Assembly: GCA_009841635.1 (NCBI GenBank)
Contig: VXLJ01000025.1
Coordinates: forward strand, 30,224-94,223
Length of the DNA: 64,000 bases
DNA from: Gammaproteobacteria bacterium
GTDB lineage: Bacteria > Pseudomonadota > Gammaproteobacteria > Pseudomonadales > Azotimanducaceae
Direction of reading: 5' to 3'
Position numbers and translations under genes: made by a program. The stretch's first letter is position 1. Every line of letters starts with the position of its first letter. The notes under the pieces are model-generated. The model ran no database searches, was not told the DNA's origin, and saw nothing but the letters and a program-made list of their open reading frames with translations. Positions 1-64,000 of the stretch are shown here, in pieces.

Positions 1-270
1 CGCTTTTCAGCGTTTTCATTTCAGCTCTGAGTGTATTTCCGAGATTGTTCAAATCACCTTTCGTCGTCTCACGCAAATTCTCGATGTCTCTCCGCACGCT
101 CGGACCACTCCTGGTGAATTTGCGGATCTCCTCGAGGTGAATGTGCGTACTTCGGAGGCGGAGAGGAGAAGAGCTCCTTTTTCAAAGACCTCACCGCGCA
201 AATGGAATCTGAATTCTCATCAACATGTGTTTGAATTAACGGCTATTCATGTGCAATTCCTGTCGCTAGC
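1..270. other. No gene recognised (left edge)
   Basis: I see no convincing coding frame, RNA or repeat here. A competing frame running from about 137 through 427 has no recognisable composition or motif and overlaps the better-supported gene at 271. The stretch may hold the promoter of that gene or the tail of something cut by the window edge. Confidence 0.4.
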
Positions 271-573
271 ATGTCTATTCGACAGCAGGTATTGGTTCTC
301 TACCTCGCCAATTCCGCGCTCGATTCGCCCGTCAAAGCATGGGCGCGATATGACGGTACGGGCAACAAACGCCATCAAGCTGGTTACGACGAACAGCCAC
401 CCTACCTCACTGGATTGGACGCATTGAAAGACGGCTGGCGCATGATTCAAGCTTCACCTTTGATTAATCACAACACCGGCGATGAGTTCCGCACTGGATA
501 TTTCAAGTACGAGTTTTTCTTCGAGAAGCTTGAAGAAATTTCGAGCGGATCGTCGAAGACTCAAGCCGAGTAG
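271..573 (+). CDS. Small hypothetical protein, 100 aa
   Basis: This is a short soluble protein with no signal peptide or membrane segment. It begins with a hydrophobic strand-like stretch (VLVLYLANSALDSP), has an aromatic and Gly-rich centre (YDGTGNKR, PPYLTGLDALKDGWRMIQ), and ends in FKYEFFFEKLEEI followed by a Ser/Lys tail. The pattern resembles small uncharacterised proteins I associate with Gammaproteobacteria, but I cannot name a family. It ends 29 bases before the PhyH gene and may be cotranscribed with it. I chose this frame over the overlapping frame at 137 because it keeps a protein-like mix of charged and aromatic residues to the end. Confidence 0.5.
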   Translation: MSIRQQVLVLYLANSALDSPVKAWARYDGTGNKRHQAGYDEQPPYLTGLDALKDGWRMIQASPLINHNTGDEFRTGYFKYEFFFEKLEEISSGSSKTQAE

Positions 574-602
574 GATTTCACTAACGTAAACCTAACAACA
601 AC

Positions 603-1547
603 ATGTCAAATGGTGTCGTCAAATTAAGCAGCCGGGCTATGGCTGAATTCGCGAGCCGTGGCTTCGTGAAACTCGAAGGCGTTGTCCCGCCATCGCTTAA
701 TGAATCATTTCTGGCTGAACTCGAACGAACATTCGCCAGCGATCAGACCAACAAGGGCTCAACGATGCCAGCGGTGCCAGCTGGTACAACGATCGACGAA
801 GCGTTACCCAACGAGACGATCCTAGGTCAGATTTTGCGTTTGCCTCCCATACGTGGTGCAATTGAGAGTTTGGTGGGCACTGGCAGTTTGCTTGATCACC
901 ATTTTGTGCACGTGTTGCCCCCAAAAAACGTTCTCGAGTCGATGGGTCGCCAAGCGAATGCGCAACATCTTCATCAGGACTCAACCATCGACGTGCGGGA
1001 AGCCTTCGACATTCAGTTGTTCTATTTCCCACAACAAATCGATCCTGAAATGGGCGGTACGCGCTACTTGCCAGGTTCGCATTTGCGAATTGTGAATGAA
1101 GGCGCAATCGCCAGATATCAGAATGTTGTTGGCCAGCAACATGTTGTATGCGAGGCCGGGACAATCTTTTTTATGCATCATGGTATTTGGCATGGCGGTA
1201 GCATAAATGTCAGCGAGCGCACGCGCTACCTTTACAAGCTGCGGCTCAACCCGACGGTGCCACAGGTCAGGTTGTGGGACACATCAGACCTAACCACGGT
1301 CGAATCGGAACCCAAACCGATCTTCTTTGTGCGGCAACCTTCGGACCCAAACAGCATTCAGAACATTCTGACACGTAGCGAACCGTGGTTCGAAGGTGAT
1401 ACCGGACGTATCGAATTCATAAATCGCGTTCGATTTTGGCGACGCTTGTTGGGTGATCCGTCGTTCGACGCACACTATTGGGTAACACGACTCGAACAAA
1501 ACCCAACGGCGCGCGACGAAATCAATACAACTCTGACCTCAATCTAA
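603..1547 (+). CDS. Phytanoyl-CoA dioxygenase (PhyH) family protein
   Basis: This is an Fe(II)/2-oxoglutarate-dependent oxygenase of the PhyH family, 314 aa, predicted to be cytoplasmic. The iron-binding triad is visible: H124-Q-D126 in the segment HLHQDSTIDVR and the distal H197 in the segment IWHGGS. Arg 206 or 208 follows at the usual place for binding the 2-oxoglutarate carboxylate. The family landmark GGTRYLPGSH lies between the two metal sites. In this family the enzyme hydroxylates a substrate with O2 and 2-oxoglutarate, releasing succinate and CO2; the substrate cannot be read from sequence, and many bacterial members act on small molecules rather than phytanoyl-CoA. The nucleoside hydrolase follows after about 19 bases, so the two probably form an operon. 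It is one of five PhyH proteins in the window. Confidence 0.9.
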   Translation: MSNGVVKLSSRAMAEFASRGFVKLEGVVPPSLNESFLAELERTFASDQTNKGSTMPAVPAGTTIDEALPNETILGQILRLPPIRGAIESLVGTGSLLDHHFVHVLPPKNVLESMGRQANAQHLHQDSTIDVREAFDIQLFYFPQQIDPEMGGTRYLPGSHLRIVNEGAIARYQNVVGQQHVVCEAGTIFFMHHGIWHGGSINVSERTRYLYKLRLNPTVPQVRLWDTSDLTTVESEPKPIFFVRQPSDPNSIQNILTRSEPWFEGDTGRIEFINRVRFWRRLLGDPSFDAHYWVTRLEQNPTARDEINTTLTSI

Positions 1548-1566
1548 TCCGCTTGGAGCGATGGTA

Positions 1567-2472
1567 ATGCGCATACCCATTCTTATTGACTCAGATGCCA
1601 ACAACGAACTAGACGACCAACACGCCATCGCATATGCGGCCGTCAATAGCGATGTCTTCGAGCTCGTTGGCGTTACAGTAAACAACACACCATTAGGCGA
1701 TGGCATTCAAGGCCAGTACGACGAGGCAAAACGTGTGCTTGAACTGTGCGCGTCATTTGATCGAGTACCTCTCTTCAAAGGTGCAGACCGCAATTACGAC
1801 GATATAAAGAATGCGCTACAAACCGATACCTACGATGGAAAAGACGCCGTTGAGTTCATCGTGGCGGAAGCGCGACGACAACGTGACCAAGCTTTGGTCT
1901 TGATCCCGATCGGGAAACTCACCAATATCGCGCTAGCCATCGATCGAGCGCCGGATATCGAATCTCGGGTTCGGGTTGTGTGGCTCGGCAGCAACTATCC
2001 GGAAGACGGTGAATACAACCTGCTCGCCGATATACCGGCGGTCAATCGCATCTTGAATTCAACCGTGCCGTTCGAAATGGTGACCGTGCGGTACGTCCAA
2101 ACCACTGGTTCTGCGGCCGTAGCCGTCGAAACGGACTTTATTCGTGAAACGATGCCAGGTCTCGGTCCACAGGTAGCCCCTATTGAAGGCAGACACACCG
2201 GCGAATTCAGCTTTTTTGGCGATTATTCCGTAGCGCTCTTTGAGCACATGAACTTCCCTAAGCGACCTTTATTCGATGTGGTGGCTGTCGCTGTCGTTAA
2301 GAACCCCGCGTGGGGCTCAAGACGCGAGATCCCCGCGCCACTTCTAGATGGCAAAACCTGGCAAGAACGCGTCGACAATCCTCGTCGCATCGCACTGTGG
2401 GAAAACTTCGACAAAGACGCCATCCTTGGCGATTTATTCGATAGCTTGCGAAATTACCGTCTACCTTCTTGA
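1567..2472 (+). CDS. Nucleoside hydrolase (IUNH family)
   Basis: This is a member of the inosine/uridine-preferring nucleoside hydrolase family, about 301 aa, which cleaves N-glycosidic bonds of ribonucleosides using a bound calcium. The N-terminal calcium motif is present as DSDANNELDD, and a later Asp in RPLFDVVAVAV matches the C-terminal ligand region. Two in-frame ATG codons lie at 1561 and 1567. GGAG at 1555-1558 is 8 bases from the second and only 2 from the first, so I take 1567. The gene follows a PhyH oxygenase closely, and its substrate may be linked to that enzyme. The 3-prime end overlaps the convergent permease gene by 19 bases. Confidence 0.88.
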   Translation: MRIPILIDSDANNELDDQHAIAYAAVNSDVFELVGVTVNNTPLGDGIQGQYDEAKRVLELCASFDRVPLFKGADRNYDDIKNALQTDTYDGKDAVEFIVAEARRQRDQALVLIPIGKLTNIALAIDRAPDIESRVRVVWLGSNYPEDGEYNLLADIPAVNRILNSTVPFEMVTVRYVQTTGSAAVAVETDFIRETMPGLGPQVAPIEGRHTGEFSFFGDYSVALFEHMNFPKRPLFDVVAVAVVKNPAWGSRREIPAPLLDGKTWQERVDNPRRIALWENFDKDAILGDLFDSLRNYRLPS

Positions 2473-3830
2473 CTCGCTAGCTTGCGTCCGAACATGGTGT
2501 AAAACACAATGCCAACGCAGCTCCAAAGGCTGATGATCACCCACTCTGGTGTGCCTAAGGCAGAATCAAACGGCGGGAAGAAAAGAATAAACAGTCCTAC
2601 ACCTAGAACGATTGCAATCGTTCCAACAGTTCTGCCATATTTAAGCCGATACGGTCTCAGCATCTCCGGTTCTTTCGCCCTTAATGCAAGAAATGCAATT
2701 GGCACAAAAATGTATGCAAGCACCGTGCCGAAACTGCCAGCATTAATGAACCAAACCAAGATGGTACGGCCAAAAAACGGCGACAGGCAGGAAAGCACAC
2801 CAATCACAACGACGGCAAGCCACGGCGTATGAAAGCGCGGGTGGAGTTCGCCGAATTTCTTCGGTAGGAAACCTGAATTCGCCAGCGCGAACATCAAGCG
2901 GCTACCACCAATGATGAACGCATTCCAGCTCGTGAGTATGCCGCCGATCCCACCTATGACCAATATCGCACCGGCGACAGGATGTCGCCACAATGCCGCG
3001 GCCGCGTCGCCGCTGGACATGCTGGTTACGGCGAAATCAGCGCGTGGCATAGCTGTCGCCGCCGCGAACGAAATCACCCCATACCAAAGAACTGCCAACG
3101 CGACCGAGAAAACAAGCAACCAGCCCAACCGCTTCAACGGCACGGCCAATTCCTCTGCAGCTTGAGGAATGACGTCGAAGCCAACCAACAGCACTGGCAC
3201 CATCACCAAGACTTTGAGCCATCCAGACGTGCCTAACCCAAACATCGGTTCTAAATGCGCGCCTTCGCCGTTCAAACCTGCACCGGTGAAGAGCACAATC
3301 CCCGACGCGAGAATGACCATGGTGACCACGGTTTGTACAAACGCCGCCATCTTGATGCCGAGCACGTTTATGACGGTCATGACAATCGCGCCGCCGACAC
3401 CGATCAATAGAAACCCAACATCGACCGGGTAATCCTGAATGGTCCACAGTTCACCAAAACGAACCGCGGGCACGAGGTACGAAACAGCTTCAGGCAACGC
3501 GACGGATTCAAACAAGCAAACGGTGGTGTACGCCATGAGCAATGCCCACGTGCAAACGAACGATGGCGTAGCACCCAGAGCTCGATGTGTATATACATGC
3601 TCGCCACCCGCCCGGGGCATCGCTGTAACTAATTCCGCATAGGTGAGCGCAATGAACAGCACCGTGATGCCGCCGACCAAGAATGCGAGCAGGACCCCGA
3701 TGCTCCCGGCTTGGTCCACCCAAAAGCCAGTCATCATGATCCAGCTCCAACCGATCATGGCACCGAACGACAGCGTCAAGACCTCCCGTTGACGCAATAC
3801 TCGCTCAAATCCCGACAATTGCTCGCTCAC
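2454..3830 (-). CDS. APC-family amino acid permease
   Basis: This 458-residue inner-membrane protein has about twelve hydrophobic segments and is an amino acid-polyamine-organocation secondary transporter. The first helix carries the family substrate-binding pattern (FGAMIGWSW), followed by GSIGVLLAFLVGG and the loop PRAGGEHVYTHRALG, which resembles the APC consensus loop after helix 2. Substrate is not predictable beyond an amine or amino acid. The start is GTG at 3830. The gene points toward the nucleoside hydrolase and overlaps its end by 19 bases; it is divergent from the YdjM-like gene at 3938. Confidence 0.88.
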   Translation of the reverse strand: MSEQLSGFERVLRQREVLTLSFGAMIGWSWIMMTGFWVDQAGSIGVLLAFLVGGITVLFIALTYAELVTAMPRAGGEHVYTHRALGATPSFVCTWALLMAYTTVCLFESVALPEAVSYLVPAVRFGELWTIQDYPVDVGFLLIGVGGAIVMTVINVLGIKMAAFVQTVVTMVILASGIVLFTGAGLNGEGAHLEPMFGLGTSGWLKVLVMVPVLLVGFDVIPQAAEELAVPLKRLGWLLVFSVALAVLWYGVISFAAATAMPRADFAVTSMSSGDAAAALWRHPVAGAILVIGGIGGILTSWNAFIIGGSRLMFALANSGFLPKKFGELHPRFHTPWLAVVVIGVLSCLSPFFGRTILVWFINAGSFGTVLAYIFVPIAFLALRAKEPEMLRPYRLKYGRTVGTIAIVLGVGLFILFFPPFDSALGTPEWVIISLWSCVGIVFYTMFGRKLASQEGRR

Positions 3831-3937
3831 TCGCTTTTCACTCGCTGGTTCACAGATTTTCGAACACGATGCCTCTACTCACAAGAAGCGTGGCAACGCT
3901 TGCTCTTAAGACTGTAGGAATTTAACAACCCACACCG

Positions 3938-4972
3938 ATGGACCCTATTTCGCAAGGCGCATTAGGCGCGGTCGTGCCACAAACGCTGCTGCGCCACGAA
4001 AACCTCGGGCGACTCACGCTGTGCGCCGCGTTGGCAGGAATGGCACCAGACCTGGATGTGTTTATCACGAGCGAAACCGATCCACTTATGTTCTTGGTCT
4101 ATCACCGGCAATTCACTCATTCGCTGGTGTTCATTCCTATAGGCGCACTGATTGTCGCTGGTGGGTTGTATCCGTTTATGCGCAAGGCAATCGAGTTCAA
4201 GTACTTGTATCTTGCATGTTTGCTAGGGTATGCGACCCACGGTTTACTCGATGCCTGTACATCGTACGGCACCCAGCTGTTTTGGCCTTTCACTGACTAT
4301 CGCGTCGCATGGAACGTAGTGTCTGTCTTGGATCCCACGTTCACGATTCCGCTTTTGGTTGCGGTCATTGCCGCGTTGCTATGGCGACGTCGTTGGATCG
4401 CCGGATTAGGACTGCTGTGGGCCGTTGTTTATTTGAGCTTTGGCACTTTGCAGAGCTACACTGCCTACCAAGCAGGTGCGACGTTAGCCGAACTTAGAAA
4501 TCACGAGGCGCAACATTTGACGGTGAAACCCAGTATCGCCAACGCGTTCGTTTTTAAGGTCATCTACGAATTTGAGAATACGTACTACATTGACGCGGTG
4601 CGGGTCGGACTGGACCGCCAGGCAACGATCTGCGGTCTCGGTTCGAAAATCGCCAAACTAGACATCCAACACGATCTACCTTGGCTTGCACCGGGGCAGC
4701 AACGCGAGGACGTGGCTCGATTCAACTGGTTTTCGCAAGGATACGTGGCAATGGATCCGGCAGTGCCGAATCGTATCTTTGACGTGCGCTACTCGGTGAT
4801 TCCCAATGAACTTACGCCGTTGTGGGTGATCGATCTTGATCCTAATGCTTCATCTTCTGCACACGTTACCTTCAGCAATGTGCAAAGCGTGGATGAAGGA
4901 CAAATGGATCGTATGTTTGCGATGTTGAGAGGCTCCAGCTGCCGCCCATTGCATGCCGAGGTTTCCGCTTGA
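3938..4972 (+). CDS. YdjM/DUF457-type membrane-bound metal-dependent hydrolase
   Basis: This is a 344-aa membrane protein of the YdjM family (LexA-regulated, membrane-bound, predicted metal-dependent hydrolase). The family signature is clear at the N-terminus: MDPISQGALGAVV, then GMAPDLDV and YHRQFTHSLVF, giving the conserved Asp and His residues. About four hydrophobic helices fill residues 20-190 and include the second conserved H/D patch HGLLDACTSYGTQ. The C-terminal 150 residues are a soluble domain. The enzymatic reaction of this family is unproven. The gene stands alone between a divergent permease and the sulfatase-like gene, and I see no obvious LexA box upstream. Confidence 0.85.
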   Translation: MDPISQGALGAVVPQTLLRHENLGRLTLCAALAGMAPDLDVFITSETDPLMFLVYHRQFTHSLVFIPIGALIVAGGLYPFMRKAIEFKYLYLACLLGYATHGLLDACTSYGTQLFWPFTDYRVAWNVVSVLDPTFTIPLLVAVIAALLWRRRWIAGLGLLWAVVYLSFGTLQSYTAYQAGATLAELRNHEAQHLTVKPSIANAFVFKVIYEFENTYYIDAVRVGLDRQATICGLGSKIAKLDIQHDLPWLAPGQQREDVARFNWFSQGYVAMDPAVPNRIFDVRYSVIPNELTPLWVIDLDPNASSSAHVTFSNVQSVDEGQMDRMFAMLRGSSCRPLHAEVSA

Positions 4973-4988
4973 TTGGCTTATGCCCCAC

Positions 4989-5042
4989 GATTTAACGTAG
5001 TTAGAAGTCAAGCGCCTACTTCGCGTTAAATCACAACGTTGC
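4989..5042. repeat. 9-bp inverted repeat with 36-nt spacer
   Basis: GATTTAACG at 4989-4997 is matched by CGTTAAATC at 5034-5042. The pair lies in the 99-base gap between the YdjM-like gene and the sulfatase-fold gene. It is AT-rich with no T-run after it, so it is not a standard terminator. It may be a regulator site for the downstream gene or a chance pair. Confidence 0.35.
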
Positions 5043-5071
5043 AGTGCCCTCTACAGTGAATTCGATCAGCT

Positions 5072-6463
5072 ATGAAAAAGAACGTCATCATCTTGGTCAC
5101 CGACACCTTCCGGTTCGACAATCTCTTCGGTTACGCTACGCGACCAGTTCGTACACCATGCCTGGATCGGTTTTGCGAAACGAGCGCGACGAATGTCACG
5201 AACTTCTTCACCGCGAGTTTTCCAACGATTCCTAACCGAACGGATTTAGCAACCGGCATCTTCGGTTGGCCACACTATGGGTGGCAACCCATCGACCAAA
5301 GCAATCCAAACCATATCGGCAAAACGCTGCATCGTGAGGGATATGTAACCCAATTGATCTGCGATTGCCCGCATCTCTTTAACAGCCGTTTTCAATTTGG
5401 GTTTGATGCGGCTTACCAACATCGCGGCCAAGAAGGCGACAAGCATCTGCTGCATTTGAATCATCCGATCACGAACGAAATGCCGTTGGAAAAGACGCGG
5501 CAGATACCGATTTGGAATGACAGCAGCCTTGCAGACGCCCACCGTTGGATCAACCGCTATTTCGAGGTGGAAGAAGAGACGTTTATGTACAAAACTGCCT
5601 CGACAACCGTGCGATGGCTAGAGGAAAACTATCAAGCTGAGCCATTCTTTCTCTGGGTTGACTTTTTCGATCCCCATGAACCATGGGATCCACCCGAGTA
5701 CATGGTGAAGAACTACGACCCTGATTACGACGGCGTACCCATGATCCATTGCAACTACGGTCCTGCGACCGATTACTCGGAGGCCGAACTTCACAATCTA
5801 TGGGCGCACTACGCGGCAGAATCCGAACTCGTCGACAAGCAGTTAGGCGTGGTGCTGCAAAAGATTCAGGAATTGCGTCTTCTCGACAATTCCATCGTCA
5901 TCATTACCAGCGACCACGGCACGAGCATCGGCGAGCACAACCGCACGGGCAAAAGCAACATCTCAGACAACGACGATCGCTTCTGGCCGATCTATCCCGA
6001 AGTTGGCCATGTGCCATTCATCATAGGTGGTGCTGGCGTACCCTCTGGTAAAACCGTGGACTTTCTCGCCCAACCACCAGATATCTTGCCCACCTTGAGC
6101 GAGCTAGCGGGATTCGAACTTGACGTTCGACAACCTGTCAACGGTATGAGTTTCGCTAGCGCCCTACAGAATGGCAAAAGTCATCGTGACCTCGTTGTTA
6201 GCGCAGGTTACATTCGCGTCCTCGAAGATGGCTCTTGTCCACCTAACGCTGTTACACCGTTTGCCATAGACGGACGGTGGGGCTACGCTGCAGTTGGTGC
6301 GGAAGGCACGCCAGAGCTGTACGAGTACGTCAAGGACCAGAACGCCGAAACGAATGTGATAGATGACCATCCTGAGCAAGCAAAAGAAATGCAACAAAAA
6401 TTCGAGGCGCATATGCGTTCAATTGGTGGCGATGACGCGCTCGTGAACTGCTGGTCGCCATAA
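5072..6463 (+). CDS. Sulfatase-fold hydrolase with Thr at the nucleophile site
   Basis: This 463-aa protein has the alkaline-phosphatase/sulfatase fold: the N-terminal strand NVIILVTDTFRFDN with metal-binding Asp, a central SDHGTSIGEHN metal motif, and the DPHEPWDPP loop. In type I sulfatases the nucleophile motif is C/S-x-P-x-R, where Cys or Ser is converted to formylglycine. Here it reads T52-I-P-N-R56, so formylglycine cannot form. Threonine is the nucleophile in nucleotide pyrophosphatase/phosphodiesterase relatives, so a phosphodiesterase or phosphatase-type activity is more likely than sulfate ester hydrolysis; this is inference. There is no signal peptide, so it is likely cytoplasmic. 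The flavin oxidoreductase remnant follows after 31 bases. Confidence 0.85.
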   Translation: MKKNVIILVTDTFRFDNLFGYATRPVRTPCLDRFCETSATNVTNFFTASFPTIPNRTDLATGIFGWPHYGWQPIDQSNPNHIGKTLHREGYVTQLICDCPHLFNSRFQFGFDAAYQHRGQEGDKHLLHLNHPITNEMPLEKTRQIPIWNDSSLADAHRWINRYFEVEEETFMYKTASTTVRWLEENYQAEPFFLWVDFFDPHEPWDPPEYMVKNYDPDYDGVPMIHCNYGPATDYSEAELHNLWAHYAAESELVDKQLGVVLQKIQELRLLDNSIVIITSDHGTSIGEHNRTGKSNISDNDDRFWPIYPEVGHVPFIIGGAGVPSGKTVDFLAQPPDILPTLSELAGFELDVRQPVNGMSFASALQNGKSHRDLVVSAGYIRVLEDGSCPPNAVTPFAIDGRWGYAAVGAEGTPELYEYVKDQNAETNVIDDHPEQAKEMQQKFEAHMRSIGGDDALVNCWSP

Positions 6464-6494
6464 CGCATTCCGGCAACAAAATAAGGGGAAATCC

Positions 6495-7427
6495 ATGCAA
6501 TTTGGTGCGCAAGTTTCTTGCTATCGCAATACCTGGGACTCCATTCGCGCGGTGGTCGACATTCTCGAAACTGGCGCATGTTGGGAGAGCGTGTGGTTTG
6601 CGGACCACTTTCTCCCACCGCCTGGTCGCAAGGAAGAGGAGCACTTAACTGCACATGAAGGATTTACGGTCGCAGCAGCGGTGGCTGGGTTTACCACCAA
6701 ACTCCGCATTGGCCACTTAGTGCTTGGCAACACTTACCGTAATCCGGGGTTAGTCGCCAAGATGGCGACAACCATGGACCAAATCTCGCACGGACGATTC
6801 GTACTTGGCATTGGCGCCGCATGGTTCAAGCGAGAACATGAGGCATATGGCTGGGAATTCCCGAGCATGCGCGAGCGGCAGGATTGATTTGAAGAAGCGT
6901 GCGAACTCCTGCGTTCGCTATTTCACAAGGACGGCAATTCACATTTCGAAGGAAGCTACTACAAGCTAGATGACGCGCCCATGTCCCCGCGCAATTTCGA
7001 TGCCAATGGCATCCAAATTTTGGTAGGCGGCACGGGGGAGAAACGAACGCTTCGCACTCTCGCCAAGTATGGCGACATCATGAATCTCGATGGATGGTCC
7101 GGCGTACCGATGACCGCTGAAACGCTTCGTCACAAAATCAACGTCTTGAACGCTCACTGTGAGCAAGTGGGACGGGACCCGAGCGATATAACGCACACGG
7201 TTTTGATGCCAACCATGGTGTCGGACGACAAAGAAAAAGTCGCGGCGTTTGTGAATGGCCGCCGATTAGGTCTGGGCAGCGCCACAGGCCCGAAGAACTA
7301 TGTGATCGATCGCATTGGTGAGATCATTGATGCCGGTGCGGACGGCATCATGATCGGCGGCATCCCAACCGACAACTCAGAAGATTACGAACAGCTCGCA
7401 GAAGACGTACTAAGTCATTTCAGCTAA
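6495..7427 (+). pseudogene. LLM-class (F420/FMN) oxidoreductase interrupted by in-frame TGA
   Basis: Two pieces in the same reading frame make one luciferase-like monooxygenase of about 310 codons. The first (from 6495, with AAGGGGA 5 bases upstream) gives the N-terminal barrel: FGAQVSC, WESVWFADHF, IGHLVLGNTYRNP, ISHGRFVLGIGAAW. It ends in MRERQD followed by TGA at 6885-6887, and the frame then continues FEEACELLRSLF. LLM proteins usually have Arg (for example CGA) there, so one C-to-T change explains the stop. The rest is intact: ILVGGTGEKRTLRTLAKYGD and a C-terminal helix. Either this is a recent nonsense mutation or a sequencing error. A product restarting at 6981 would lack the first half of the barrel. 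Confidence 0.85.
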
Positions 7428-7572
7428 CAAAAATTCGGTGGTTTTGTGCTGAAAACCAAACCATCTATTGACTTGGTTTTCGAAGCAAACAGCCGCTGAT
7501 TCCGCTGTACTTTCCATCACTGCGAAAGGTCGGATTGGAAGTTGCCTGCTTAACTACGATCAAAGAGCAGAA

Positions 7573-7591
7573 GTGATAACCCGGTTATCAC
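7573..7591. repeat. Palindromic repeat, copy 1
   Basis: GTGATAACC-C-GGTTATCAC is a perfect 19-bp palindrome with 9-bp arms and one central base. An identical 19-bp core recurs at 7650-7668, 77 bases further on. Both lie between the LLM remnant and the convergent pnuC gene. Confidence 0.8.
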
Positions 7592-7645
7592 CTACCACCA
7601 GTTTCGCGAGAGGTGTAGTGCACGGGAAACTGAGGCGTCTAAACG

Positions 7646-7672
7646 CAAAGTGATAACCCGGTTATCACTTTG
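7646..7672. repeat. Palindromic repeat, copy 2 (13-bp arms)
   Basis: The 19-bp core of copy 1 recurs here and extends outward, giving 13-bp perfect arms around one central C (outer bases CAAAG and CTTTG). It could be a regulator binding site, a bidirectional hairpin between converging genes, or a dispersed genomic repeat. No run of five or more T follows on either strand, which argues against a simple intrinsic terminator. The rest of 7428-7726 shows no coding frame I would trust. Confidence 0.8.
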
Positions 7673-7726
7673 ACTGGCAGAGTTCGCTTGCACAACGGTA
7701 CCAAGTATGACAAAAGAACGGAACTG

Positions 7727-8365
7727 TCACGTGACTACTTGTTGCGGCGCCGGTGTGATTTTTTGTTTCCGCATCGAGATGCGCCATTGACGATAACCCC
7801 AAAACGCCATCCCGATGTACGCGACGTAGAGGAGCATGAGCTGATAAAGATCAGTCAGTCCGTACAGCGCCACCGTTGCGAAGTTGACGACTAACCAGAT
7901 AAACCAGTTCTCAATAAATTTGCGAGCTGTAAACCACATAGCACTAAGACTCAGTACGAGAATGGAGTTGTCGAGATATATGTACTCCGCCGTTTCAAAG
8001 TAATCCGGCACAATCAGTGCAAAGAAATAGGGTAATAGCAGAATTGCCACAAGACTCAGAACCCCGCAGACAAGCCAAATTCGAACCGGCGCCTTGGTAA
8101 CGGGCAACTCAGTTTTGTGTTCGGTCCCAGCAATCCAGTAGTACCAGCCATAGATATTCATCGGTAGGAAGCCGACCAGCGTTAATGTGAGATAGCCATA
8201 AAGGTTGTTATGCAACAGCACCGGTGCGCTTAAGAAACAAAACAGCACACCAAGCGGCCATGCCCAGTACTTTTCGTAAATCAGGCATAGCACCGTGAGT
8301 ACACCCACAACTGTGCTTGCGGATTCCAGCCACAGGACAATCGTTTCTATAACTTCCAGCTCCAA
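7727..8365 (-). CDS. pnuC: PnuC-family nicotinamide nucleoside transporter
   Basis: This 212-aa membrane protein has about seven hydrophobic segments and the PnuC family aromatic signature: WPLGVLFCFLSAP in the second helix, LYGYLTLTLVGFLPMNIYGWYYW near residues 54-80, and a C-terminal VALYGLTDLYQLMLLYVAYIGMAFWGYRQW. PnuC proteins take up nicotinamide riboside by facilitated diffusion for NAD synthesis; some relatives carry other vitamins such as thiamine. No NadR or kinase gene is adjacent, so the substrate is open. It is divergent from the ankyrin gene. Confidence 0.88.
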   Translation of the reverse strand: MELEVIETIVLWLESASTVVGVLTVLCLIYEKYWAWPLGVLFCFLSAPVLLHNNLYGYLTLTLVGFLPMNIYGWYYWIAGTEHKTELPVTKAPVRIWLVCGVLSLVAILLLPYFFALIVPDYFETAEYIYLDNSILVLSLSAMWFTARKFIENWFIWLVVNFATVALYGLTDLYQLMLLYVAYIGMAFWGYRQWRISMRKQKITPAPQQVVT

Positions 8366-8408
8366 TTCCGTAAGTCAACGCTTCAAAAAGCCGAGCGATT
8401 CTACGCCG

Positions 8409-9431
8409 ATGGCGATACCTGAGAACCCATGCCGATGGGTTCGTCCATTACCTAACGAACCAGGTCATTGGAAACGGCAACTGCCTGCTAAACACCTGAA
8501 ATTAGCAGAACGTGGCCAACCGGCAGCCATCGCCACGCTGCTCGCTGAACATCCTGAATATTTAAACAGACGCGGCAGTCATGGCCGCACCTTTTTATGG
8601 TCCGCAGTTCGTCACAATCGTCTAGAGCTGGCTCAATGGCTGATCGAACGTGGCGCAGACGTCAATCTAACTGGTTGCGTGAACAGCGAGAGTTTTGTGC
8701 AGTTATCACCACTCGCCGCAAGTCATTTTTATCGGCGTCCCGCCATCTATGAGTTGTTGTTACGGCAAAACACCCAAGATGACATCTTTCGTTTGACCTA
8801 TCGAGGTCAGCACAAAGCAGTGTTCGATCAGCTACGAAAAACCCCTTCGCTAATCACAGCAGAGGATCCACACGATGAGATTTATTACTCGCCATTGATG
8901 ACGTTCGCAATCGTAGGTGGTCACGATGAGTTAGTTAATCAATTCGTAGACATGGGATTCGACGTGCCCGCTTATAGCTTTCAGCTACTTTTCATCGGCG
9001 CGCATTTTGGTCGGACAGGCATGTTGCAGCTCTTCCTAGAGCACGGCGCTAACGTGGCCAATGCCGACGCGTCGCTATGGATGGCAACCAATGATCTAAC
9101 CATCTTAGAAACGCTTGTCGCTCATGGTTTGTCTGCAAACCAGCGACCCAATGGCGATTTGACGCCTCTCCTTTACGCTTGCCGAGCAGACAAGGGCACA
9201 CGAATCGATAAGCTTGCGTTCCTACTAGAGCTCGGCGCTGACGTCAGCGCAATGACGATGGACGGAAGAACGCCGTTGCACTACGCTGTCATGTCAGGAA
9301 ATTTGCAAGCGTGCAAAATGCTAATAGAGGCGGGTGTCGACCCGCATCAGAGGGCGCACAAGACGCCGAAACCCATAGAACTAGCTCAAGCGAAGGGTTT
9401 TCAAGACATCGCAGCACTACTGAGTTCTTGA
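8409..9431 (+). CDS. Ankyrin-repeat protein
   Basis: About 340 aa, made mostly of ankyrin repeats, which are protein-binding helical pairs. Clear repeat units include GRTFLWSAVRHNRLELAQWL-IERGADVN, then ALLELGADV-type units near residue 270 and the canonical DGRTPLHYAVMSGNLQACKM-LIEAGVDP near residues 290-320. The middle repeats are degenerate. There is no signal peptide. The open frame reaches back to 8295, inside pnuC; I take ATG 8409 because it avoids that overlap and directly precedes the repeat domain. The next gene starts inside its stop codon (TTGA), so the two are cotranscribed. Partner and role are unknown. Confidence 0.82.
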   Translation: MAIPENPCRWVRPLPNEPGHWKRQLPAKHLKLAERGQPAAIATLLAEHPEYLNRRGSHGRTFLWSAVRHNRLELAQWLIERGADVNLTGCVNSESFVQLSPLAASHFYRRPAIYELLLRQNTQDDIFRLTYRGQHKAVFDQLRKTPSLITAEDPHDEIYYSPLMTFAIVGGHDELVNQFVDMGFDVPAYSFQLLFIGAHFGRTGMLQLFLEHGANVANADASLWMATNDLTILETLVAHGLSANQRPNGDLTPLLYACRADKGTRIDKLAFLLELGADVSAMTMDGRTPLHYAVMSGNLQACKMLIEAGVDPHQRAHKTPKPIELAQAKGFQDIAALLSS

Positions 9432-10135
9432 ATTGGCGAATCTACATCTATTGCGGCTGTGTGCTTGCCGCATGCGGTCTACTATTAAGCCAGAACGCTA
9501 TGGCTAATGAGCAAGACACCAGCTCGCTCACCATTCAAGCCGATGACTATGTCGAACTCTATCAGTTGATGGACCATCTTCGTGGCACGCACCAGGAAGC
9601 GCTTTTCATTCCCGTGCTCAAGTTGCAGCTCGCATACCTTGAGACGACGTGGCCGTACTTTGCAGAAAGCGAGCCTGAGCATGCATTGGAAATTCGACGT
9701 TTTCAACGGCGCACAGCCTTCAACATCGCGTCCTTTACTTGGCCAGGTTGGGACGATTCATCAGAACCCATTTCCGACGCTCGGCAGCAGCTGGGCTTAC
9801 AAGCCGCTCAGCGAGGTCTCGCTATCGCGGAACAGATCGATGAGGTGACTCCCAATATATTGTGGATTCTTGCGATGCATCAGATCAATGCAGGCCAATT
9901 TGACGGCGCCGTGGCGTCCTTGGCGCGAGCGAAGTTGCTAGCAGAAAGCGAATTCCTACGCGAGATGCACGCTGCTTGGCAGTATTTCGCACTAGCCGCA
10001 AAAAAGGGCGACGAAAGCAGTGTCGACACACTAAACCAATCGATTCAGCGGCTTCGCGATTGGGATGATGAGTACAACGATTTTTACGCCGATCAACTGG
10101 TCACCGCAAAAGGCGTCTACCTCACCGGGGAATGA
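9428..10135 (+). CDS. Exported helical protein, possible lipoprotein, unknown function
   Basis: I place the start at TTG 9428, which overlaps the ankyrin gene stop (TTGA). This gives an N-terminal signal: Asn-Trp-Arg, then a hydrophobic stretch with LAAC at about residues 13-16, and a signal-peptidase-I-like site NAMA before NEQ. Both lipoprotein processing and normal cleavage are possible. The mature part (about 210 aa) is helical with TPR-like character, for example LGLQAAQRGLAIAEQI and ILAMHQINAGQFDGAVASLA. The frame itself is open from 9311, but those residues are read out of frame through the ankyrin gene. The coupling suggests joint function with the ankyrin protein, but I cannot assign one. 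Confidence 0.65.
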   Translation: MNWRIYIYCGCVLAACGLLLSQNAMANEQDTSSLTIQADDYVELYQLMDHLRGTHQEALFIPVLKLQLAYLETTWPYFAESEPEHALEIRRFQRRTAFNIASFTWPGWDDSSEPISDARQQLGLQAAQRGLAIAEQIDEVTPNILWILAMHQINAGQFDGAVASLARAKLLAESEFLREMHAAWQYFALAAKKGDESSVDTLNQSIQRLRDWDDEYNDFYADQLVTAKGVYLTGE

Positions 10136-10286
10136 ATTTTCATACCACAACGAAGAATGCTCTCCCACCTGTGAACGCAATACCTCATCAAGCTAAAACG
10201 CCGATCTACTTCCCCAATTTCGTGCACGTAAACCTCGTAAAATGCCGTGCGCTTCTATTTGACCTGACCACCCGAGGGTTGTAACT

Positions 10287-11948
10287 GTGACTCATGATCT
10301 CGTTATTCGAAATGGCACCGTTGTCGACGGTAGTGGAGCCGACCCATTCGTCGGTGATATTGCCATCGATGGTACGGCGATTTCCGCCATTGGCGAAGTC
10401 AACAATGTCGGCAAAGAGGAAATTGATGCACTTGACCGGTTGGTTACGCCAGGTTTCGTTGACCTGCATACACATCTAGATGCACAGGTTGGTTGGGACC
10501 GTAAACTCACTTCGGTCACCTGGCACGGCGTTACGACAGCACTGCTAGGCAACTGCGGCGTCACCTTTGCACCCTGCAAAAAAGAAGATCAGGAATTCCT
10601 TGCCGGGATGATGGAAACCGTTGAGGACATTCCGAAATATGCGATTCTCACTGGTCTGCCGTGGGATTGGGAGAGTTACGGTGGCTATCTAGACAGCCTA
10701 GAACGGCTTGGTCCGATGATCAATATCACGGGTTTGGTTGGGCATAGTGCAACTCGAACATATGTCATGGGCGAACGCGCCATTGAAGAACAAGCTACAC
10801 CTGAAGAGATTGAACAAATTGCGGCACTCGCTGGCCAATCAGTCAAAGAAGGCGCGATTGGTTTCTCGGTCAATCGTCATCCCGGTCATACGCTGCCAGA
10901 CCGGCGACCGATTCCAGGCACGTTTGCCAGCAGAGAGGAACTGCTTGCCATTGCGAAAGCAGTGGGTGACAACGGCGGTCTCATGCAAATCGTGCCTCAT
11001 TTTGGCGATCTCGAAAACGAGCTTGACATTATGGAAGCCGAAGCAGAAACCAGCAAAGTGCTATTCAGCGCCATCGCCGAACATGGTGCATTATTGGACG
11101 AGCGCGTAAGCGCTATGCGCGCCAAAGGGTTGGACGTCACGGGCGTCACTGTGCCACGAAGCGGTGGTGGCGTCGATAGTTTGGCCAACAACAATTTCTG
11201 GCGAACACCGAGTTGGAACAAACTCCGCAAGCTGGAGAGCGTTGAAGAACGCTTAGCAGCCATCCAAGACGCGGACTTTAGGAAAGAGCTCGTCGACGAA
11301 ATCAAGAACCATCCACATCACGATGAAATGATGAAGCCGTTGAAACGCCGCTATTACATGGGTGATGGTTTGCGGCCGAACTACACGCAATCACGTTATG
11401 AGAGCTTGTTCGACGAAGCTCAGGCTGCAGGTGAACATCCTGTCGAGACATGGCTGCGGTATATGCTCGATACGAATGGCAAGGCTATGTTCCATGGGCG
11501 TGCGTTCAACGTAAACCTCGAAGTTCTGGAAGGCATGATTACGACCGATTGGGCCATGCCCGGTTTAGGCGACGCGGGAGCTCATGTCAGTCAAATGATC
11601 GACTCTGGCTGGTCCACATTTGTGCTGTCGCATTGGCATCGCGATGCTGGTGTTTACTCCGTGCAAGAGGCGGTGCGCCGAATTAGTGGTGAACCAGCAC
11701 GCGTGCTTGGACTCTCTGATCGTGGTACTCTCGGTGTCGGCAAGCGCGCCGATATCAATGTGATAAATCTCGACAATTTAGAAGAGCGTCAGCCTGAACT
11801 AGTGCGCGACTTCCCTGGCAACGCACCACGCTTCATTCAACGAGCAGCAGGATATGACGCCACGCTTTGCAATGGTCAGATCATTCTGCGGGATGACGAG
11901 CACACTGGTGAGCATGCAGGCGAAGTGCTGCGAAGCTACGCACGCTAA
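10287..11948 (+). CDS. N-acyl-D-amino-acid deacylase (D-aminoacylase) family amidohydrolase
   Basis: This 553-aa metal-dependent amidohydrolase matches the D-aminoacylase/D-glutamate deacylase group. It has the N-terminal beta-sandwich start DLVIRNGTVVDGSG, the metal motif DLHTHLDAQ, the family GNCGVTFAPC segment whose Cys can bridge zinc, and a late GLGDAGAHVSQM with the catalytic Asp. The C-terminal half returns to the composite beta domain (GTLGVGKRADINVINL). It would hydrolyse N-acyl-D-amino acids or a related amide or cyclic substrate. The start is GTG, preceded by GAGGG, and the equivalent GTG is used by the paralogue at 21396-23051. A hairpin follows 39 bases after the stop. Confidence 0.88.
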   Translation: MTHDLVIRNGTVVDGSGADPFVGDIAIDGTAISAIGEVNNVGKEEIDALDRLVTPGFVDLHTHLDAQVGWDRKLTSVTWHGVTTALLGNCGVTFAPCKKEDQEFLAGMMETVEDIPKYAILTGLPWDWESYGGYLDSLERLGPMINITGLVGHSATRTYVMGERAIEEQATPEEIEQIAALAGQSVKEGAIGFSVNRHPGHTLPDRRPIPGTFASREELLAIAKAVGDNGGLMQIVPHFGDLENELDIMEAEAETSKVLFSAIAEHGALLDERVSAMRAKGLDVTGVTVPRSGGGVDSLANNNFWRTPSWNKLRKLESVEERLAAIQDADFRKELVDEIKNHPHHDEMMKPLKRRYYMGDGLRPNYTQSRYESLFDEAQAAGEHPVETWLRYMLDTNGKAMFHGRAFNVNLEVLEGMITTDWAMPGLGDAGAHVSQMIDSGWSTFVLSHWHRDAGVYSVQEAVRRISGEPARVLGLSDRGTLGVGKRADINVINLDNLEERQPELVRDFPGNAPRFIQRAAGYDATLCNGQIILRDDEHTGEHAGEVLRSYAR

Positions 11949-11986
11949 CGCGGTCATTGCAACCTAAAAGAACGACCAACAGCTAA

Positions 11987-12015
11987 AAGGAACTCCGTTG
12001 GACGCGGAGTTCCTT
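11987..12015 (+). terminator. Hairpin terminator after D-aminoacylase gene
   Basis: AAGGAACTCCG at 11987-11997 pairs perfectly with CGGAGTTCCTT at 12005-12015 around a 7-nt loop. The plus-strand tail is only TTAATT, a weak U-tract; the minus-strand tail is TTTTAGC. It lies 39 bases after the D-aminoacylase stop and before the PhyH gene, so transcription probably ends here. The rest of 12016-12196 has no gene; it contains the direct repeat GCTTAAA at 12148-12154 and 12158-12164. Confidence 0.65.
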
Positions 12016-12196
12016 AATTGAGTAACCGCTCCCTCTAGGCAAGCGTTAGATGCCCACATTCGGCGCTCTAGGTTCACACGCGCATCGTTCAATCGCACAA
12101 CCAAGCCGGAACTAAATCCGATTTCGCGTCGATATTCGATAAAACCTGCTTAAATCAGCTTAAACTGCACCACAGTTTGTTTCGTTTTAGTCTGTC

Positions 12197-13489
12197 ATGT
12201 TGGCTTTAGAACGTGAACTCATGGAGCTGCGAGTTTCAGGACCTACGGAAATTGGTTGGGATCGCAATCTACCGCCAAACGAGCATGTAGATGAGTTTGG
12301 CACCATCGTTACGAACGATCCTGGCTATGGTGCGCCGGACCCACGTGCACCCTCACAGCGTGTGCGAAACCACCCAGAAGTTCAAGCCTTACGCCACCAT
12401 CTTGAACTGCACAACGGCATTCATGGGCTTGAGATTTGCGAGCCGTCCGAGGTGCAACGCGCGGCCGAGATTTTTCACCGCGATGGCTTCGTCGTTGTAA
12501 AAAACGCGCTAAACCCCAAGAACTTAACGGCGATGCGCGAAGCGTGCGAGCGGAATCTGCGTACGATTTTGTCCGCTCGACACAGCCTCACCCGCAAGTA
12601 CGTGCAAGAGACAGGTCGGTTACCACATCGCTATTGCTATGGCACGTGCTCGGCATCGCGCCAAATGATGCATGAACCCGCCTGGGCCGCTATCGTTGAT
12701 ATGGCGACGACGACCCCGATCCTTTGCGAGATATTTGGTTCGACCAGTTATTCAGTCTGGGGTGGTGGCGGCGATCTCAGTCTACCTGGCGCGATCGAAT
12801 ACCAACACTTGCACACAGACGGCATAGATGAGCAAACTGACGGTCAGCACCGCCTTGAGCGGATATTGCAACGCAATCAGCTGAATTTAGACCCTCATAT
12901 GTCTTTCGCCGAACTGGACTTCAAAACGCAACGCCGCGTGCTGGACTATGCAAACAACGGGGTGACGATTAATTTCACCATGACCGATTTGACTTGGGAG
13001 AATGGTCCAATTCGACAAATTCCTGGCACGCACACAAATACTTCGCCACCACCGAGCATTGAGGACGAACCCGAATGGATGCGTTTATCCACCTTGGTTG
13101 GTGCGCCGGCGGGAAGCGCGATTTTTCGCGACACTCGAGCCTGGCATGGCGCGACACCGAATCTATCCAATGAAATTCGGGCATTGCCTAGCGTCGAATA
13201 CTCGGCTAATCCGCGTCCTGGCAAGCATTTTCAACGAACGATGCCACATGAAATCTGGTTGTCGTTATCCAAGCACGCGCAAGCAATCACTCGCAACATA
13301 AAAGCGGACGAAGGGGTCTGGCCATTCGGCGCTGGTGAGTTGCATCCGCTTTCGAGTATGCGTAAGCAAGCCTATGAGACAATGGCAGGTGACGATGGCA
13401 CCGTTGAATCGGTGCGAACGGACCCGAAATCTGCCGGTACAGTCGTACGCCTGTTCAATTCAGCAACTGACTCAATGAACTCGTATTGA
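12197..13489 (+). CDS. Phytanoyl-CoA dioxygenase (PhyH) family protein, long form
   Basis: This is a 430-aa Fe(II)/2-oxoglutarate oxygenase. The metal triad is H206-T-D208 (in HLHTDGID) and H317 (in RAWHGATPN), with R328 following as the 2-oxoglutarate anchor. The family entry phrase FHRDGFVVVKNAL is near residue 95. About 90 residues precede it, an extension absent from the shorter PhyH proteins of this window, with a Pro-rich stretch (PGYGAPDPRAPS). A 40-residue insertion, DEQTDGQHRLERIL onward, follows the first metal site. A methyltransferase begins 33 bases after the stop and is probably cotranscribed, so a hydroxylation-methylation pathway is possible. The substrate is unknown. Confidence 0.87.
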   Translation: MLALERELMELRVSGPTEIGWDRNLPPNEHVDEFGTIVTNDPGYGAPDPRAPSQRVRNHPEVQALRHHLELHNGIHGLEICEPSEVQRAAEIFHRDGFVVVKNALNPKNLTAMREACERNLRTILSARHSLTRKYVQETGRLPHRYCYGTCSASRQMMHEPAWAAIVDMATTTPILCEIFGSTSYSVWGGGGDLSLPGAIEYQHLHTDGIDEQTDGQHRLERILQRNQLNLDPHMSFAELDFKTQRRVLDYANNGVTINFTMTDLTWENGPIRQIPGTHTNTSPPPSIEDEPEWMRLSTLVGAPAGSAIFRDTRAWHGATPNLSNEIRALPSVEYSANPRPGKHFQRTMPHEIWLSLSKHAQAITRNIKADEGVWPFGAGELHPLSSMRKQAYETMAGDDGTVESVRTDPKSAGTVVRLFNSATDSMNSY

Positions 13490-13522
13490 GCACGATTGCG
13501 ATCGACGCGGTAGGCGCCACGC

Positions 13523-14311
13523 ATGCCAAGTGATCATCACCTTTCCGAATCTCAGCAACTCAATGTCAAGAAGTGGCAGATTGCAGCTCGCGGGTTTCGC
13601 GAACTCGGTGAAGAAAACTGGCGCAGGCAGGCACCCGCCTGGGGTCTATGGAGTCGCTCCGACGAAGCCTTAAACCTCCTTCCAGACGATTTAAAGGGGA
13701 AACGCTGCCTTGATATCGGCTGCGGCACCGGCTACATCTTGAAGTGGATGGCTGACCGTGGCGCGATGGCGATCGGTCTAGAACCAACCGACAATCAACT
13801 TGTAACGGCAGTTGGTTTGAGTCAGCTGCACGATACGGATGTTTCTCTCATTCAAGGGTTTGGCGAGGAATTGCCATTCGCGGACGATTCCTTTGATTTC
13901 GCCATCTCAGAATATGGCGCAGCATTGTGGGCCGATCCATATCAATGGATCCCAGAAGCCGCGCGAGTACTAAAACCTGACTGCCAGCTCGTGATCTATA
14001 CAGACCATATGTTGTCTTTGATCACTGACAACGGCTTAGACGAACCTGATGGGGCTTGGACCGAAACTTTGCAGCGATCCTATTTTGACGTGTATCGCTT
14101 GAAATGGAGCGCAGATGGCAGCGATGGCGTGGAATACCACCTCGCGCCCGGTGAATGGATCGCGCTATTTCGACAATGTGGATTCAGTGTTGAAGCGCTG
14201 CACGAGCTACCTGCACCCCAAGGCGCAACTTCACGTTTTTCGTATGCGTCTGCAGATTGGGGCAGTAAATGGCCAGCAGAACAAGTGTGGAAGGTGAGAA
14301 AAGTAGCTTAG
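13523..14311 (+). CDS. Class I SAM-dependent methyltransferase
   Basis: This 262-aa Rossmann-fold methyltransferase has the SAM-binding motif I CLDIGCGTGYILKWM near residues 60-75, an acidic motif II position in AIGLEPTDNQ, and the later LPFADDSFDFAISEYGAALW segment typical of the UbiE/Methyltransf_11 group. The acceptor cannot be deduced. It lies 33 bases after the long PhyH gene, in the same direction, suggesting a two-gene unit. Its end abuts the convergent CmcJ-like gene with only 4 bases between. Confidence 0.85.
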   Translation: MPSDHHLSESQQLNVKKWQIAARGFRELGEENWRRQAPAWGLWSRSDEALNLLPDDLKGKRCLDIGCGTGYILKWMADRGAMAIGLEPTDNQLVTAVGLSQLHDTDVSLIQGFGEELPFADDSFDFAISEYGAALWADPYQWIPEAARVLKPDCQLVIYTDHMLSLITDNGLDEPDGAWTETLQRSYFDVYRLKWSADGSDGVEYHLAPGEWIALFRQCGFSVEALHELPAPQGATSRFSYASADWGSKWPAEQVWKVRKVA

Positions 14312-14315
14312 CTGC

Positions 14316-15155
14316 TTAGATATGCCGCGAGCTTCGGCCTGATTCAAACACCGCCATCATCCGAACTTCGATGCTACGGCGCGGGCGCGCATCGATTTTC
14401 GCGGCGGGATCAATGAATGACGTATGTGGTGCAACAGGCGCTCTGCCAGTTCGGGTATCGAGTTGCTTAATGAGCACTACTTCCGATGGTTGCATGTTTT
14501 TGAAATAGTAAAAGCGGTGCTCTTTCCGATACATTGGCATCGAACTCTTAGCGCTTTTGCCATAGCCACCGTATACATACTCGACGATATCTTCATCCCT
14601 TAGACTCGTTGAATCGAGCATACATAGTGGGTTCTGTTCGACTGGATTATCGAATGGCTGCCAGGAGTTGTACCAAGCGAACTCAGCATTTTCGAAATCC
14701 GCCGGATCTAGATTTCGATTTTTTAGTAAATTCAATGAAGCTGAACGAGCCGTGTCCATGCTGTAGTCACAATGCAGGAAACGCGCATAGGCTTTATTGA
14801 AATCATCTTTGCTTTCAGTACGAATGAGGTGCTGCGTCACGAAAACGTCTAGAGCATGCGTCTGTTTCTTGACGAACTCGGCAATGGCCGGACGGTAAAT
14901 CGACGTCACTGCTTCATCATTCGTGAAATCTGTAATAGGTGATGCAAAGTCAAATAGTTCGAAACCTTGTGTATCAAGTCGAATTTCGCTAGCAAAAGGC
15001 CGGCCATCCAACACCTCGACATCGATTTTTTCCGTATTAGCCCGCCTTGAATCCCTGTCGAAAATCCGTGGAATTTCAACTGAATCCCGCCATCGCTCAG
15101 CAAGATAGCGAACTTGCGTCTTAACCGCATTCTCTATTGCATTCATAGGGTGCAT
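14316..15155 (-). CDS. CmcJ/NvfI-like Fe(II)/2-oxoglutarate oxygenase
   Basis: This 279-aa protein resembles the CmcJ/NvfI/GA4-desaturase-like family. The layout matches: H128-C-D130 in FLHCDYSMD, the phrase YNSWQPF near residue 165, PLCMLDSTSL near residue 180, EVVLIKQLDTR near residue 227, then H244 in APHTSF and R265 in RRSIEVRMM. This is the HxD...H triad plus the 2-oxoglutarate Arg. Members oxidise small molecules, including antibiotic and terpenoid intermediates in fungi. It is the last gene of a packed minus-strand unit, one base after the dehydrogenase stop; ATG 15155 or ATG 15146 could be the start. Confidence 0.82.
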   Translation of the reverse strand: MHPMNAIENAVKTQVRYLAERWRDSVEIPRIFDRDSRRANTEKIDVEVLDGRPFASEIRLDTQGFELFDFASPITDFTNDEAVTSIYRPAIAEFVKKQTHALDVFVTQHLIRTESKDDFNKAYARFLHCDYSMDTARSASLNLLKNRNLDPADFENAEFAWYNSWQPFDNPVEQNPLCMLDSTSLRDEDIVEYVYGGYGKSAKSSMPMYRKEHRFYYFKNMQPSEVVLIKQLDTRTGRAPVAPHTSFIDPAAKIDARPRRSIEVRMMAVFESGRSSRHI

Positions 15156-15156
15156 T

Positions 15157-16119
15157 CTAATATCGCAGCGCTTTATCTACCACGTTGCGCAATGGCTCAT
15201 TTGCCACAAACCGTCTGGCATTGTCCAACAGCAGTTCGTAACGACGCTCTGAGATATTGAGGGCATTTGCCACTGCAACGTGAGGCGTAATGATCACGTT
15301 TTCGCATTGCCAAAGTGCATGCCCGACAGGTAACGGCTCGACCTCAAAAACGTCCAATCCAGCACCTGCAAGCTCTTCCTCCTCGAGTGCCACAACTAAA
15401 TCGTCGAGTTTGACTGTCATGCCGCGCCCGATATTGATAAAGTAAGCGGTGGACTTCATCGCCTGAAACCGTGCACGATCCCACATGAATTCGGTATCTG
15501 GCGTGTGGGGCACGGTAGTGACGATGAAATCCGCCTGAGGTAACCATGTGTCGAGTGAATCCGGCGGGTGAATGTCAAACTCTGCACCAAATTCGTTCCG
15601 CGAATCAATGCCAATGACATCTGCTCCCATAGCAACACAAAGCCGACCTGTTTCGGCACCAATACCCCCAACGCCGTTGATTAGCACCTTGCTTTCACTG
15701 ATGTCGACATAGCCCCGTTGCCGTGCGCGCTTATCCCACCGACCACGTCGCTGTGCATCCATGTAATAAGGCAAGCCTCGCGATAGCGCAAGCATGTACA
15801 TCAGAATGTGGTGCGCGATATGGTCGGAGTAGATGCCGCGCGGATTCGTGACGACGACTTGATGCTGAACGAGCTCAGGATAGTAGTAACTAGGCGGCGG
15901 TCCTGCCATAGGATTTTGTAACCACTTAAGGTTTCGAGCGAAAGGCAATGCAGTAGGTGGCACCCACCCGTAAGCCGCCTCAATATTGCCTAGTGCTTGG
16001 GGAAGTTCGATTTCCTGCTCAATAACACGAACTTCTAGATTCGGACAATCTACTGCGAGCCGCTTGGCCCAATCGCGTTGTTCATCGTCGAGTGGCGGCA
16101 AGAACGCGAACGTTGCCAC
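15157..16119 (-). CDS. D-2-hydroxyacid dehydrogenase (NAD-dependent)
   Basis: This 320-aa enzyme belongs to the D-isomer-specific 2-hydroxyacid dehydrogenases, which interconvert 2-oxo and D-2-hydroxy acids. The nucleotide motif is G149-x-G151-x-x-G154 in INGVGGIGAE, with an Asp (IDSRN) after the next strand that favours NAD over NADP. The catalytic trio R232 (NIGRGM), E261 (FEVEPLP) and H280 (ITPHVA) is complete. The start is GTG overlapping the CoA-transferase stop as TAGTG, which indicates translational coupling. Beside a LarA-type enzyme and a CoA-transferase, it suggests processing of a 2-hydroxy acid released from the pathway substrate. Confidence 0.9.
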   Translation of the reverse strand: MATFAFLPPLDDEQRDWAKRLAVDCPNLEVRVIEQEIELPQALGNIEAAYGWVPPTALPFARNLKWLQNPMAGPPPSYYYPELVQHQVVVTNPRGIYSDHIAHHILMYMLALSRGLPYYMDAQRRGRWDKRARQRGYVDISESKVLINGVGGIGAETGRLCVAMGADVIGIDSRNEFGAEFDIHPPDSLDTWLPQADFIVTTVPHTPDTEFMWDRARFQAMKSTAYFINIGRGMTVKLDDLVVALEEEELAGAGLDVFEVEPLPVGHALWQCENVIITPHVAVANALNISERRYELLLDNARRFVANEPLRNVVDKALRY

Positions 16120-18488
16120 TAAATCCTCGTTGTGCCCGTTAACCCACGTGCTTCAAGTTCGTCATATTCCGTCGGCGACATGCCTAATTCCTCTGCAAAC
16201 ACCTCTTGGGAATGCTGGCCAAAACACGGGGAATGTGTAATTGGTCCGCGTGGGGTATGTGCATAGATCCACGGATTGAGTGGCATGAAATGCGTCCCGC
16301 ATTCGGGATGATGCACCGGCACCAAAAACTCACGTGCTTCATATTGCTCACTCGGCGCAGCGTATACGGATTCAAACTCCCGTACAGGACTGAAAGTGAT
16401 GGCTGAACCTCCAAACAAATCGCATAGTTCATCGACGGTTTGAGTCGCAACCCACGCACCAATCGCAGCGTCCAGTTCGATCTCATGGGCTTTTCGCGAT
16501 GTCATGTTCGTGAACCGGTCATCTTGAATATTGGCAAATCTCGCCAACTCCTCAAACGCTTCGTCCGATTCGGTTGCGAGTGCAAACCATTGTTCGTCAC
16601 TAGTTATGTACACGTTGTGCGGCGCAACACTCGGGTGCTTGTTACCTGTGGGTTTGCGTACCACGCCGTTCGCTGCGAAATCCAGCATGGCATCGCCGCA
16701 TTGCGTCGCCACCGCTTCGATCATCGACACATCAATCCGTTGACCTTCGCCAGTCTGCTCGCGGTGATAAATGGCTGCAAGAATGCATGCAGCAAAGTAA
16801 AAACCAGTAATCGGGTCCGGAATCAGACCGCCAGTGTTTTGAGCTATGTCGCCTTCATAACCATGCATCGCTGCTAAACCCGCCATTGGTTCAGTCGTGG
16901 CACCATTTGCAGGGTATTCCGCCAACGGTCCTGTACGGCCGTATCCTGATAAGGATGCAAAAATGATGTCTGGCCGCTTCTCCCGCAAAGATTCAAGCGT
17001 GACACCCCAGTTGGTCATAACGTGCGGCGAAAAGTTGTCGCACAACACATCGAACTTCGTCACAAGATCCCAAAACATTGCTTTGCCGTCTGGATCGGCC
17101 ATGTCCAATGTAATGGCTCTCTTGTTGAGATTTACTGTGTTGTACATGCCGTTGGTGTTGAGCGGATTCTGCGCAACACCTAAATTGCGCAACATCGGTG
17201 GCACTGGTGCACCTGCGCCGCGCCAAACATCGGGTCGTTTGCGCGATTCAACTTGAACGACGTCGGCCCCAAGAAGTGAGAGCAGCTGCGTACCGAATGT
17301 TCCGCTCCAAGCTTGCGTAAATGTGAGCACCCGAATGCCCTTAAGCGGGAGAGTTCGCTCGCCTGGCGGTGGTTCTGACACTATGCGCCGTGGTTTAGGG
17401 ACTAAATCGTGATCATGTTCACCAAGTTTTGGTGCACGCCGCTTGTAAGCCCAAGGTGTAGCTGAAAGTTGACCAAATGCGCCAGGGGCTTTGACAGCTT
17501 GCCCACCAATTTCGGTTTCAATAACGAAACCACGCGCTTGCAAATGGTCACTCTCAACCAATTCCTGCACATCCTGTACGACGCCAGAAATACAGCGACA
17601 CGCCGCGAGGCCATGAAAGACGTCCCACTTATTCATCGCAGCGACAGCTTCGCTTAACGCCGCTCGAACCGGACGCGTGTCTTTTTGGTGACGACCAAGC
17701 GTCGGAATGAAATTCGGATCGTGCGCAATCTCCGGCTTGCCTAGAAATTCAAAGGCCTTGGTCCACTGCGCCCAGTCACCATAGCCGAAATTGATAGCAC
17801 CATTCTGACATTGCCACAAAGGTCCTGGACGGTCTCGAAAACGGCGACCATTGGGACCGTGTGCCATGCGGTTGTTCCCAACGAAGATGCCAACTTGCGC
17901 CCACGGTGCACATGTGTTCGACATTGCTTCGATTTCGCTGACGTCGCATCGTTCACCACCGCCTTGTGCGTTTCGACGATACAGTGCAGCCGTTGCGCAC
18001 ACAAAGCCGGCGACGCCAGCGATGTATCCAGTTTGATTGTGTGGCAATTGCAGTGGCGGTTCTTCTTCACACGCGTTGATTGCACTCCACCCTACCTGAG
18101 CACAGGCCGTGAGGTTATTACCAAGCTGGTGAGCCCATGGGCCAGTAAGACCATATGGTGTTATGGATAAATGAATGACGTCGTCGGCGCACATTGCCAA
18201 ACAATCTGGTAGTTTCACGGTGGTCGTGACCACCACGTCCGCCGATCGTATTACTTCTGCCAAACGCTCGTCAGTTTGGCGAATCGAGCGCTTATTCCAG
18301 TTCGCGAATGCGTGCATCAAAGATTCACCGTCCTCAGTGAACGGTGCTTCTCGTCGTAACGCATGTCCCTCTTCTGGCTCAACCAGCACCACTTCTGCGC
18401 CGAAGTCGCCGAATAAGCGAGCGGCCCATGCACCGGATAATCGGTCAGAACAATCCAGTACCCTGACCCCGGTGAATACTTCAGCCAC
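16119..18488 (-). CDS. Tandem-fused CaiB/BaiF (family III) CoA-transferase
   Basis: This 789-aa protein contains two family III CoA-transferase domains, residues about 1-365 and 380-789; single-domain members are about 400 aa. Both halves start with the same motif (GVRVLDCSDRLSGAW and GIRVLTFTQAWSGTFG). In the second half the catalytic Asp region is normal, IPD558PITG. In the first half the aligned position is H150 (LPHNQTG), so the N-terminal domain has probably lost the acyl-Asp nucleophile and supplies CoA-binding surface for the interlocked pair. It moves CoA between carboxylic acids without ATP. It starts 15 bases after the LarA-type gene and overlaps the dehydrogenase start by one base. 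Confidence 0.88.
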   Translation of the reverse strand: MAEVFTGVRVLDCSDRLSGAWAARLFGDFGAEVVLVEPEEGHALRREAPFTEDGESLMHAFANWNKRSIRQTDERLAEVIRSADVVVTTTVKLPDCLAMCADDVIHLSITPYGLTGPWAHQLGNNLTACAQVGWSAINACEEEPPLQLPHNQTGYIAGVAGFVCATAALYRRNAQGGGERCDVSEIEAMSNTCAPWAQVGIFVGNNRMAHGPNGRRFRDRPGPLWQCQNGAINFGYGDWAQWTKAFEFLGKPEIAHDPNFIPTLGRHQKDTRPVRAALSEAVAAMNKWDVFHGLAACRCISGVVQDVQELVESDHLQARGFVIETEIGGQAVKAPGAFGQLSATPWAYKRRAPKLGEHDHDLVPKPRRIVSEPPPGERTLPLKGIRVLTFTQAWSGTFGTQLLSLLGADVVQVESRKRPDVWRGAGAPVPPMLRNLGVAQNPLNTNGMYNTVNLNKRAITLDMADPDGKAMFWDLVTKFDVLCDNFSPHVMTNWGVTLESLREKRPDIIFASLSGYGRTGPLAEYPANGATTEPMAGLAAMHGYEGDIAQNTGGLIPDPITGFYFAACILAAIYHREQTGEGQRIDVSMIEAVATQCGDAMLDFAANGVVRKPTGNKHPSVAPHNVYITSDEQWFALATESDEAFEELARFANIQDDRFTNMTSRKAHEIELDAAIGAWVATQTVDELCDLFGGSAITFSPVREFESVYAAPSEQYEAREFLVPVHHPECGTHFMPLNPWIYAHTPRGPITHSPCFGQHSQEVFAEELGMSPTEYDELEARGLTGTTRI

Positions 18489-18503
18489 AGTTCCCCCTAA
18501 TCC

Positions 18504-19775
18504 TTAACTGGTCGCAAAACGCGGCACGACGTATGGACCTTCTGGGATGACGGCGATACGTCTTTCTGGCGCGCTTGCATCAATCTGCGCTTGGATGGAA
18601 TCAATCATCTCGATCCCCGTTAGCCTGCGATCCTCGCCTTGTAATCCTTCGCTGTACATCTGAACGCGTGTCTGTCGAGTCGCACGCAGCTGCATTTCAG
18701 TTTCCCATTCGTCAATATCTGCGAATCGTTTTTGTTCGATACGCCGAATAAATCCGTCTGGGCCTTCGGCTAACAGCTTTGCCTGTGACGCCCGAAAGTT
18801 GTCTGAACCTAAACCTTCTGCACATTCACTTGCAACGATCAAGGTGCCTTCGTCCGCGAGAATGTCCAAGGGGGTCACCATGCCTTTCACGGCTTGATAG
18901 TAAGTCAAATCCAGCGGGTAGCCCGCTGCCGATGTGAGCACGACGTCAAACTTCTCGCGTATGGGCACCACGCAAAAACGTTCCGCGAATGCGACCGCTT
19001 CGTTGTGACTGGCAACAATCTCGCCGAAGTTGACAAAGCCAAGTCGCCGGTGTTCGTCGATAACGGTATTGAGCGCGTAAATATCCCTTCTTGATCGTGT
19101 ACGCAGCATCTCCACGATTTCAAGCAATTCCTCGTGAAGTGGGTTGCCAGCTAACACACACTCTCGTGTGAGTGGATGTTCAATAAAGCGTGCACTGTGC
19201 AAGACCCTGATGGTGTCTGCATGAGCGACACCTGGTGCGACGACCTTGCGGCCGCCGGACCAGCCCGCCATGAAATGAGGTTCAACCAAACCAGTCACGA
19301 TTTTTAAGTCTGCGTCCATAAACCGGCGATCAAGTTTGACGACTGTGCCGCTTTGCGTGGTACCTAGTTCAGCATGCTCTGCATCGACGCGAGCATGATG
19401 GTTTTCGATTCGAATGTGCTCAAGCACCCAATCATCGTTGATAACGCTCGTCAGTTCCGCGGCTTCGTTGGGTCGATGCAGTCCGGTTGCTATCAAACAC
19501 GTAATCGATCGACGGTCGATTCCACCATCGATGAGTTGCTTTATTAAAGAACGCAAAAATAGCCCATTTGGCACAGGCCGTGTCACGTCGCACACGAGAA
19601 TGCATGCGCTCTTGCAGCCGTGCGCAAACATCGAAGCACTTGCTACCGCTTGGTCAACCGCTGCCTGGCTGTCCTGCAGCAACGGCATTTGCGGTTTGCG
19701 AATGATGGAAACCTGCGCATGGGCTGAAAACGCCACGTCAATGGTGCGCTTGCCGTAAAGCAGTGATACCTTCAT
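18504..19775 (-). CDS. LarA-type nickel-pincer racemase/epimerase
   Basis: This 423-aa protein matches the lactate racemase LarA family (formerly DUF2088). Signature motifs are VCDVTRPVPN near residue 62, ATGLHRP near residue 98, and EPHFMAGWSGGRKVVAPG near residues 165-182. H100, H167, K177 and H193 sit at a constant 7-8 residue offset from His108, His174, Lys184 and His200 of the studied LarA, so the lysine that carries the nickel-pincer cofactor and the nickel-binding His are kept. It would racemise or epimerise a 2-hydroxy acid; relatives have many substrates. The cofactor genes larB, larC and larE are not in the window. It begins 3 bases after the sulfatase stop. Confidence 0.88.
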   Translation of the reverse strand: MKVSLLYGKRTIDVAFSAHAQVSIIRKPQMPLLQDSQAAVDQAVASASMFAHGCKSACILVCDVTRPVPNGLFLRSLIKQLIDGGIDRRSITCLIATGLHRPNEAAELTSVINDDWVLEHIRIENHHARVDAEHAELGTTQSGTVVKLDRRFMDADLKIVTGLVEPHFMAGWSGGRKVVAPGVAHADTIRVLHSARFIEHPLTRECVLAGNPLHEELLEIVEMLRTRSRRDIYALNTVIDEHRRLGFVNFGEIVASHNEAVAFAERFCVVPIREKFDVVLTSAAGYPLDLTYYQAVKGMVTPLDILADEGTLIVASECAEGLGSDNFRASQAKLLAEGPDGFIRRIEQKRFADIDEWETEMQLRATRQTRVQMYSEGLQGEDRRLTGIEMIDSIQAQIDASAPERRIAVIPEGPYVVPRFATS

Positions 19776-19778
19776 GCT

Positions 19779-21251
19779 TTAGTTAATGCTGCCAGTCGTC
19801 CGAACGTAATTGCGGTAATCGTCAAGCAATGTGTGATTCGTCCGTTCCGCCAAAGGGTGGACGTGCTCCTCAATCAGACGACTTGCGACGCTAGCGTAAT
19901 CCGCCTCGTTTTTGAAATTACGCAATTCACCAGCGTCTTCGTGACGATCGAAAAACAACGCCAAGTCTTCGTCTTCGATGCGCATGGCGAGCGTGTATTG
20001 GTCCGTCACAATGGCAGTTTGCCCAAACAACTCACTGAGAACGGCCGGCTTGCCTTCGTGCAAACGAGGATCTTCAGGCTCGTAATCTAGGTATGGCAGC
20101 AATGACTTGCCAAGACTATCGGCAAGCGGTTGTGCATCTGCCATGGCCAACATCGTGGCTGGCAGGTCTATCTGCTCTACTAAAGCTTGACTTTTTCGAG
20201 CTGCTAGAGCTTTTGGTGGACGAATAACGCAAGGCACATGCATGGCGTCGCGGTAGAACACTGCTTTACCCTGCAGGCCGTGGTCTCCCAACATCTCGCC
20301 GTGATCTGAATTGAATACGATCCAGGTTGAATCCAGTAGACCTTGCTTCTCAAGCGCAGTCCTCACCTCGCCAATCCATTTATCGATCAATGTGACGTTG
20401 GCGTAATACCACGCACGCCAGCGTTGCTTTTGAAATCGCGTCGCACGTGCAACCGAAGGCGAGCGTGCTCGAAACTGCGCCATGCCACGACTCGGTGGTT
20501 CCTCCAACTCGCGCGCACCCGCGTCTAGCTCTTCAACGTTGTACAGGTCACGATACGCCGTGGGGCCGTCGTACGGATCATGTGGTCCCGTGAATTGAAT
20601 TTGCAGATAGAAAGGCTTGCCCTTGTCGTAGTTTTCGATCCACTCAACCGCAGTCCGACCGATAAATGAATCTTCGTCTGCCCCTTCCGGGACTGGCGCA
20701 GGTTCCTGTCCCCAGGGCGTCATGTTGCCTGATCGCATTTCGGCTACCCACGCGCGAATAAACGCGCGATGCAAGTCCAACCAACCATTTGCGGCCAGAT
20801 AGTCCGTGTAATGGCAATCCATCCAAGCTGTTTCAATAGGATCGTTTAGTTCAACGCTCTCGTTGAATCCCCATTGCTCTAACACATGTGCCATTTGCTT
20901 GACGTGGATGCCGGGTTTGCCACCTGGGCCATGACGCCAGAGATGAGTCTTGCCGATTACGGCCGTACGGTAGCCACTATCGCGCAGGTTGCGCACATGG
21001 CTCGGTCCTAAGGGGTCTGCGCCGCTGCGATTGCTCCAGATGCCGTTCTCGCGAACCAGCTGACCTGTCATAAGGCATGTTCGTGCGGGAACGCATAACG
21101 GTGAGTTTGACATGCATTGCTCAAACACAATGCCTTCTTCAGCTAACCGGTCGATGTTCGGCGTTAGCGCTTCACCGCCGACTGCGCCCATGCAGTCGCC
21201 GCGCATCTGGTCCGCAAAAATAAAAATGATGTTGGGTGGTGATTCGGCCAT
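19779..21251 (-). CDS. Type I sulfatase (formylglycine-dependent)
   Basis: A sulfatase of about 490 aa. The N-terminus NIIFIFADQMRGD holds the metal Asp/Gln. C53-V-P-A-R57 followed by TCLMTGQ is the canonical C-x-P-x-R motif, so Cys53 should become formylglycine. NSDHGEMLGDHG supplies further metal ligands. The reading frame extends to 21296, but that start lies inside the hairpin at 21287-21311, so the ATG at 21251 (MAESPPN) is correct. There is no signal peptide, suggesting cytoplasmic action on an imported sulfate ester; maturation enzymes are not in the window. It is the first gene of the unit with the LarA-type enzyme, CoA-transferase, dehydrogenase and oxygenase. Confidence 0.9.
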   Translation of the reverse strand: MAESPPNIIFIFADQMRGDCMGAVGGEALTPNIDRLAEEGIVFEQCMSNSPLCVPARTCLMTGQLVRENGIWSNRSGADPLGPSHVRNLRDSGYRTAVIGKTHLWRHGPGGKPGIHVKQMAHVLEQWGFNESVELNDPIETAWMDCHYTDYLAANGWLDLHRAFIRAWVAEMRSGNMTPWGQEPAPVPEGADEDSFIGRTAVEWIENYDKGKPFYLQIQFTGPHDPYDGPTAYRDLYNVEELDAGARELEEPPSRGMAQFRARSPSVARATRFQKQRWRAWYYANVTLIDKWIGEVRTALEKQGLLDSTWIVFNSDHGEMLGDHGLQGKAVFYRDAMHVPCVIRPPKALAARKSQALVEQIDLPATMLAMADAQPLADSLGKSLLPYLDYEPEDPRLHEGKPAVLSELFGQTAIVTDQYTLAMRIEDEDLALFFDRHEDAGELRNFKNEADYASVASRLIEEHVHPLAERTNHTLLDDYRNYVRTTGSIN

Positions 21252-21280
21252 GCGACGTATTGTGCGGATTGCCGGACTAT

Positions 21281-21311
21281 AAAAAAAGCCCCACAACTAG
21301 GTTGTGGGGCT
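21281..21311 (-). terminator. Intrinsic terminator of the minus-strand D-aminoacylase gene
   Basis: AGCCCCACAAC (21287-21297), a 3-base loop and GTTGTGGGGCT (21301-21311) form an 11-bp perfect stem. On the minus strand it is followed at once by seven T (21287-21281). It lies 85 bases after the D-aminoacylase stop and 30 bases before the sulfatase start, so the sulfatase unit is either read through or has its own promoter. Confidence 0.92.
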
Positions 21312-21395
21312 CTCTATCGCAACGACTTGTGATCGACTCCTAGAAGCCGTTTACAGTGCCTATCTCTTCTCCAAAGACGCTGCTGAATTCAACGT

Positions 21396-23051
21396 TTAAA
21401 TCGAATTCCGCAACACTTGACCAGCGCATTCGCCAGTCAACTCGTCGTCGCGAAGAACGACCTGTCCATTACAGACAGTCGCATGGTAACCCGCGGCACG
21501 CTGAATAAATCGCGGCGCACCGAACGGGAAATCATGCACGATCTCCGGCATCCTCTCCTCGAGTTGGCAAATATCGAAGACGTTGATGTCGGCTTTCCTA
21601 CCTTCCTTTAATGTGCCTCGGTCATTTAGACCTAATACACCGGCTGGCACAGCGCTAATTCTACGCACAGCTTCTTGTAAAGTGTAAACACCACTATCGC
21701 GATGCCAGTGCGAAAGAATAAACGTTGACCAACCTGAGTCAATCATTTGGCTCACATGAGCGCCTGCATCGCCTAAGCCAGGCATCGCCCATTCGGTTTG
21801 AATCAGCTTTTCGAGCTGACTTAGATCTACATTGAAACCGCGCATGTGGAAAAGCGCTTTGCCATCCGTTTCGTCAGAAATGCGAATGAATGTTTCAACC
21901 GGATGTTCCCCAGCAGCTTTAGCCATCTCAACCAAATTCTGATCGAGATTTTGCGTGTAGCATGGTCGCAACCCATCGCCCATGTAGAACCAGCGTTTAA
22001 GACCGTTAATGACTTGCTCGTTTTGACCTTTGATCTCTTTGATCAGTTCAGCTTTCCGAATTGGGTCGCGAATGGTTTTAACGCGATCTTCTAACGACAT
22101 CTCGCGCAATTTGTTCCATGCTGGTGTGCGGAAGAAATTGTTGGTGGACAAGCCGCCAACGCCACCACCACTTCGTGGCACCGTCACCGACGTTACATTC
22201 AAACCTTCTGCGCGCATCTTAGCCACGCGTTCGTCCATGCGCTCAGGACCCATCTCCGCTGCGCACGAGAACAATGCGCCGCGAGATATCCGTGCTTCAT
22301 CCGCAATCAGATCCATTTCCGCGTCGAAATCGCGGAAATCTGACACGGTCTGCATAAAGCCACCATACTTGCCGACTTCGTGAGCTATCGCACGAAGTTC
22401 GCTACGCTCCGCAAACGTACCTGGAATCGATCTCCCGTCGGGCAGTCTATGGCCTGGCAGGCGATTGGTCGAAAATCCAAAAGCACCTTCCTTGACGGAT
22501 CGGCCTGCAAGTTCAGCAATCTGCTTAACTTCCTCTTCAGTTGCAGGTTCTTCCACCGCACGTTCGCCCATGACATAGAAACGAACCGCGCAATGACCGG
22601 CTAGACCGCAGATATTGATTGAAGGCCCTAGCGCTTCTAACGCGTCGAGGTAACCGCCATAGAACTCCCAATTCCATGGCAAGCCGTGCAGGATAGCGTC
22701 CTTGGGGATGTCCTCAACGGTTTCCATCATGCCAGCAAGAAACTCGCGGTCATCTGGCTTGCACGGTGCAAACGTCACACCACAGTTGCCCAGCAACGCA
22801 GTCGTAACACCATGCCAAGATACCGACGTCACCTGCGGGTCCCAACCGATTTGCGCATCAAGATGCGTATGCAAGTCGATGAATCCGGGCGACACGTTTA
22901 GACCATCGGCATTGATTTCTTCTTTGCCTTTGCCTTCAACTTTGCCGATTGCGGATATCTGGTCACCATCAACCGCGATGTCGCCGACAAAAGGCTCAGC
23001 ACCAGTACCGTCGACGATCGAGCCACCGCGTATTACTAAATCATGGCTCAC
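21396..23051 (-). CDS. N-acyl-D-amino-acid deacylase family amidohydrolase (paralogue)
   Basis: This is a second D-aminoacylase-type amidohydrolase, about 551 aa, closely similar along its whole length to the one at 10287-11948: the same DLHTHLDAQ, SWHGVTTALLGNCGVTFAPC, MMETVEDIPK, VTVPRSGGGV and GLGDAGAHVSQMIDSGWS segments, with substitutions scattered between. The frame reaches back to 23081, but GTG 23051 has AAGGGG 7 bases upstream and corresponds exactly to the GTG start of the paralogue (Val-Ser-His-Asp versus Val-Thr-His-Asp). It ends 85 bases before an intrinsic terminator. It is divergent from the helicase gene. Differences around FYVMGERAVEEPAT suggest a different acyl or amino acid preference. 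Confidence 0.88.
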   Translation of the reverse strand: MSHDLVIRGGSIVDGTGAEPFVGDIAVDGDQISAIGKVEGKGKEEINADGLNVSPGFIDLHTHLDAQIGWDPQVTSVSWHGVTTALLGNCGVTFAPCKPDDREFLAGMMETVEDIPKDAILHGLPWNWEFYGGYLDALEALGPSINICGLAGHCAVRFYVMGERAVEEPATEEEVKQIAELAGRSVKEGAFGFSTNRLPGHRLPDGRSIPGTFAERSELRAIAHEVGKYGGFMQTVSDFRDFDAEMDLIADEARISRGALFSCAAEMGPERMDERVAKMRAEGLNVTSVTVPRSGGGVGGLSTNNFFRTPAWNKLREMSLEDRVKTIRDPIRKAELIKEIKGQNEQVINGLKRWFYMGDGLRPCYTQNLDQNLVEMAKAAGEHPVETFIRISDETDGKALFHMRGFNVDLSQLEKLIQTEWAMPGLGDAGAHVSQMIDSGWSTFILSHWHRDSGVYTLQEAVRRISAVPAGVLGLNDRGTLKEGRKADINVFDICQLEERMPEIVHDFPFGAPRFIQRAAGYHATVCNGQVVLRDDELTGECAGQVLRNSI

Positions 23052-23247
23052 TACGACACCCCTTGGAACCTTGTTGTCCACGAATAATAAATCAATTTCG
23101 ATTTTCTCTTAAGTCAACCACTTGTTAGACCATACGTAATAGGTTGCACTAACACTGCATGACATGCCATTCCTTTGGCAGATTCTTGGCTAACGATTCA
23201 AATATCGAATAATCTCGTCCAATAGTTTTTAGTAAATACTGCGAGAT

Positions 23248-26200
23248 ATGGATTCCGCAGCACAACCTCAGCGACCTAGTTCTGCGCTGGTTAGCGCGAT
23301 TGCCGAACAACGCCGCAAGCTACTCGATATCGGCAAGCGCAATCCACTTACCAACGCACCGGTCACCAAGCGACGCAAGAATCAACTGCTGATTGTCGAT
23401 GAACTTTCCGATCAGGTCTTCAGGCTGTGTTATCGCGAAGGCAAGTCCTTCACTTTCCTACCACGCGACGAGGATCAAGACGACGTTGGCGACGAGGCCG
23501 TTGACGAGATCTTGCACGATAACTTTGTACCGGAAGAACAAGAGCAGGAGCTTCACGCACGGCACACAGACACGAAACTCCAATCGATTCTCACACCAGG
23601 CGATCTTCATACCAAGTTGCTCTACCTCTTCCGCGAAGCCAAGTCCATTGAGGAAGAGCAAGGTGCCAGCGTGCTCTTTCTAGCACTAGGTTTTCTCAAG
23701 TATTTCGAATCTGAATCGTCAAGTGTTGAACGCTACGCACCGCTTGTTCTTGTGCCAGTTGAGCTGACGCGCGGTGATAGTCGTGGCATTTTTCGACTGA
23801 AGGCACGCGACGATGATCTAAATGCGAATCAGTGCTTGGCCATGATGTGCGAGGAAGACTTTGACGTCGTCATTCCGCCGCTCGAAGCTGACGGCGACGA
23901 ATGGTTGCCAAGCACCTATTACGAAAGGGTGCGCGAGGCCGTCGCGGCCAAACCCAATTGGGTGCTCGAACCGAATCGCATGGCGTTGTCGTTTTTCTCA
24001 TTTGGTCGTTTCCTCATGTACCGCGACTTAGATGCCTCCCAAGTCAATAGCAATCTGGTCAGCCAGCTCTTAACTGGTAGCGAGCAATCGGATGCTGGCG
24101 AAGGTCGAGTCAACATCGCGCGACCTTATTTCGATAAAAAACTCGACGAAATCTACGCAGACCCACAAGATCTCGGACACATCTTAGACGCGGATACGTC
24201 GCAAACACGAGTCATCGAAGCGTGCGCGAACGACGAGAACATGGTCGTGCAAGGTCCACCAGGTACAGGGAAGTCACAGACCATTACCAACATGATCGCG
24301 GTCGCGGTCAAACAAGGCAAGAAAGTGCTGTTTGTAGCGGAAAAGCGTGCTGCGCTGGATGTCGTTAAAAAGCGCTTGGAGAAGTGTGGTCTAGGGCCAC
24401 TGTGTCTTGAACTCCATTCGCACAAAGCGAACCGCAAGTTCATCTACGAGGATTTGCGCACGACGTTTGAGTTGGGTCAACCTTCCGACACGAATGACCA
24501 GCACTACAAGGACTTGGCTAACGTTCGCGATGAGCTGAATCGTTTGGCCGACCTCGTGCACGCTGTGGACTCGGTTACGGGCAATACAGCATATCGCTTG
24601 ATGGGTCGCATCGCCTACTTGGTTGGGCAAGACATCCAAATGATCGATCTAGACATTCCTGAGATCGAGCGCTGGACTATTGCGGAGTTTGACGAACGCA
24701 GGGGATTGGTCGATGCCTATGCTGATTCGATCGCTCGTTTTGGCTTGGAAGCTAAACACAGCTGGCGTGGCCTAAACGCACGCCTCGATGTACTTGGTCA
24801 GCAAAGGCTGAACACTTCAGTTAGCGAAACAAAACAAGCAATTGCAGAACTCATCGAAACCTTCGATGTGATTTCCGAAACGCTGGGACTTGATTGGCCA
24901 ACTACCGAGAAACACTGCAACGCACTAGCGACATTGCTTGCGCAGCTGAGTGCCATGCCGGATGCGGTCCCACAGTTATTGAAAACCTCAGCGATTCAAG
25001 AACACTTCAGTGCTTCGTACGAATTGTTCGAATTGCTCGACGCGCACGGCAAGTCTCGCACGGGCCTGAGCAAGTCTGTCAGCCAAGCAGCTCTGGATCA
25101 GGAGTGGGAGAGCCACCTGAACGCTATCCGTCGTGCGGGTAGTTCATTGTTCCGGATCTTCAATTCCGCATATCGCGATGCGGTGAAACAATTGAAACTA
25201 GCTGCCGTGGCCGAGGTACCGAAACAGCTTGATGCACGCATCAAGCTGCTTGAAGAGCTTGTTGAACTAGGCAGTGAACGACGGCAGATTGAGAGCCAAG
25301 AGGGTCTCGGCAACGCTCTGTTCGGCATAACTTGGCAACGCCATTCGACGAATGTTGACGCGCATCGAGATGCATTGCAATGGGTGCGCGCGCAAGTTGC
25401 AGCGTTTGAATCCCCAAAAGAGCTCGACGCGCTGGTAACGCCATTCCAAGCGAACATCAGCACCATAAGCGAGCCGACGTTGCGCGGGCACATCGAGGCA
25501 TACCAACAAGCATCGAAGCAGCTCGTCACCATTACTGAGCTGGATATTGAAACTGCGTTCGGCGTCGAATCGTGGTCCGATGTGCCGCTGCCGCAGATCA
25601 ACGAACGGTTAGGGACCTGGCAAGAACAGTTCGATGTCATCGCAGAGTATCAGGAGTTGCGCAGTCGTGGCACAACACTAGACACCATGGGAATGGCAGC
25701 TATTCGGCAGCGAATCAATGACGGTTCACTTGACCCCAGCATTGCCGCTGAAACCTTCACATTGTTGCGTTCTCAACGCGTCCTCGCGAACATTTTTGCC
25801 GAACATCCGGAGTTGCAGGAGTTGCAAAACACCGATCGTTCGGTCCTCGTCGAACGCTTCAAGTCGCTCGATGAGGAATTGCAACTGCTAGCGGCTCAAG
25901 AAATTGCGGCCGAGCACTTCGAACGCATCCCGCGCGGCGCTTCTGGAAAGGTCGGCATCGTACGTGGTGAACTAAATAAAAAACGCAAGCAGATGCCCAT
26001 TCGTAAGTTGCTGGATACGGCTGGTGAGGTCATCGTTGATTTAAAACCGATTTTCTTGATGAGTCCATTGTCAGTGGCGCAGTATTTATCTGTCGACGGC
26101 ATTAAGTTTGATTTGCTTCTAATTGACGAAGCCAGTCAGGTCAAACCGGCCGAAGCGTTGGGTTGCATCGCGAGAGCGAGTCAAGTTATCGTCGTAGGTG

Positions 26201-28080
26201 ACCAGAAACAGTTGCCGCCAACGTCCTTTTTCGATCGCCAAATAGCCGGTGATGGTGCTTTAGAAGAGGAATTGGACGAGCTAGATGAAGAACACGTACT
26301 AGCGCAGCAATCTGCTGACATGGAAAGCGTTTTAACACTTTGCGACGCCCGTGGCATGCAAAGTGAAATGCTGAACTGGCACTATCGATCCGAGCACCCA
26401 TCCCTAATTGAGGTATCGAACGTTGAGTTTTACAACGAGAAGCTCGCATTCCCGCCATCACCTGATGCAACAACCTCACACGGCATGCAGTTCGTCCATG
26501 TGCCTGATGGCATCTACGCACGTGGAAAACAACGCAATAACGACATTGAAGCCGAAATTGTCTGTGAGCATGTGATCGAGTACATTCGCGCTAACCCAAG
26601 CATGTCGCTTGGCGTCGTCACGTTATCGACCGCTCAACGCGACCTGATTCAACTCAAGATGGATCACTACTCGCGCGAGTTGCCGGAAGTAGAAGCGTTT
26701 ACTGCGCGGGATTGGGACGAGCCATTTTTTGTTAAGAACCTTGAAAACGTTCAAGGTGACGAACGTGACGCAATCTACGTATCCATCGGCTATGGCAAAG
26801 ATCAAAATGGCTACTTCGGCCAGAATTTTGGTCCCGTTTCGAGCGAAGGCGGTGAACGCCGACTGAACGTACTGTTCACTCGGGCCCGCCGCACCTGCAA
26901 GATTTTTGCGTCCATTCGTCACGATGACATTCGGCTCGATGCAGCGAAATATGACGGGCCACGTGTCTTAAAACGATTCCTCAAATTTGCCGAAACCGGC
27001 GATCTTGACATCCCGCAATCGCTCACCGAAGAAATGGACAGTCCATTCGAAGAAGATGTCGCAGACGTCTTGAAGAAGCATGGTTACACCGTGCATCCTC
27101 AAGTTGGCGCGGGTGGATTTCGCATTGACCTCGCTGTCGTAAATCCTGACGACGAACGACACTATTTGATTGCGATTGAGTGCGACGGAGCACGCTATCA
27201 CTCGTCCAGTTGGGCACGAGAACGCGACCGTTTGCGTCAGCAAGTTCTCGAAACCAAAGGCTGGGTCTTCCATCGCATCTGGAGTACCGACTGGTTCTAC
27301 AAGCGATCTAATGAAGTCACGCGTTTATTGGATGCGATCGAACAGCAGCGAAACATCATCGCCGCTCGTTCGACGGGCCAAGGATCATTCTCACGGAACG
27401 AAGCATTCGCAGCGAAAGAGGAGGCTGCTGTTACGACGCCAACGCATCAGTCCCCAGCAGATCCAATCAAGCGAGAATCCTTCCGAGAAATCGCTTCGGT
27501 CCCGAGCGAACCGTATGAGGAGTCACAGCTTCAGCTCTCCTTTAGCCAAACCGTGGTCGAACTCCTCGATGCACCAATCAACGCCATTGTGCAACTGGTA
27601 AAGGAAGTAGTCGGAAACGAAGGACCTGTTCACAGCGAAATCGTCATCGATCGGGTGAGGTCCGCTTGGGGATTGAAATCCACGGGACGGCGAATCCGCG
27701 AACACGTGCTGATGGCTATCTCCCAAGCGCTTAAACACGGGCAAATTGCTTCTCTTTCGCGGCGAAGTGAATTTCTCGTGCTACGCGACGCCAGTCAATT
27801 AACTAGGCCGCTTCGGGACCGTAGCGACGTTCAAACGGCAAAACTGAAAGATCCTGATTACATTCCGCCTACTGAGTTAATGGCTTGCCTCAGTGAGGTA
27901 GTGCAGGCTAATGTCGCCATTTCAATCGAAGACGCAACAAAGGAAGTTAGCCGCATTCTCGGTACAAATCGACGGCGTGATCGGATGCATGAGCTAGTTG
28001 CCGAGTGTGGGCAAGCACTTGTCAATACGAACAAAATCACGCGAGAAGGCGATTTACTAAATCGAGTTAAAGACGTCTAA
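23248..28080 (+). CDS. DUF4011 / SF1 helicase / Vsr-like nuclease / DUF3320 protein (probable defence gene)
   Basis: This is a 1610-aa multidomain protein. Residues about 15-300 are DUF4011-like (RRKLLDIGKRNPLTN). An SF1 Dna2/UPF1-type helicase follows: Walker A G336PPGTGK342S, a long coiled insert, Walker B with D960-E961-A-S, VVGDQKQLPP, and late motifs ENVQGDERDAIYVS and RRLNVLFTRARR. Residues about 1265-1350 are a Vsr/MTES_1575-type nuclease fold with D1294 (FRID), E1311 and D1313 (IECDG). The C-terminus (about 1430-1610) resembles DUF3320. As I recall, this order matches the single-gene anti-phage system Hhe. It would unwind nucleic acid and cut it. It stands alone with a 196-base divergent upstream region; no partner toxin or methylase is adjacent. 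Confidence 0.88.
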   Translation: MDSAAQPQRPSSALVSAIAEQRRKLLDIGKRNPLTNAPVTKRRKNQLLIVDELSDQVFRLCYREGKSFTFLPRDEDQDDVGDEAVDEILHDNFVPEEQEQELHARHTDTKLQSILTPGDLHTKLLYLFREAKSIEEEQGASVLFLALGFLKYFESESSSVERYAPLVLVPVELTRGDSRGIFRLKARDDDLNANQCLAMMCEEDFDVVIPPLEADGDEWLPSTYYERVREAVAAKPNWVLEPNRMALSFFSFGRFLMYRDLDASQVNSNLVSQLLTGSEQSDAGEGRVNIARPYFDKKLDEIYADPQDLGHILDADTSQTRVIEACANDENMVVQGPPGTGKSQTITNMIAVAVKQGKKVLFVAEKRAALDVVKKRLEKCGLGPLCLELHSHKANRKFIYEDLRTTFELGQPSDTNDQHYKDLANVRDELNRLADLVHAVDSVTGNTAYRLMGRIAYLVGQDIQMIDLDIPEIERWTIAEFDERRGLVDAYADSIARFGLEAKHSWRGLNARLDVLGQQRLNTSVSETKQAIAELIETFDVISETLGLDWPTTEKHCNALATLLAQLSAMPDAVPQLLKTSAIQEHFSASYELFELLDAHGKSRTGLSKSVSQAALDQEWESHLNAIRRAGSSLFRIFNSAYRDAVKQLKLAAVAEVPKQLDARIKLLEELVELGSERRQIESQEGLGNALFGITWQRHSTNVDAHRDALQWVRAQVAAFESPKELDALVTPFQANISTISEPTLRGHIEAYQQASKQLVTITELDIETAFGVESWSDVPLPQINERLGTWQEQFDVIAEYQELRSRGTTLDTMGMAAIRQRINDGSLDPSIAAETFTLLRSQRVLANIFAEHPELQELQNTDRSVLVERFKSLDEELQLLAAQEIAAEHFERIPRGASGKVGIVRGELNKKRKQMPIRKLLDTAGEVIVDLKPIFLMSPLSVAQYLSVDGIKFDLLLIDEASQVKPAEALGCIARASQVIVVGDQKQLPPTSFFDRQIAGDGALEEELDELDEEHVLAQQSADMESVLTLCDARGMQSEMLNWHYRSEHPSLIEVSNVEFYNEKLAFPPSPDATTSHGMQFVHVPDGIYARGKQRNNDIEAEIVCEHVIEYIRANPSMSLGVVTLSTAQRDLIQLKMDHYSRELPEVEAFTARDWDEPFFVKNLENVQGDERDAIYVSIGYGKDQNGYFGQNFGPVSSEGGERRLNVLFTRARRTCKIFASIRHDDIRLDAAKYDGPRVLKRFLKFAETGDLDIPQSLTEEMDSPFEEDVADVLKKHGYTVHPQVGAGGFRIDLAVVNPDDERHYLIAIECDGARYHSSSWARERDRLRQQVLETKGWVFHRIWSTDWFYKRSNEVTRLLDAIEQQRNIIAARSTGQGSFSRNEAFAAKEEAAVTTPTHQSPADPIKRESFREIASVPSEPYEESQLQLSFSQTVVELLDAPINAIVQLVKEVVGNEGPVHSEIVIDRVRSAWGLKSTGRRIREHVLMAISQALKHGQIASLSRRSEFLVLRDASQLTRPLRDRSDVQTAKLKDPDYIPPTELMACLSEVVQANVAISIEDATKEVSRILGTNRRRDRMHELVAECGQALVNTNKITREGDLLNRVKDV

Positions 28081-28561
28081 ATGGCTATTGATGTAACCGT
28101 GAGCACCCTTGATTGTTCCTTGATTTCCATGGATGCGCTTTCTGAGAGACCACGAATCATTTCGCTCTAACTTCGATTCATCTATTCAGCCAGGAATCAG
28201 CGACCGCTGCATGCGAGTGACATAGCAGAATTTCAAAAAGGGAGTCGTTTTTTCGGTTATTGCGATTGCCAGGTACTACTCGTAATTCAAGAAACTGGCA
28301 AATGACGTGACTTAGCACGAGCAAACGCACATGAAAATACTTGTGCCGTACAGATCAGGCGTTCGCTCAAACTAGTGGTATGTCCGCACATAGCGCTCAA
28401 GATTTAATGTTGGCCGGATTCATGAACCTTGAAAATCTCGCCGGTCGCTTGGTGCTTTCTACAATCACTATGCAGTTTGCGACGCAGTCGCAGGCCAATC
28501 GCCAGCATTGCCGCAACGGTCTAGACGAATCCTTGGCTCAACTACTAGAAGTAAGTAAGAC
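28081..28561. other. Intergenic region, no supported gene
   Basis: This 481-base gap follows the helicase gene. One open frame (28341-28586, or from ATG 28380) codes for a short polypeptide overlapping the next gene start; it has no motif and I do not accept it as a gene, though it could be a remnant. No strong hairpin with a T-run and no RNA gene is visible. The promoter of the crotonase gene probably lies here. Confidence 0.45.
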
Positions 28562-29395
28562 GTGTCTGACGAACAACCATTACTGATTGAACGACGTGGC
28601 GAAAACGACGGGATCCTCTGGATCACGCTGAACCGACCCGAGAAACTCAACGCACTTACCTTTCCATTGCTGCGCGAGCTGCGCGAAGTGCTTTTCAACG
28701 CACGATTTGATCGCAGTCTCCGCTGCATCGTCATCACCGGCGCAGGCCGGGGGTTTTGCGCCGGCATGGATTTCAGTGGCGCAGCTAATCCGGATCCGGA
28801 CCCCGTGCCCGAAGGGGTTACACCCGAGATGCAGGATATCGAAGGCTATCGCCTAAATTTCAGGCACGAAACAGAAACTTACATTGCACTTCGTCGCATG
28901 GAAATACCCATCCTGGTTAGCGTGAATGGTCCCTGCGTAGGAGCTGGTTTCGACCTCGCAAGCCATTGTGATTTAGCGGTTGTATCAACGGCGGCGCGAT
29001 TTCAGGTCGCCTATGTCAAACGTGGTCTTTACCCTGACCTAGGGGGGTTCTGGTCGCTCCCGAAGGTGCTCGGGTGGCGCAAGGCTATGGAGATGATGAT
29101 GACCGGCCGCTTCATGAGTGCCGAAGAGGCTCACGAAGCTGGTTTTAGCAACTACCTAGTTAGCCCTGAAGAACTCGAATCGAAGACGATGGAACTAGCG
29201 CTAGAGCTCGAAGCCGGGCCACCGATTGGTCAAAAAGTTGGCAAATTGCTGGCCATCCGCACCGCCAATATGGATTTCGATACGGCGATGCAATGGTCTG
29301 AGTCCGTTATTCCGCTGGTTGGCCTGTCGCAGGATTTCAAGGAAGGTCAAGCTGCTTTTCGAGAAAAGCGCGACGCGAAGTTTCGCGGGTTTTAA
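28562..29395 (+). CDS. Enoyl-CoA hydratase/isomerase (crotonase) family protein
   Basis: This 277-aa crotonase-fold protein has the CoA-binding and oxyanion-hole segments: NRPEKLNALTF, FCAGMDFSG and GPCVGAGFDLASHCDLAV. The two Glu of classical hydratases are not conserved. The residues there are D131 (GFDLA) and Y151, with D159 in LYPDLGG. D131 and D159 match two of the three acids of dienoyl-CoA isomerases, so an isomerase or other crotonase-type reaction is more likely than simple hydration. An insert rich in Asp and Pro follows the oxyanion loop. The start is GTG. Glutathione peroxidase starts 16 bases after its stop. Confidence 0.87.
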   Translation: MSDEQPLLIERRGENDGILWITLNRPEKLNALTFPLLRELREVLFNARFDRSLRCIVITGAGRGFCAGMDFSGAANPDPDPVPEGVTPEMQDIEGYRLNFRHETETYIALRRMEIPILVSVNGPCVGAGFDLASHCDLAVVSTAARFQVAYVKRGLYPDLGGFWSLPKVLGWRKAMEMMMTGRFMSAEEAHEAGFSNYLVSPEELESKTMELALELEAGPPIGQKVGKLLAIRTANMDFDTAMQWSESVIPLVGLSQDFKEGQAAFREKRDAKFRGF

Positions 29396-29411
29396 CAAGC
29401 AAGGAAACAAG

Positions 29412-29888
29412 ATGGGTTTTCACCAATACAAGATGAAAGGGATTGACGGAACTGACGTGGCCTTCGATCAATACCAAGGCAAACATTGCCTGGTCGTAAA
29501 CGTCGCGAGCGAGTGCGGCATGACCCCACAATATGAAGGCCTGCAACGGCTCCAATCTAACAACGCCGAAAAGGGATTTACAGTACTAGGTTTTCCATGC
29601 AATCAGTTTGGCGAACAAGAGCCAGGCACGGATGCAGAAATCTGTGATTTTGCGCAATCGAGATACAACGCTACATTTCCGATGTTCAGCAAAGTTGAAG
29701 TGCGCGGCGACAACGCATGTGCGCTCTATCAGTGGTTGACATCGCAAAAGGCTCGACCTGACGGCAAACCCAACGTGGCGTGGAATTTCACCAAGTTCCT
29801 AATCGACCCTGATGGCAATGTCGTGGAGCGATTTGAGCCGCGGGTTACGCCAGAAGAAATCGGCTCAAGACTGCGCGAGCTACTCTAA
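29412..29888 (+). CDS. Glutathione peroxidase, Cys type
   Basis: This 158-aa thioredoxin-fold peroxidase reduces hydroperoxides with glutathione or thioredoxin. The catalytic residues are peroxidatic C35 (NVASECGMT), Q65 (FPCNQFG), W124 and N125 (VAWNFTKF). It uses Cys, not Sec. The second conserved Cys of the thioredoxin-dependent type may be C77 (EICDFAQ). I start at ATG 29412 with AAGGA at 29401-29405; the frame upstream to 29226 is the crotonase gene in another frame. Its stop overlaps the convergent acyl-CoA synthetase stop by 3 to 4 bases. Confidence 0.92.
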   Translation: MGFHQYKMKGIDGTDVAFDQYQGKHCLVVNVASECGMTPQYEGLQRLQSNNAEKGFTVLGFPCNQFGEQEPGTDAEICDFAQSRYNATFPMFSKVEVRGDNACALYQWLTSQKARPDGKPNVAWNFTKFLIDPDGNVVERFEPRVTPEEIGSRLRELL

Positions 29889-32020
29889 TTTAGCAAGCCT
29901 GCGGTGCGAGCCCATTGGTATTTCGCGCCAAGGACCGCAACCGGGGTCTCGGCGGTGTATGGATAGGCCAATATGTTGCGCTCGTTGAGATAGTCACAGG
30001 CTTCTTCAATTTCAACGTCGCCAACGAGGGAACATACGACGGGTTTGTCGATTCCCTGCGCTCGTGCCGTTTCGACGCAATTGCCAAGCAACTCCGCAAA
30101 GACCATTGGCGGGGTGATGATGGTATGCCAATAACCCAAGATCAATGAGTGAATCCGTGATTCATTCAACGCAAGCGTGATCGTTGCTTCGTACGTTGAA
30201 GGTGGCTCGCCGCCTGTGATATCAACTGGGTTGCCGGCTGCACCGAATGGCGGAATGTACTCCCGAAATGCCGCATCGAGATCATCGGGCATCGGCATGA
30301 GATTCAGCCCATTGTCGACACATGCATCTGAAAGCAATACGCCGGAACCACCAGCGCCGGTCAGGATGAGAACGTTTTCACCCTGCGGTGTCGGCAAGAC
30401 CGCCAAACCTCGCGCAAACTCAAGCATGTCATTGAGTTTTTCAACTCGAATCACACCCGCCTCGTGCAATACCGACGCATAAACGCGATGGTCGCCTGCC
30501 AACGCACCAGTATGTGAACTCGCGGCTCGAGCACCGAGCTGTGTGCGACCAGCTTTGAGCACGATGACAGGTTTCTTCTTTGACACGCGGGAAGCAACTT
30601 CGGCGAAGGCACGACCATCCTTTAGATCTTCTACGTGCATCGCGATGACCTGCGTGTTGTCATCCTGTTCAAAGTACGTGAGAAGATCGTCTTCGTCGAT
30701 ATCGGCCTTATTGCCGAGTCCCACGATGGCAGATACGCCAAGATTGGCAGAACGACTAAAGCCGACGATGGCCATCCCTACCCCGCCGCTTTGCGACGAC
30801 AGCGCCACGACACCCTTTTCGTTGTACGGGGTGCAGAACGTCGCACAGAGATCATGATGGGTGTAGTAAAACCCGTAAATATTTGGCCCCATGAGCCGCA
30901 CGCCAGCAGCCTGTGCTGCTTGGACGATCTCCGCTTGAAGTTCATGCTCGCCAATTTCCGCGAAACCCGACGGAATCAAGATGGCACCCGCGATACCTTT
31001 TTCACCGCATTCTCGGATGACATTGGCCACGAACGCCGCTGGAATGCAAAAGATGGCAATGTCCACATCACCAGGTATGTCCTTCACTGATGCGTAGCAC
31101 TTTCGATCCAGAATCTCAGCCGCTTTCGGATGTACTGGATGCAAATCTCCGCCATACCCGCCATTAATGAGGTTTTTCATGACCGAATTGCCAATCTTGC
31201 CGTCTTCAGCGGACGCACCAACCACCGCCACTGCGCGAGGTTTCATGATGCGTTGCATGGAAGCGAGAATGGCTTCATGTGAGGGTCGTGGCCGCGCTGG
31301 CGCAGGTTCGTAGTTCATCAGAATGCGTACATCCACGGCTGCGATGCTGGCACCAGAAACTATGACTGGGTTGAGATCGATTTCTTCAATATCCGGGAAG
31401 TCATTGATCAGTCGACTTACATTTACGATGAGATTTGCAATCGCTTGTCGGTCAACTGGTTCGCTTCCGCGCACGCCATCCAAGATGGCGCTACCTTTGA
31501 TTTCGGCAAGCATGTCCTGTGCTATCCGTGCAGTCGTGGGTGCGAGCCGAAACGTGACATCTTTCAGCACCTCAACCATGGTGCCGCCTAAGCCAAAGGC
31601 TACCAGTTTGCCAAATACAGGATCGGACGTCGCGCCGATGATGAGCTCCTGACCAGCAGGTATTTGCTCTTGCACCAACACACCGCTGATGTCAGCATCA
31701 GCTTTGTAGGCCTGCGCGCTAGCCATGATGTCAGCATACGCTTTACGCATAGCATCCGCGTCAGCCACATTGGTGACGACACCACCCGCATCCGTTTTAT
31801 GCAAGATGTCATCGGAGACGATTTTTAAAGCGACCGGCCCGACGATTTTTGCCTGAATCGCCACGGCCTCATCCGCACTCGTCGCTAACTCCTGGGTCGG
31901 TACCGCAATGTCATAGGCTTGGGCCAATGCGTGGGCCACGCTCGGTGGCAGCACTCGAGGCTTGTTTTGAGTGGCAGCTGCCATTCTGTTTCTAATGATT
32001 GCAGGCACTTCCGTGGGCAT
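29885..32020 (-). CDS. NDP-forming acyl-CoA synthetase (ATP-grasp + CoA-binding fusion)
   Basis: A protein of about 711 aa that joins the two subunits of ADP-forming acetate-CoA ligase in beta-then-alpha order. The N-terminal ATP-grasp domain shows VALKIVSDDILHKTDAGGV and VLVQEQIPAGQELIIG. The C-terminal CoA-binding/ligase domains show RAVAVVGASAEDGKIGNSVM, IPSGFAEIG and the phosphohistidine motif SSHTGALAG. It activates a carboxylic acid to its CoA thioester reversibly, with ATP to ADP plus phosphate. The frame is open to GTG 32080; ATG 32020 and ATG 31984 are other starts and none has a good ribosome site. It is divergent from the 2-hydroxyacyl-CoA lyase operon. Confidence 0.88.
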   Translation of the reverse strand: MPTEVPAIIRNRMAAATQNKPRVLPPSVAHALAQAYDIAVPTQELATSADEAVAIQAKIVGPVALKIVSDDILHKTDAGGVVTNVADADAMRKAYADIMASAQAYKADADISGVLVQEQIPAGQELIIGATSDPVFGKLVAFGLGGTMVEVLKDVTFRLAPTTARIAQDMLAEIKGSAILDGVRGSEPVDRQAIANLIVNVSRLINDFPDIEEIDLNPVIVSGASIAAVDVRILMNYEPAPARPRPSHEAILASMQRIMKPRAVAVVGASAEDGKIGNSVMKNLINGGYGGDLHPVHPKAAEILDRKCYASVKDIPGDVDIAIFCIPAAFVANVIRECGEKGIAGAILIPSGFAEIGEHELQAEIVQAAQAAGVRLMGPNIYGFYYTHHDLCATFCTPYNEKGVVALSSQSGGVGMAIVGFSRSANLGVSAIVGLGNKADIDEDDLLTYFEQDDNTQVIAMHVEDLKDGRAFAEVASRVSKKKPVIVLKAGRTQLGARAASSHTGALAGDHRVYASVLHEAGVIRVEKLNDMLEFARGLAVLPTPQGENVLILTGAGGSGVLLSDACVDNGLNLMPMPDDLDAAFREYIPPFGAAGNPVDITGGEPPSTYEATITLALNESRIHSLILGYWHTIITPPMVFAELLGNCVETARAQGIDKPVVCSLVGDVEIEEACDYLNERNILAYPYTAETPVAVLGAKYQWARTAGLLN

Positions 32021-32146
32021 GATTTTGTTGTCGGTCCGACGCAAAAACGCTGCAATAATAGCTGCGGCAGGATGTCCCACTTCATATGTGTAAGCCGTAT
32101 AGATTGCGCAGATGCTGCGCGCAGTTAGGCAAGCTGGTATTCCTTA

Positions 32147-32168
32147 AAATCCGCCGTTATCCGGATTT
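32147..32168. promoter_or_regulatory. Inverted repeat in divergent promoter region
   Basis: AAATCCG (32147-32153) and CGGATTT (32162-32168) form a 7-bp inverted repeat with an 8-base spacer. It lies between the divergent acyl-CoA synthetase and 2-hydroxyacyl-CoA lyase genes, where an operator controlling both would be expected. No regulator gene is adjacent. Confidence 0.3.
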
Positions 32169-32283
32169 CGTGCGACAATGCCTTAAGGCCCGTCGATTCG
32201 GTTCCTGGACTTTTCTCTTTTTTTCTAGACCGTGCAACGTCCATCGATAAGCGTGTAGCTATCGCTGGAGTTAGGAGATCACA

Positions 32284-33939
32284 ATGGCTACTGTAACTGG
32301 CGCGACCTTGATGGCGCGAAGCCTTAAACAACAAGGTGTCGACTATATGTTCGGCATTGTCGGCTTTCCTGTGCAAGGCGTCGCTGCAGCGGCCCAACAA
32401 GAAGGCATCACTTATATCGGCATGCGCAACGAGCAAGCCGCAAGTTACGCAGCTCACGCCGCAGGCTACCTCACGGGTCGTCCACAAGCGTGTTTGACGG
32501 TTTCAGGTCCAGGCGTCATCCATGCATTCGCCGGCTTAGCAAACGCGAAAGAAAACTGCTGGCCCATGATCCTGATCGGTGGCGCTTCGCCGATTTATCA
32601 AAATGGCATGGGGGCTTTCCAAGAGGAACGCCAAACCGAGCTGGCCGCACCGTACTGCAAGTATGCCCACAATATCGAACACGCTGAGCGCATACCGTAT
32701 TACGTTGCCCAAGCGGTGCAAAGTTCGATCTATGGACGTCCCGGTCCTGTGTATTTGGACTTCCCAGACGACATCATTCGTGGCGAAGTCGAAGAAGACG
32801 ACTTGCAAGAAATCGCCCGCATCCCTGATCCACCACGCACGCTTGCCGACCCTGATGCGATCGAAGGTGCGTTGGATGCCTTAGAAGGAGCGCAAAAGCC
32901 CTTAGTGGTCGTTGGCAAAGGCATGGCATGGTCCCAGGCCGAGGACGAAGTGCGCGCCTTCATAGAGCGGACCCAACTGCCGTTCTTGGCTTCGCCTATG
33001 GGTAAAGGGATCCTACCCGATGACGATCCATTGTCGGTCGGTGCAGCACGAAGCACTGCGCTGCGTGAAGCTGACGTGGTATTTCTTATGGGTGCGCGGC
33101 TCAATTGGATCATGCACTTTGGCCTGCCACCAAGATTCAACAAAGACGTGCGCATCATCCAGCTCGACATAAACCCGGAAGAGATCGGGCGCAATGTCCC
33201 AACCGACGTAGCCCTCGTCGGCGACGGCAAAGCGATCACGAAGCAACTCAATACCGCTCTAGGTGACCGGCAATGGTTCTATCCAGATGAAACTGCATGG
33301 CGACAAACGCTGCAGGCTAAAGCTGACGACAACGCCGAAGCCGTGCGTGGCATGATCGAAGATGATGCCTCGCCGATGAATTACTACCGTGCATTCAAAG
33401 ACATCAATGAATGGCTGCCTGATGACGCCATCATCATCGGTGAAGGCGCGAATACGATGGATATCGGCCGTACGCAAATGCTCAACAAGCTGCCCCGTCA
33501 TCGACTCGACGCAGGTACCTATGGCACGATGGGTATCGGTCTTGGTTTTGCCATCGCAGCCGCAGTTACCAATCCTGACAAACCGGTTGTCTCCGTCCAA
33601 GGCGACTCGGCGTTTGGCTTCTCTGGCATGGAGATCGAAACCATGGTGCGCTACAAGTTGCCAATCAAATTAATCGTGCTCAACAATGGTGGTATCGGCG
33701 GTGGCATAGGTCCTTTAGAAGAAGGTCAAACCGTGCCCCCAGGCATTTTGACGTACGGTGCACACTACGAAGGCATGATGGAAGCGTTAGGTGGCAAGGG
33801 TTACTACGTTGAAGACCCCAAAGATCTTCGCGGCGCACTTGACGATGCAATGGCGTTTGATGGCCCAACCCTGATTAATGTGCCGCTAAATCCACGCGCA
33901 GGTCGCAAACCACAACAATTTGGTTGGCTGACTACATAG
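32284..33939 (+). CDS. 2-hydroxyacyl-CoA lyase / oxalyl-CoA decarboxylase (TPP enzyme)
   Basis: This 551-aa thiamine-diphosphate enzyme most resembles HACL1 and oxalyl-CoA decarboxylase. E50 (MRNEQAASYA) is the cofactor-activating Glu. The TPP/Mg motif starts at G440-D-S with FGFSGMEIETMVRYKLP and ends VLNNGGIGGG. Phrases typical of HACL are GARLNWIMHFGLPP, EGANTMDIGRT and RHRLDAGTYGTMGIG. HACL cleaves 2-hydroxyacyl-CoA to formyl-CoA and a shortened aldehyde; oxalyl-CoA decarboxylase makes formyl-CoA and CO2. TTAGGAG lies just upstream of the ATG. It opens a probable operon that also contains a PhyH oxygenase, which favours the alpha-oxidation role; this is inference. Confidence 0.9.
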   Translation: MATVTGATLMARSLKQQGVDYMFGIVGFPVQGVAAAAQQEGITYIGMRNEQAASYAAHAAGYLTGRPQACLTVSGPGVIHAFAGLANAKENCWPMILIGGASPIYQNGMGAFQEERQTELAAPYCKYAHNIEHAERIPYYVAQAVQSSIYGRPGPVYLDFPDDIIRGEVEEDDLQEIARIPDPPRTLADPDAIEGALDALEGAQKPLVVVGKGMAWSQAEDEVRAFIERTQLPFLASPMGKGILPDDDPLSVGAARSTALREADVVFLMGARLNWIMHFGLPPRFNKDVRIIQLDINPEEIGRNVPTDVALVGDGKAITKQLNTALGDRQWFYPDETAWRQTLQAKADDNAEAVRGMIEDDASPMNYYRAFKDINEWLPDDAIIIGEGANTMDIGRTQMLNKLPRHRLDAGTYGTMGIGLGFAIAAAVTNPDKPVVSVQGDSAFGFSGMEIETMVRYKLPIKLIVLNNGGIGGGIGPLEEGQTVPPGILTYGAHYEGMMEALGGKGYYVEDPKDLRGALDDAMAFDGPTLINVPLNPRAGRKPQQFGWLTT

Positions 33940-33968
33940 CACAATCCGCACAAGCGTAGCCAAAAGCT

Positions 33969-34430
33969 ATGAGCAACGACGCTAAAAGCCCGATTGGCAA
34001 GCTCGACCACATCGGGTTTGCTGTTCACAGCATTGAGGAAGCGCGCAAGTTCTGGGAAGATCAACTTGGCGCAACGATGCAACGCGTGGTGGACCACCAT
34101 AGTGGTGATTTTCGGCTGGGGATTCTGGATTTGCACGGTTTTTGCATCGAATTGCTTGAACCCATTAATCCGGATGGATTTCTGACCAAATACTTAGAGA
34201 AGCGCGGTGAAGGCATTCACCACATCACGCTACAAACGCCAGATCTAGTCGAGAAAGTAGAAGATTTGGAACAAGCCGGCGTGCGTGTGGTGGATAAACA
34301 TTTCGACACCGCCAGCGGCGGTGTGGATGCTTTCATATCGCCGAAGAGTTCGCATGGCGTGCTCATTCAACTCGGACAGAACGTTGGTCCGCTCAATAAC
34401 CAGCCGTACTGGGAAGACGAAGAGGCGTAA
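33969..34430 (+). CDS. VOC protein, methylmalonyl-CoA-epimerase-like
   Basis: This 153-aa vicinal-oxygen-chelate protein has two beta-alpha-beta-beta-beta modules. Its motifs follow methylmalonyl-CoA epimerase: KLDHIGFAVHSIEEARKFWE at the start, FCIELLEP in the middle, and GEGIHHITLQTPD with the second metal His. The last metal ligand, normally Glu in VLIEL, reads VLIQL here, so metal binding may be altered. The gene starts 29 bases after the lyase and its stop overlaps the next start as TAATG. A CoA-thioester epimerase role would fit a branched-chain acyl-CoA route, but the Glu-to-Gln change makes another VOC activity possible. Confidence 0.8.
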   Translation: MSNDAKSPIGKLDHIGFAVHSIEEARKFWEDQLGATMQRVVDHHSGDFRLGILDLHGFCIELLEPINPDGFLTKYLEKRGEGIHHITLQTPDLVEKVEDLEQAGVRVVDKHFDTASGGVDAFISPKSSHGVLIQLGQNVGPLNNQPYWEDEEA

Positions 34431-35167
34431 TGGCGAATTTGCCAGTTGTCTACTGGCAGCCTGGATGAACCAGCTGTCTAAGGGTTAAAGAATTCCTCTC
34501 GACTCGTGCGGTTGAGTTTGAATCTGCGAACATTCGCGCTGATGAGGCGCGCTTAGCTGAACTGCACGAACTCGGATTCGATACGGTGCCTGTCGTAGCA
34601 GTAAGCGATCGTGCGGTGCACGGCGTCGACCTGCAGCAAGTAGCTGCGCTCGTAGGCCTCCACGAGAGCTTTGACCCACAGCTCGCGCCACAAGAGCTCA
34701 AGCATCGTCAAGGAAAGCTATTGACTTGGTTGGACGCCGTAATCGACACACTGCCAAGTGATACATTCGACATTCCAATACCCGGACGCGATCGCACAGT
34801 TTGGACCCTTATTGAGCACGTGTGCGAAATTGGCCAGGTCTATCGGCGCGTTGCAACTCAACAAGCAGTTTTCGACAGCGCGGCGGCCGAGGCGGAGGTA
34901 AACCAGCGGCACAACCGTCATGAATTGCAATCAGCTATCGCTTCATTACAAGCAGCTTTAATCGCAGAAAACGAAAACTATGCGCGAGTCATTGAGACCT
35001 ATTTCGGCGAAGCATCGCTGCATGTCGTGCTGGAACGTTGCACATGGCATATTGCGCAACACTTACGACAGTTAGAAAGCTTGCTTGAACCCGAAGGCAT
35101 CGACCTACCACCGCTCGATAGCAGTTACTTTAAAAGTTTGCCGTTGCCAGCTGCGGTATGGGATTGA
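34430..35167 (+). CDS. Glutaredoxin-DinB fusion with in-frame TGA at the CxxC position (candidate selenoprotein)
   Basis: Read through one TGA, this is a 245-aa protein. Residues 1-80 are glutaredoxin-like: VVYWQPG, then TGA at codon 13 (34466-34468), then TSCLRVKEFL, later ELGFDTVPVVAVSDRAVHG with the cis-Pro. Related proteins read PGCTSC there, so TGA replaces the first redox Cys and U-T-S-C would result. Residues about 85-245 form a DinB-like four-helix domain (RTVWTLIEHVCEIGQVYRRV, CTWHIAQHLRQLESLL). The ATG overlaps the VOC stop (TAATG), which supports this start. Without recoding, only the part from GTG 34586 or later would be made. I find no strong SECIS: a 6-bp stem at 34498-34516 has its loop 35 bases after the TGA, and two weaker hairpins lie nearer. 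Confidence 0.75.
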
Positions 35168-35174
35168 GGCCGTG

Positions 35175-35594
35175 GTGGACAAGCGTGAGCGACGACTCGG
35201 CGCGAAAAAGTTCGTGTTGCTGCACCACAGTAACTGCTATCGTGACTCATTCCATTATCGAATTGATGCAGATGGCACGTTGGTCCATCTCACACCAGAC
35301 GATGTGCGTTCACAACATCCCAACGCCATAGGCGTGCAGCTGATTGGCAATTTCGATCACGAATCAGTCAAACCCGTTCAAATTCAAGCGTTAAAGCGCT
35401 TACTCCTTGAACTGAAGCTACGCTACCCCGCCGTGGAGCTCGGCGGTCACAGGCAAGTTCGTGGCGACAAAACGACAACTTGCCCAGGCCGACGGTTTCC
35501 GATGCGCGCATTGCATGAATGGGCGGCGTCCAACCTCTTGGATGAACGAGATGACGTATTACGCGATGTCATTGAATCGCAATACCGACCTTAA
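35175..35594 (+). CDS. N-acetylmuramoyl-L-alanine amidase-like (PGRP/T7-lysozyme fold) protein
   Basis: This small amidase_2/PGRP-type protein is about 139 aa, close to T7 lysozyme (151 aa). Zinc ligands appear as H17 (FVLLHHS), the His of GGHRQVRGDK and the Cys of TTTCPG. Tyr28 (HYRID) and the Lys before TTTC could be the catalytic pair. There is no signal peptide, so a cytoplasmic role such as muropeptide recycling, or another amide substrate, is as likely as wall lysis. The frame is open from 35085, but GTG 35175 has GAGG 5 bases upstream; GTG 35172 is also possible. It follows the DinB gene by 7 bases within the operon. Confidence 0.8.
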   Translation: MDKRERRLGAKKFVLLHHSNCYRDSFHYRIDADGTLVHLTPDDVRSQHPNAIGVQLIGNFDHESVKPVQIQALKRLLLELKLRYPAVELGGHRQVRGDKTTTCPGRRFPMRALHEWAASNLLDERDDVLRDVIESQYRP

Positions 35595-35638
35595 ACGGTA
35601 AACTAGCAAGCCACCATTACTCAGTCGTTCGAATACGT

Positions 35639-36535
35639 ATGGATATTGCTGCTCAAGGCGCTCAGCCGCATCTCGACAGTCTCATGCAAGACCTCGAAAA
35701 GTACGACCTGCTCAAACACGCAGTTGAGCTTGATGCGTACGGCTTAACGGTCATACCGCCTGAAAAAATGGGCGTCGACAAAGCCTGGGTCACGCGGCTT
35801 CGCGATGCGATTTTGCGCACATGCGAAAAGCGCAACGATATAGAAATCGGTGCGCCCGAAGACGCTTCACCAGACGATGTCAAGAAGTCATTTCTTAACT
35901 CCTGGTACTTGCTTCAAGAAGACGAGGTTTTTGTCGAAGCGGCCTTGAATCCTCAAGTGCTAACCATCGCGCGCTGGTTATGTGGGCAAAGCACCGTGCT
36001 CGCTGGACATACTTGGATTATCAAACCTGAAACGAAGCATGGTTTAGGCCTGCACAGCGACGCCCATGGCATTCCCCCGGGCGGCGGTCATATCGCACAC
36101 GTGGCGAATCTTTCGTGGCTATGCACGGACTACGCTTCTGCAGATGACGGTCCAACGGTATTCGTGCCAGGGAGCCATCGTTACGGCCGTGCGACGTTGC
36201 CTCATGAATCTAAGCTCGATGAAACGCCGTACCCAGTCGTGCCATTGCATGGCGAAGCCGGCTCGCTCGCAGTTTGGCATGGTGCGACTTGGCATGGTTC
36301 GCATCCACGAAAAAATCCTGGTCTGCGAGTCACATTGGTGCAGGTGTTTATGCGCATGCATATGCGCCCCATTCACCACTGGCAACGCGAGGAAATCAGT
36401 AGCAACTTACTTAGCAAATACCCGGAGCTAGAGCGTGTGCTTGGGCTCGAATCCCTCTATCCATACAAAGAACACAACCAGCACCCAGAACGGGTCGGTC
36501 CATTTATGCAAACTGGCACGGATCCTTTCGCTTAA
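35639..36535 (+). CDS. Phytanoyl-CoA dioxygenase (PhyH) family protein
   Basis: This 298-aa Fe(II)/2-oxoglutarate oxygenase has metal ligands H139-S-D141 (GLHSDAHG) and H219 (ATWHGSH), and R230 as the 2-oxoglutarate anchor. The family landmark FVPGSHRYGR lies between. H214 in a first WHG copy (WHGATWHGS) is a near duplicate of the metal His. The gene sits in the same predicted transcript as 2-hydroxyacyl-CoA lyase, 44 bases after the amidase gene. In peroxisomes PhyH makes 2-hydroxyphytanoyl-CoA, which HACL1 then cleaves; this pairing is the strongest clue to its role here. Confidence 0.9.
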   Translation: MDIAAQGAQPHLDSLMQDLEKYDLLKHAVELDAYGLTVIPPEKMGVDKAWVTRLRDAILRTCEKRNDIEIGAPEDASPDDVKKSFLNSWYLLQEDEVFVEAALNPQVLTIARWLCGQSTVLAGHTWIIKPETKHGLGLHSDAHGIPPGGGHIAHVANLSWLCTDYASADDGPTVFVPGSHRYGRATLPHESKLDETPYPVVPLHGEAGSLAVWHGATWHGSHPRKNPGLRVTLVQVFMRMHMRPIHHWQREEISSNLLSKYPELERVLGLESLYPYKEHNQHPERVGPFMQTGTDPFA

Positions 36536-36562
36536 TCCAATCGGCTACTGAAGAGAACCATT

Positions 36563-37450
36563 GTGCCAACCGAAGTCAGAGATTCACGCTTAAACGACAT
36601 CGTTGAACCGAACGTCGAATTGGAAGTTCTAGGCGAAAACTTTGGGTTTACGGAAGGACCTATTTGGCACCCTCAGGATAAACACCTGACCTTCTCTGAT
36701 ATCCCTTCAAATCGCATGCATCGCTGGTCCGCAGCAAATGGTTTGAGCGTATATCGAGAACCGAGCCAGTATGCCAATGGCAATACCTACGACAAGCAGG
36801 GTCGAATCCTCACGTGCGAACATGGCACCAGCCGGGTTGTTCGCCAAGAAGCGGATGGTTCGCTAAATATCCTCGCAAGTCATTGGGACGGCAAGGAGTT
36901 GAACAGTCCCAACGACATTGTGGTGCATAGCAACGGCGATATCTTCTTCACCGACCCAACCTTCGGCCGCTCTGACGCGTCAGGGATTGAACGGCCGCTT
37001 GAGTTAGATATCACGGGCGTGTACAAGATTGACGCTCATTCTGGTCAACTACAGTTATTACGAAGCGACTTTACCCAACCCAATGGCCTCGCCTTTACGC
37101 AAGACGAACAGCATCTCTACGTGGCGGACACGCCGCAAATGCACATTCGAAAGTTCGCAGTTGATGAAGACGGCTCTTTATCAGGTGGGGAGATCTTCGC
37201 ACACGAAACCGGCCAAGGGGCCGGTGCGCCGGACGGGCTAAAGGTTGATTCGCTGGGCAATGTGTACTGTTGTGGACCGGGCGGTGTACAGGTGTTTTTC
37301 TCTGATGGCACATGTTTAGGCGTTATTCAAACGCCAGCATTCTGCGCAAACTTCACCTGGGGTGGGGACGATCTTTTAACCTTTTTTCTGACTTCATCCA
37401 ACCACTTGTATCGCATCCCCGTCAAGGTTCCCGGGGTTGCGCTTTTTTAA
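36563..37450 (+). CDS. SMP-30/gluconolactonase family (LRE) protein
   Basis: This 295-aa six-bladed beta-propeller lactonase has the family Glu in FTEGPIWHP (metal ligand), the Asn of NGNTYDKQGRILTCEHGTSR, the central SPNDIVVHSNGDIFFTDPTFG and the final-blade GAPDGLKVDSLGNVY with metal Asp. Such enzymes hydrolyse sugar lactones or related esters using calcium or zinc. The start is GTG, 27 bases after the PhyH stop. It is the last gene of the operon; an intrinsic terminator overlaps its final codons. Its role beside acyl-CoA enzymes is unclear, and a lactone intermediate is one possibility. Confidence 0.88.
   Translation: MPTEVRDSRLNDIVEPNVELEVLGENFGFTEGPIWHPQDKHLTFSDIPSNRMHRWSAANGLSVYREPSQYANGNTYDKQGRILTCEHGTSRVVRQEADGSLNILASHWDGKELNSPNDIVVHSNGDIFFTDPTFGRSDASGIERPLELDITGVYKIDAHSGQLQLLRSDFTQPNGLAFTQDEQHLYVADTPQMHIRKFAVDEDGSLSGGEIFAHETGQGAGAPDGLKVDSLGNVYCCGPGGVQVFFSDGTCLGVIQTPAFCANFTWGGDDLLTFFLTSSNHLYRIPVKVPGVALF
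37412..37448 (+). terminator. Intrinsic terminator overlapping the SMP-30 gene end
   Basis: CGCA-T-CCCCG (37412-37421) pairs with CGGGG-T-TGCG (37432-37441), giving nine pairs with one T-T mismatch and a 10-base loop. C and six T (37443-37448) follow. The hairpin codes for the last residues of the lactonase, and the T-run supplies the final Phe codon and the first base of the stop. Confidence 0.85.
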
Positions 37451-37500
37451 CGTTGGTGTGGGTCTAAACTACTAGGCATATAGATCTTTCGGGAATATTC

Positions 37501-37743
37501 ATGGCGGATCAGGTATCCAAAACCCTCGCGACCCTAGCTTGGATTCTCATCGGCGTCATAGGCGTTGTCGTTAGTGCTGGCCTCATTTACCTGCTTGCCA
37601 TCTTCTTCGCAGCAGCTATTTCCGTTTGGATTAAACTGCTCGTTTTCGTTGGTCTGACCGGCTTCGCTCTCTTAGTGATAGTGGTTATTCGAGACCGCGT
37701 CAAAGAAGCGAAAACCGACAAATACAAAGATATAGAGGTGTAA
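37501..37743 (+). CDS. Small two-helix membrane protein, 80 aa
   Basis: This 80-residue protein has two hydrophobic helices at about residues 10-38 and 42-62, followed by a charged tail RDRVKEAKTDKYKDIEV. It has no motif I recognise. It lies 2 bases before the YbjQ-family gene in the same direction, so the two are almost certainly cotranscribed. It may be a membrane anchor or partner for the YbjQ protein. The start ATG follows the terminator of the previous operon by about 50 bases. Confidence 0.75.
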   Translation: MADQVSKTLATLAWILIGVIGVVVSAGLIYLLAIFFAAAISVWIKLLVFVGLTGFALLVIVVIRDRVKEAKTDKYKDIEV

Positions 37744-37745
37744 AC

Positions 37746-38066
37746 ATGCTCGTTGTAACAAGCGATACCGTACCTGGTAAGCGGATCGTGAAAACCTTGG
37801 GTCTTGTACGCGGCAACACCGTACGTGCACGACACGTCGGTCACGACATTGTGGCTGGGCTGCGCAATATCGTTGGTGGTGAAATCAGTGAGTACGGCAA
37901 ACTAGTTGCTGAGAGTCGCGAGCAGAGTCTGGATCGAATGTGCCAAGAAGCTTCGAATATGGGCGCAAATGCCATCATCTGTGCACGCTTTGGCACGTCT
38001 GTTATGGCATCTTCAGCCGCTGAACTGCTAGCGTACGGCACCGCAGTGATCGTCGAAGACGAATAG
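37746..38066 (+). CDS. YbjQ/UPF0145 family protein
   Basis: This 106-aa protein matches the YbjQ (UPF0145) family, also called a heavy-metal-binding-domain family. It has the phrase GLVRGNTVRARHVGHDI, then LRNIVGGEISEYGKLVAESREQSLDRM and the C-terminal GANAIICARFGTSVM. Members form small oligomeric barrels; the biochemical role is not settled. It is coupled to the preceding two-helix membrane protein (2-base gap). Confidence 0.9.
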   Translation: MLVVTSDTVPGKRIVKTLGLVRGNTVRARHVGHDIVAGLRNIVGGEISEYGKLVAESREQSLDRMCQEASNMGANAIICARFGTSVMASSAAELLAYGTAVIVEDE

Positions 38067-38169
38067 CCGACAAAGTCACGTCGCAACGCTAACGTGTCCG
38101 CGCCGGCAATTTCAGCTCAAATAACTCACGGCGGCGAACTCGCGCATTGCCTGTAACGGCTTTCGCAGG

Positions 38170-39063
38170 CTAGGTAGATGGCTCTACCAATCGCCAAGTG
38201 ACACCGCAAATATCAAGCGATTCGAATTTCTTGGTTGCGCCAGGCACATTCCACAAATCTACACCGATCACGCCGCTGCGGCCGTCTGTACCTGGTTCTA
38301 CAAAACGCATGGTTTGTCCCGCAGCTAGCTGAAGCACGGCAGGCTGATCTTCGTCAATCCAACAACCTGCACCTAGACCTTGTTGCCAATGCTTGCAAAC
38401 CTCAGCTGGATCAATGCCTCGAGGTGCGATCTCTACCGCTGCAAAGCCGGTTGTGACGCCGCCATGTGGTCGCGCGTCGACATCTCTCTGCCAACTATTC
38501 CCCGCAGGGAAATAAGCGCCTTTGTTGCGAGGAAAACTTTCATGACCTGGCCAGTTTTCCTGAATTTCCGCCAACGTGCCGAAATCACTTGGATGAAACT
38601 GCACATTGATTCCAGCGACGAATCCATCACGCTTGGGTAGTGGCTCACCTACCACGTAACGGCGGGATTTCACCCCAGCGAATCCTGAGCCCGGTGAACC
38701 CGGACACTCGACGAGACCACCTGACACCATCCCGATGCCTTTTCCTTGTGCGGCCATTGATTGCGAAGCAATGGCCACGTCTGGGACCTGCACGATGGCC
38801 ATATAACCACAATCGCCGTTGCGTTCAAGCAACCTTGTCTGCGTTGTGGATGCTTCCCAGGCAAAATCGGAAGGACTCACCGTCTCAAGAAACGAGTCGC
38901 CTAAGCGAATATGGGTGTTCGTAAGTTCACCACCTGCCGCCATCCTTGGATCGCGGAAGACCACCTGAGCATCGAACGCTGCACACAGCAAATTAGAAGT
39001 CCACTCAAGATCGCGAGCTAGCAGACAAATTTGGCGAAGGCGTAAAAGGGAATTGACGGTCAC
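38170..39063 (-). CDS. VOC-family (glyoxalase-like) protein
   Basis: This 297-aa protein fits a two-module glyoxalase/bleomycin-resistance fold. The N-terminal module reads LRLRQICLLARDLEWTSNLL, then FLETVSPSDF with a Glu at the usual metal position. The C-terminal module reads GGVTTGFAAVEIAPRGIDPAEVCKHW and ends in GVIGVDLWN. The usual first metal His is replaced by Gln (RQIC), so it may not bind metal in the standard way. The start is GTG. Its neighbours do not indicate a pathway. Confidence 0.68.
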   Translation of the reverse strand: MTVNSLLRLRQICLLARDLEWTSNLLCAAFDAQVVFRDPRMAAGGELTNTHIRLGDSFLETVSPSDFAWEASTTQTRLLERNGDCGYMAIVQVPDVAIASQSMAAQGKGIGMVSGGLVECPGSPGSGFAGVKSRRYVVGEPLPKRDGFVAGINVQFHPSDFGTLAEIQENWPGHESFPRNKGAYFPAGNSWQRDVDARPHGGVTTGFAAVEIAPRGIDPAEVCKHWQQGLGAGCWIDEDQPAVLQLAAGQTMRFVEPGTDGRSGVIGVDLWNVPGATKKFESLDICGVTWRLVEPST

Positions 39064-39238
39064 TTAACTTCAGCGTTGCGCACGAGACGGCGAATCATAA
39101 ATTTGGTATTGGCCAGCGCTGGTTCGGCATGCAACCTTGTGGCTACAAACGAGCTTTGAGCTAACGCGTTGCGATAATCTACCAGCGGGACGACGACAAC
39201 CTCCCGCAAGCCGCAGAACTTCCGTTTTTAAGTCAAGG

Positions 39239-40762
39239 ATGACGTCGCTAGACGCCGCGCCGAAGCAACCAAGCAACAGCTCAACGGGTGAGACTTTCGC
39301 GGCCTTGGACTTGGGTTCTAACAGCTTCCATCTTCTCGTCGCGCGGGAACAAAACGGCACCATTCAAGTCGTCGATAAACACCGCGAAATGACGCGTTTA
39401 GCTGCGGGTTTAGAAGCCAATGGATTCCTTTCACAGACTTGCATCGATCTATCCCTCGCAAGTCTTCGTCGAATTGGCCAGCGTTTGCGTGGCATCCCCC
39501 CTCAAAACGTACGAATCGTCGGCACGAACGCATTGCGGCAAGCAGCTAATCGAGACGCTTTCATTAGCCAAGCCGAAGCCATTCTCAATCACAACATCGA
39601 AATCATCAGCGGCAGTGAAGAAGGTCGCTTAATTTACGCTGCTGTTGCCCAAACCATCGAAAGCAATGAGAAGCACAAGCTTGTCATCGACGTGGGCGGG
39701 GGTAGCACCGAATTCATTCTTGGCAATCGATTCGAACCACAAATGACTGAGAGCATCCATATTGGCTGCATTTCTATGTCAGAGCGCTGGTTCCATGGTG
39801 GCATGCTCACCGCAAATCGAATGGACAAAGCCATTCAAGACTCTCGTCGTGAGCTCGAGGTCATCGATCAAAACTATCGTGCGCACGGGTGGGATGTTGC
39901 TATTGGGACGAGCGGTACCGTCATCGCGATACAAAACGCCATTGCGAATTTCTCTCCTGAAGGCATCAATAAGCAAACCTTGAAGGAGCTAAGCCAACGG
40001 CTCATTTGCTTCGGTCACGTCGATCAGATCGATCCGAATTGGTGCGCCAGCAGGCGCGCGCCAACCTTGCCTGGCGGCATTGCGATTCTGCGCGGAATCT
40101 TCAGCAGCTTCAAACTCGATGCTCTCGAAGTGTCTACCGGTGCATTGCGCGAGGGACTCTTACTCGAACTCGTCGGCCGCGCCCACAACGAAGACATTCG
40201 CGAAAACTCGATCCAGGATTTATTGCCTCGCTTTCATATCGATGAAGCGCATGCAGCAAGAGTGGCAGCTACGGCCCTCACGCTATTCGATCAGGCTTTC
40301 CCAAACTTGAACAGCGATTTAGCCGCCGAACGGCAACTTCTACGTTGGGCAGCGTTATTACACGAACTAGGGATGAACATATCTCATATCGCGTATCACA
40401 AACATGGCGCGTATCTGTTGGAACATCTCGATATGCCTGGGTTTTCATTGACTGAGCAAACGCAACTAGGTTGGCTAGTCAGATCACATCGACGCCGCGT
40501 CCAAGTCGGTGCACTCATGCCACACAATCGGTCGCTAAATCATCTCTGCGTGTTGTTACGTCTCGCTGTCATGTTTAAACGCAATCGAGCTGACGACGCC
40601 TTGCCTAAACTCCGTTTGGCCGTGCGTGATCAAGCATGTGAGCTGTCCATCGATCGAGATTGGCTTAACGGCCACCCACTTACACGCATGGACCTTGAAC
40701 AAGAAGCACAGTATTTAGCAGAAGTTGGCCTTGAGCTCACGGTATCGGACACCGCTATTTAA
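39239..40762 (+). CDS. ppx: Exopolyphosphatase (Ppx/GppA family)
   Basis: This protein of about 507 aa is the size of E. coli Ppx. It shows the ASKHA phosphate motifs FAALDLGSNSFHLLVARE near residue 20 and LVIDVGGGSTEFILG near residue 150, plus EIISGSEEGRLIY with the catalytic Glu. The C-terminal HD-type helical part includes LHELGMNISHIAYHKHGAYLLEH. It removes terminal phosphate from polyphosphate (and may act on pppGpp). The frame is open from 39137; ATG 39239 gives the usual N-terminus. It runs tail to tail with ppk, 25 bases apart, so the making and breaking genes for polyphosphate are paired. Confidence 0.9.
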   Translation: MTSLDAAPKQPSNSSTGETFAALDLGSNSFHLLVAREQNGTIQVVDKHREMTRLAAGLEANGFLSQTCIDLSLASLRRIGQRLRGIPPQNVRIVGTNALRQAANRDAFISQAEAILNHNIEIISGSEEGRLIYAAVAQTIESNEKHKLVIDVGGGSTEFILGNRFEPQMTESIHIGCISMSERWFHGGMLTANRMDKAIQDSRRELEVIDQNYRAHGWDVAIGTSGTVIAIQNAIANFSPEGINKQTLKELSQRLICFGHVDQIDPNWCASRRAPTLPGGIAILRGIFSSFKLDALEVSTGALREGLLLELVGRAHNEDIRENSIQDLLPRFHIDEAHAARVAATALTLFDQAFPNLNSDLAAERQLLRWAALLHELGMNISHIAYHKHGAYLLEHLDMPGFSLTEQTQLGWLVRSHRRRVQVGALMPHNRSLNHLCVLLRLAVMFKRNRADDALPKLRLAVRDQACELSIDRDWLNGHPLTRMDLEQEAQYLAEVGLELTVSDTAI

Positions 40763-40787
40763 ACCAACTTGGGTTTCAAAGACTCAA

Positions 40788-42884
40788 TCAGCGGCGCATC
40801 AGGCGCAATAACGTTTCTTGTGCGTTGACCCGTGCTTCATCGTCTTGAACCGTCGCCAACGTGTAGCTGCCGTCCGATTGCATTTCCCAGGCCTGCGAGT
40901 TGTCTTTCAGATAAATCTCCAACCCATCCCGAAGAATGGTCTGCGCGAGTTTGGCGTCTCGAGCAGGGAATGCCAACTCCACACGATTGAATATATTGCG
41001 AGTCATCCAATCCGCACTCGACATAAAGAGTTGCGAATCGCCGTCGTTTTGAAAATAGAAGATTCTCGTATGTTCGAGAAAACGACCAACGATCGAGCGG
41101 ACGCGAATGTTTGCCGATACGCCTGGTATGCCTGGTCGCAAGCAGCAAATTCCACGTACGATCAAGTCAATTTCGACCCCTGCCTGCGATGCTCGATAGA
41201 GGGCTCGTATAACGCCAGGTTCTTCTAATGAGTTCATCTTGGCGATGAGTCGGCCAGCGCGCCCTTCTTTCACGTGCTGAATCTCGCGATTGATGAGCTC
41301 TACAAGCCGATCGTACAGTGAAAATGGCGATTGAATCACCTGCTGCAATGCACTTGGGTGAGCCTTCGACGTGAGCTGTTTGAACACCATCAAGACATCC
41401 TCCGTGATCGCAGGATCACAAGTCAGCATGCCGCAATCCGTGTATTGACGCGTTGTGCGAGGGTGGTAATTGCCAGTGCCTAAATGCGCATAGCGTTTGA
41501 GATGTTTACCTTCGCGTCGAATAATGAGCATCATCTTGGCGTGGGTCTTGTAGCCAACTAGACCGAACACCACTTGTACGCCAGCCTCCGTCAGGTGTTG
41601 CGCAAGTTCGATGTTCTCCGCTTCATCGAATCGAGCTCGCAACTCAATGGCCACCATGACTTCTTTGCCATTGTTCGAAGCATCGATCAGCGCTTTGACT
41701 ACCGCAGAATCCTGACCGGTTCGATAGAGCGTTTGGCGAATCGATATGACGTTTGGATCAATGGCTGCTTGACGGAGCAAATCAAGCACGGGAATGAACG
41801 ATTGATATGGATGATGCAGCAAAAGATCACCTTCACGAATCGCTTCGAACATGTCCGTGGCAGCTTGGATGCGTTTCGGCACGCCCGGTGAAAATGCCGG
41901 AAACTTCAACTCGGACTTATCGACCAAATCAGGCAGTTGGTTCAGTCGCATCAAGTTGACAGGACCAGTACAGAGATAGACGTCTTGGTCCGCAAGATCG
42001 AATTGATCCCGTAGATAGTTGACAACGTCACTAGGACATTCTTTTGCAATCTCAAGCCGGACAGTGTCACCAAATCGGCGGGTAGAGAGCTCCCCTTCAA
42101 CCGCCAACAAAAGGTCCGTGGCCTCTTCTTCGTCGACCAAAAGGTCGCTATCACGCGTGAATCGGAACTGATGGCACCCTTTTACGTCCATGCCTGCAAA
42201 GAGCTCCGCAACATTGGCGTGAATGACCGACGACAGTAATACGAAGTCGTATTCGTGGTACGCGATTTCCGGCGGCAGCTGTATGACCCGCGGTGATGAG
42301 CGCGGGGCTTGCACCACGGCTAGCTCAACGTTGCGTCCAAACGCATCCTTGCCATCTAGTCCAACGATGAAGTTAAGGCTCTTGTTGGTAACAGGAGGAA
42401 ATGGATGAGCAGGATCAAGACCGATTGGGTTCAAAATCGGCAGTAATTCATCGCGAAAGTACTTCTCAACCCACGCGGTTTGCGCAGCGTTCCACTCGCC
42501 GCGTTTTAGGAAGTAAATCTCTTGCTCACGCAGACGCGGAATCAGAATCTCGTTAAGTATTTCGTATTGTTCATCGACCAATTCATGTGAAACGCGGGCG
42601 ATTTCCGCCAGCTGTTCTTCCACCGTCATGCCGTCCGGGCCGCGTCGAAATTGACCGTATTTGCGGCGTTGCTGAAGACCGGCAACTCGGATTTCAAAAA
42701 ACTCGTCTAGATTGGAACTTGCGATGCAAACGAACCGCAAGCGTTCTAGCAACGGAAATTTCTCGTTGCGTGCTTGCTGGATTACGCGTCGATTGAACTC
42801 GAGTAGAGACAGCTCCCGATTAACGTAATACTTCGGATAATTGAGGTTGCGGGCAGGCGGCCGCGTGGGGTGAGCGATGTTCAT
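40788..42884 (-). CDS. ppk: Polyphosphate kinase 1
   Basis: This protein of about 698 aa is the size of Ppk1. The N-terminal domain starts YVNRELSLLEFNRRVIQQA and SSNLDEFFEIRVAGL. The catalytic region has IELRARFDEAENIELA, the phosphohistidine segment RYAHLGTGNYHPRTTRQYTD, and the later second His in FLEHTRIFYF. It polymerises ATP gamma-phosphate into polyphosphate reversibly. I start at ATG 42884 (MNIAHP); the longer frame to 42947 would run into the divergent cmoA gene, whose ATG is only 12 bases away. Confidence 0.95.
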   Translation of the reverse strand: MNIAHPTRPPARNLNYPKYYVNRELSLLEFNRRVIQQARNEKFPLLERLRFVCIASSNLDEFFEIRVAGLQQRRKYGQFRRGPDGMTVEEQLAEIARVSHELVDEQYEILNEILIPRLREQEIYFLKRGEWNAAQTAWVEKYFRDELLPILNPIGLDPAHPFPPVTNKSLNFIVGLDGKDAFGRNVELAVVQAPRSSPRVIQLPPEIAYHEYDFVLLSSVIHANVAELFAGMDVKGCHQFRFTRDSDLLVDEEEATDLLLAVEGELSTRRFGDTVRLEIAKECPSDVVNYLRDQFDLADQDVYLCTGPVNLMRLNQLPDLVDKSELKFPAFSPGVPKRIQAATDMFEAIREGDLLLHHPYQSFIPVLDLLRQAAIDPNVISIRQTLYRTGQDSAVVKALIDASNNGKEVMVAIELRARFDEAENIELAQHLTEAGVQVVFGLVGYKTHAKMMLIIRREGKHLKRYAHLGTGNYHPRTTRQYTDCGMLTCDPAITEDVLMVFKQLTSKAHPSALQQVIQSPFSLYDRLVELINREIQHVKEGRAGRLIAKMNSLEEPGVIRALYRASQAGVEIDLIVRGICCLRPGIPGVSANIRVRSIVGRFLEHTRIFYFQNDGDSQLFMSSADWMTRNIFNRVELAFPARDAKLAQTILRDGLEIYLKDNSQAWEMQSDGSYTLATVQDDEARVNAQETLLRLMRR

Positions 42885-42896
42885 TGCATTTCTATT

Positions 42897-43622
42897 ATGA
42901 ATGAAGAACCGTTCAGGTCTATAGACAAGCTGTACGCAACGAAGCAAGACACCGTCGAAGCTTTCGAATTCAATGCTTCCGTTGCCCGGGTTTTCACCGA
43001 CATGGTGAACCGTTCTGTACCCGGCTACAACCTTATCGTCGACATGATTTCAATCCTAGCTATGCACCATGCCGAAGCGATCGATCGGCCGTTGCACTGC
43101 GTAGATTACGGCTGTTCACGTGGTGCGGTGACACAGGCATTGGCTAAACGCTTGACACACTTGGCGACGCGGTTTACGTTGCTCGATAGCTCTCAGTCCA
43201 TGATCGACGCGGCAAAGGATGAGATCGATGATGCGCGCGCAACATTTTGTGTCGCAGACATTCTCGAAGCACAAGTCGATCAAACGGACATCGCCGTCAT
43301 GAATCTCGTATTGCAGTTCATCGAACCGAGTCGACGCTTAGAGCTCTTAGCCTCGGTCCATGACACCCTAGCCGAAGATGGGATGTTGATCTTGACAGAG
43401 AAAATCGAAGCCGGCCCTGAGTTTGTCGACTTTCATCTTGCATTTAAACGCGCGGCGGGTTATTCAGACCTAGAAATCAAGCAGAAACGCGATGCCTTGG
43501 AAAAAGTGATGGTCATTGATTCGCTTACGAAGCACAAACAACGATTGCGCGCCGCCGGCTTTAGGCGTGTCAATGTGTGGTTTCGTCTATTGAACTGGGT
43601 CTCGTTCCTAGCACGTCCGTGA
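42897..43622 (+). CDS. cmoA: CmoA, carboxy-SAM synthase
   Basis: A protein of about 241 aa (E. coli 247). The family phrases are FEFNASVARVFTDMVNRSVPGY at the start, SAM motif VDYGCSRGAVTQAL, MNLVLQFIEPSRR, and the C-terminal VWFRLLNWVSFLA. CmoA converts SAM and prephenate to carboxy-SAM, which CmoB uses to make cmo5U34 in tRNA. ATG 42897 is chosen; GTG 42870 in frame is possible but would overlap the ppk start. The cmoB start overlaps the stop as GTGA, so translation is coupled. Confidence 0.93.
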   Translation: MNEEPFRSIDKLYATKQDTVEAFEFNASVARVFTDMVNRSVPGYNLIVDMISILAMHHAEAIDRPLHCVDYGCSRGAVTQALAKRLTHLATRFTLLDSSQSMIDAAKDEIDDARATFCVADILEAQVDQTDIAVMNLVLQFIEPSRRLELLASVHDTLAEDGMLILTEKIEAGPEFVDFHLAFKRAAGYSDLEIKQKRDALEKVMVIDSLTKHKQRLRAAGFRRVNVWFRLLNWVSFLARP

Positions 43623-44530
43623 CCTTCAACGAATGGCTAGAAAACAGTTGGCATGATGCGGGTTACAGCATCGAGTTAAGTGCCATACGCGATGGTCATC
43701 TGCCAAATTGGCTCGAATCTTTAAATCGTTTGCCATTCTTAAAAGACATAGAAACTCAAGTTCACGATACGGTCGCGATTGGCGATACGACAAGTGTCGA
43801 CGCATACGAGCTGCTAAGTCAATCTATCCGACTGCTGAAACCCTGGCGAAAAGGTCCCTTTCGGCTTTGCGGGCACTTCATTGATGCGGAATGGCGTTGT
43901 GACTTCAAATGGCGACGTTTCGGTGACCGACTAGATTGGCGAAACAAAACCGTTCTGGATGTTGGTTGCGGCAATGGTTACTTCGGGTTCCAAGCACTTA
44001 ATGCTGGCGCGATTAGCGTCCTCGGGGTTGAATCATTTATGCTCTATGTCATGCAAGCTGCTTTATTGAATTGGTATGCACAAACGCCTCATGTTGTCGT
44101 GCCACTGAGATTTGGCGAAGAAGCTGTGAACGGCTTATTCGATGTCGTCTTATCGATGGGGGTCATCTATCACCAGCGCGATAGCGATTCGCACTTGAAC
44201 GCACTATTCAGACATTGTCGCCCAAGTGGCCAAGTAGTGTTAGAGTCCATCATCGCTGACGAGGACTTCGTACCTGAAGATCGCTACGCCGGGATGCGCA
44301 ACGTGTATCTCATCCCGTCCATCAAAACTCTGAAAAATAAACTAGAACAGGCAGGTTTCAAAGATCCGCAGCTAATTGACGTTTCTGCGACCGCCAACGA
44401 AGAACAACAAAAAACACGTTACATGCCTTTCCATTCTCTCGCTGATGCGCTCGACCCACAGGATCAAACTACAACCATCGAGGGCTATCCTGCGCCAAAG
44501 CGTGCGATTCTGATGGCGTTTCGAACCTAA
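43619..44530 (+). CDS. cmoB: CmoB, tRNA U34 carboxymethyltransferase
   Basis: A protein of about 303 aa (E. coli 323). The central segment LLKPWRKGPFRLCGHFIDAEWRCDFKWRR is the family hallmark, followed by SAM motif VLDVGCGNGYFGFQAL and VLSMGVIYHQRDSDSHL. It transfers a carboxymethyl group from carboxy-SAM to 5-hydroxyuridine-34 of tRNA. The frame is open to 43577, but GTG 43619, overlapping the cmoA stop as GTGA, gives the typical N-terminus. The next small gene begins on the base after its stop. Confidence 0.94.
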   Translation: MTFNEWLENSWHDAGYSIELSAIRDGHLPNWLESLNRLPFLKDIETQVHDTVAIGDTTSVDAYELLSQSIRLLKPWRKGPFRLCGHFIDAEWRCDFKWRRFGDRLDWRNKTVLDVGCGNGYFGFQALNAGAISVLGVESFMLYVMQAALLNWYAQTPHVVVPLRFGEEAVNGLFDVVLSMGVIYHQRDSDSHLNALFRHCRPSGQVVLESIIADEDFVPEDRYAGMRNVYLIPSIKTLKNKLEQAGFKDPQLIDVSATANEEQQKTRYMPFHSLADALDPQDQTTTIEGYPAPKRAILMAFRT

Positions 44531-44899
44531 ATGCTGGGCTTGTTTCGATTTCGCGGCAAGACCAACCGCATTCTGTCGATTTATCGCTGTTTTTGTGACC
44601 ATAACGAACGATCGTTGCATCCGGTGCAGATTTCTCGCGCCACTGGTATCGACCTATTGACCGTGGTTCGCACGCTCGATCAGACCAACGAGCTGTTCAT
44701 GAAGTTGCCAGGACGGGGCGACGGCATTACACGCTACGCATTGCCGTCATCTGTTTTTGCCATGGATCCTGCCCAAGTAGAGCTCATGGTGGCTAACCAC
44801 GCACGACGCGAGCACTGGGTGTTTTGGTCGATTTGGGCTTCGCTAATAGTTGCGTTTGGCATATCGACCTTTTTCGTCTTTGGGTCAATGTTCCTATAG
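44531..44899 (+). CDS. Winged-helix-like protein with C-terminal membrane helix, 122 aa
   Basis: The first 80 residues look like a winged-helix unit (ILSIYRCFCDHNERSLHPVQ, then ISRATGIDLLTVVRTLDQTN as a probable recognition helix, then a beta wing LPGRGDGITRYALP). Residues about 97-120 form one membrane helix (WSIWASLIVAFGISTFFVFG). It begins on the base after the cmoB stop, so it is translated with cmoA-cmoB. I know no named family. It could be a membrane-tethered DNA- or RNA-binding protein linked to tRNA modification; this is inference. Confidence 0.7.
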   Translation: MLGLFRFRGKTNRILSIYRCFCDHNERSLHPVQISRATGIDLLTVVRTLDQTNELFMKLPGRGDGITRYALPSSVFAMDPAQVELMVANHARREHWVFWSIWASLIVAFGISTFFVFGSMFL

Positions 44900-44935
44900 C
44901 CGATTCTCGCTCTCACCTAACCTAAAACCAACTTC

Positions 44936-46051
44936 ATGCCTGAATCAATTCCCGATGCTCTCGTAAAGCGTCGGCAGCAAGTTCAAGATCTCTGCGTTCA
45001 AATCGCGGCTGTGCTCGCCGACTCTACCGGCGACGCCGCGGATCAGCAAAAACGTATTACTGAAGCTTCAAAAAAACACAATCTATATGGTCTATCGCAA
45101 CCGCTCGAATTCGGCGGCTTGGACGCAGGTCCGCTCGAAGTCGTCGTCGTTCATGAGACGCTTGCTTCGCACAATCTGTGTCACATCGGCGGCTTGTTTG
45201 GTCCGCAGCCTGGTGTACTCGCTGGTGTGCAAGAGCCGTTGAAGAGTCAGTATCTTGAACCCATGTTGGCTGGCCAAAAGCGCGGCGCATTTGCCTTCAC
45301 AGAACCTGACAATGTAACGAGAAAGACCTGGGCGAGCATTGAAGGTGACCACTTGGTTATCAATGGCCAGAAGTCCTATGTGACTGGTGGCGCTGCGGCC
45401 GATTACATCAATGCGCTAGTCGAAATTGATGGCCAAGGACCTGCCATGGTTCTCATCGATATGGGAACTCCCGGAATCGACATCATCCGAACATTCGGCT
45501 CTATAGATGGTAGCCATCATGCATCCATGACATTCAAAGACGTGACGGTGCCACGGTCCCATGTCATTGGCGAAGCTGGACGCGGTTTGCCACGCGCCAT
45601 GCATCAGATCGGCGATACGCGATTGGTGTTTGCCGCACAAAGCGTTGGCCTAATGCAATGGGTCATCGAACGCACAACCGAGCATTTAGAAGCGCCGCAT
45701 CGAAGCGGTGAACCGCTTGGGAGTAAAGAAGGCGTTCGACTTCGTTACGCGGATATGCGAATCAAGGCATATGCGGCGCGAAGCATGTTGTATCGAACCG
45801 CAAGACTTGCCGAAACCGGGGAAAACGTGATCAATGAGGTCATCGCATGCAAAGTATTCTGTACGGAAACTATCGGTGAGATTGTCGACATGGCAATTCA
45901 ACTTCACGGCGGCGTCGCGTTGCGGAACGGGCATCCGTTAGAAGAGTTGTATCGACGGGTGCGCGCGTGGCGCCTCGCTGAAGGCGCTAGCGATATTCTG
46001 CGGCTTAATCTAGTTCGCGGTAAACTCGATTTGCAAAAAGGTCGAATCTAA
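44936..46051 (+). CDS. Acyl-CoA dehydrogenase
   Basis: This 371-aa FAD flavoprotein oxidises an acyl-CoA to the 2-enoyl-CoA. It has the N-terminal helical domain (LSQPLEFGGLDAGPLEV), the flavin/substrate strand segment FAFTEPDNVTRK, the mid beta domain (LVINGQKSYVTGG), and the C-terminal helices with IQLHGGVALR. E349 in LAEGASDILR is at the catalytic-base position of short- and medium-chain enzymes. Electrons would go to ETF. It follows the winged-helix gene by 36 bases, and its end overlaps the convergent Smr gene by 4 bases. Confidence 0.9.
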   Translation: MPESIPDALVKRRQQVQDLCVQIAAVLADSTGDAADQQKRITEASKKHNLYGLSQPLEFGGLDAGPLEVVVVHETLASHNLCHIGGLFGPQPGVLAGVQEPLKSQYLEPMLAGQKRGAFAFTEPDNVTRKTWASIEGDHLVINGQKSYVTGGAAADYINALVEIDGQGPAMVLIDMGTPGIDIIRTFGSIDGSHHASMTFKDVTVPRSHVIGEAGRGLPRAMHQIGDTRLVFAAQSVGLMQWVIERTTEHLEAPHRSGEPLGSKEGVRLRYADMRIKAYAARSMLYRTARLAETGENVINEVIACKVFCTETIGEIVDMAIQLHGGVALRNGHPLEELYRRVRAWRLAEGASDILRLNLVRGKLDLQKGRI

Positions 46052-46629
46052 GCACGGCGACTTTGGTGACGTTCGCGATTCTCGACTTTCGCGACTTCAG
46101 ATTTGCGCAACCAAACCATCGTGCAACCTGGGCCACCTAGATCTGGCGTGGCTGTGCAGTATGCGAACACATCATCGTGTTCTTGCAAGACCTGTCCTAC
46201 GTAGCTCTTCATCGTCGCTTGTGGCTTTGATTTTTCCCCTTTACCATGAACGATACGAACATTGCGACAGTTGGCTTGCACAGCATCGTTGAGAAAATCC
46301 CAAATCAAACCGTGTGCTTCGCGCACGGACTTATGGTGCAGGTCAATCGTCATATCCGACCCGTAATGCCCATGACGAAGCCGATTGACAACTTTGTGTT
46401 GGACGCCGTCCCGGCTCCAATCAAAAACAAAGTCGGGTAAAACTCGATTCGCCGGATCTAAGTAATCCCGAAGATAGTTCCGAAGCGTCGCTCCTTCTGC
46501 ATTGTTTCTAGCTTCTGCAAAGTCCTGGGTTGACTTTCGAGGTCCTGACGTAGCTGGATGCTTGTTCGAGGTGGGCGATCTCTCGACCGGCCCATCTTCC
46601 TCTAGCATTTGCTTGAAGCTATCGCACAT
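46048..46629 (-). CDS. Smr-domain protein (SmrA-like)
   Basis: This 193-aa protein has a disordered N-terminus (residues 1-50, SPTSNKHPATSGPRKS) and a C-terminal Smr domain (about 90-180) with MTIDLHHKSVREAHGLIWDF, the motif IVHGKGEKSK and GCTMVWL. Smr domains act as nucleases on DNA or ribosome-bound mRNA. The DLHH and HGKG motifs are intact. It is convergent with the acyl-CoA dehydrogenase gene and lies upstream in orientation to nothing else; the PhyH gene ends 21 bases before its start. Confidence 0.88.
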   Translation of the reverse strand: MCDSFKQMLEEDGPVERSPTSNKHPATSGPRKSTQDFAEARNNAEGATLRNYLRDYLDPANRVLPDFVFDWSRDGVQHKVVNRLRHGHYGSDMTIDLHHKSVREAHGLIWDFLNDAVQANCRNVRIVHGKGEKSKPQATMKSYVGQVLQEHDDVFAYCTATPDLGGPGCTMVWLRKSEVAKVENRERHQSRRA

Positions 46630-46650
46630 AGTTTTGCAATGCAGTACCAG

Positions 46651-47424
46651 TCAAAGACCTATGGCTGGATAACGTTCCGAGCGCGTTCCCGGAATCGGAT
46701 GGTTATCGGCGGCGTGGTAGGTAAATACCGCAGACAATTTGACGTCGTTGGACGTGTTTCGGCCAGCGGCATGAAACAGTCGGCAATGGAAAAACAAAAC
46801 GTCGCCGGCCGCTAACTCAATCTGTTCCTGTTGTTCAATCAGTGCTTGATTTTCAGGCAGGTCTGTTCGCAAAAACAGGTCACGATCTAGGCGTCCTCGT
46901 GCAACGCGCGCCACGTGAGACCCTGGAATCACCGCCAACGCACCATTCCGCGCATCTTCGGGTCCTAATGCACACCAAATCGACACGAGTTCTGGGCGAT
47001 CAAACGACCAATAGCGAATATCTTGATGCCAACTCGTAGAGCTTGAATAACCGGGGTGTTTCGTCATCACACAGTTGTGATGATTTTGACTTAGATAGAC
47101 CTCGTCCGTCGCCATGACCGCTTGCAACATTGCAACAATGCTTGGCAATGTCGCTAATTTGGCAAACGAAGTATCGCGCGCATACGCATGGAGCAAACGT
47201 CGTGGTGTATTTCCCCCAGGCGCATCTGGGTCACTGGGTGCACCTGGATAGCCTACTTCTGTTTCAAATTCGACCGGACCTATAAGCGGATTCAGTGCGC
47301 CTGCCGATCGCTGCCGCAGTTCGGTAACTAACTGCTTAGGAATCAACTCCCGCTGCACCACGAAACCATGCCTGGCAAACAGCTCTGGTTCGATGCGATT
47401 GGTTTGGATTGAAGCACGCCCCAT
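46651..47424 (-). CDS. Phytanoyl-CoA dioxygenase (PhyH) family protein
   Basis: A PhyH-family oxygenase of about 257 aa. Metal ligands are H133-Q-D135 (TSWHQDIRYW) and H218 (RLFHAAGRN). The residue that usually anchors 2-oxoglutarate is Arg; here K229 (NDVKLSAVF) takes that place, which may weaken or change cosubstrate use. The landmark LAVIPGSH is present. The frame extends to 47517, but the start MGRASIQTN at 47424 fits the family length. It probably shares a transcript with the Smr gene downstream. Confidence 0.87.
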   Translation of the reverse strand: MGRASIQTNRIEPELFARHGFVVQRELIPKQLVTELRQRSAGALNPLIGPVEFETEVGYPGAPSDPDAPGGNTPRRLLHAYARDTSFAKLATLPSIVAMLQAVMATDEVYLSQNHHNCVMTKHPGYSSSTSWHQDIRYWSFDRPELVSIWCALGPEDARNGALAVIPGSHVARVARGRLDRDLFLRTDLPENQALIEQQEQIELAAGDVLFFHCRLFHAAGRNTSNDVKLSAVFTYHAADNHPIPGTRSERYPAIGL

Positions 47425-47730
47425 ATGTAGCGCGGATAACTTGGAAGTGAGCCTAAATTTAACGATTTCCACGTTGTTCGACAACGATTGTCGGGGCAAA
47501 AAACGAAACCTGTACAACGGCTAGTTATGCCTAACCTCCGTGTATCGGCCATAAGTCACAATAGCGCTGCGCTCTTGGGTGCCTGACGTCAAGTACGACT
47601 AATCTTTTCAGTTTTGGCGAGTCCAACAGTAAGTCGCATGACCAAACCGACCAACCGTTGCCATCTAGTGCGCCACGCCAAATTAGCCATATAATCGCTT
47701 GTGCGCGTGACTTATGAATGTAGTCGTATT

Positions 47731-47748
47731 TAGACCAGTCTTGGTCTA
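47731..47748. promoter_or_regulatory. TetR-type operator candidate upstream of RND pump
   Basis: TAGACCA (47731-47737) and TGGTCTA (47742-47748) are perfect 7-bp arms around GTCT. This fits the TAGACC-N4-GGTCTA pattern that I recall for NemR-type TetR repressors. It lies 157 bases upstream of the RND adaptor start and 307 bases from the divergent PhyH start. No TetR gene is in the window. The rest of 47425-47904 holds no gene. Confidence 0.55.
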
Positions 47749-47829
47749 CACCCGCAGCGACCTCATTTCGTGAATATTCTCAAGCGCGCGAGCTATCGGA
47801 CCGCACTCCTCTGCAACACAGATTTGGTA

Positions 47830-47841
47830 TGTGCCGGCACA
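47830..47841. promoter_or_regulatory. 12-bp palindrome upstream of RND pump
   Basis: TGTGCCGGCACA is a perfect palindrome 64 bases before the RND adaptor start. It could be a second operator or part of the leader. Support is limited to symmetry and position. Confidence 0.35.
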
Positions 47842-47904
47842 CACGTGAGGAGCCAAACGCTTACACATCTGGTCATTTATCCCAACTATGTATAAGCAAA
47901 CAGT

Positions 47905-49215
47905 GTGACAACAGAAAATCTCGCAGCAGACCCACCTGAAGCGGTGTCACCAGACGACGAACTGATTGACGAACCCAGTGATGAATTCGAAGAATTTGAC
48001 GAGCTTGACGCCCTAGAAGAGACCGCAAAACCTTCGTTCTTTCGTCGCTCGAAAAAGACGTTAATACAGATTGGCTTGTCCATCGTATTTGTCTCAATCG
48101 CTTTCGTCTTTGTTTTTATCGTGCTCTCGCGAGAGCCGCCAACCCCGCCAAGGTTGGATATCGAGCCGCCGTCTTTGCTCGTGCAAGTGCTCGAAATGCA
48201 ACCCGAACCGGTGCGCTTTAAGGTCGTATCGCAAGGCGTCGTCACACCACGGACGCGCACGACGATTGTTTCGGAGGTCACGGGTCAAATCGTCGAAGTT
48301 TCACCGGCCTTAGAGAGCGGGGGATTCTTCACCAAGAACGACGTTTTAGCACAGATTGACCCCCGGAATTACGAGACTGCACTCAAGCGTGCGCAAGCAG
48401 ATCTAGCCAAGGCGAAGACTAAAGTCCAAACGGAATCCGCACTTGCGTCGCAAGCATTGGCAGATTGGGAAAAACTCAAGCGACTTGCGCCAAATACTGA
48501 ATCGCCATCTGAATTGACGTTGCGCAAACCTCAACTTCGCGAAGTGCTAGCTGAACAAGACCTCTCCGAAGCAGCCTTGCAGAAAGCAACGGAAGATTTA
48601 GAGCGGACCGTCATTCGAGCGCCATTTGATGGTATGATCGTTGAAAAACACGCAGATCTCGGCCAATTCGTCAATACCGGCACACAAATCGCGACGTCGG
48701 TTTCCATTGAACTCGCAGAAGTGCGACTGCCATTGTCACTGCGCGATTTTCACTATTTGGATCTTGAGCATCTCGCTCGCGATCGCACGGTCCCGGTGAC
48801 GTTAACCGCTGATACGGGCCGCGATGAGCTAGCGAGTTGGACTGGCGAAATTGTGCGTTCAGAAGGCATCATTAATCAAACCTCCCGAGTCGTATACGTT
48901 GTTGCGCAAATCAAGAACCCATATAAGGTGAGTTCAAGCCAAGATCAGCCACTATTGATCGGCACGTTCGTGAACGCCGAAATCACCGGTCGTGAAGCAG
49001 GTGAACTGTTTGTTGTGCCACGCAATGCGATTTACGATGGCAATACTGTTTGGATCGTAAACAACGCTAACGAAATCTATCCCCAAGAGCTCAAAATTAT
49101 TCGTTCTGACCGTAATGTAGCGTATATTTCGGAAGGATTGGCGAACGGCGACAAGATCTGCATCACACCTATGGACCAACCTATCCCCGGCATGAGGGTC
49201 AAGTACAGTGAGTGA
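47905..49215 (+). CDS. RND efflux periplasmic adaptor (MFP/HlyD family)
   Basis: This 436-aa membrane fusion protein links an RND pump to an outer-membrane channel. An unusual acidic N-terminal tail (about 50 residues, many Glu and Asp) precedes one membrane helix at about residues 58-75. The periplasmic part has the split lipoyl domain (TIVSEVTGQIVEV and TVIRAPFDGMIVEKHADLGQFV) around a coiled-coil hairpin (residues about 155-225), then beta-barrel and proximal domains. The start is GTG and the end overlaps the pump gene by 8 bases. No TolC-like channel gene is adjacent. Confidence 0.9.
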   Translation: MTTENLAADPPEAVSPDDELIDEPSDEFEEFDELDALEETAKPSFFRRSKKTLIQIGLSIVFVSIAFVFVFIVLSREPPTPPRLDIEPPSLLVQVLEMQPEPVRFKVVSQGVVTPRTRTTIVSEVTGQIVEVSPALESGGFFTKNDVLAQIDPRNYETALKRAQADLAKAKTKVQTESALASQALADWEKLKRLAPNTESPSELTLRKPQLREVLAEQDLSEAALQKATEDLERTVIRAPFDGMIVEKHADLGQFVNTGTQIATSVSIELAEVRLPLSLRDFHYLDLEHLARDRTVPVTLTADTGRDELASWTGEIVRSEGIINQTSRVVYVVAQIKNPYKVSSSQDQPLLIGTFVNAEITGREAGELFVVPRNAIYDGNTVWIVNNANEIYPQELKIIRSDRNVAYISEGLANGDKICITPMDQPIPGMRVKYSE

Positions 49216-52200
49216 CCAAGCAAACGATGAGCAAGTAACTGGCTTAATCGGCTGGTTCGCAACCAATCACGTCGCTGCCAATCTGATTTGGTTCATCGTC
49301 ATCGCGATTGGACTCTATACGGTCTTCAACATCAAGGTTGAGACCATGCCGGCATTCGAGACTGAACGGATTTCAGTCTCAATGAGCTATCCTGGCGCAA
49401 CGCCCGAAGATATCGAAGAAACGATCACGATCAAGATCGAAGAAGCCATTGACGATATCGAAGGTGTCGATAGCTACTACTCGTATTCCAGTGAGAGCTC
49501 TGCACGTGTCACCATCACAGTCGCGAATGGCTACGACCGAATCGACGTAACCAACGAAGTCAAGGCCGCCGTCGACAGCATCAGCTCGTTCCCACCCGAC
49601 GCGTATCCACCTCGTGTAGGCGACCTGCAATTCAATAAACCACCCGCCATCTCGGTGCAGGTGTCCGGCGACGTGAACATGAAGACGCTCATCGATCTTG
49701 CGGAGCAAATGCGCAAAGAAATCGTCGCACTCGATGATGTTTCCTATGCCTACCTAAACGGCGTGCGACCCTATGAAATTCGCATCGAGATCAGCGAACA
49801 GACCCTTCAACGTTACGGTTTAACACTTGAGCAAATCTCGCAGATCATCCGTCAATGGTCGGTAAACGTTTCCAGTGGCGCGATCGAAACTGACGTCGGC
49901 GCGATTCGGGTCAGAGCGACTGGCCAAGCGTATAGCGGCGAAGAATTTGAAAACGTGCCTATCTTGACTGCTGCGGATGGCACCACCCTTAAACTCGGTG
50001 ACATCGCCACGATCCACGATGGTTTTGTCGATTATGAGAACATCACTCTCTTCAATGGTCAACCATCTATTGGGATTCGCGCAGAAGCCCGCGGTGAAGA
50101 GAACGATGTCGATATCGCCGCTGCTATTTCTACGTGGGCGGAACGACGAAGCGCCACGCTGCCTGAGTCCATTACTCTAACCACCTGGGCGAGCTCAGCC
50201 TATTACTTGAAAGGCCATCTCACTATGATGGTCAAAAACCTCGCGTTCGGTGGTTTCCTTGTATTCCTCGCACTCACCGCACTACTGCGCGGGAGGGTTG
50301 CGTTTTGGGTTGTATTCGGCTTGCCGGTGGCGTTTCTCGGAGCCGTCATCTTCTTACCGAGCTTCGATGTCACGATTTGCCTACCAAGTTTGTTCGGATT
50401 CATCGTCGTCATTGGCATTGTGGTGGACGATGCGATCATCATCGCGGAAAGTGCGTATGCAGAAACTGCACGGGGTAAATACAACGTCGCCAGCATCGTA
50501 CGTGGCGCACAACGCGTCGCGGTCCCAGCAACTTTCGGCGTCTTAACGACTGTTGCAGCATTCTTGCCGCTGATGTTCGCAACCGGTCCGATCAAAAACA
50601 TAGTCGTCCCAATTACCTCAGTCGTCATTCTTTGCCTGCTGTTTTCCTTAATTGAATCAAAACTCATCCTGCCGTCCCACCTAGCGCTCATGAAGAGCTC
50701 AACGGGGCGATTTGATGTGGTCGCGAACTGGACTCAGAAGCAACTTGACAAGTTCATCAACGCAGTCTACTTGCCGTTCGTCCGACGATGCCTCGAGTTT
50801 CGCTACGCGACGCTGTCTTTCTTCTTCATGCTGTTCGTTGGGGCTTCCATGCTAGTTATGAGCGGCATCGTCCCATTCGGCTTTTTCCCCTCCGGCGCCG
50901 CTGACTTTATTCGCGGCAATGTGAAGCTTGTCGAGGGCGCGCCTGATCAATTGATGACCGACACCATCAATCACATTCATCAGGGTTTAGAAGAGCTGCG
51001 AGAAGAGTTTCTCAACGAAACTGGCAATCCAGTCATTCAAAACGTCGCAACGTACACCAGTGATGAGAACACCCAAGCCAACTTTCAAGTAGAGCTGTCC
51101 AAACTGGGCGAACGCTCCATAGACCAGAGCGAAGTCGCTCGGCGGTGGCGCCAAAAAGTGGGTGAGCTAGCCCACGCGGAAGAACTGAGCATAAGTTCAT
51201 CGTATCGCGTCGGTAGCGGTGCTGATATCGATTTGAACTTGCGCGGCGAAAACCCTGAGGTGTTAGAGCGCGCCGGTGACGAGTTGGTTGACTACTTAAG
51301 GGCGTTCGATGGTCTTCACAACGTGCGCAGTTCGGCGACTGCGGGTCCGCGCGAAATGAGGCTCCTGGTAAAACCGGAAGGTGAAGCCGCCGGTTTGACG
51401 TTGAACAGCTTGGCGCGGCAGGTTCGTTACGCGCTGTATGGCGCAGAGGTGCAACGAATCCAGCGTGGCGATTCAAACCTGCGTGTCATGGTCAAGTATC
51501 CGAAGAACGAACGGACGTCCGTGGGTACGCTCGACAACATGTGGGTGCGCCTTCCCGATGGCACGAGTACGCCATTCAGCACCGTGGCCGAGTACTACGA
51601 GCAAATCGGTTACAACTCAATCCGCCGCGAAAATGGTGCGCGTACGTTGGCGATTTCAGCAGAAGCCGACAAAAATCGCGTAAACACCCAAGAAGTACTT
51701 GCAACCGTGCAACGAACGTTTTTGCCTGAATTGTTGAGTCGCTACCCAGGCGTCACCTGGGAGGCTTCAGGCACTACCATGGAAGAAGCCCTGGGCTTTG
51801 AAGCGATTTTGACTTCCTTCGGGTTTGCATTAGTGGCGATTTACGCACTCATGGCCGTGCCCTTGCGTTCTTATTTGCTACCGGTGCTGATCATGAGCGT
51901 AATCCCATTCGGCATCATCGGCGCCATTTTTGGCCATTGGGTCATGCGAAGCCTTGTCGACGACACCATCGTCTTCAACTTCGTGTCGATGATCGGCTGC
52001 ATCGCATTGAGCGGCGTCGTAGTCAACGACAGTCTGATCTTGGTTCATTACGTGAAACGTAAATTGTCCGAGGGTGCAGATTTGGTGAGTGCTATCGTGA
52101 GCTCAGGCAAAGCACGATTCCGCGCGATTTTGTTGACCTCGCTAACGACGTTTTTCGGTCTGATGCCGATTCTGTTCGAGCAATCTTCTCAAGCCAAAAT

Positions 52201-52381
52201 GATCGTGAACATGGCGATCTCAATCGCTTTCGGTATTTTGTTTGCAACGGGAATCACGCTAGTGCTGATACCGACGTTGGTTCGCACGTTAGCAGACATC
52301 GGCTGGAATCGAACCGCGGTTATCCGTCCGTCCGAGAGAGGGGAAATCGTGGCCGCGCCAGAACCAGCTGCGGCGGGTTAA
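49208..52381 (+). CDS. RND efflux transporter (AcrB/MMPL-type), 1057 aa
   Basis: This is a full-length RND pump: first membrane helix near residue 20-40 (AANLIWFIVIAIGLYTVF), porter domain with MSYPGATPEDIEETITIKIE, then helices 2-7 near residues 335-540 including IVVIGIVVDDAIIIAESAY with the paired Asp of the proton relay. A second porter loop and helices 8-12 follow (near 850-1030), including GVVVNDSLILVHYV. It would export hydrophobic or toxic compounds. The start is GTG inside the end of the adaptor gene. The stop overlaps a small convergent gene by 4 bases. Confidence 0.93.
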   Translation: MSDQANDEQVTGLIGWFATNHVAANLIWFIVIAIGLYTVFNIKVETMPAFETERISVSMSYPGATPEDIEETITIKIEEAIDDIEGVDSYYSYSSESSARVTITVANGYDRIDVTNEVKAAVDSISSFPPDAYPPRVGDLQFNKPPAISVQVSGDVNMKTLIDLAEQMRKEIVALDDVSYAYLNGVRPYEIRIEISEQTLQRYGLTLEQISQIIRQWSVNVSSGAIETDVGAIRVRATGQAYSGEEFENVPILTAADGTTLKLGDIATIHDGFVDYENITLFNGQPSIGIRAEARGEENDVDIAAAISTWAERRSATLPESITLTTWASSAYYLKGHLTMMVKNLAFGGFLVFLALTALLRGRVAFWVVFGLPVAFLGAVIFLPSFDVTICLPSLFGFIVVIGIVVDDAIIIAESAYAETARGKYNVASIVRGAQRVAVPATFGVLTTVAAFLPLMFATGPIKNIVVPITSVVILCLLFSLIESKLILPSHLALMKSSTGRFDVVANWTQKQLDKFINAVYLPFVRRCLEFRYATLSFFFMLFVGASMLVMSGIVPFGFFPSGAADFIRGNVKLVEGAPDQLMTDTINHIHQGLEELREEFLNETGNPVIQNVATYTSDENTQANFQVELSKLGERSIDQSEVARRWRQKVGELAHAEELSISSSYRVGSGADIDLNLRGENPEVLERAGDELVDYLRAFDGLHNVRSSATAGPREMRLLVKPEGEAAGLTLNSLARQVRYALYGAEVQRIQRGDSNLRVMVKYPKNERTSVGTLDNMWVRLPDGTSTPFSTVAEYYEQIGYNSIRRENGARTLAISAEADKNRVNTQEVLATVQRTFLPELLSRYPGVTWEASGTTMEEALGFEAILTSFGFALVAIYALMAVPLRSYLLPVLIMSVIPFGIIGAIFGHWVMRSLVDDTIVFNFVSMIGCIALSGVVVNDSLILVHYVKRKLSEGADLVSAIVSSGKARFRAILLTSLTTFFGLMPILFEQSSQAKMIVNMAISIAFGILFATGITLVLIPTLVRTLADIGWNRTAVIRPSERGEIVAAPEPAAAG

Positions 52382-52650
52382 CCTGTTTCAGCTAATTGGT
52401 TGTCAAAAACCGTTTGTCGATTAACCGTAACGTGGAGTTCACGTGTAGCGCGCCTAAGTCTGGCTTCAACGTACCGATGCTCTTCCCAATTTAGTTCGAT
52501 ATTGGTCCAAACGTAAGCCACAGGGTCACTCGTGTCGTCCCGTTTGCGAAGGCAATCGTCCACATAGAGTTCTAGTTCGTTGAGTTCGCCGACGCGAATG
52601 ACGAACTGCTTGTGTTCCAGGTCGAAGTTGAGCTCAGCTGTCGCCAACAC
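52378..52650 (-). CDS. Small hypothetical protein, 90 aa
   Basis: A soluble protein of 90 residues with a beta-strand pattern, rich in Glu, Asp and Asn: TAELNFDLEHKQFVIRVGEL, LELYVDDCLRKR, YVWTNIELNWEEHRYVEARL, LHVTVNRQTVF. The last parts look like consecutive strands of a small beta sandwich. I cannot name the family. The start is GTG at 52650 and the stop overlaps the RND gene stop by 4 bases on the opposite strand. No partner is evident. Confidence 0.65.
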   Translation of the reverse strand: MLATAELNFDLEHKQFVIRVGELNELELYVDDCLRKRDDTSDPVAYVWTNIELNWEEHRYVEARLRRATRELHVTVNRQTVFDNQLAETG

Positions 52651-52696
52651 CGCACGTCATTCGTCAAATCGGCGCACGATTGTAAGAACGATTTAC

Positions 52697-53791
52697 CTAA
52701 CCCGACGCGTTCGTGTTGAGGAACCACTTAACTAATTCTGGGTTAGCGTCCTCTGGGTAGGTATGCGCAAGATCCGCAATTTCCCGATAGAACACGTTCG
52801 CGCCAGCAGCGTTAAACGAGTATTCCGCGGTCTGGGCGATGTCCACGGTGAACATCCAATCCAATGCGCCATGCGTAATGCATATGGGTAAATCGCGTAA
52901 TCGATCTTTGGCCATCATCTCGATGAGCATAGGATGAAAACTCGCCGAACACGGTGCTAGGTGGGTAAATGGCGAAGAAGCTGTGCAACCCGACACATAG
53001 GTAAACGTGCCCCCGTCGCTCATGCCAGTTAGTAATAGCTTGGTCTCGTCGATTTGCACTAAGCGCGCCATGGATTCCAGCATCTGCAGCAAGTTTGGCG
53101 TATCGAGATCTTCGCCCATGATCGCCCAAGTCCCACCGACGGAGGTTGGACTGACCAACACCAGCTCTTCGGTTCGGCACGTCCTAATCCATGACCATAG
53201 AAAACTCGACCCATGCCCGCTCCCGCCATGCAGCGCAAATACGACCGGATAGCGTCTCGCCGGATCGAAAGACTCTGGCACATAGATGGAATAGCCGCCA
53301 CGTTGCTTGCGATCGTTGGCAATGTGGTGCACCCCACTAAAGCCCACGGGTTCGGCCGTCGATGCTTGAGAAAGTCGAGGCACCTCTTGCTTTTCATGGT
53401 CGAGAAAGAAACGATGGACCAAGCTGAAATGTTGCGCTAAAGGGTAAATCGCTTCGCACATCGGCGCTCGAGCGCCTAACGCTCGATACAAAGGCATCAA
53501 ATCATTAGCGGATCCGTCAGCCTCCGCTAGTCGTTCAAGACTTCGAAGCGCGTGCCCATAGGCCGCTGAAACCGCATCGCGAATAGGTACGGCTGCTGGC
53601 GGCCATATAGACTCGTCTAGGTTGGCGGAGGCGTCCCGCAATCCGCGCCGGGTGTCGAGCAATTGGTTGCGCACGGTTTCCATCGTGCTTGGGCCAAGAT
53701 AGCGCGAGCTACGTTCGAAGACCTTCAACGCGTCCAGAATTGGCGCGACGATAGCAAGCAATAAGTCTTCGAATGCTTGGGGTTCAGACAT
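52697..53791 (-). CDS. Alpha/beta hydrolase (esterase/phospholipase-like)
   Basis: This 364-aa protein has an N-terminal helical domain of about 150 residues and a C-terminal alpha/beta hydrolase. The oxyanion segment is FALHGGSGHGSSF. The catalytic triad is S258 (GMSDGG), D311 (HGALDWMF) and H343 (DLAHTYPE). The layout is close to the PHB-depolymerase/feruloyl-esterase-type group. There is no signal peptide, so it acts in the cytoplasm. Substrate unknown; the helical N-terminal domain is unusual for this group and may bind a partner or shape the pocket. Confidence 0.85.
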   Translation of the reverse strand: MSEPQAFEDLLLAIVAPILDALKVFERSSRYLGPSTMETVRNQLLDTRRGLRDASANLDESIWPPAAVPIRDAVSAAYGHALRSLERLAEADGSANDLMPLYRALGARAPMCEAIYPLAQHFSLVHRFFLDHEKQEVPRLSQASTAEPVGFSGVHHIANDRKQRGGYSIYVPESFDPARRYPVVFALHGGSGHGSSFLWSWIRTCRTEELVLVSPTSVGGTWAIMGEDLDTPNLLQMLESMARLVQIDETKLLLTGMSDGGTFTYVSGCTASSPFTHLAPCSASFHPMLIEMMAKDRLRDLPICITHGALDWMFTVDIAQTAEYSFNAAGANVFYREIADLAHTYPEDANPELVKWFLNTNASG

Positions 53792-53883
53792 AGAGGCATA
53801 TTACGAATGAGCTAGGCCGACCACGCCAATGACCATCCGAAACGCTAGAATCAGTTTTCTCACCAACATCTCGTTTCTGTGCT

Positions 53884-54390
53884 ATGCCACTCACTTGGTC
53901 TCATGCGTTTCTTAGGGTCAATGACTTCGACAAGATGCTGAAGTTCTACACAGCGTCACTCGGTTTCAAGATATCAGACCGGGGTGAAAAGATGGCGTTT
54001 TTGACGCAACTGGAAGATGAACATCACCAACTTGCCATCGCAGAGTCAAAAGAGGAAACTGAAGCACCTTCGCCGGTGAGCCACTTTGCGTTTCGCGTTG
54101 AGTCGCTGGACGAGATCCATCGTCTCTATCACGAACTGACAAGCAATCCAGACGTCGGCCGCGTCGCACCCGTCACGCACGGCAATACTTGGTCCATCTA
54201 CTTTCACGACCCTGAGCGCAATGGGATTGAAGTGTTTTGCGATACACCGTGGGATGCTAAGCAACCCCTTGCCGAACCATGGGATCCGCAAGCAAGTCGC
54301 GAGGAACTCGAGCGCTACACACTTGCACTGCTTCGAAAGCAGGGTCCGATACGACCGAACTCACGGTTACAGGCCACCCAGGCCGCATAA
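53884..54390 (+). CDS. VOC-family (glyoxalase-like) protein
   Basis: This 168-aa two-module VOC protein reads WSHAFLRVNDFDKMLKFYTASLGFKI with the first metal His, then VSHFAFRVESLDEIHRLYHEL with the second, and GNTWSIYFHDPERNGIEVFCDTPW with the third (Glu in IEVF). The phrase is close to extradiol-dioxygenase-like VOC proteins that act on aromatic catechols, or to a thiol-transferase group. The last 40 residues are a helical tail. It lies 140 bases before the next VOC gene in the same direction. Confidence 0.82.
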   Translation: MPLTWSHAFLRVNDFDKMLKFYTASLGFKISDRGEKMAFLTQLEDEHHQLAIAESKEETEAPSPVSHFAFRVESLDEIHRLYHELTSNPDVGRVAPVTHGNTWSIYFHDPERNGIEVFCDTPWDAKQPLAEPWDPQASREELERYTLALLRKQGPIRPNSRLQATQAA

Positions 54391-54531
54391 AAGGGGCACA
54401 GTCCTGCTATATCAGCTAGCCGAAGTCACTAGTAAGATAGTCCGCTCAAAACAACGAGCCAGCGCATAAGGGATAGTTTGCTCGCAACGGCGAGACAAAC
54501 ATCGATCGAGCGCTAGAGGGTCAAATCCAGC

Positions 54532-55395
54532 ATGAAGTCTGAACGAACTTTCGATCGCAGCGTCGAAGACGTTGGCAATATCCAAAACATGGAACACTTC
54601 AACCTTACAGTGCCTGACCAACAGCTAGCCGCGCTGTTCTACGTGACCGGACTCGGTTTTACGCGTGATCCCTATATGGATTTTGGCACGTTCAACATGT
54701 GGATCAACGCTGGTGAGCAGCAGTTTCACCTGCCAAAAAACACGGCGCAGAAGTTCCGCGGCACCATTGGCATCATGGAACCAAATCTTGAAGATCTTCA
54801 GCGGCGTCTTACGTCCATTCAGCGTTGGATGGACGGCACCGAATACGCTTGGCGTATCGACGACGATTGCATCCATGTCACGTGCCCATGGGGCAATGCA
54901 TTGCGCATCCATGAAGCTGATGAATCGTCTGCTATGGCTCTCGGAATCGCCTACGGCGATATGCAAGTTCCAGTAGGCACTTGCGAGGGTATCGCAAGGT
55001 TCTACAACGAAGTCTTTGACTCACCCGCGCACACCATTGAGGATAACGGCACGAAATATGCAGAAGTTTCGATGGGTTACAACCAAACATTCAGATTCAC
55101 CGAAACTACGGAACCTATCGCAGCGTACGACGGTCACCATGTCGCAATCTACGTCTCAAACTTTTCAAAGCCTCACCGAAAGTTGGTTGAACAAGGCTTA
55201 ATCACGGAAGAATCAGACCAGCATCAGTATCGATTTCAAGCGATTATCGACCCAGAATCAGGTAAGCAGTTGACGGAAATCGAGCACGAGGTTCGCAGCT
55301 TGCACCATCCGATGCGGCGGCGGAATCTTGTCAATCGCAATGCTTCTCAGACGTTCGGGAATTACCGGCACGGTCGCGACATATTCGTTCCGTAG
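54532..55395 (+). CDS. VOC-family protein, two-module, upstream of MoxR gene
   Basis: This 287-aa protein has a first VOC module with [24 protein letters not shown] (His near the start) and [15 protein letters not shown] ending in Glu. The second module begins at about residue 145 ([20 protein letters not shown]) and includes DGHHVAIYV. The metal ligand pattern is incomplete in the second module. The stop overlaps the MoxR start (TAGTG), which suggests a functional link to the ATPase pair. The last 30 residues are basic. The substrate is unknown. Confidence 0.75.
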
Positions 55396-56219
55396 TGGCT
55401 TCAGCGGGTGCTGCAGCGCCCTATTACCTGCCGCTTGGCAATGAAGTAGAACTATTTCTTGCGGCGTTTTCCCAGCGACTGCCAGTTTTATTAAAAGGTC
55501 CGACCGGCTGCGGCAAAACGCGTTTTGTCGAGCATATGGCGTGGCGGATCTTCAATGATGAGGCACTGGTCAATGCAGCCGTCGAACGACCGTTAACCAC
55601 GATCAGTTGCCATGAGGATTTGACGTCAACCGATTTGATTGGTCGCTATCTATTCGTCAATGATTCAAGCGACTGGATTGACGGTCCGCTCACCTCAGCG
55701 GTGCGTCATGGCGGCATCTGCTATCTTGATGAAATCGTCGAAGCACGCAAAGACACGACGGTGTTAATCCACTCATTGACTGACCATCGACGCATTCTGC
55801 CAATCGACAAACTCAACCAGGTGCTAGACGCACATCCTGACTTTCTGTTGGTGATTTCTTACAACCCAGGCTATCAGAGCATTCTTAAAGACCTAAAACC
55901 TAGCACTCGTCAACGGTTCATGTGTCTGCAATTCGATTATCCGTCGCTAGAGCGGGAAGCCGAGATCATTCGTGTGGAGAGCGGCATCGACCCAGCACAG
56001 GCGACCACACTAGCTAAGGTTGGTTTGCACATCCGCAACCTGCGCGAACATGGCTTCGAAGAAGGCGTGAGCACACGTTTATTGGTTTATGCAGGAACGC
56101 TTATGCGGGAGGGCGTTGCGCCGCGCCAGGCAGCAGATGCCGCGCTCGTGCACGCATTGTCGGACGACGAGGAGGTACAACAAGCCATTGCAGACATTGT
56201 CGACGTCGTCTGGCCTTGA
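55395..56219 (+). CDS. MoxR-type AAA+ ATPase (CbbQ/NorQ-like)
   Basis: This 274-aa ATPase has Walker A G35-PTGCG-K41-T, then Walker [14 protein letters not shown], sensor-type segment [13 protein letters not shown] and a C-terminal lid. It belongs to the MoxR/NorQ/CbbQ group, which with VWA partners remodels or activates metalloenzymes. GTG 55395 overlaps the VOC stop by one base and its own stop overlaps the VWA start as TTGA, so all three are translationally coupled. There is no RuBisCO or nitric oxide reductase in the window, so the target enzyme is unknown. Confidence 0.9.
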
Positions 56220-58174
56220 CCGCTCTTAACGAAATCGAGCGATCGCTTGCGCTGTTCGCGCAAGGTTTATCTCAGCGAGTTCCCATATTTCGAGTTGATG
56301 AGCGTGAACGCGCAGTTAGCACGTCAAGCCTGAACGAACTCTTCCTGCCTGCCGAATTCGATTTCTTCACCGATTTCGAATCCAATCGAAATGCCTTTCG
56401 TTGGGCCGTGTTGCAGCAACTGGCATTTAGACGATACGACACGCTCACGTTCGCTATCGACGAGGCACGTGCTCGGTTCAACTACCTCGCCGTTCGACCC
56501 TTGCCTACCGCGCACCGGCTGCCTGACATCGAGCTGTTTTACCAGCATTTCCCAGTTCCGGGACTCGCAAGCTATCTCTTTTTCCTGCTCGAAGAAACCC
56601 GCGTCGCAAACTTGATCACGGCCGAATTTCCCGGTGCTTTGCGCTTACGTCGCAGTTACAAGACTTATCGCCTCGCGTCGCTCCCATTGTTCCCTGCGGA
56701 TAGCCCGTTCACCGAGTTCACGGTACTTGAAGCAAATCTCCAAGAACCACAAAAAATGCCTTATCGGATTCGCGAACTCGTGGAACCCGTGCTCGCAACT
56801 AATGCAACGGTTTATGCGGCAGCGGAAGCGACGATTCGATGCTATGAAGCGTTTTGCGCACAGGTTCCAGCAAATGCGGCCCAGCATATGGAAAGCACCC
56901 TGCAAGAGAATGTCGTATTGCCCGTCCTTCAGCGGGCCGCCAGATTAGAAGATTGGGAACAAGAACTCAACGACTTGGATGCCGAACTTCAAGCATTCAC
57001 ATTTGGCGAAGCTATCGAAGCGACCGAAGCAGAAGTTGAAAACTCACTAGACGGTAACTTGAGGGAAACAGCCGTCGAGGTCCAGCAGGAACGCGACCAA
57101 TTGCAGCGTCGAATCGACCTAGAACGGTCGGTGTTGTCGAACTATCGCGCCAATCGTATCGTCGATAGTGCACATTTCCGCTACGACGAGTGGGATTACC
57201 TGCACAAAACCTGGCTCAAAGCATGGTGCTCGGTATATGAAATTCGCCAAGAACATGACCTGCAAGAATCTACCACGCAACTCGTAAAGGCCATCCGCCC
57301 GTTCCTGCCACAAGTCCGCAAGCGATTCGAGCAAGTCAAACCCATCGGTCTGCGTCGAATTTCGCACAGCATCGACGGCGATGAGCTCGATCTCGACGCC
57401 ATCGTTGAGGCTCGCGCCGACTTGAAAGCGAAGATTTCGCCAACCGAGCATGTTTACAGTCGCGTGGATCGGACCCAACGAGATGTCAGTGCCTGTTTGC
57501 TCGTCGATTTGTCCGCATCTACTGACGACCCTATCGTACAACCGGAACCTAAATCGTTAGCAGAAGATGCGGAAGATCCTTTCGATGATCCATATCTTCA
57601 CGGGGGACTCGATTTCGATCCGGAACAAAGGGAAACTGAAGCGCAACGCAAGATCATCGATGTCCAGAAGGAATCGGTGCTGCTATTGGCAGCAGCGCTA
57701 GAAGATCTTGGCGATCTATACAGCGTCTATGGGTTTTCAGGTTACGGACGAGAATGCGTAGAGATACATGTGGCGAAGGAATTCAATGAAACGCTTAACA
57801 GACAAACGATGGACGCTATCGCTGCTATGAAACCGCTGCGTTCAACTCGGATGGGGCCTGCGATTCGCCACGCCGTCTACAAGCTTGGCGCAACGGGTAG
57901 TGCGTTAAAAGTGCTGCTAGTGATCAGCGACGGTTTTCCCCAAGACAGTGACTATGGACCCGACCGAGGTAATCATGAATATGGCATTCAAGATACCGCC
58001 CGAGCGATTCAGGAAGCTGCGGAAAAAGGCATCCAAGTATTTTGCGTGACCGTCGACGTGTCAGGCCACGACTATTTACGCCGCATGTGCCGTGCCGATC
58101 AGTACTGGGTTATTGAGGACACGGAAGAGCTGCCGAACGCGTTGCAATTTGCGTATCGGCAACTCACTATTTAA
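56216..58174 (+). CDS. VWA-domain protein (NorD/CbbO-like) partner of MoxR ATPase
   Basis: This 652-aa protein has a long helical N-terminal region (about 1-420) of the CbbO/NorD type, including a coiled coil around residues 245-300 ([20 protein letters not shown]). The VWA domain (about 425-652) has the MIDAS D431-L-S433-A-S435, then [14 protein letters not shown] and [14 protein letters not shown]. With the preceding MoxR ATPase it would form a chaperone-like module. The start is TTG overlapping the ATPase stop (TTGA). The target is unknown; the coupled VOC protein is one candidate. Confidence 0.88.
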
Positions 58175-58234
58175 GGTCGCAACTGCGTCGCCGCGGCCAG
58201 GCTAGTTCTGTAAACGGGAAGCTAGGCGCAAGCG

Positions 58235-58894
58235 CTAGTCGTCGCCCCCGAAAATCCCTAAAAGCTGAATGAGATTTAAAAACAGAATGTAGAACGACAC
58301 GAAGAGCTGATTCGCCGCGATGATGTAATTTCGTTCGCCACCTAGCACAATCGCGCTAGTTTGATACAAGATAAGGGCACACGCCACGACAACCATAAAC
58401 GCCGAAATGATCATCGCAAACAGGCTCATGTTGACAAAGAAGCTCAAGACGATGATGCCTATGATGACGAAAAACGAGACCGTTAAGAAACTCCCCAGCC
58501 AGCTGAAGTCAGTTCGACGCACGATGGTGTAAGCAGAAAGTGCGAAAAAGACTGCCGATGTCAATGCGAACGACTGCACCACCAACGAAGGCTGAACGGC
58601 GAGGTAATAGCCAAGAATTGGTGCCATAGCCAGGCCAAGAAAGCCTGCGAACACAAACGACCACACAAGTCCCCAGACCGAGTCCGCAGTTTTCTGTACT
58701 GCATAGCTGAGGCCAAAAAAGCCAGCCAGATAGATAAAGAAATTCATCATGCCGATTTGCAATACCATCGCGACGAACGACACGAATGCCGCAAATCCAA
58801 TGGATAAACCAAGCATGATGTAGGTGTTCCGAAGAACACCGTTGATTTCGATTGCTTGTTGGCCAGAAACGTGTGCCAACCCTTGTAACGCCAT
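58235..58894 (-). CDS. Bax-inhibitor-1 (UPF0005) family membrane protein
   Basis: This 219-aa inner-membrane protein has seven hydrophobic helices and the family pattern: NTYIMLGLSIGFAAFVSFVA near the start, LGLAMAPILGYYLAVQPSLV in the middle, and a C-terminal NYIIAANQLFVSFYILFLNLIQLLGIFGG with the conserved acid end. The family includes YccA and YbhL; YccA modulates FtsH proteolysis and BsYetJ conducts calcium. Role here unproven. It is convergent with the VWA gene, with a palindromic element (58214-58230) near the ends. Confidence 0.88.
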   Translation of the reverse strand: MALQGLAHVSGQQAIEINGVLRNTYIMLGLSIGFAAFVSFVAMVLQIGMMNFFIYLAGFFGLSYAVQKTADSVWGLVWSFVFAGFLGLAMAPILGYYLAVQPSLVVQSFALTSAVFFALSAYTIVRRTDFSWLGSFLTVSFFVIIGIIVLSFFVNMSLFAMIISAFMVVVACALILYQTSAIVLGGERNYIIAANQLFVSFYILFLNLIQLLGIFGGDD

Positions 58895-59047
58895 GTTTCT
58901 ATTCCTGAGAGTGTTTAGCTTCGTTGGACAAATTATGTAACCAGTCGTTATGGCACGAAACCAACCCTCTCACGTACACCTTCTATCGTGCATGTTCAAG
59001 CTGATTCGATTTAATTGCAATACCAATCGGAGTGATATGGTGGGTTC

Positions 59048-59737
59048 GTGATTAGAAATATCTTCTCAATGTGTTATCAGCTAAAACCATGGGTTCGTGT
59101 AACCGCTTTTGCAATTTGCGGATTAGCGCTCGTAGGATGCGCTGCGTTGTCCGAGGAGGAATGTTTGTACATCGACTGGCACGCGAAAGGTTTGATGGAC
59201 GGTTCCAAGGGGCAGCCTACGGCGGCCGTGGACGAATACCAAAAAACATGCGATCGCTACGATGTCGCCGTAGACCGCACCGCATACGAGCAAGGTCGCC
59301 TTAAAGGTGCTGAAAGCTACTGCACCAAAGACAACGGTTATGCAGAAGGTCGACGTGGTAAGCAATACCAATACGCCTGTCCACAAACACATGAACAAGC
59401 ATTTTTATTGGGTTATCAACCTGGTCGAGATCTTTACGTCGCGACTTTCAACGTTTTTCAAAATGAAGCTAAGATCTTAAGTGAAACAAGCACCATATCC
59501 AGAATTGAAAAACAGATAGACAGTACTGAGCGGAAACTTCAAGATTCCGATACACCCGACAGCGAACGAAATAGAATCAGATTACAGATTCGTATGATGG
59601 ACAGCGAAATCGATCAGGCTCGGCAGCGACGATACGAGGCAGAATCTCGGCGCGATGACCTTAATCAGAAGTGCTATGAGGTGCGAATCCGAGTGGCACA
59701 GTTGGGTTTTGATACATCACTCAGCTGTGATGATTAA
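59048..59737 (+). CDS. DUF2799 lipoprotein
   Basis: This 229-aa protein has a signal with lipobox LVGC at about residue 31 and the DUF2799 pattern: CLYIDWHAKGLMDGSKGQP, YEQGRLKGAESYC, NGYAEGRRGKQYQYACP and AFLLGYQPGRDLY. Residues 145-215 form a coiled coil (ISRIEKQIDSTERKLQDSD). It is an envelope lipoprotein of unknown role. I use GTG 59048; ATG 59069 is an alternative. The carboxyltransferase gene begins 28 bases after its stop. Confidence 0.85.
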   Translation: MIRNIFSMCYQLKPWVRVTAFAICGLALVGCAALSEEECLYIDWHAKGLMDGSKGQPTAAVDEYQKTCDRYDVAVDRTAYEQGRLKGAESYCTKDNGYAEGRRGKQYQYACPQTHEQAFLLGYQPGRDLYVATFNVFQNEAKILSETSTISRIEKQIDSTERKLQDSDTPDSERNRIRLQIRMMDSEIDQARQRRYEAESRRDDLNQKCYEVRIRVAQLGFDTSLSCDD

Positions 59738-59765
59738 ATCGCGAATCACTTTGAGGAATCACTAA

Positions 59766-61316
59766 ATGGTGTGGCAACGTGAGGTCGACGAACTTGAGAG
59801 ACGTAAAGCGTTCTCTGAAGAGATGGGTGGCGAGGCTGGCATTGCCGAACAACGGCGACGCGGCAAGCTCACAGTTCGAGAACGTATCCGACTTATCGCC
59901 GACAACAACGAGTTTCAAGAGATTGGCCAATTAGCAGGTGCGGCCACGTATGACGGCAACACGCTCAAACATGTACGGCCATCTAACATGGTCATTGGCA
60001 TGGCGAAGATCGACGGGCGAACCACCGTCGTAACTGCGGGAGATTTCACCGTTCGAGGCGGTTCCGCAGACGGCTCAATCGGCAACAAAGGTGGTCACGC
60101 CCAAACCATGGCCGCAGAGTGGCGGCTGCCGTTCATTCGCCTTCTGGATGCCACAGGTGGAAGTGTCAAAACCTTTGAAAACATCGGTCGAACCTACATC
60201 CCCACCAACCCCGTTACACCGGGTATTGAAAAGCTGCTTTGCGAAGTGCCGGTCGTCGGTGCCATTCTGGGTTCTGTCGCGGGATTACCCGCCGTAGATG
60301 CATGTTTGGCGCACTTCAATGTGATGGTGAAAGGAATCAGTCAACTCTTCCCAGGCGGACCACCTGTGGTAAAAGCGGCACTCGGTATCGATATCTCCAA
60401 AGAGGATTTAGGCGACGAACGGTCACAAGTCTTTGAAAGCGGGACCGTAGACAACCTCGCCGAAACAGAAGAAGAAGCCTTCGACATGATTAGGCAGTTC
60501 CTAAGTTACCTGCCTGCCAACGTCTGGGAATTGCCACCTCGTGGGGACACTAGCGACGACCCGAACCGACGGGAAGAAGCGCTGCTATCCGCCATCCCTC
60601 GCGAAAAACGGCGCACTTACAACCCGCGACGCATTCTTCGAGCGGTGCTAGATCACGATTCATTCTTCGAGATTACCCCTCACTACGGTCGTTCGCGCAT
60701 CGTCGGTTTGGCACGCATGCACGGCTACCCAGTCGGCGTCATGATTAACAACCCAAATCGCATTGGTGGCTCGATGGATGTCACCGCTGGTGTCAAGGTC
60801 ATACGTTTTCTACAGCTATGCGATACATTCCATTTACCAATGCTCTATCTAGCCGATGAGCCAGGCTTTATGGTCGGACCAGAACAGCAAGCGCAAGGCA
60901 TCGTTCGAGCGGGCGCAAAGATGATTTGCGCGACTTTGCGGACCCGTGTGCCATGGTTTACCACCATCATTCGGCAGCTATATGGTGTTGCAGGCCAGTG
61001 CCACGACCGCCCTGGTGGCATGTTTAAGCGCGTCGCTTGGCCGTCAGGACATTGGGGATCGATGCATATTTCAGGCGGTGTATCGGCTGCGTATCGACGC
61101 GTCATTGCTGAGTCAGAAGATCCCGAAGCTAAACAGCAAGAAATCGAGGAAAAACTTGAAGCCTTGTCCTCGCCATTCAAGACGGCTGAAGCATTCAATA
61201 TTGAGGAAATCATCGATCCTCGCGACACACGACCATTGATGTGCGAGTTTGTTGAATTAGCTCAGGCTCAACTGAAAACGCAACTCGGACCGAGCCCAAC
61301 GCCCTACATGCCGTAA
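59766..61316 (+). CDS. Acyl-CoA carboxylase carboxyltransferase subunit
   Basis: This 516-aa protein matches the carboxyltransferase subunits of propionyl-, methylcrotonyl- or geranyl-CoA carboxylases. The N-terminal lobe reads GGEAGIAEQRRRGKLTVRERI and LLDATGGSVKTFEN, with the glycine-rich CoA site GAILGSVAGLPA. The C-terminal lobe reads DHDSFFEITPHYGRSRIVGLARM and LADEPGFMVGPEQ. It joins acyl-CoA to carboxybiotin. The biotin carboxylase subunit is not in the window. It may link to the epimerase-like VOC protein at 33969, but they are not in one operon. Confidence 0.9.
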   Translation: MVWQREVDELERRKAFSEEMGGEAGIAEQRRRGKLTVRERIRLIADNNEFQEIGQLAGAATYDGNTLKHVRPSNMVIGMAKIDGRTTVVTAGDFTVRGGSADGSIGNKGGHAQTMAAEWRLPFIRLLDATGGSVKTFENIGRTYIPTNPVTPGIEKLLCEVPVVGAILGSVAGLPAVDACLAHFNVMVKGISQLFPGGPPVVKAALGIDISKEDLGDERSQVFESGTVDNLAETEEEAFDMIRQFLSYLPANVWELPPRGDTSDDPNRREEALLSAIPREKRRTYNPRRILRAVLDHDSFFEITPHYGRSRIVGLARMHGYPVGVMINNPNRIGGSMDVTAGVKVIRFLQLCDTFHLPMLYLADEPGFMVGPEQQAQGIVRAGAKMICATLRTRVPWFTTIIRQLYGVAGQCHDRPGGMFKRVAWPSGHWGSMHISGGVSAAYRRVIAESEDPEAKQQEIEEKLEALSSPFKTAEAFNIEEIIDPRDTRPLMCEFVELAQAQLKTQLGPSPTPYMP

Positions 61317-61351
61317 CCGAGCGTCCAGGCGCTCATCTATTAGGTTTGACT

Positions 61352-62425
61352 ATGCGAACTAACCCAGAACTCACGGCCGACGAAAAGCAGACGCTGTATG
61401 AAGATGGATTCATCGTGCTCAAGGACGTCGTCCCAGATGAATTGACATTCGAAGCTCGACGAACCATTCACATGTTTGCGGGTCGGAATGGGCTACGCCG
61501 CGGCTACCACGACATACAGACATCGTCAGCGTTGCCCGATTTGGTCAATAAGAGCATTCTCGGCCAAATCTTGCGTACCACAATCGGTCCGTACGACCCG
61601 CCTGAACGAGGGTTTGCCGCGATTCTGTATCCTAATGAAAAGCAACCTACACCAAACTACGGCTGGCACCCACATTTAGACGGTTTATGGTCGGGACCGC
61701 TACCCAAGACTGCCGATGAAATCGATGACTTACATAGCCCGCGCACGGAGCATTTCGGGGCGGCCGATGCGACAGTTTCCGGGGCAAATCTCACGCCCTT
61801 GTTTCAAGATCCTGAGTGCACGTTGTCGTTAGGCAGCTTCACCGCATTCGTCGGCGTCGCACTCAACGATCAAACGGAATTTGGACGCGGCAATCTATGT
61901 TTGCTGCGGGGAGTTCACGAGGATGTGGAAGCATTCTTCCAAATGCAACGCGATTCTGGCGGGGTCGTTGGACCGGAGGGTGAAGGTTGGCCGCGTTTGT
62001 CGCGTTTGCCTAATGGGGGCGTATCAATGACACCACTTCCTTACCCCATACGTGAGATTGCGCTTAAGCATGCAACCGAGTACAACGGCAACCAATTCAT
62101 CAATCCAGCACCGATTCTCCTCGATGTAGGAGATGTTGTCATCGCACTGCACGCGTGCCCACATGGAGGCTCGCGCAACGAATGGTCCGACCCACGCATG
62201 AATGTGTATTTCCGTATCCGCCGTGATCGACCCGGTGGCGCGCGCGTACTGGGCGACAGTGATCATCCTGATAGGGAATGGCTTGGTGGTTTCTATGACT
62301 ATCCGGGCGGCTACAACCCATGGCAGGTCGCCATCGACAAACTTTGCGATCATTGGAGTGAGTGGGACGGCATGCAAGAAACGGTCGCGGCTAATCGAGC
62401 AAGATCGGCGGCAACCAGCGCTTAG
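61352..62425 (+). CDS. Phytanoyl-CoA dioxygenase (PhyH) family protein
   Basis: A PhyH-family oxygenase of about 357 aa. The metal pair is H108-L-D110 in GWHPHLDGLW, and a distal His is in IALHACPHGGSRNEW, followed by basic residues in YFRIRRDRP. It starts ELTADEKQTLYEDGFIVLKDVV, the family entry phrase. A long insert (about residues 110-180) sits between the metal pair and the core landmark. ATG 61352 has AGG 7 bases upstream and is preferred over TTG 61346. It lies 35 bases after the carboxyltransferase gene, same direction. tRNA-Met follows 28 bases later. Confidence 0.85.
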   Translation: MRTNPELTADEKQTLYEDGFIVLKDVVPDELTFEARRTIHMFAGRNGLRRGYHDIQTSSALPDLVNKSILGQILRTTIGPYDPPERGFAAILYPNEKQPTPNYGWHPHLDGLWSGPLPKTADEIDDLHSPRTEHFGAADATVSGANLTPLFQDPECTLSLGSFTAFVGVALNDQTEFGRGNLCLLRGVHEDVEAFFQMQRDSGGVVGPEGEGWPRLSRLPNGGVSMTPLPYPIREIALKHATEYNGNQFINPAPILLDVGDVVIALHACPHGGSRNEWSDPRMNVYFRIRRDRPGGARVLGDSDHPDREWLGGFYDYPGGYNPWQVAIDKLCDHWSEWDGMQETVAANRARSAATSA

Positions 62426-62453
62426 CTTGTCGATAATTCCGCTTCACGACGGT

Positions 62454-62530
62454 GGCTACGTAGCTCAGCTGGTTAGAGCATAGCATTCATAATGCTGGGG
62501 TCGTTGGTTCAAGTCCAACCGTAGCTACCA
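62454..62530 (+). tRNA. tRNA-Met(CAU), elongator type
   Basis: A 77-base cloverleaf with acceptor GGCTACG / CGTAGCT (first pair G-T), D arm GCTC...GAGC, anticodon stem TAGCA/TGCTG with loop TTCATAA (CAT at 62488-62490), T arm GTTGG TTCAAGT CCAAC, and encoded CCA. The start GGCTACGTAGCTCAG and the GGGTC variable loop match the E. coli elongator tRNA-Met. A lysidine-modified tRNA-Ile2 is the other CAU option but the overall pattern favours Met. Confidence 0.95.
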
Positions 62531-62563
62531 CTTGCATTTGTGAGTTCGACAGGAGGCAGTCAC

Positions 62564-63178
62564 GTGGCGCACCTAGCTCAGAAAATTGCCTCCATCTGGT
62601 GTCAGGTACTCGGGTATTTGAAGCCAGTAGATGGCATTCCGCCACTGTTCGCGCGACTATATCTCGCGCCGGTGATGCTCCAAGCGGGTTACACCAAGTT
62701 CGTTGGATTTGACAACACCGCATCTTGGTTCGAGAGCATGGGTTTCCCATTACCCGTATTGAGTGTGTTTCTCGTTGCGCTTGCTGAGTTCGCCGGCGGC
62801 ATTCTGTTGGTTTTGGGCTGGCTAACGCGCCTCGTTTGCATTCCTTTGATGATTGCGATGCTAGTCGCTGCGTTTGCCGTTCACGGCGAAAACGGCTGGC
62901 TAACCCTATCGGATGGCAACAGCTGGCTTGCCAATGAGCGCGTCATAGAAGCACAGGAGAAAAAGCAGGAAATCCGCCGAATCATGCGCGAACATGGTGA
63001 TTACCGCTGGTTAACTAGCAGTGGCAGCATGACGATTTTGAACAATGGCATGCAGTTAGCAATCACCTATTTCTTGTTCTTGCTGGTTTTGCTCTTTACA
63101 GGTGGCGGTCGCTATACGAGTCTTGACTATTGGCTCGGAAATTGGCTGCGCCCAAAGGTTGGCGTGCCGAGTGACTAG
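62564..63178 (+). CDS. DoxX-family membrane protein
   Basis: A protein of about 204 aa with the DoxX fold: LFARLYLAPVMLQAGYTKF, ASWFESMGFPLPVLSVFLVALAEFAGGILLVLGWL and VCIPLMIAMLVAAFAVHG. A hydrophilic loop (about 125-160) precedes a last helix, LAITYFLFLLVLLFTGG. DoxX-type proteins are linked to quinone-dependent redox or quinone-sensing systems; this one is unassigned. GTG 62564 has AGGAGG 7 bases upstream and decides the start; the frame also begins at GTG 62540. Confidence 0.88.
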   Translation: MAHLAQKIASIWCQVLGYLKPVDGIPPLFARLYLAPVMLQAGYTKFVGFDNTASWFESMGFPLPVLSVFLVALAEFAGGILLVLGWLTRLVCIPLMIAMLVAAFAVHGENGWLTLSDGNSWLANERVIEAQEKKQEIRRIMREHGDYRWLTSSGSMTILNNGMQLAITYFLFLLVLLFTGGGRYTSLDYWLGNWLRPKVGVPSD

Positions 63179-63599
63179 CTCTCAAAATAAGACTGTCGCG
63201 AATAAAGGTGACGTTGAAGCCTACCTAAACAGCGTCCAAAACGACGTCAAACGTCGCGATTCTTTCGAGTTGCTCTCATTAATGACGGAAATCACCGGGA
63301 ACCCAGCGGTGATGTGGGGGACATCCTTGGTTGGTTTTGGGACCTACCACTACAAATATGCAAGCGGGCGCGAGGGTGATTTCTTCCTTACCGGTTTTGC
63401 GCCGCGTAAGCAATCGCTAACCGTGTACATCATGCCTGGTTTTTCCGATTACCAAGATTTATTAGAAAAACTGGGCAAGCACAAACACAGCAAATCTTGC
63501 CTTTACATTAACAAACTCGATGATATCGATAAATCAGTTCTCAAACGACTCATCAAAAAGAGCGTAAAAGACATGAAATCGATGTACGAAACAGACTAA
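63171..63599 (+). CDS. DUF1801 domain protein
   Basis: A protein of about 142 aa of the DUF1801 family: VEAYLNSVQNDVKRRDSFELL, then VMWGTSLVGFGTYHYKYASGREGDFFLTGFAPRKQSLTVYIMP and the end KSCLYINKLDDIDKSVLKRLI. Structures of the family resemble a small iron-sulfur-scaffold-like fold without proven function. GTG 63171 overlaps the DoxX stop by 8 bases, so it is coupled to the DoxX gene. Confidence 0.85.
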   Translation: MTSSQNKTVANKGDVEAYLNSVQNDVKRRDSFELLSLMTEITGNPAVMWGTSLVGFGTYHYKYASGREGDFFLTGFAPRKQSLTVYIMPGFSDYQDLLEKLGKHKHSKSCLYINKLDDIDKSVLKRLIKKSVKDMKSMYETD

Positions 63600-63690
63600 A
63601 TCAGCTTTCGCTCGCCTATACACCTCATTGGCGAAGCGCAGCTACATGACTCGGCAACTCAGTCCCGGTAGAAGACGCTTGTAAGGCATA

Positions 63691-63715
63691 TGGACAAATT
63701 TGTCCACGCGTTTTT
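63691..63715. terminator. Palindrome with T-run between converging genes
   Basis: TGGACAAATTTGTCCA (63691-63706) is a perfect 16-bp palindrome, followed by CGCG and five T (63711-63715). As RNA it could fold as a 5-bp stem with a 6-base loop and act as a weak terminator for the plus-strand DUF1801 gene. It also fits an operator. It lies 16 bases before the end of the nhaA fragment. Confidence 0.5.
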
Positions 63716-63722
63716 CATGAAG

Positions 63723-64000
63723 TTAGTGCAGTGTCTGCTTCTTAGGCAAAGCCAAACTCAAACAAATCGTTGCTGCTACAGCGGATGCTAACGAACCAAG
63801 CAAAATACCAAGTTTGTCGGCTACCCAATACGTTCCGTCGCCGTGTTCAAAGGCCAAACTAGCAATAAACAGGCTCATCGTGAAGCCAATTCCACAGGCG
63901 AATGCGGTGCCGATCAATTGAGGCCACGTAATTTCCTCGGGCAGTTCAACCCAACGCACCAGCACGGCGAAACCAACTAAACTGAGAATCCCAATGGGAT
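63723..64000 (-). CDS. nhaA: Na+/H+ antiporter NhaA, C-terminal part (cut by window)
   Basis: About 92 C-terminal residues are present; the frame stays open to the window edge (last full codon at 63998), so the start is outside. The segment ELPEEITWPQLIGTAFACGIGFTMSLFIASLAFE is the characteristic final third of NhaA, followed by ADKLGILLGSLASAVAATICLSLAL as the last helix. NhaA exports sodium in exchange for protons. A shorter GTG start at 63965 is not real. It is convergent with the DUF1801 gene. Confidence 0.9.
   Translation of the reverse strand, partial: PIGILSLVGFAVLVRWVELPEEITWPQLIGTAFACGIGFTMSLFIASLAFEHGDGTYWVADKLGILLGSLASAVAATICLSLALPKKQTLH

Follow-up and report, generated by a model that had tools for sequence, protein, structure and literature searches.

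Glutaredoxins that carry selenocysteine (Sec) have been described before. Sec-glutaredoxin (PF00462, UxxC) is listed as experimentally verified in a 2026 review, whose table holds 119 families or subfamilies by its authors' count, several fusions among them (PMC13188914). A Sargasso Sea survey, in its available part, reports 10 glutaredoxin selenoprotein sequences (PMC1088965). According to the accessible portion of PMC5815605, the DinB/STL proteins that B. subtilis uses as bacillithiol transferases depend on a metal and have three conserved histidines; where such a protein has two domains, the second is thought to determine the co-substrate. One characterised mycothiol transferase has two His and one Asp instead of three His, as stated in the excerpt of PMC10950700. 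Sec in a glutaredoxin-like domain is also found in the UXX-star and HUGP/GUXX-star proteins (NF041212, NF041211 and NF045501), one of which is itself a fusion. Finally, glutathione transferases combine a thioredoxin fold with a helical domain that follows it.

The locus analysed here lies in a stretch of 64,000 nucleotides from a Gammaproteobacteria genome, hereafter the window, and it resembles each of these systems only in part. Like Sec-glutaredoxin, the window protein has a glutaredoxin fold whose UxxC motif is predicted to begin with Sec, but the table entry of the former names no second domain, whereas the window protein adds a fused DinB domain. It shares the DinB profile and three conserved His with BstA-H of the DinB/STL superfamily, as these are presented in the available text of PMC5815605, and differs from them by its N-terminal Sec glutaredoxin. 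It scores far under the cut-offs of the UXX-star and HUGP/GUXX-star models (29.3 of 66 for NF041212, 17.6 of 100 for NF041211 and 17.1 of 325 for NF045501), and the NCBIfam scan of the protein found no model at its cut-off. Glutathione transferases are its top Foldseek matches by E-value, yet they superpose with a TM of about 0.3 and an rmsd of about 15 Å, and the helical domain of the window protein matches DinB instead.

The DinB fusion is absent from the selenoprotein table of PMC13188914, as is the word DinB from its main text, and no selenoprotein with DinB was found in the open-licence literature searched by titles and the beginnings of abstracts. As far as these sources show, Sec-glutaredoxin is known; what is new is the form fused to DinB, in which Sec and Cys are exchanged and the hairpin comes in two types. 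The glutaredoxin selenoproteins of the Sargasso Sea, as far as the survey's available part describes them, could include this fusion.

The fusion gene and its in-frame TGA codon

The gene starts at ATG 34430, overlapping the stop codon of the preceding VOC gene as TAATG. Its translation begins MANLPVVYWQPG-TGA-TSCLRVKEFL, and TGA 34466-34468 is the sole internal stop of the frame 34430-35167. The terminal stop, at 35165-35167, is a TGA too. The features that concern us are the following:

34430 to 35167, plus strand: glutaredoxin(Sec)-DinB fusion gene, 245 residues with TGA taken as Sec; both domains matched by Pfam; same architecture in relatives
34466 to 34468, plus strand: TGA codon 13, predicted to be read as Sec (the U of UxxC); TGA in 12/12 related holders
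34475 to 34477, plus strand: codon 16, resolving Cys of UxxC; invariant in 55/55 rows
34498 to 34516, plus strand: probable SECIS hairpin; stem 34498-34504 with 34510-34516, loop CGUGC at 34505-34509
34817 to 34819, plus strand: His130, putative DinB metal ligand; invariant in 55/55 rows
35048 to 35062, plus strand: His207 and His211 (HxxxH), putative DinB metal ligands; invariant in 55/55 rows

An earlier note, made from the letters of the window, had proposed a candidate selenoprotein with this frame and this overlap, no second stop up to 35167, a retained cis-Pro segment DTVPVV and homologues reading PGCTSC. Start and overlap were reproduced from the sequence, a recheck of the frame showed TGA 34466-34468 alone, DTVPVV is present in the translated protein, and in the alignment the homologues read PGCTSC or PGCSSC. 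That default gene calling would keep only the DinB part from 34586 was also borne out by rechecking the open reading frames: the open frame that remains past the TGA has GTG 34586 as its first ATG, GTG or TTG, and this start yields a protein of 193 aa. A reading that ignores recoding begins the ORF there and loses the active site of the glutaredoxin. The candidate selenoprotein reading itself is now supported by the sel genes, the Sec/Cys exchange and the conserved hairpin described below.

We propose that the cell's own SelA/SelB/SelC/SelD system would translate this TGA as Sec, and that recoding would be directed by a hairpin whose loop starts 36 nt downstream of the TGA. The product would be a single protein with an N-terminal UxxC glutaredoxin and a C-terminal helical DinB domain bearing three invariant histidines. 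From the comparison of sequences, we consider Sec insertion at codon 13 to be nearly certain, and the recoded glutaredoxin(Sec)-DinB fusion protein follows it only slightly behind in confidence.

Domain structure, possible function and gene neighbourhood

Pfam Glutaredoxin (PF00462) matches residues 6-61 of the window protein with 41.7 bits (gathering cut-off 22.9) and Pfam DinB_2 (PF12867) matches residues 101-215 with 25.5 bits (gathering cut-off 24.8). Among 55 members of the family, Glutaredoxin was matched in all 55 and DinB_2 in 47 at E 0.001. Residue 13 (Sec or Cys), Cys16, Pro54, His130, His207 and His211 are invariant in the 55 rows. An AlphaFold2 model, in which Cys was substituted for Sec, reached a mean pLDDT of 95.3 and a pTM of 0.91, and Foldseek matches per domain gave TM values, normalised by target length, of 0.87 for 3zit and 0.78 for 6iz2, the nearest DinB protein of solved structure. 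The 24 solved sequences found by sequence profile all match inside the glutaredoxin part.

By analogy, the DinB domain is inferred to be a putative metal-dependent thiol transferase or a related enzyme. It is tempting to propose a division of labour in which the DinB domain would make or break a thiol adduct, while the Sec-glutaredoxin domain would reduce that adduct or supply the nucleophile. We put this forward tentatively, as somewhat short of an even chance. Nearly as likely, though still well below even, the recoding is real and the protein acts as nothing more than a selenol reductant of the glutaredoxin or NrdH-like kind, whose DinB domain has a structural or binding role without chemistry. 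Such a plain reductant would fit the invariance of UxxC and of the cis-Pro, the NrdH/YruB glutaredoxins being the profiles nearest to the window protein, and the known Sec-glutaredoxins, which are disulfide reductants in the part of PMC13188914 that deals with them. Against it, the three DinB histidines match the redox residues in invariance (55/55).

The fusion gene is surrounded by these genes:

32284 to 33939, plus strand: thiamine-diphosphate enzyme, oxalyl-CoA decarboxylase-like; NF006721 over its cut-off, TIGR03254 under its cut-off
33969 to 34430, plus strand: VOC (glyoxalase-like) protein; Pfam Glyoxalase_4, methylmalonyl-CoA epimerase model under its cut-off
35172 to 35594, plus strand: Amidase_2 protein; Pfam Amidase_2
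35639 to 36535, plus strand: PhyH-type dioxygenase; Pfam PhyH, with relatives in 11 loci at varying distance

The run of genes of this genus extends over 32284-37450 of the window, from the thiamine-diphosphate enzyme through VOC, the fusion, Amidase_2 and PhyH to the gene 36563-37450, which we take to encode a gluconolactonase-like protein. The thiamine-diphosphate enzyme, VOC, fusion and Amidase_2 genes form a group in the window and in eight relatives, nine loci that comprise all nine holders of the same genus. This order is not kept in homologues further removed. Since it is kept solely in the nine nearest loci, the neighbourhood leaves the function no narrower.

The hairpin downstream of the TGA codon

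The earlier note saw no convincing SECIS, which now appears too cautious: the hairpin that it listed first, at 34498-34516, is conserved and covarying. Its location stands; the 6-bp stem, the 7-base loop and the distance of 35 bases do not, and are better given as a 7-bp stem, a 5-nt loop and a first loop base 36 nt past the TGA. We compared aligned homologues with TGA (Sec rows) or a Cys codon (Cys rows) at codon 13. In 18 Sec rows, picked as canonical-looking, 96.0% of the cells of the stem are paired, with changes on both sides at 4 of the 7 pairs; stems slid along as controls reached at most 48.4%. The covariation score of the stem was reached by none of 500 shuffles, and the number of pairs changed on both sides by 32 of 500. 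When six more Sec rows were added (n=24), stem pairing was 85.1%; L053, L083, L087, L097, L107 and L112 are in neither of these two counts. At least 6 of the 7 stem pairs are formed in 20 of 28 distinct Sec rows, the other 8 falling short, versus none of 53 Cys rows.

The folding energies point the same way. The segment from +30 to +53 is stabler than its synonymous recodings (p 0.05) in 22 of 24 Sec rows, these being all except the four with a second hairpin type, versus 3 of 53 Cys rows. Three control segments further downstream gave 3, 0 and 0 of the 24 Sec rows and 2, 2 and 1 of the 53 Cys rows. When the segment was widened, 18 of 28 distinct Sec rows stood out in this way and so did 1 of 53 Cys rows, and an earlier test on a smaller set of rows had given 15/24 and 1/52 at p 0.05. 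The stability of the window hairpin is by itself not significant, with p 0.124 in the wider segment and 0.074 in the earlier test.

According to the available text of PMC13188914, the bSECIS rules ask for a loop of 3-9 nt, a stem of 4-16 bp, a G in the first two loop positions, a spacing of 16-37 nt from the UGA and an energy of -7.5 kcal/mol or lower. The window hairpin satisfies the loop, stem, guanosine and spacing rules (CGUGC, 7 bp, 36 nt), and fails the energy rule with -5.9 vs -7.5 kcal/mol. A hairpin satisfying all four bSECIS rules is present in 22 of the 28 distinct Sec rows. However, 37 of the 53 Cys rows pass the first three generic rules and 17 pass all four, and because so many Cys rows pass too, we regard these rules as weak evidence here. 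A further trace of the element is seen in the protein: Arg26 is CGT in all 18 canonical Sec rows, and Asn or His stands there in 44 of 52 Cys homologues. This suggests that letters of the protein are set by the RNA element, and the hairpin appears to constrain the residues where the two overlap. Taken on this comparative evidence, the 34498-34516 hairpin is very probably the SECIS.

Four distinct Sec forms, L054, L093, L101 and L097, lack a stem of this type (L107 and L112 are identical to L097 over the 60 bases), and in L041, L044 and L046 the first hairpin is present in a shifted version. The same four forms carry another hairpin, on the KEFL codons and 22-23 nt after the TGA (L054 3326-3382, L093 5019-5075, L101 5019-5075, L097 at about 5016). 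The test for this second hairpin is passed by 5 of the 53 Cys rows as well, and its p-values are not independent because the segment was picked after the folds were seen. We consider a second hairpin in the distant Sec homologues a strong lead.

The true SECIS might then be some other structure, such as this KEFL-codon hairpin or a longer alternative fold of the window, which is more stable than the 34498-34516 hairpin (-12.5 vs -5.9 kcal/mol). We think this improbable: in the remaining 24 Sec rows the KEFL segment does not stand out (mean z -0.05), and the longer fold is set aside because it is the 34498-34516 stem that covaries and that, at 6 of 7 pairs, is missing from all 53 Cys rows. The hairpin at 34498-34516 is accordingly kept as the candidate SECIS of the window.

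Exchange with cysteine and the selenocysteine machinery

The earlier note had looked to selA, selB, selC and selD, and all four are found in the host genome (2.9 Mb in 53 contigs, given as 97.25% complete). The tRNA-Sec gene scores 71.3 bits (cut-off 47), and ARAGORN also calls a tRNA-SeC with anticodon tca. Both selA and selB are above cut-off and lie adjacent with a 4-base overlap, and selD is above cut-off in the same genome.

In a set of 38 genomes (the host and its relatives), 12 hold the gene, and each full-length match has one internal stop, a TGA at the same codon. Thus the related holders carry TGA and not Cys, the alternative that had been raised for close relatives; it is in relatives further removed that Sec and Cys replace each other at this codon. 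Within this set selA is above cut-off in 27 genomes, among them all 12 holders; the 11 genomes lacking selA also lack the gene, and 15 have selA without it. Among 369 sampled genomes of the class, only this genome and one other gave a match at E 1e-15, and the other has TGC at codon 13. A scan of named genomes gave 314 relatives, and in the best 80 of the 314 codon 13 is TGA in 28, TGC in 31 and TGT in 21, with nothing else, so that TGA swaps only with Cys (28 vs 52). By their record names, these best 80 are mostly Alpha-, Beta- or Gammaproteobacteria or unplaced Proteobacteria, while one record bears the name SAR324 (L053, Sec) and one the name Nitrospira (L082, Cys). Ten of the named Sec loci belong to the set of 12 related holders.

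The Sec form goes with selA. Genomes with the Sec form have selA above cut-off in 29 of 30 cases (12/12, 11/12 and 6/6), versus 4 of 52 genomes with the Cys form (3/28 and 1/24). The sole exception among the 30 is the genome of L101 (gene 5001-5738), in which selA was not found. The genome of L093, a near-copy of L101, has a partial selA, and the gap for L101 probably reflects an incomplete genome.

It could be argued that the TGA is a true stop, created by a nonsense mutation or an assembly error, and that only the DinB part from GTG 34586 is made. TGA does act as a stop elsewhere in the genome, and default ORF calling yields precisely this DinB-only reading. A random nonsense mutation had already been judged unlikely in the earlier note, and the same TGA indeed recurs in 11 other related genomes and in 28 of the best 80 of 314 named homologues, with the upstream frame intact and with a linkage to selA. 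Because 12 of 38 genomes share a single TGA at the same codon, chance or sequencing error is insufficient, and we reject this reading as very unlikely. Least likely of all is that near-cognate suppression or reassignment inserts another amino acid: although the identity of residue 13 as Sec is deduced by comparison, TGA terminates the fusion gene itself in a genome with a complete Sec system and the exchange partner is only Cys (52/52 non-TGA homologues in the best 80 of 314), so this too is rejected.

We built a tree of 55 members with residues 13-31 left out. The distribution of Sec and Cys over it calls for four changes or more; well supported branches force two of these, and the tree leaves the direction of change open. 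We hypothesize, as a possibility that we hold for less probable than its opposite, that the fusion represents an unlisted selenoenzyme family. In it, a glutaredoxin with a selenol would work on one substrate jointly with a DinB metal centre of three His, in the manner of a metal-dependent, self-recycling thiol transferase, and the recoding signal would have arisen or moved more than once, with branches using two hairpins at different distances from one Sec codon. The locus adds a Sec/Cys family in records named Alpha-, Beta- and Gammaproteobacteria, whose redox site is cut off by ordinary gene calling, and it brings selenium chemistry together with a metal-type domain, DinB, a combination not in the table of PMC13188914. 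As Sec forms, Cys forms and two positions of the hairpin are all found at a single codon, it could provide a compact natural test of how a SECIS rises, moves and is lost.

Two other genes of the host genome touch on selenium. An AhpC/TSA protein with an in-frame TGA (NWUPYC; L116 737-1453, minus strand, contig C45) is a probable second selenoprotein of the genome, the Prx-like UxxC selenoproteins being a listed family (PMC13188914). The selD gene (L018 1501-2400, contig C23) sits in an open frame of 747 aa, and since the model length is 311, it may be a fusion; NADH dehydrogenase-SelD fusions are frequent in marine data, according to the available part of PMC2398784.
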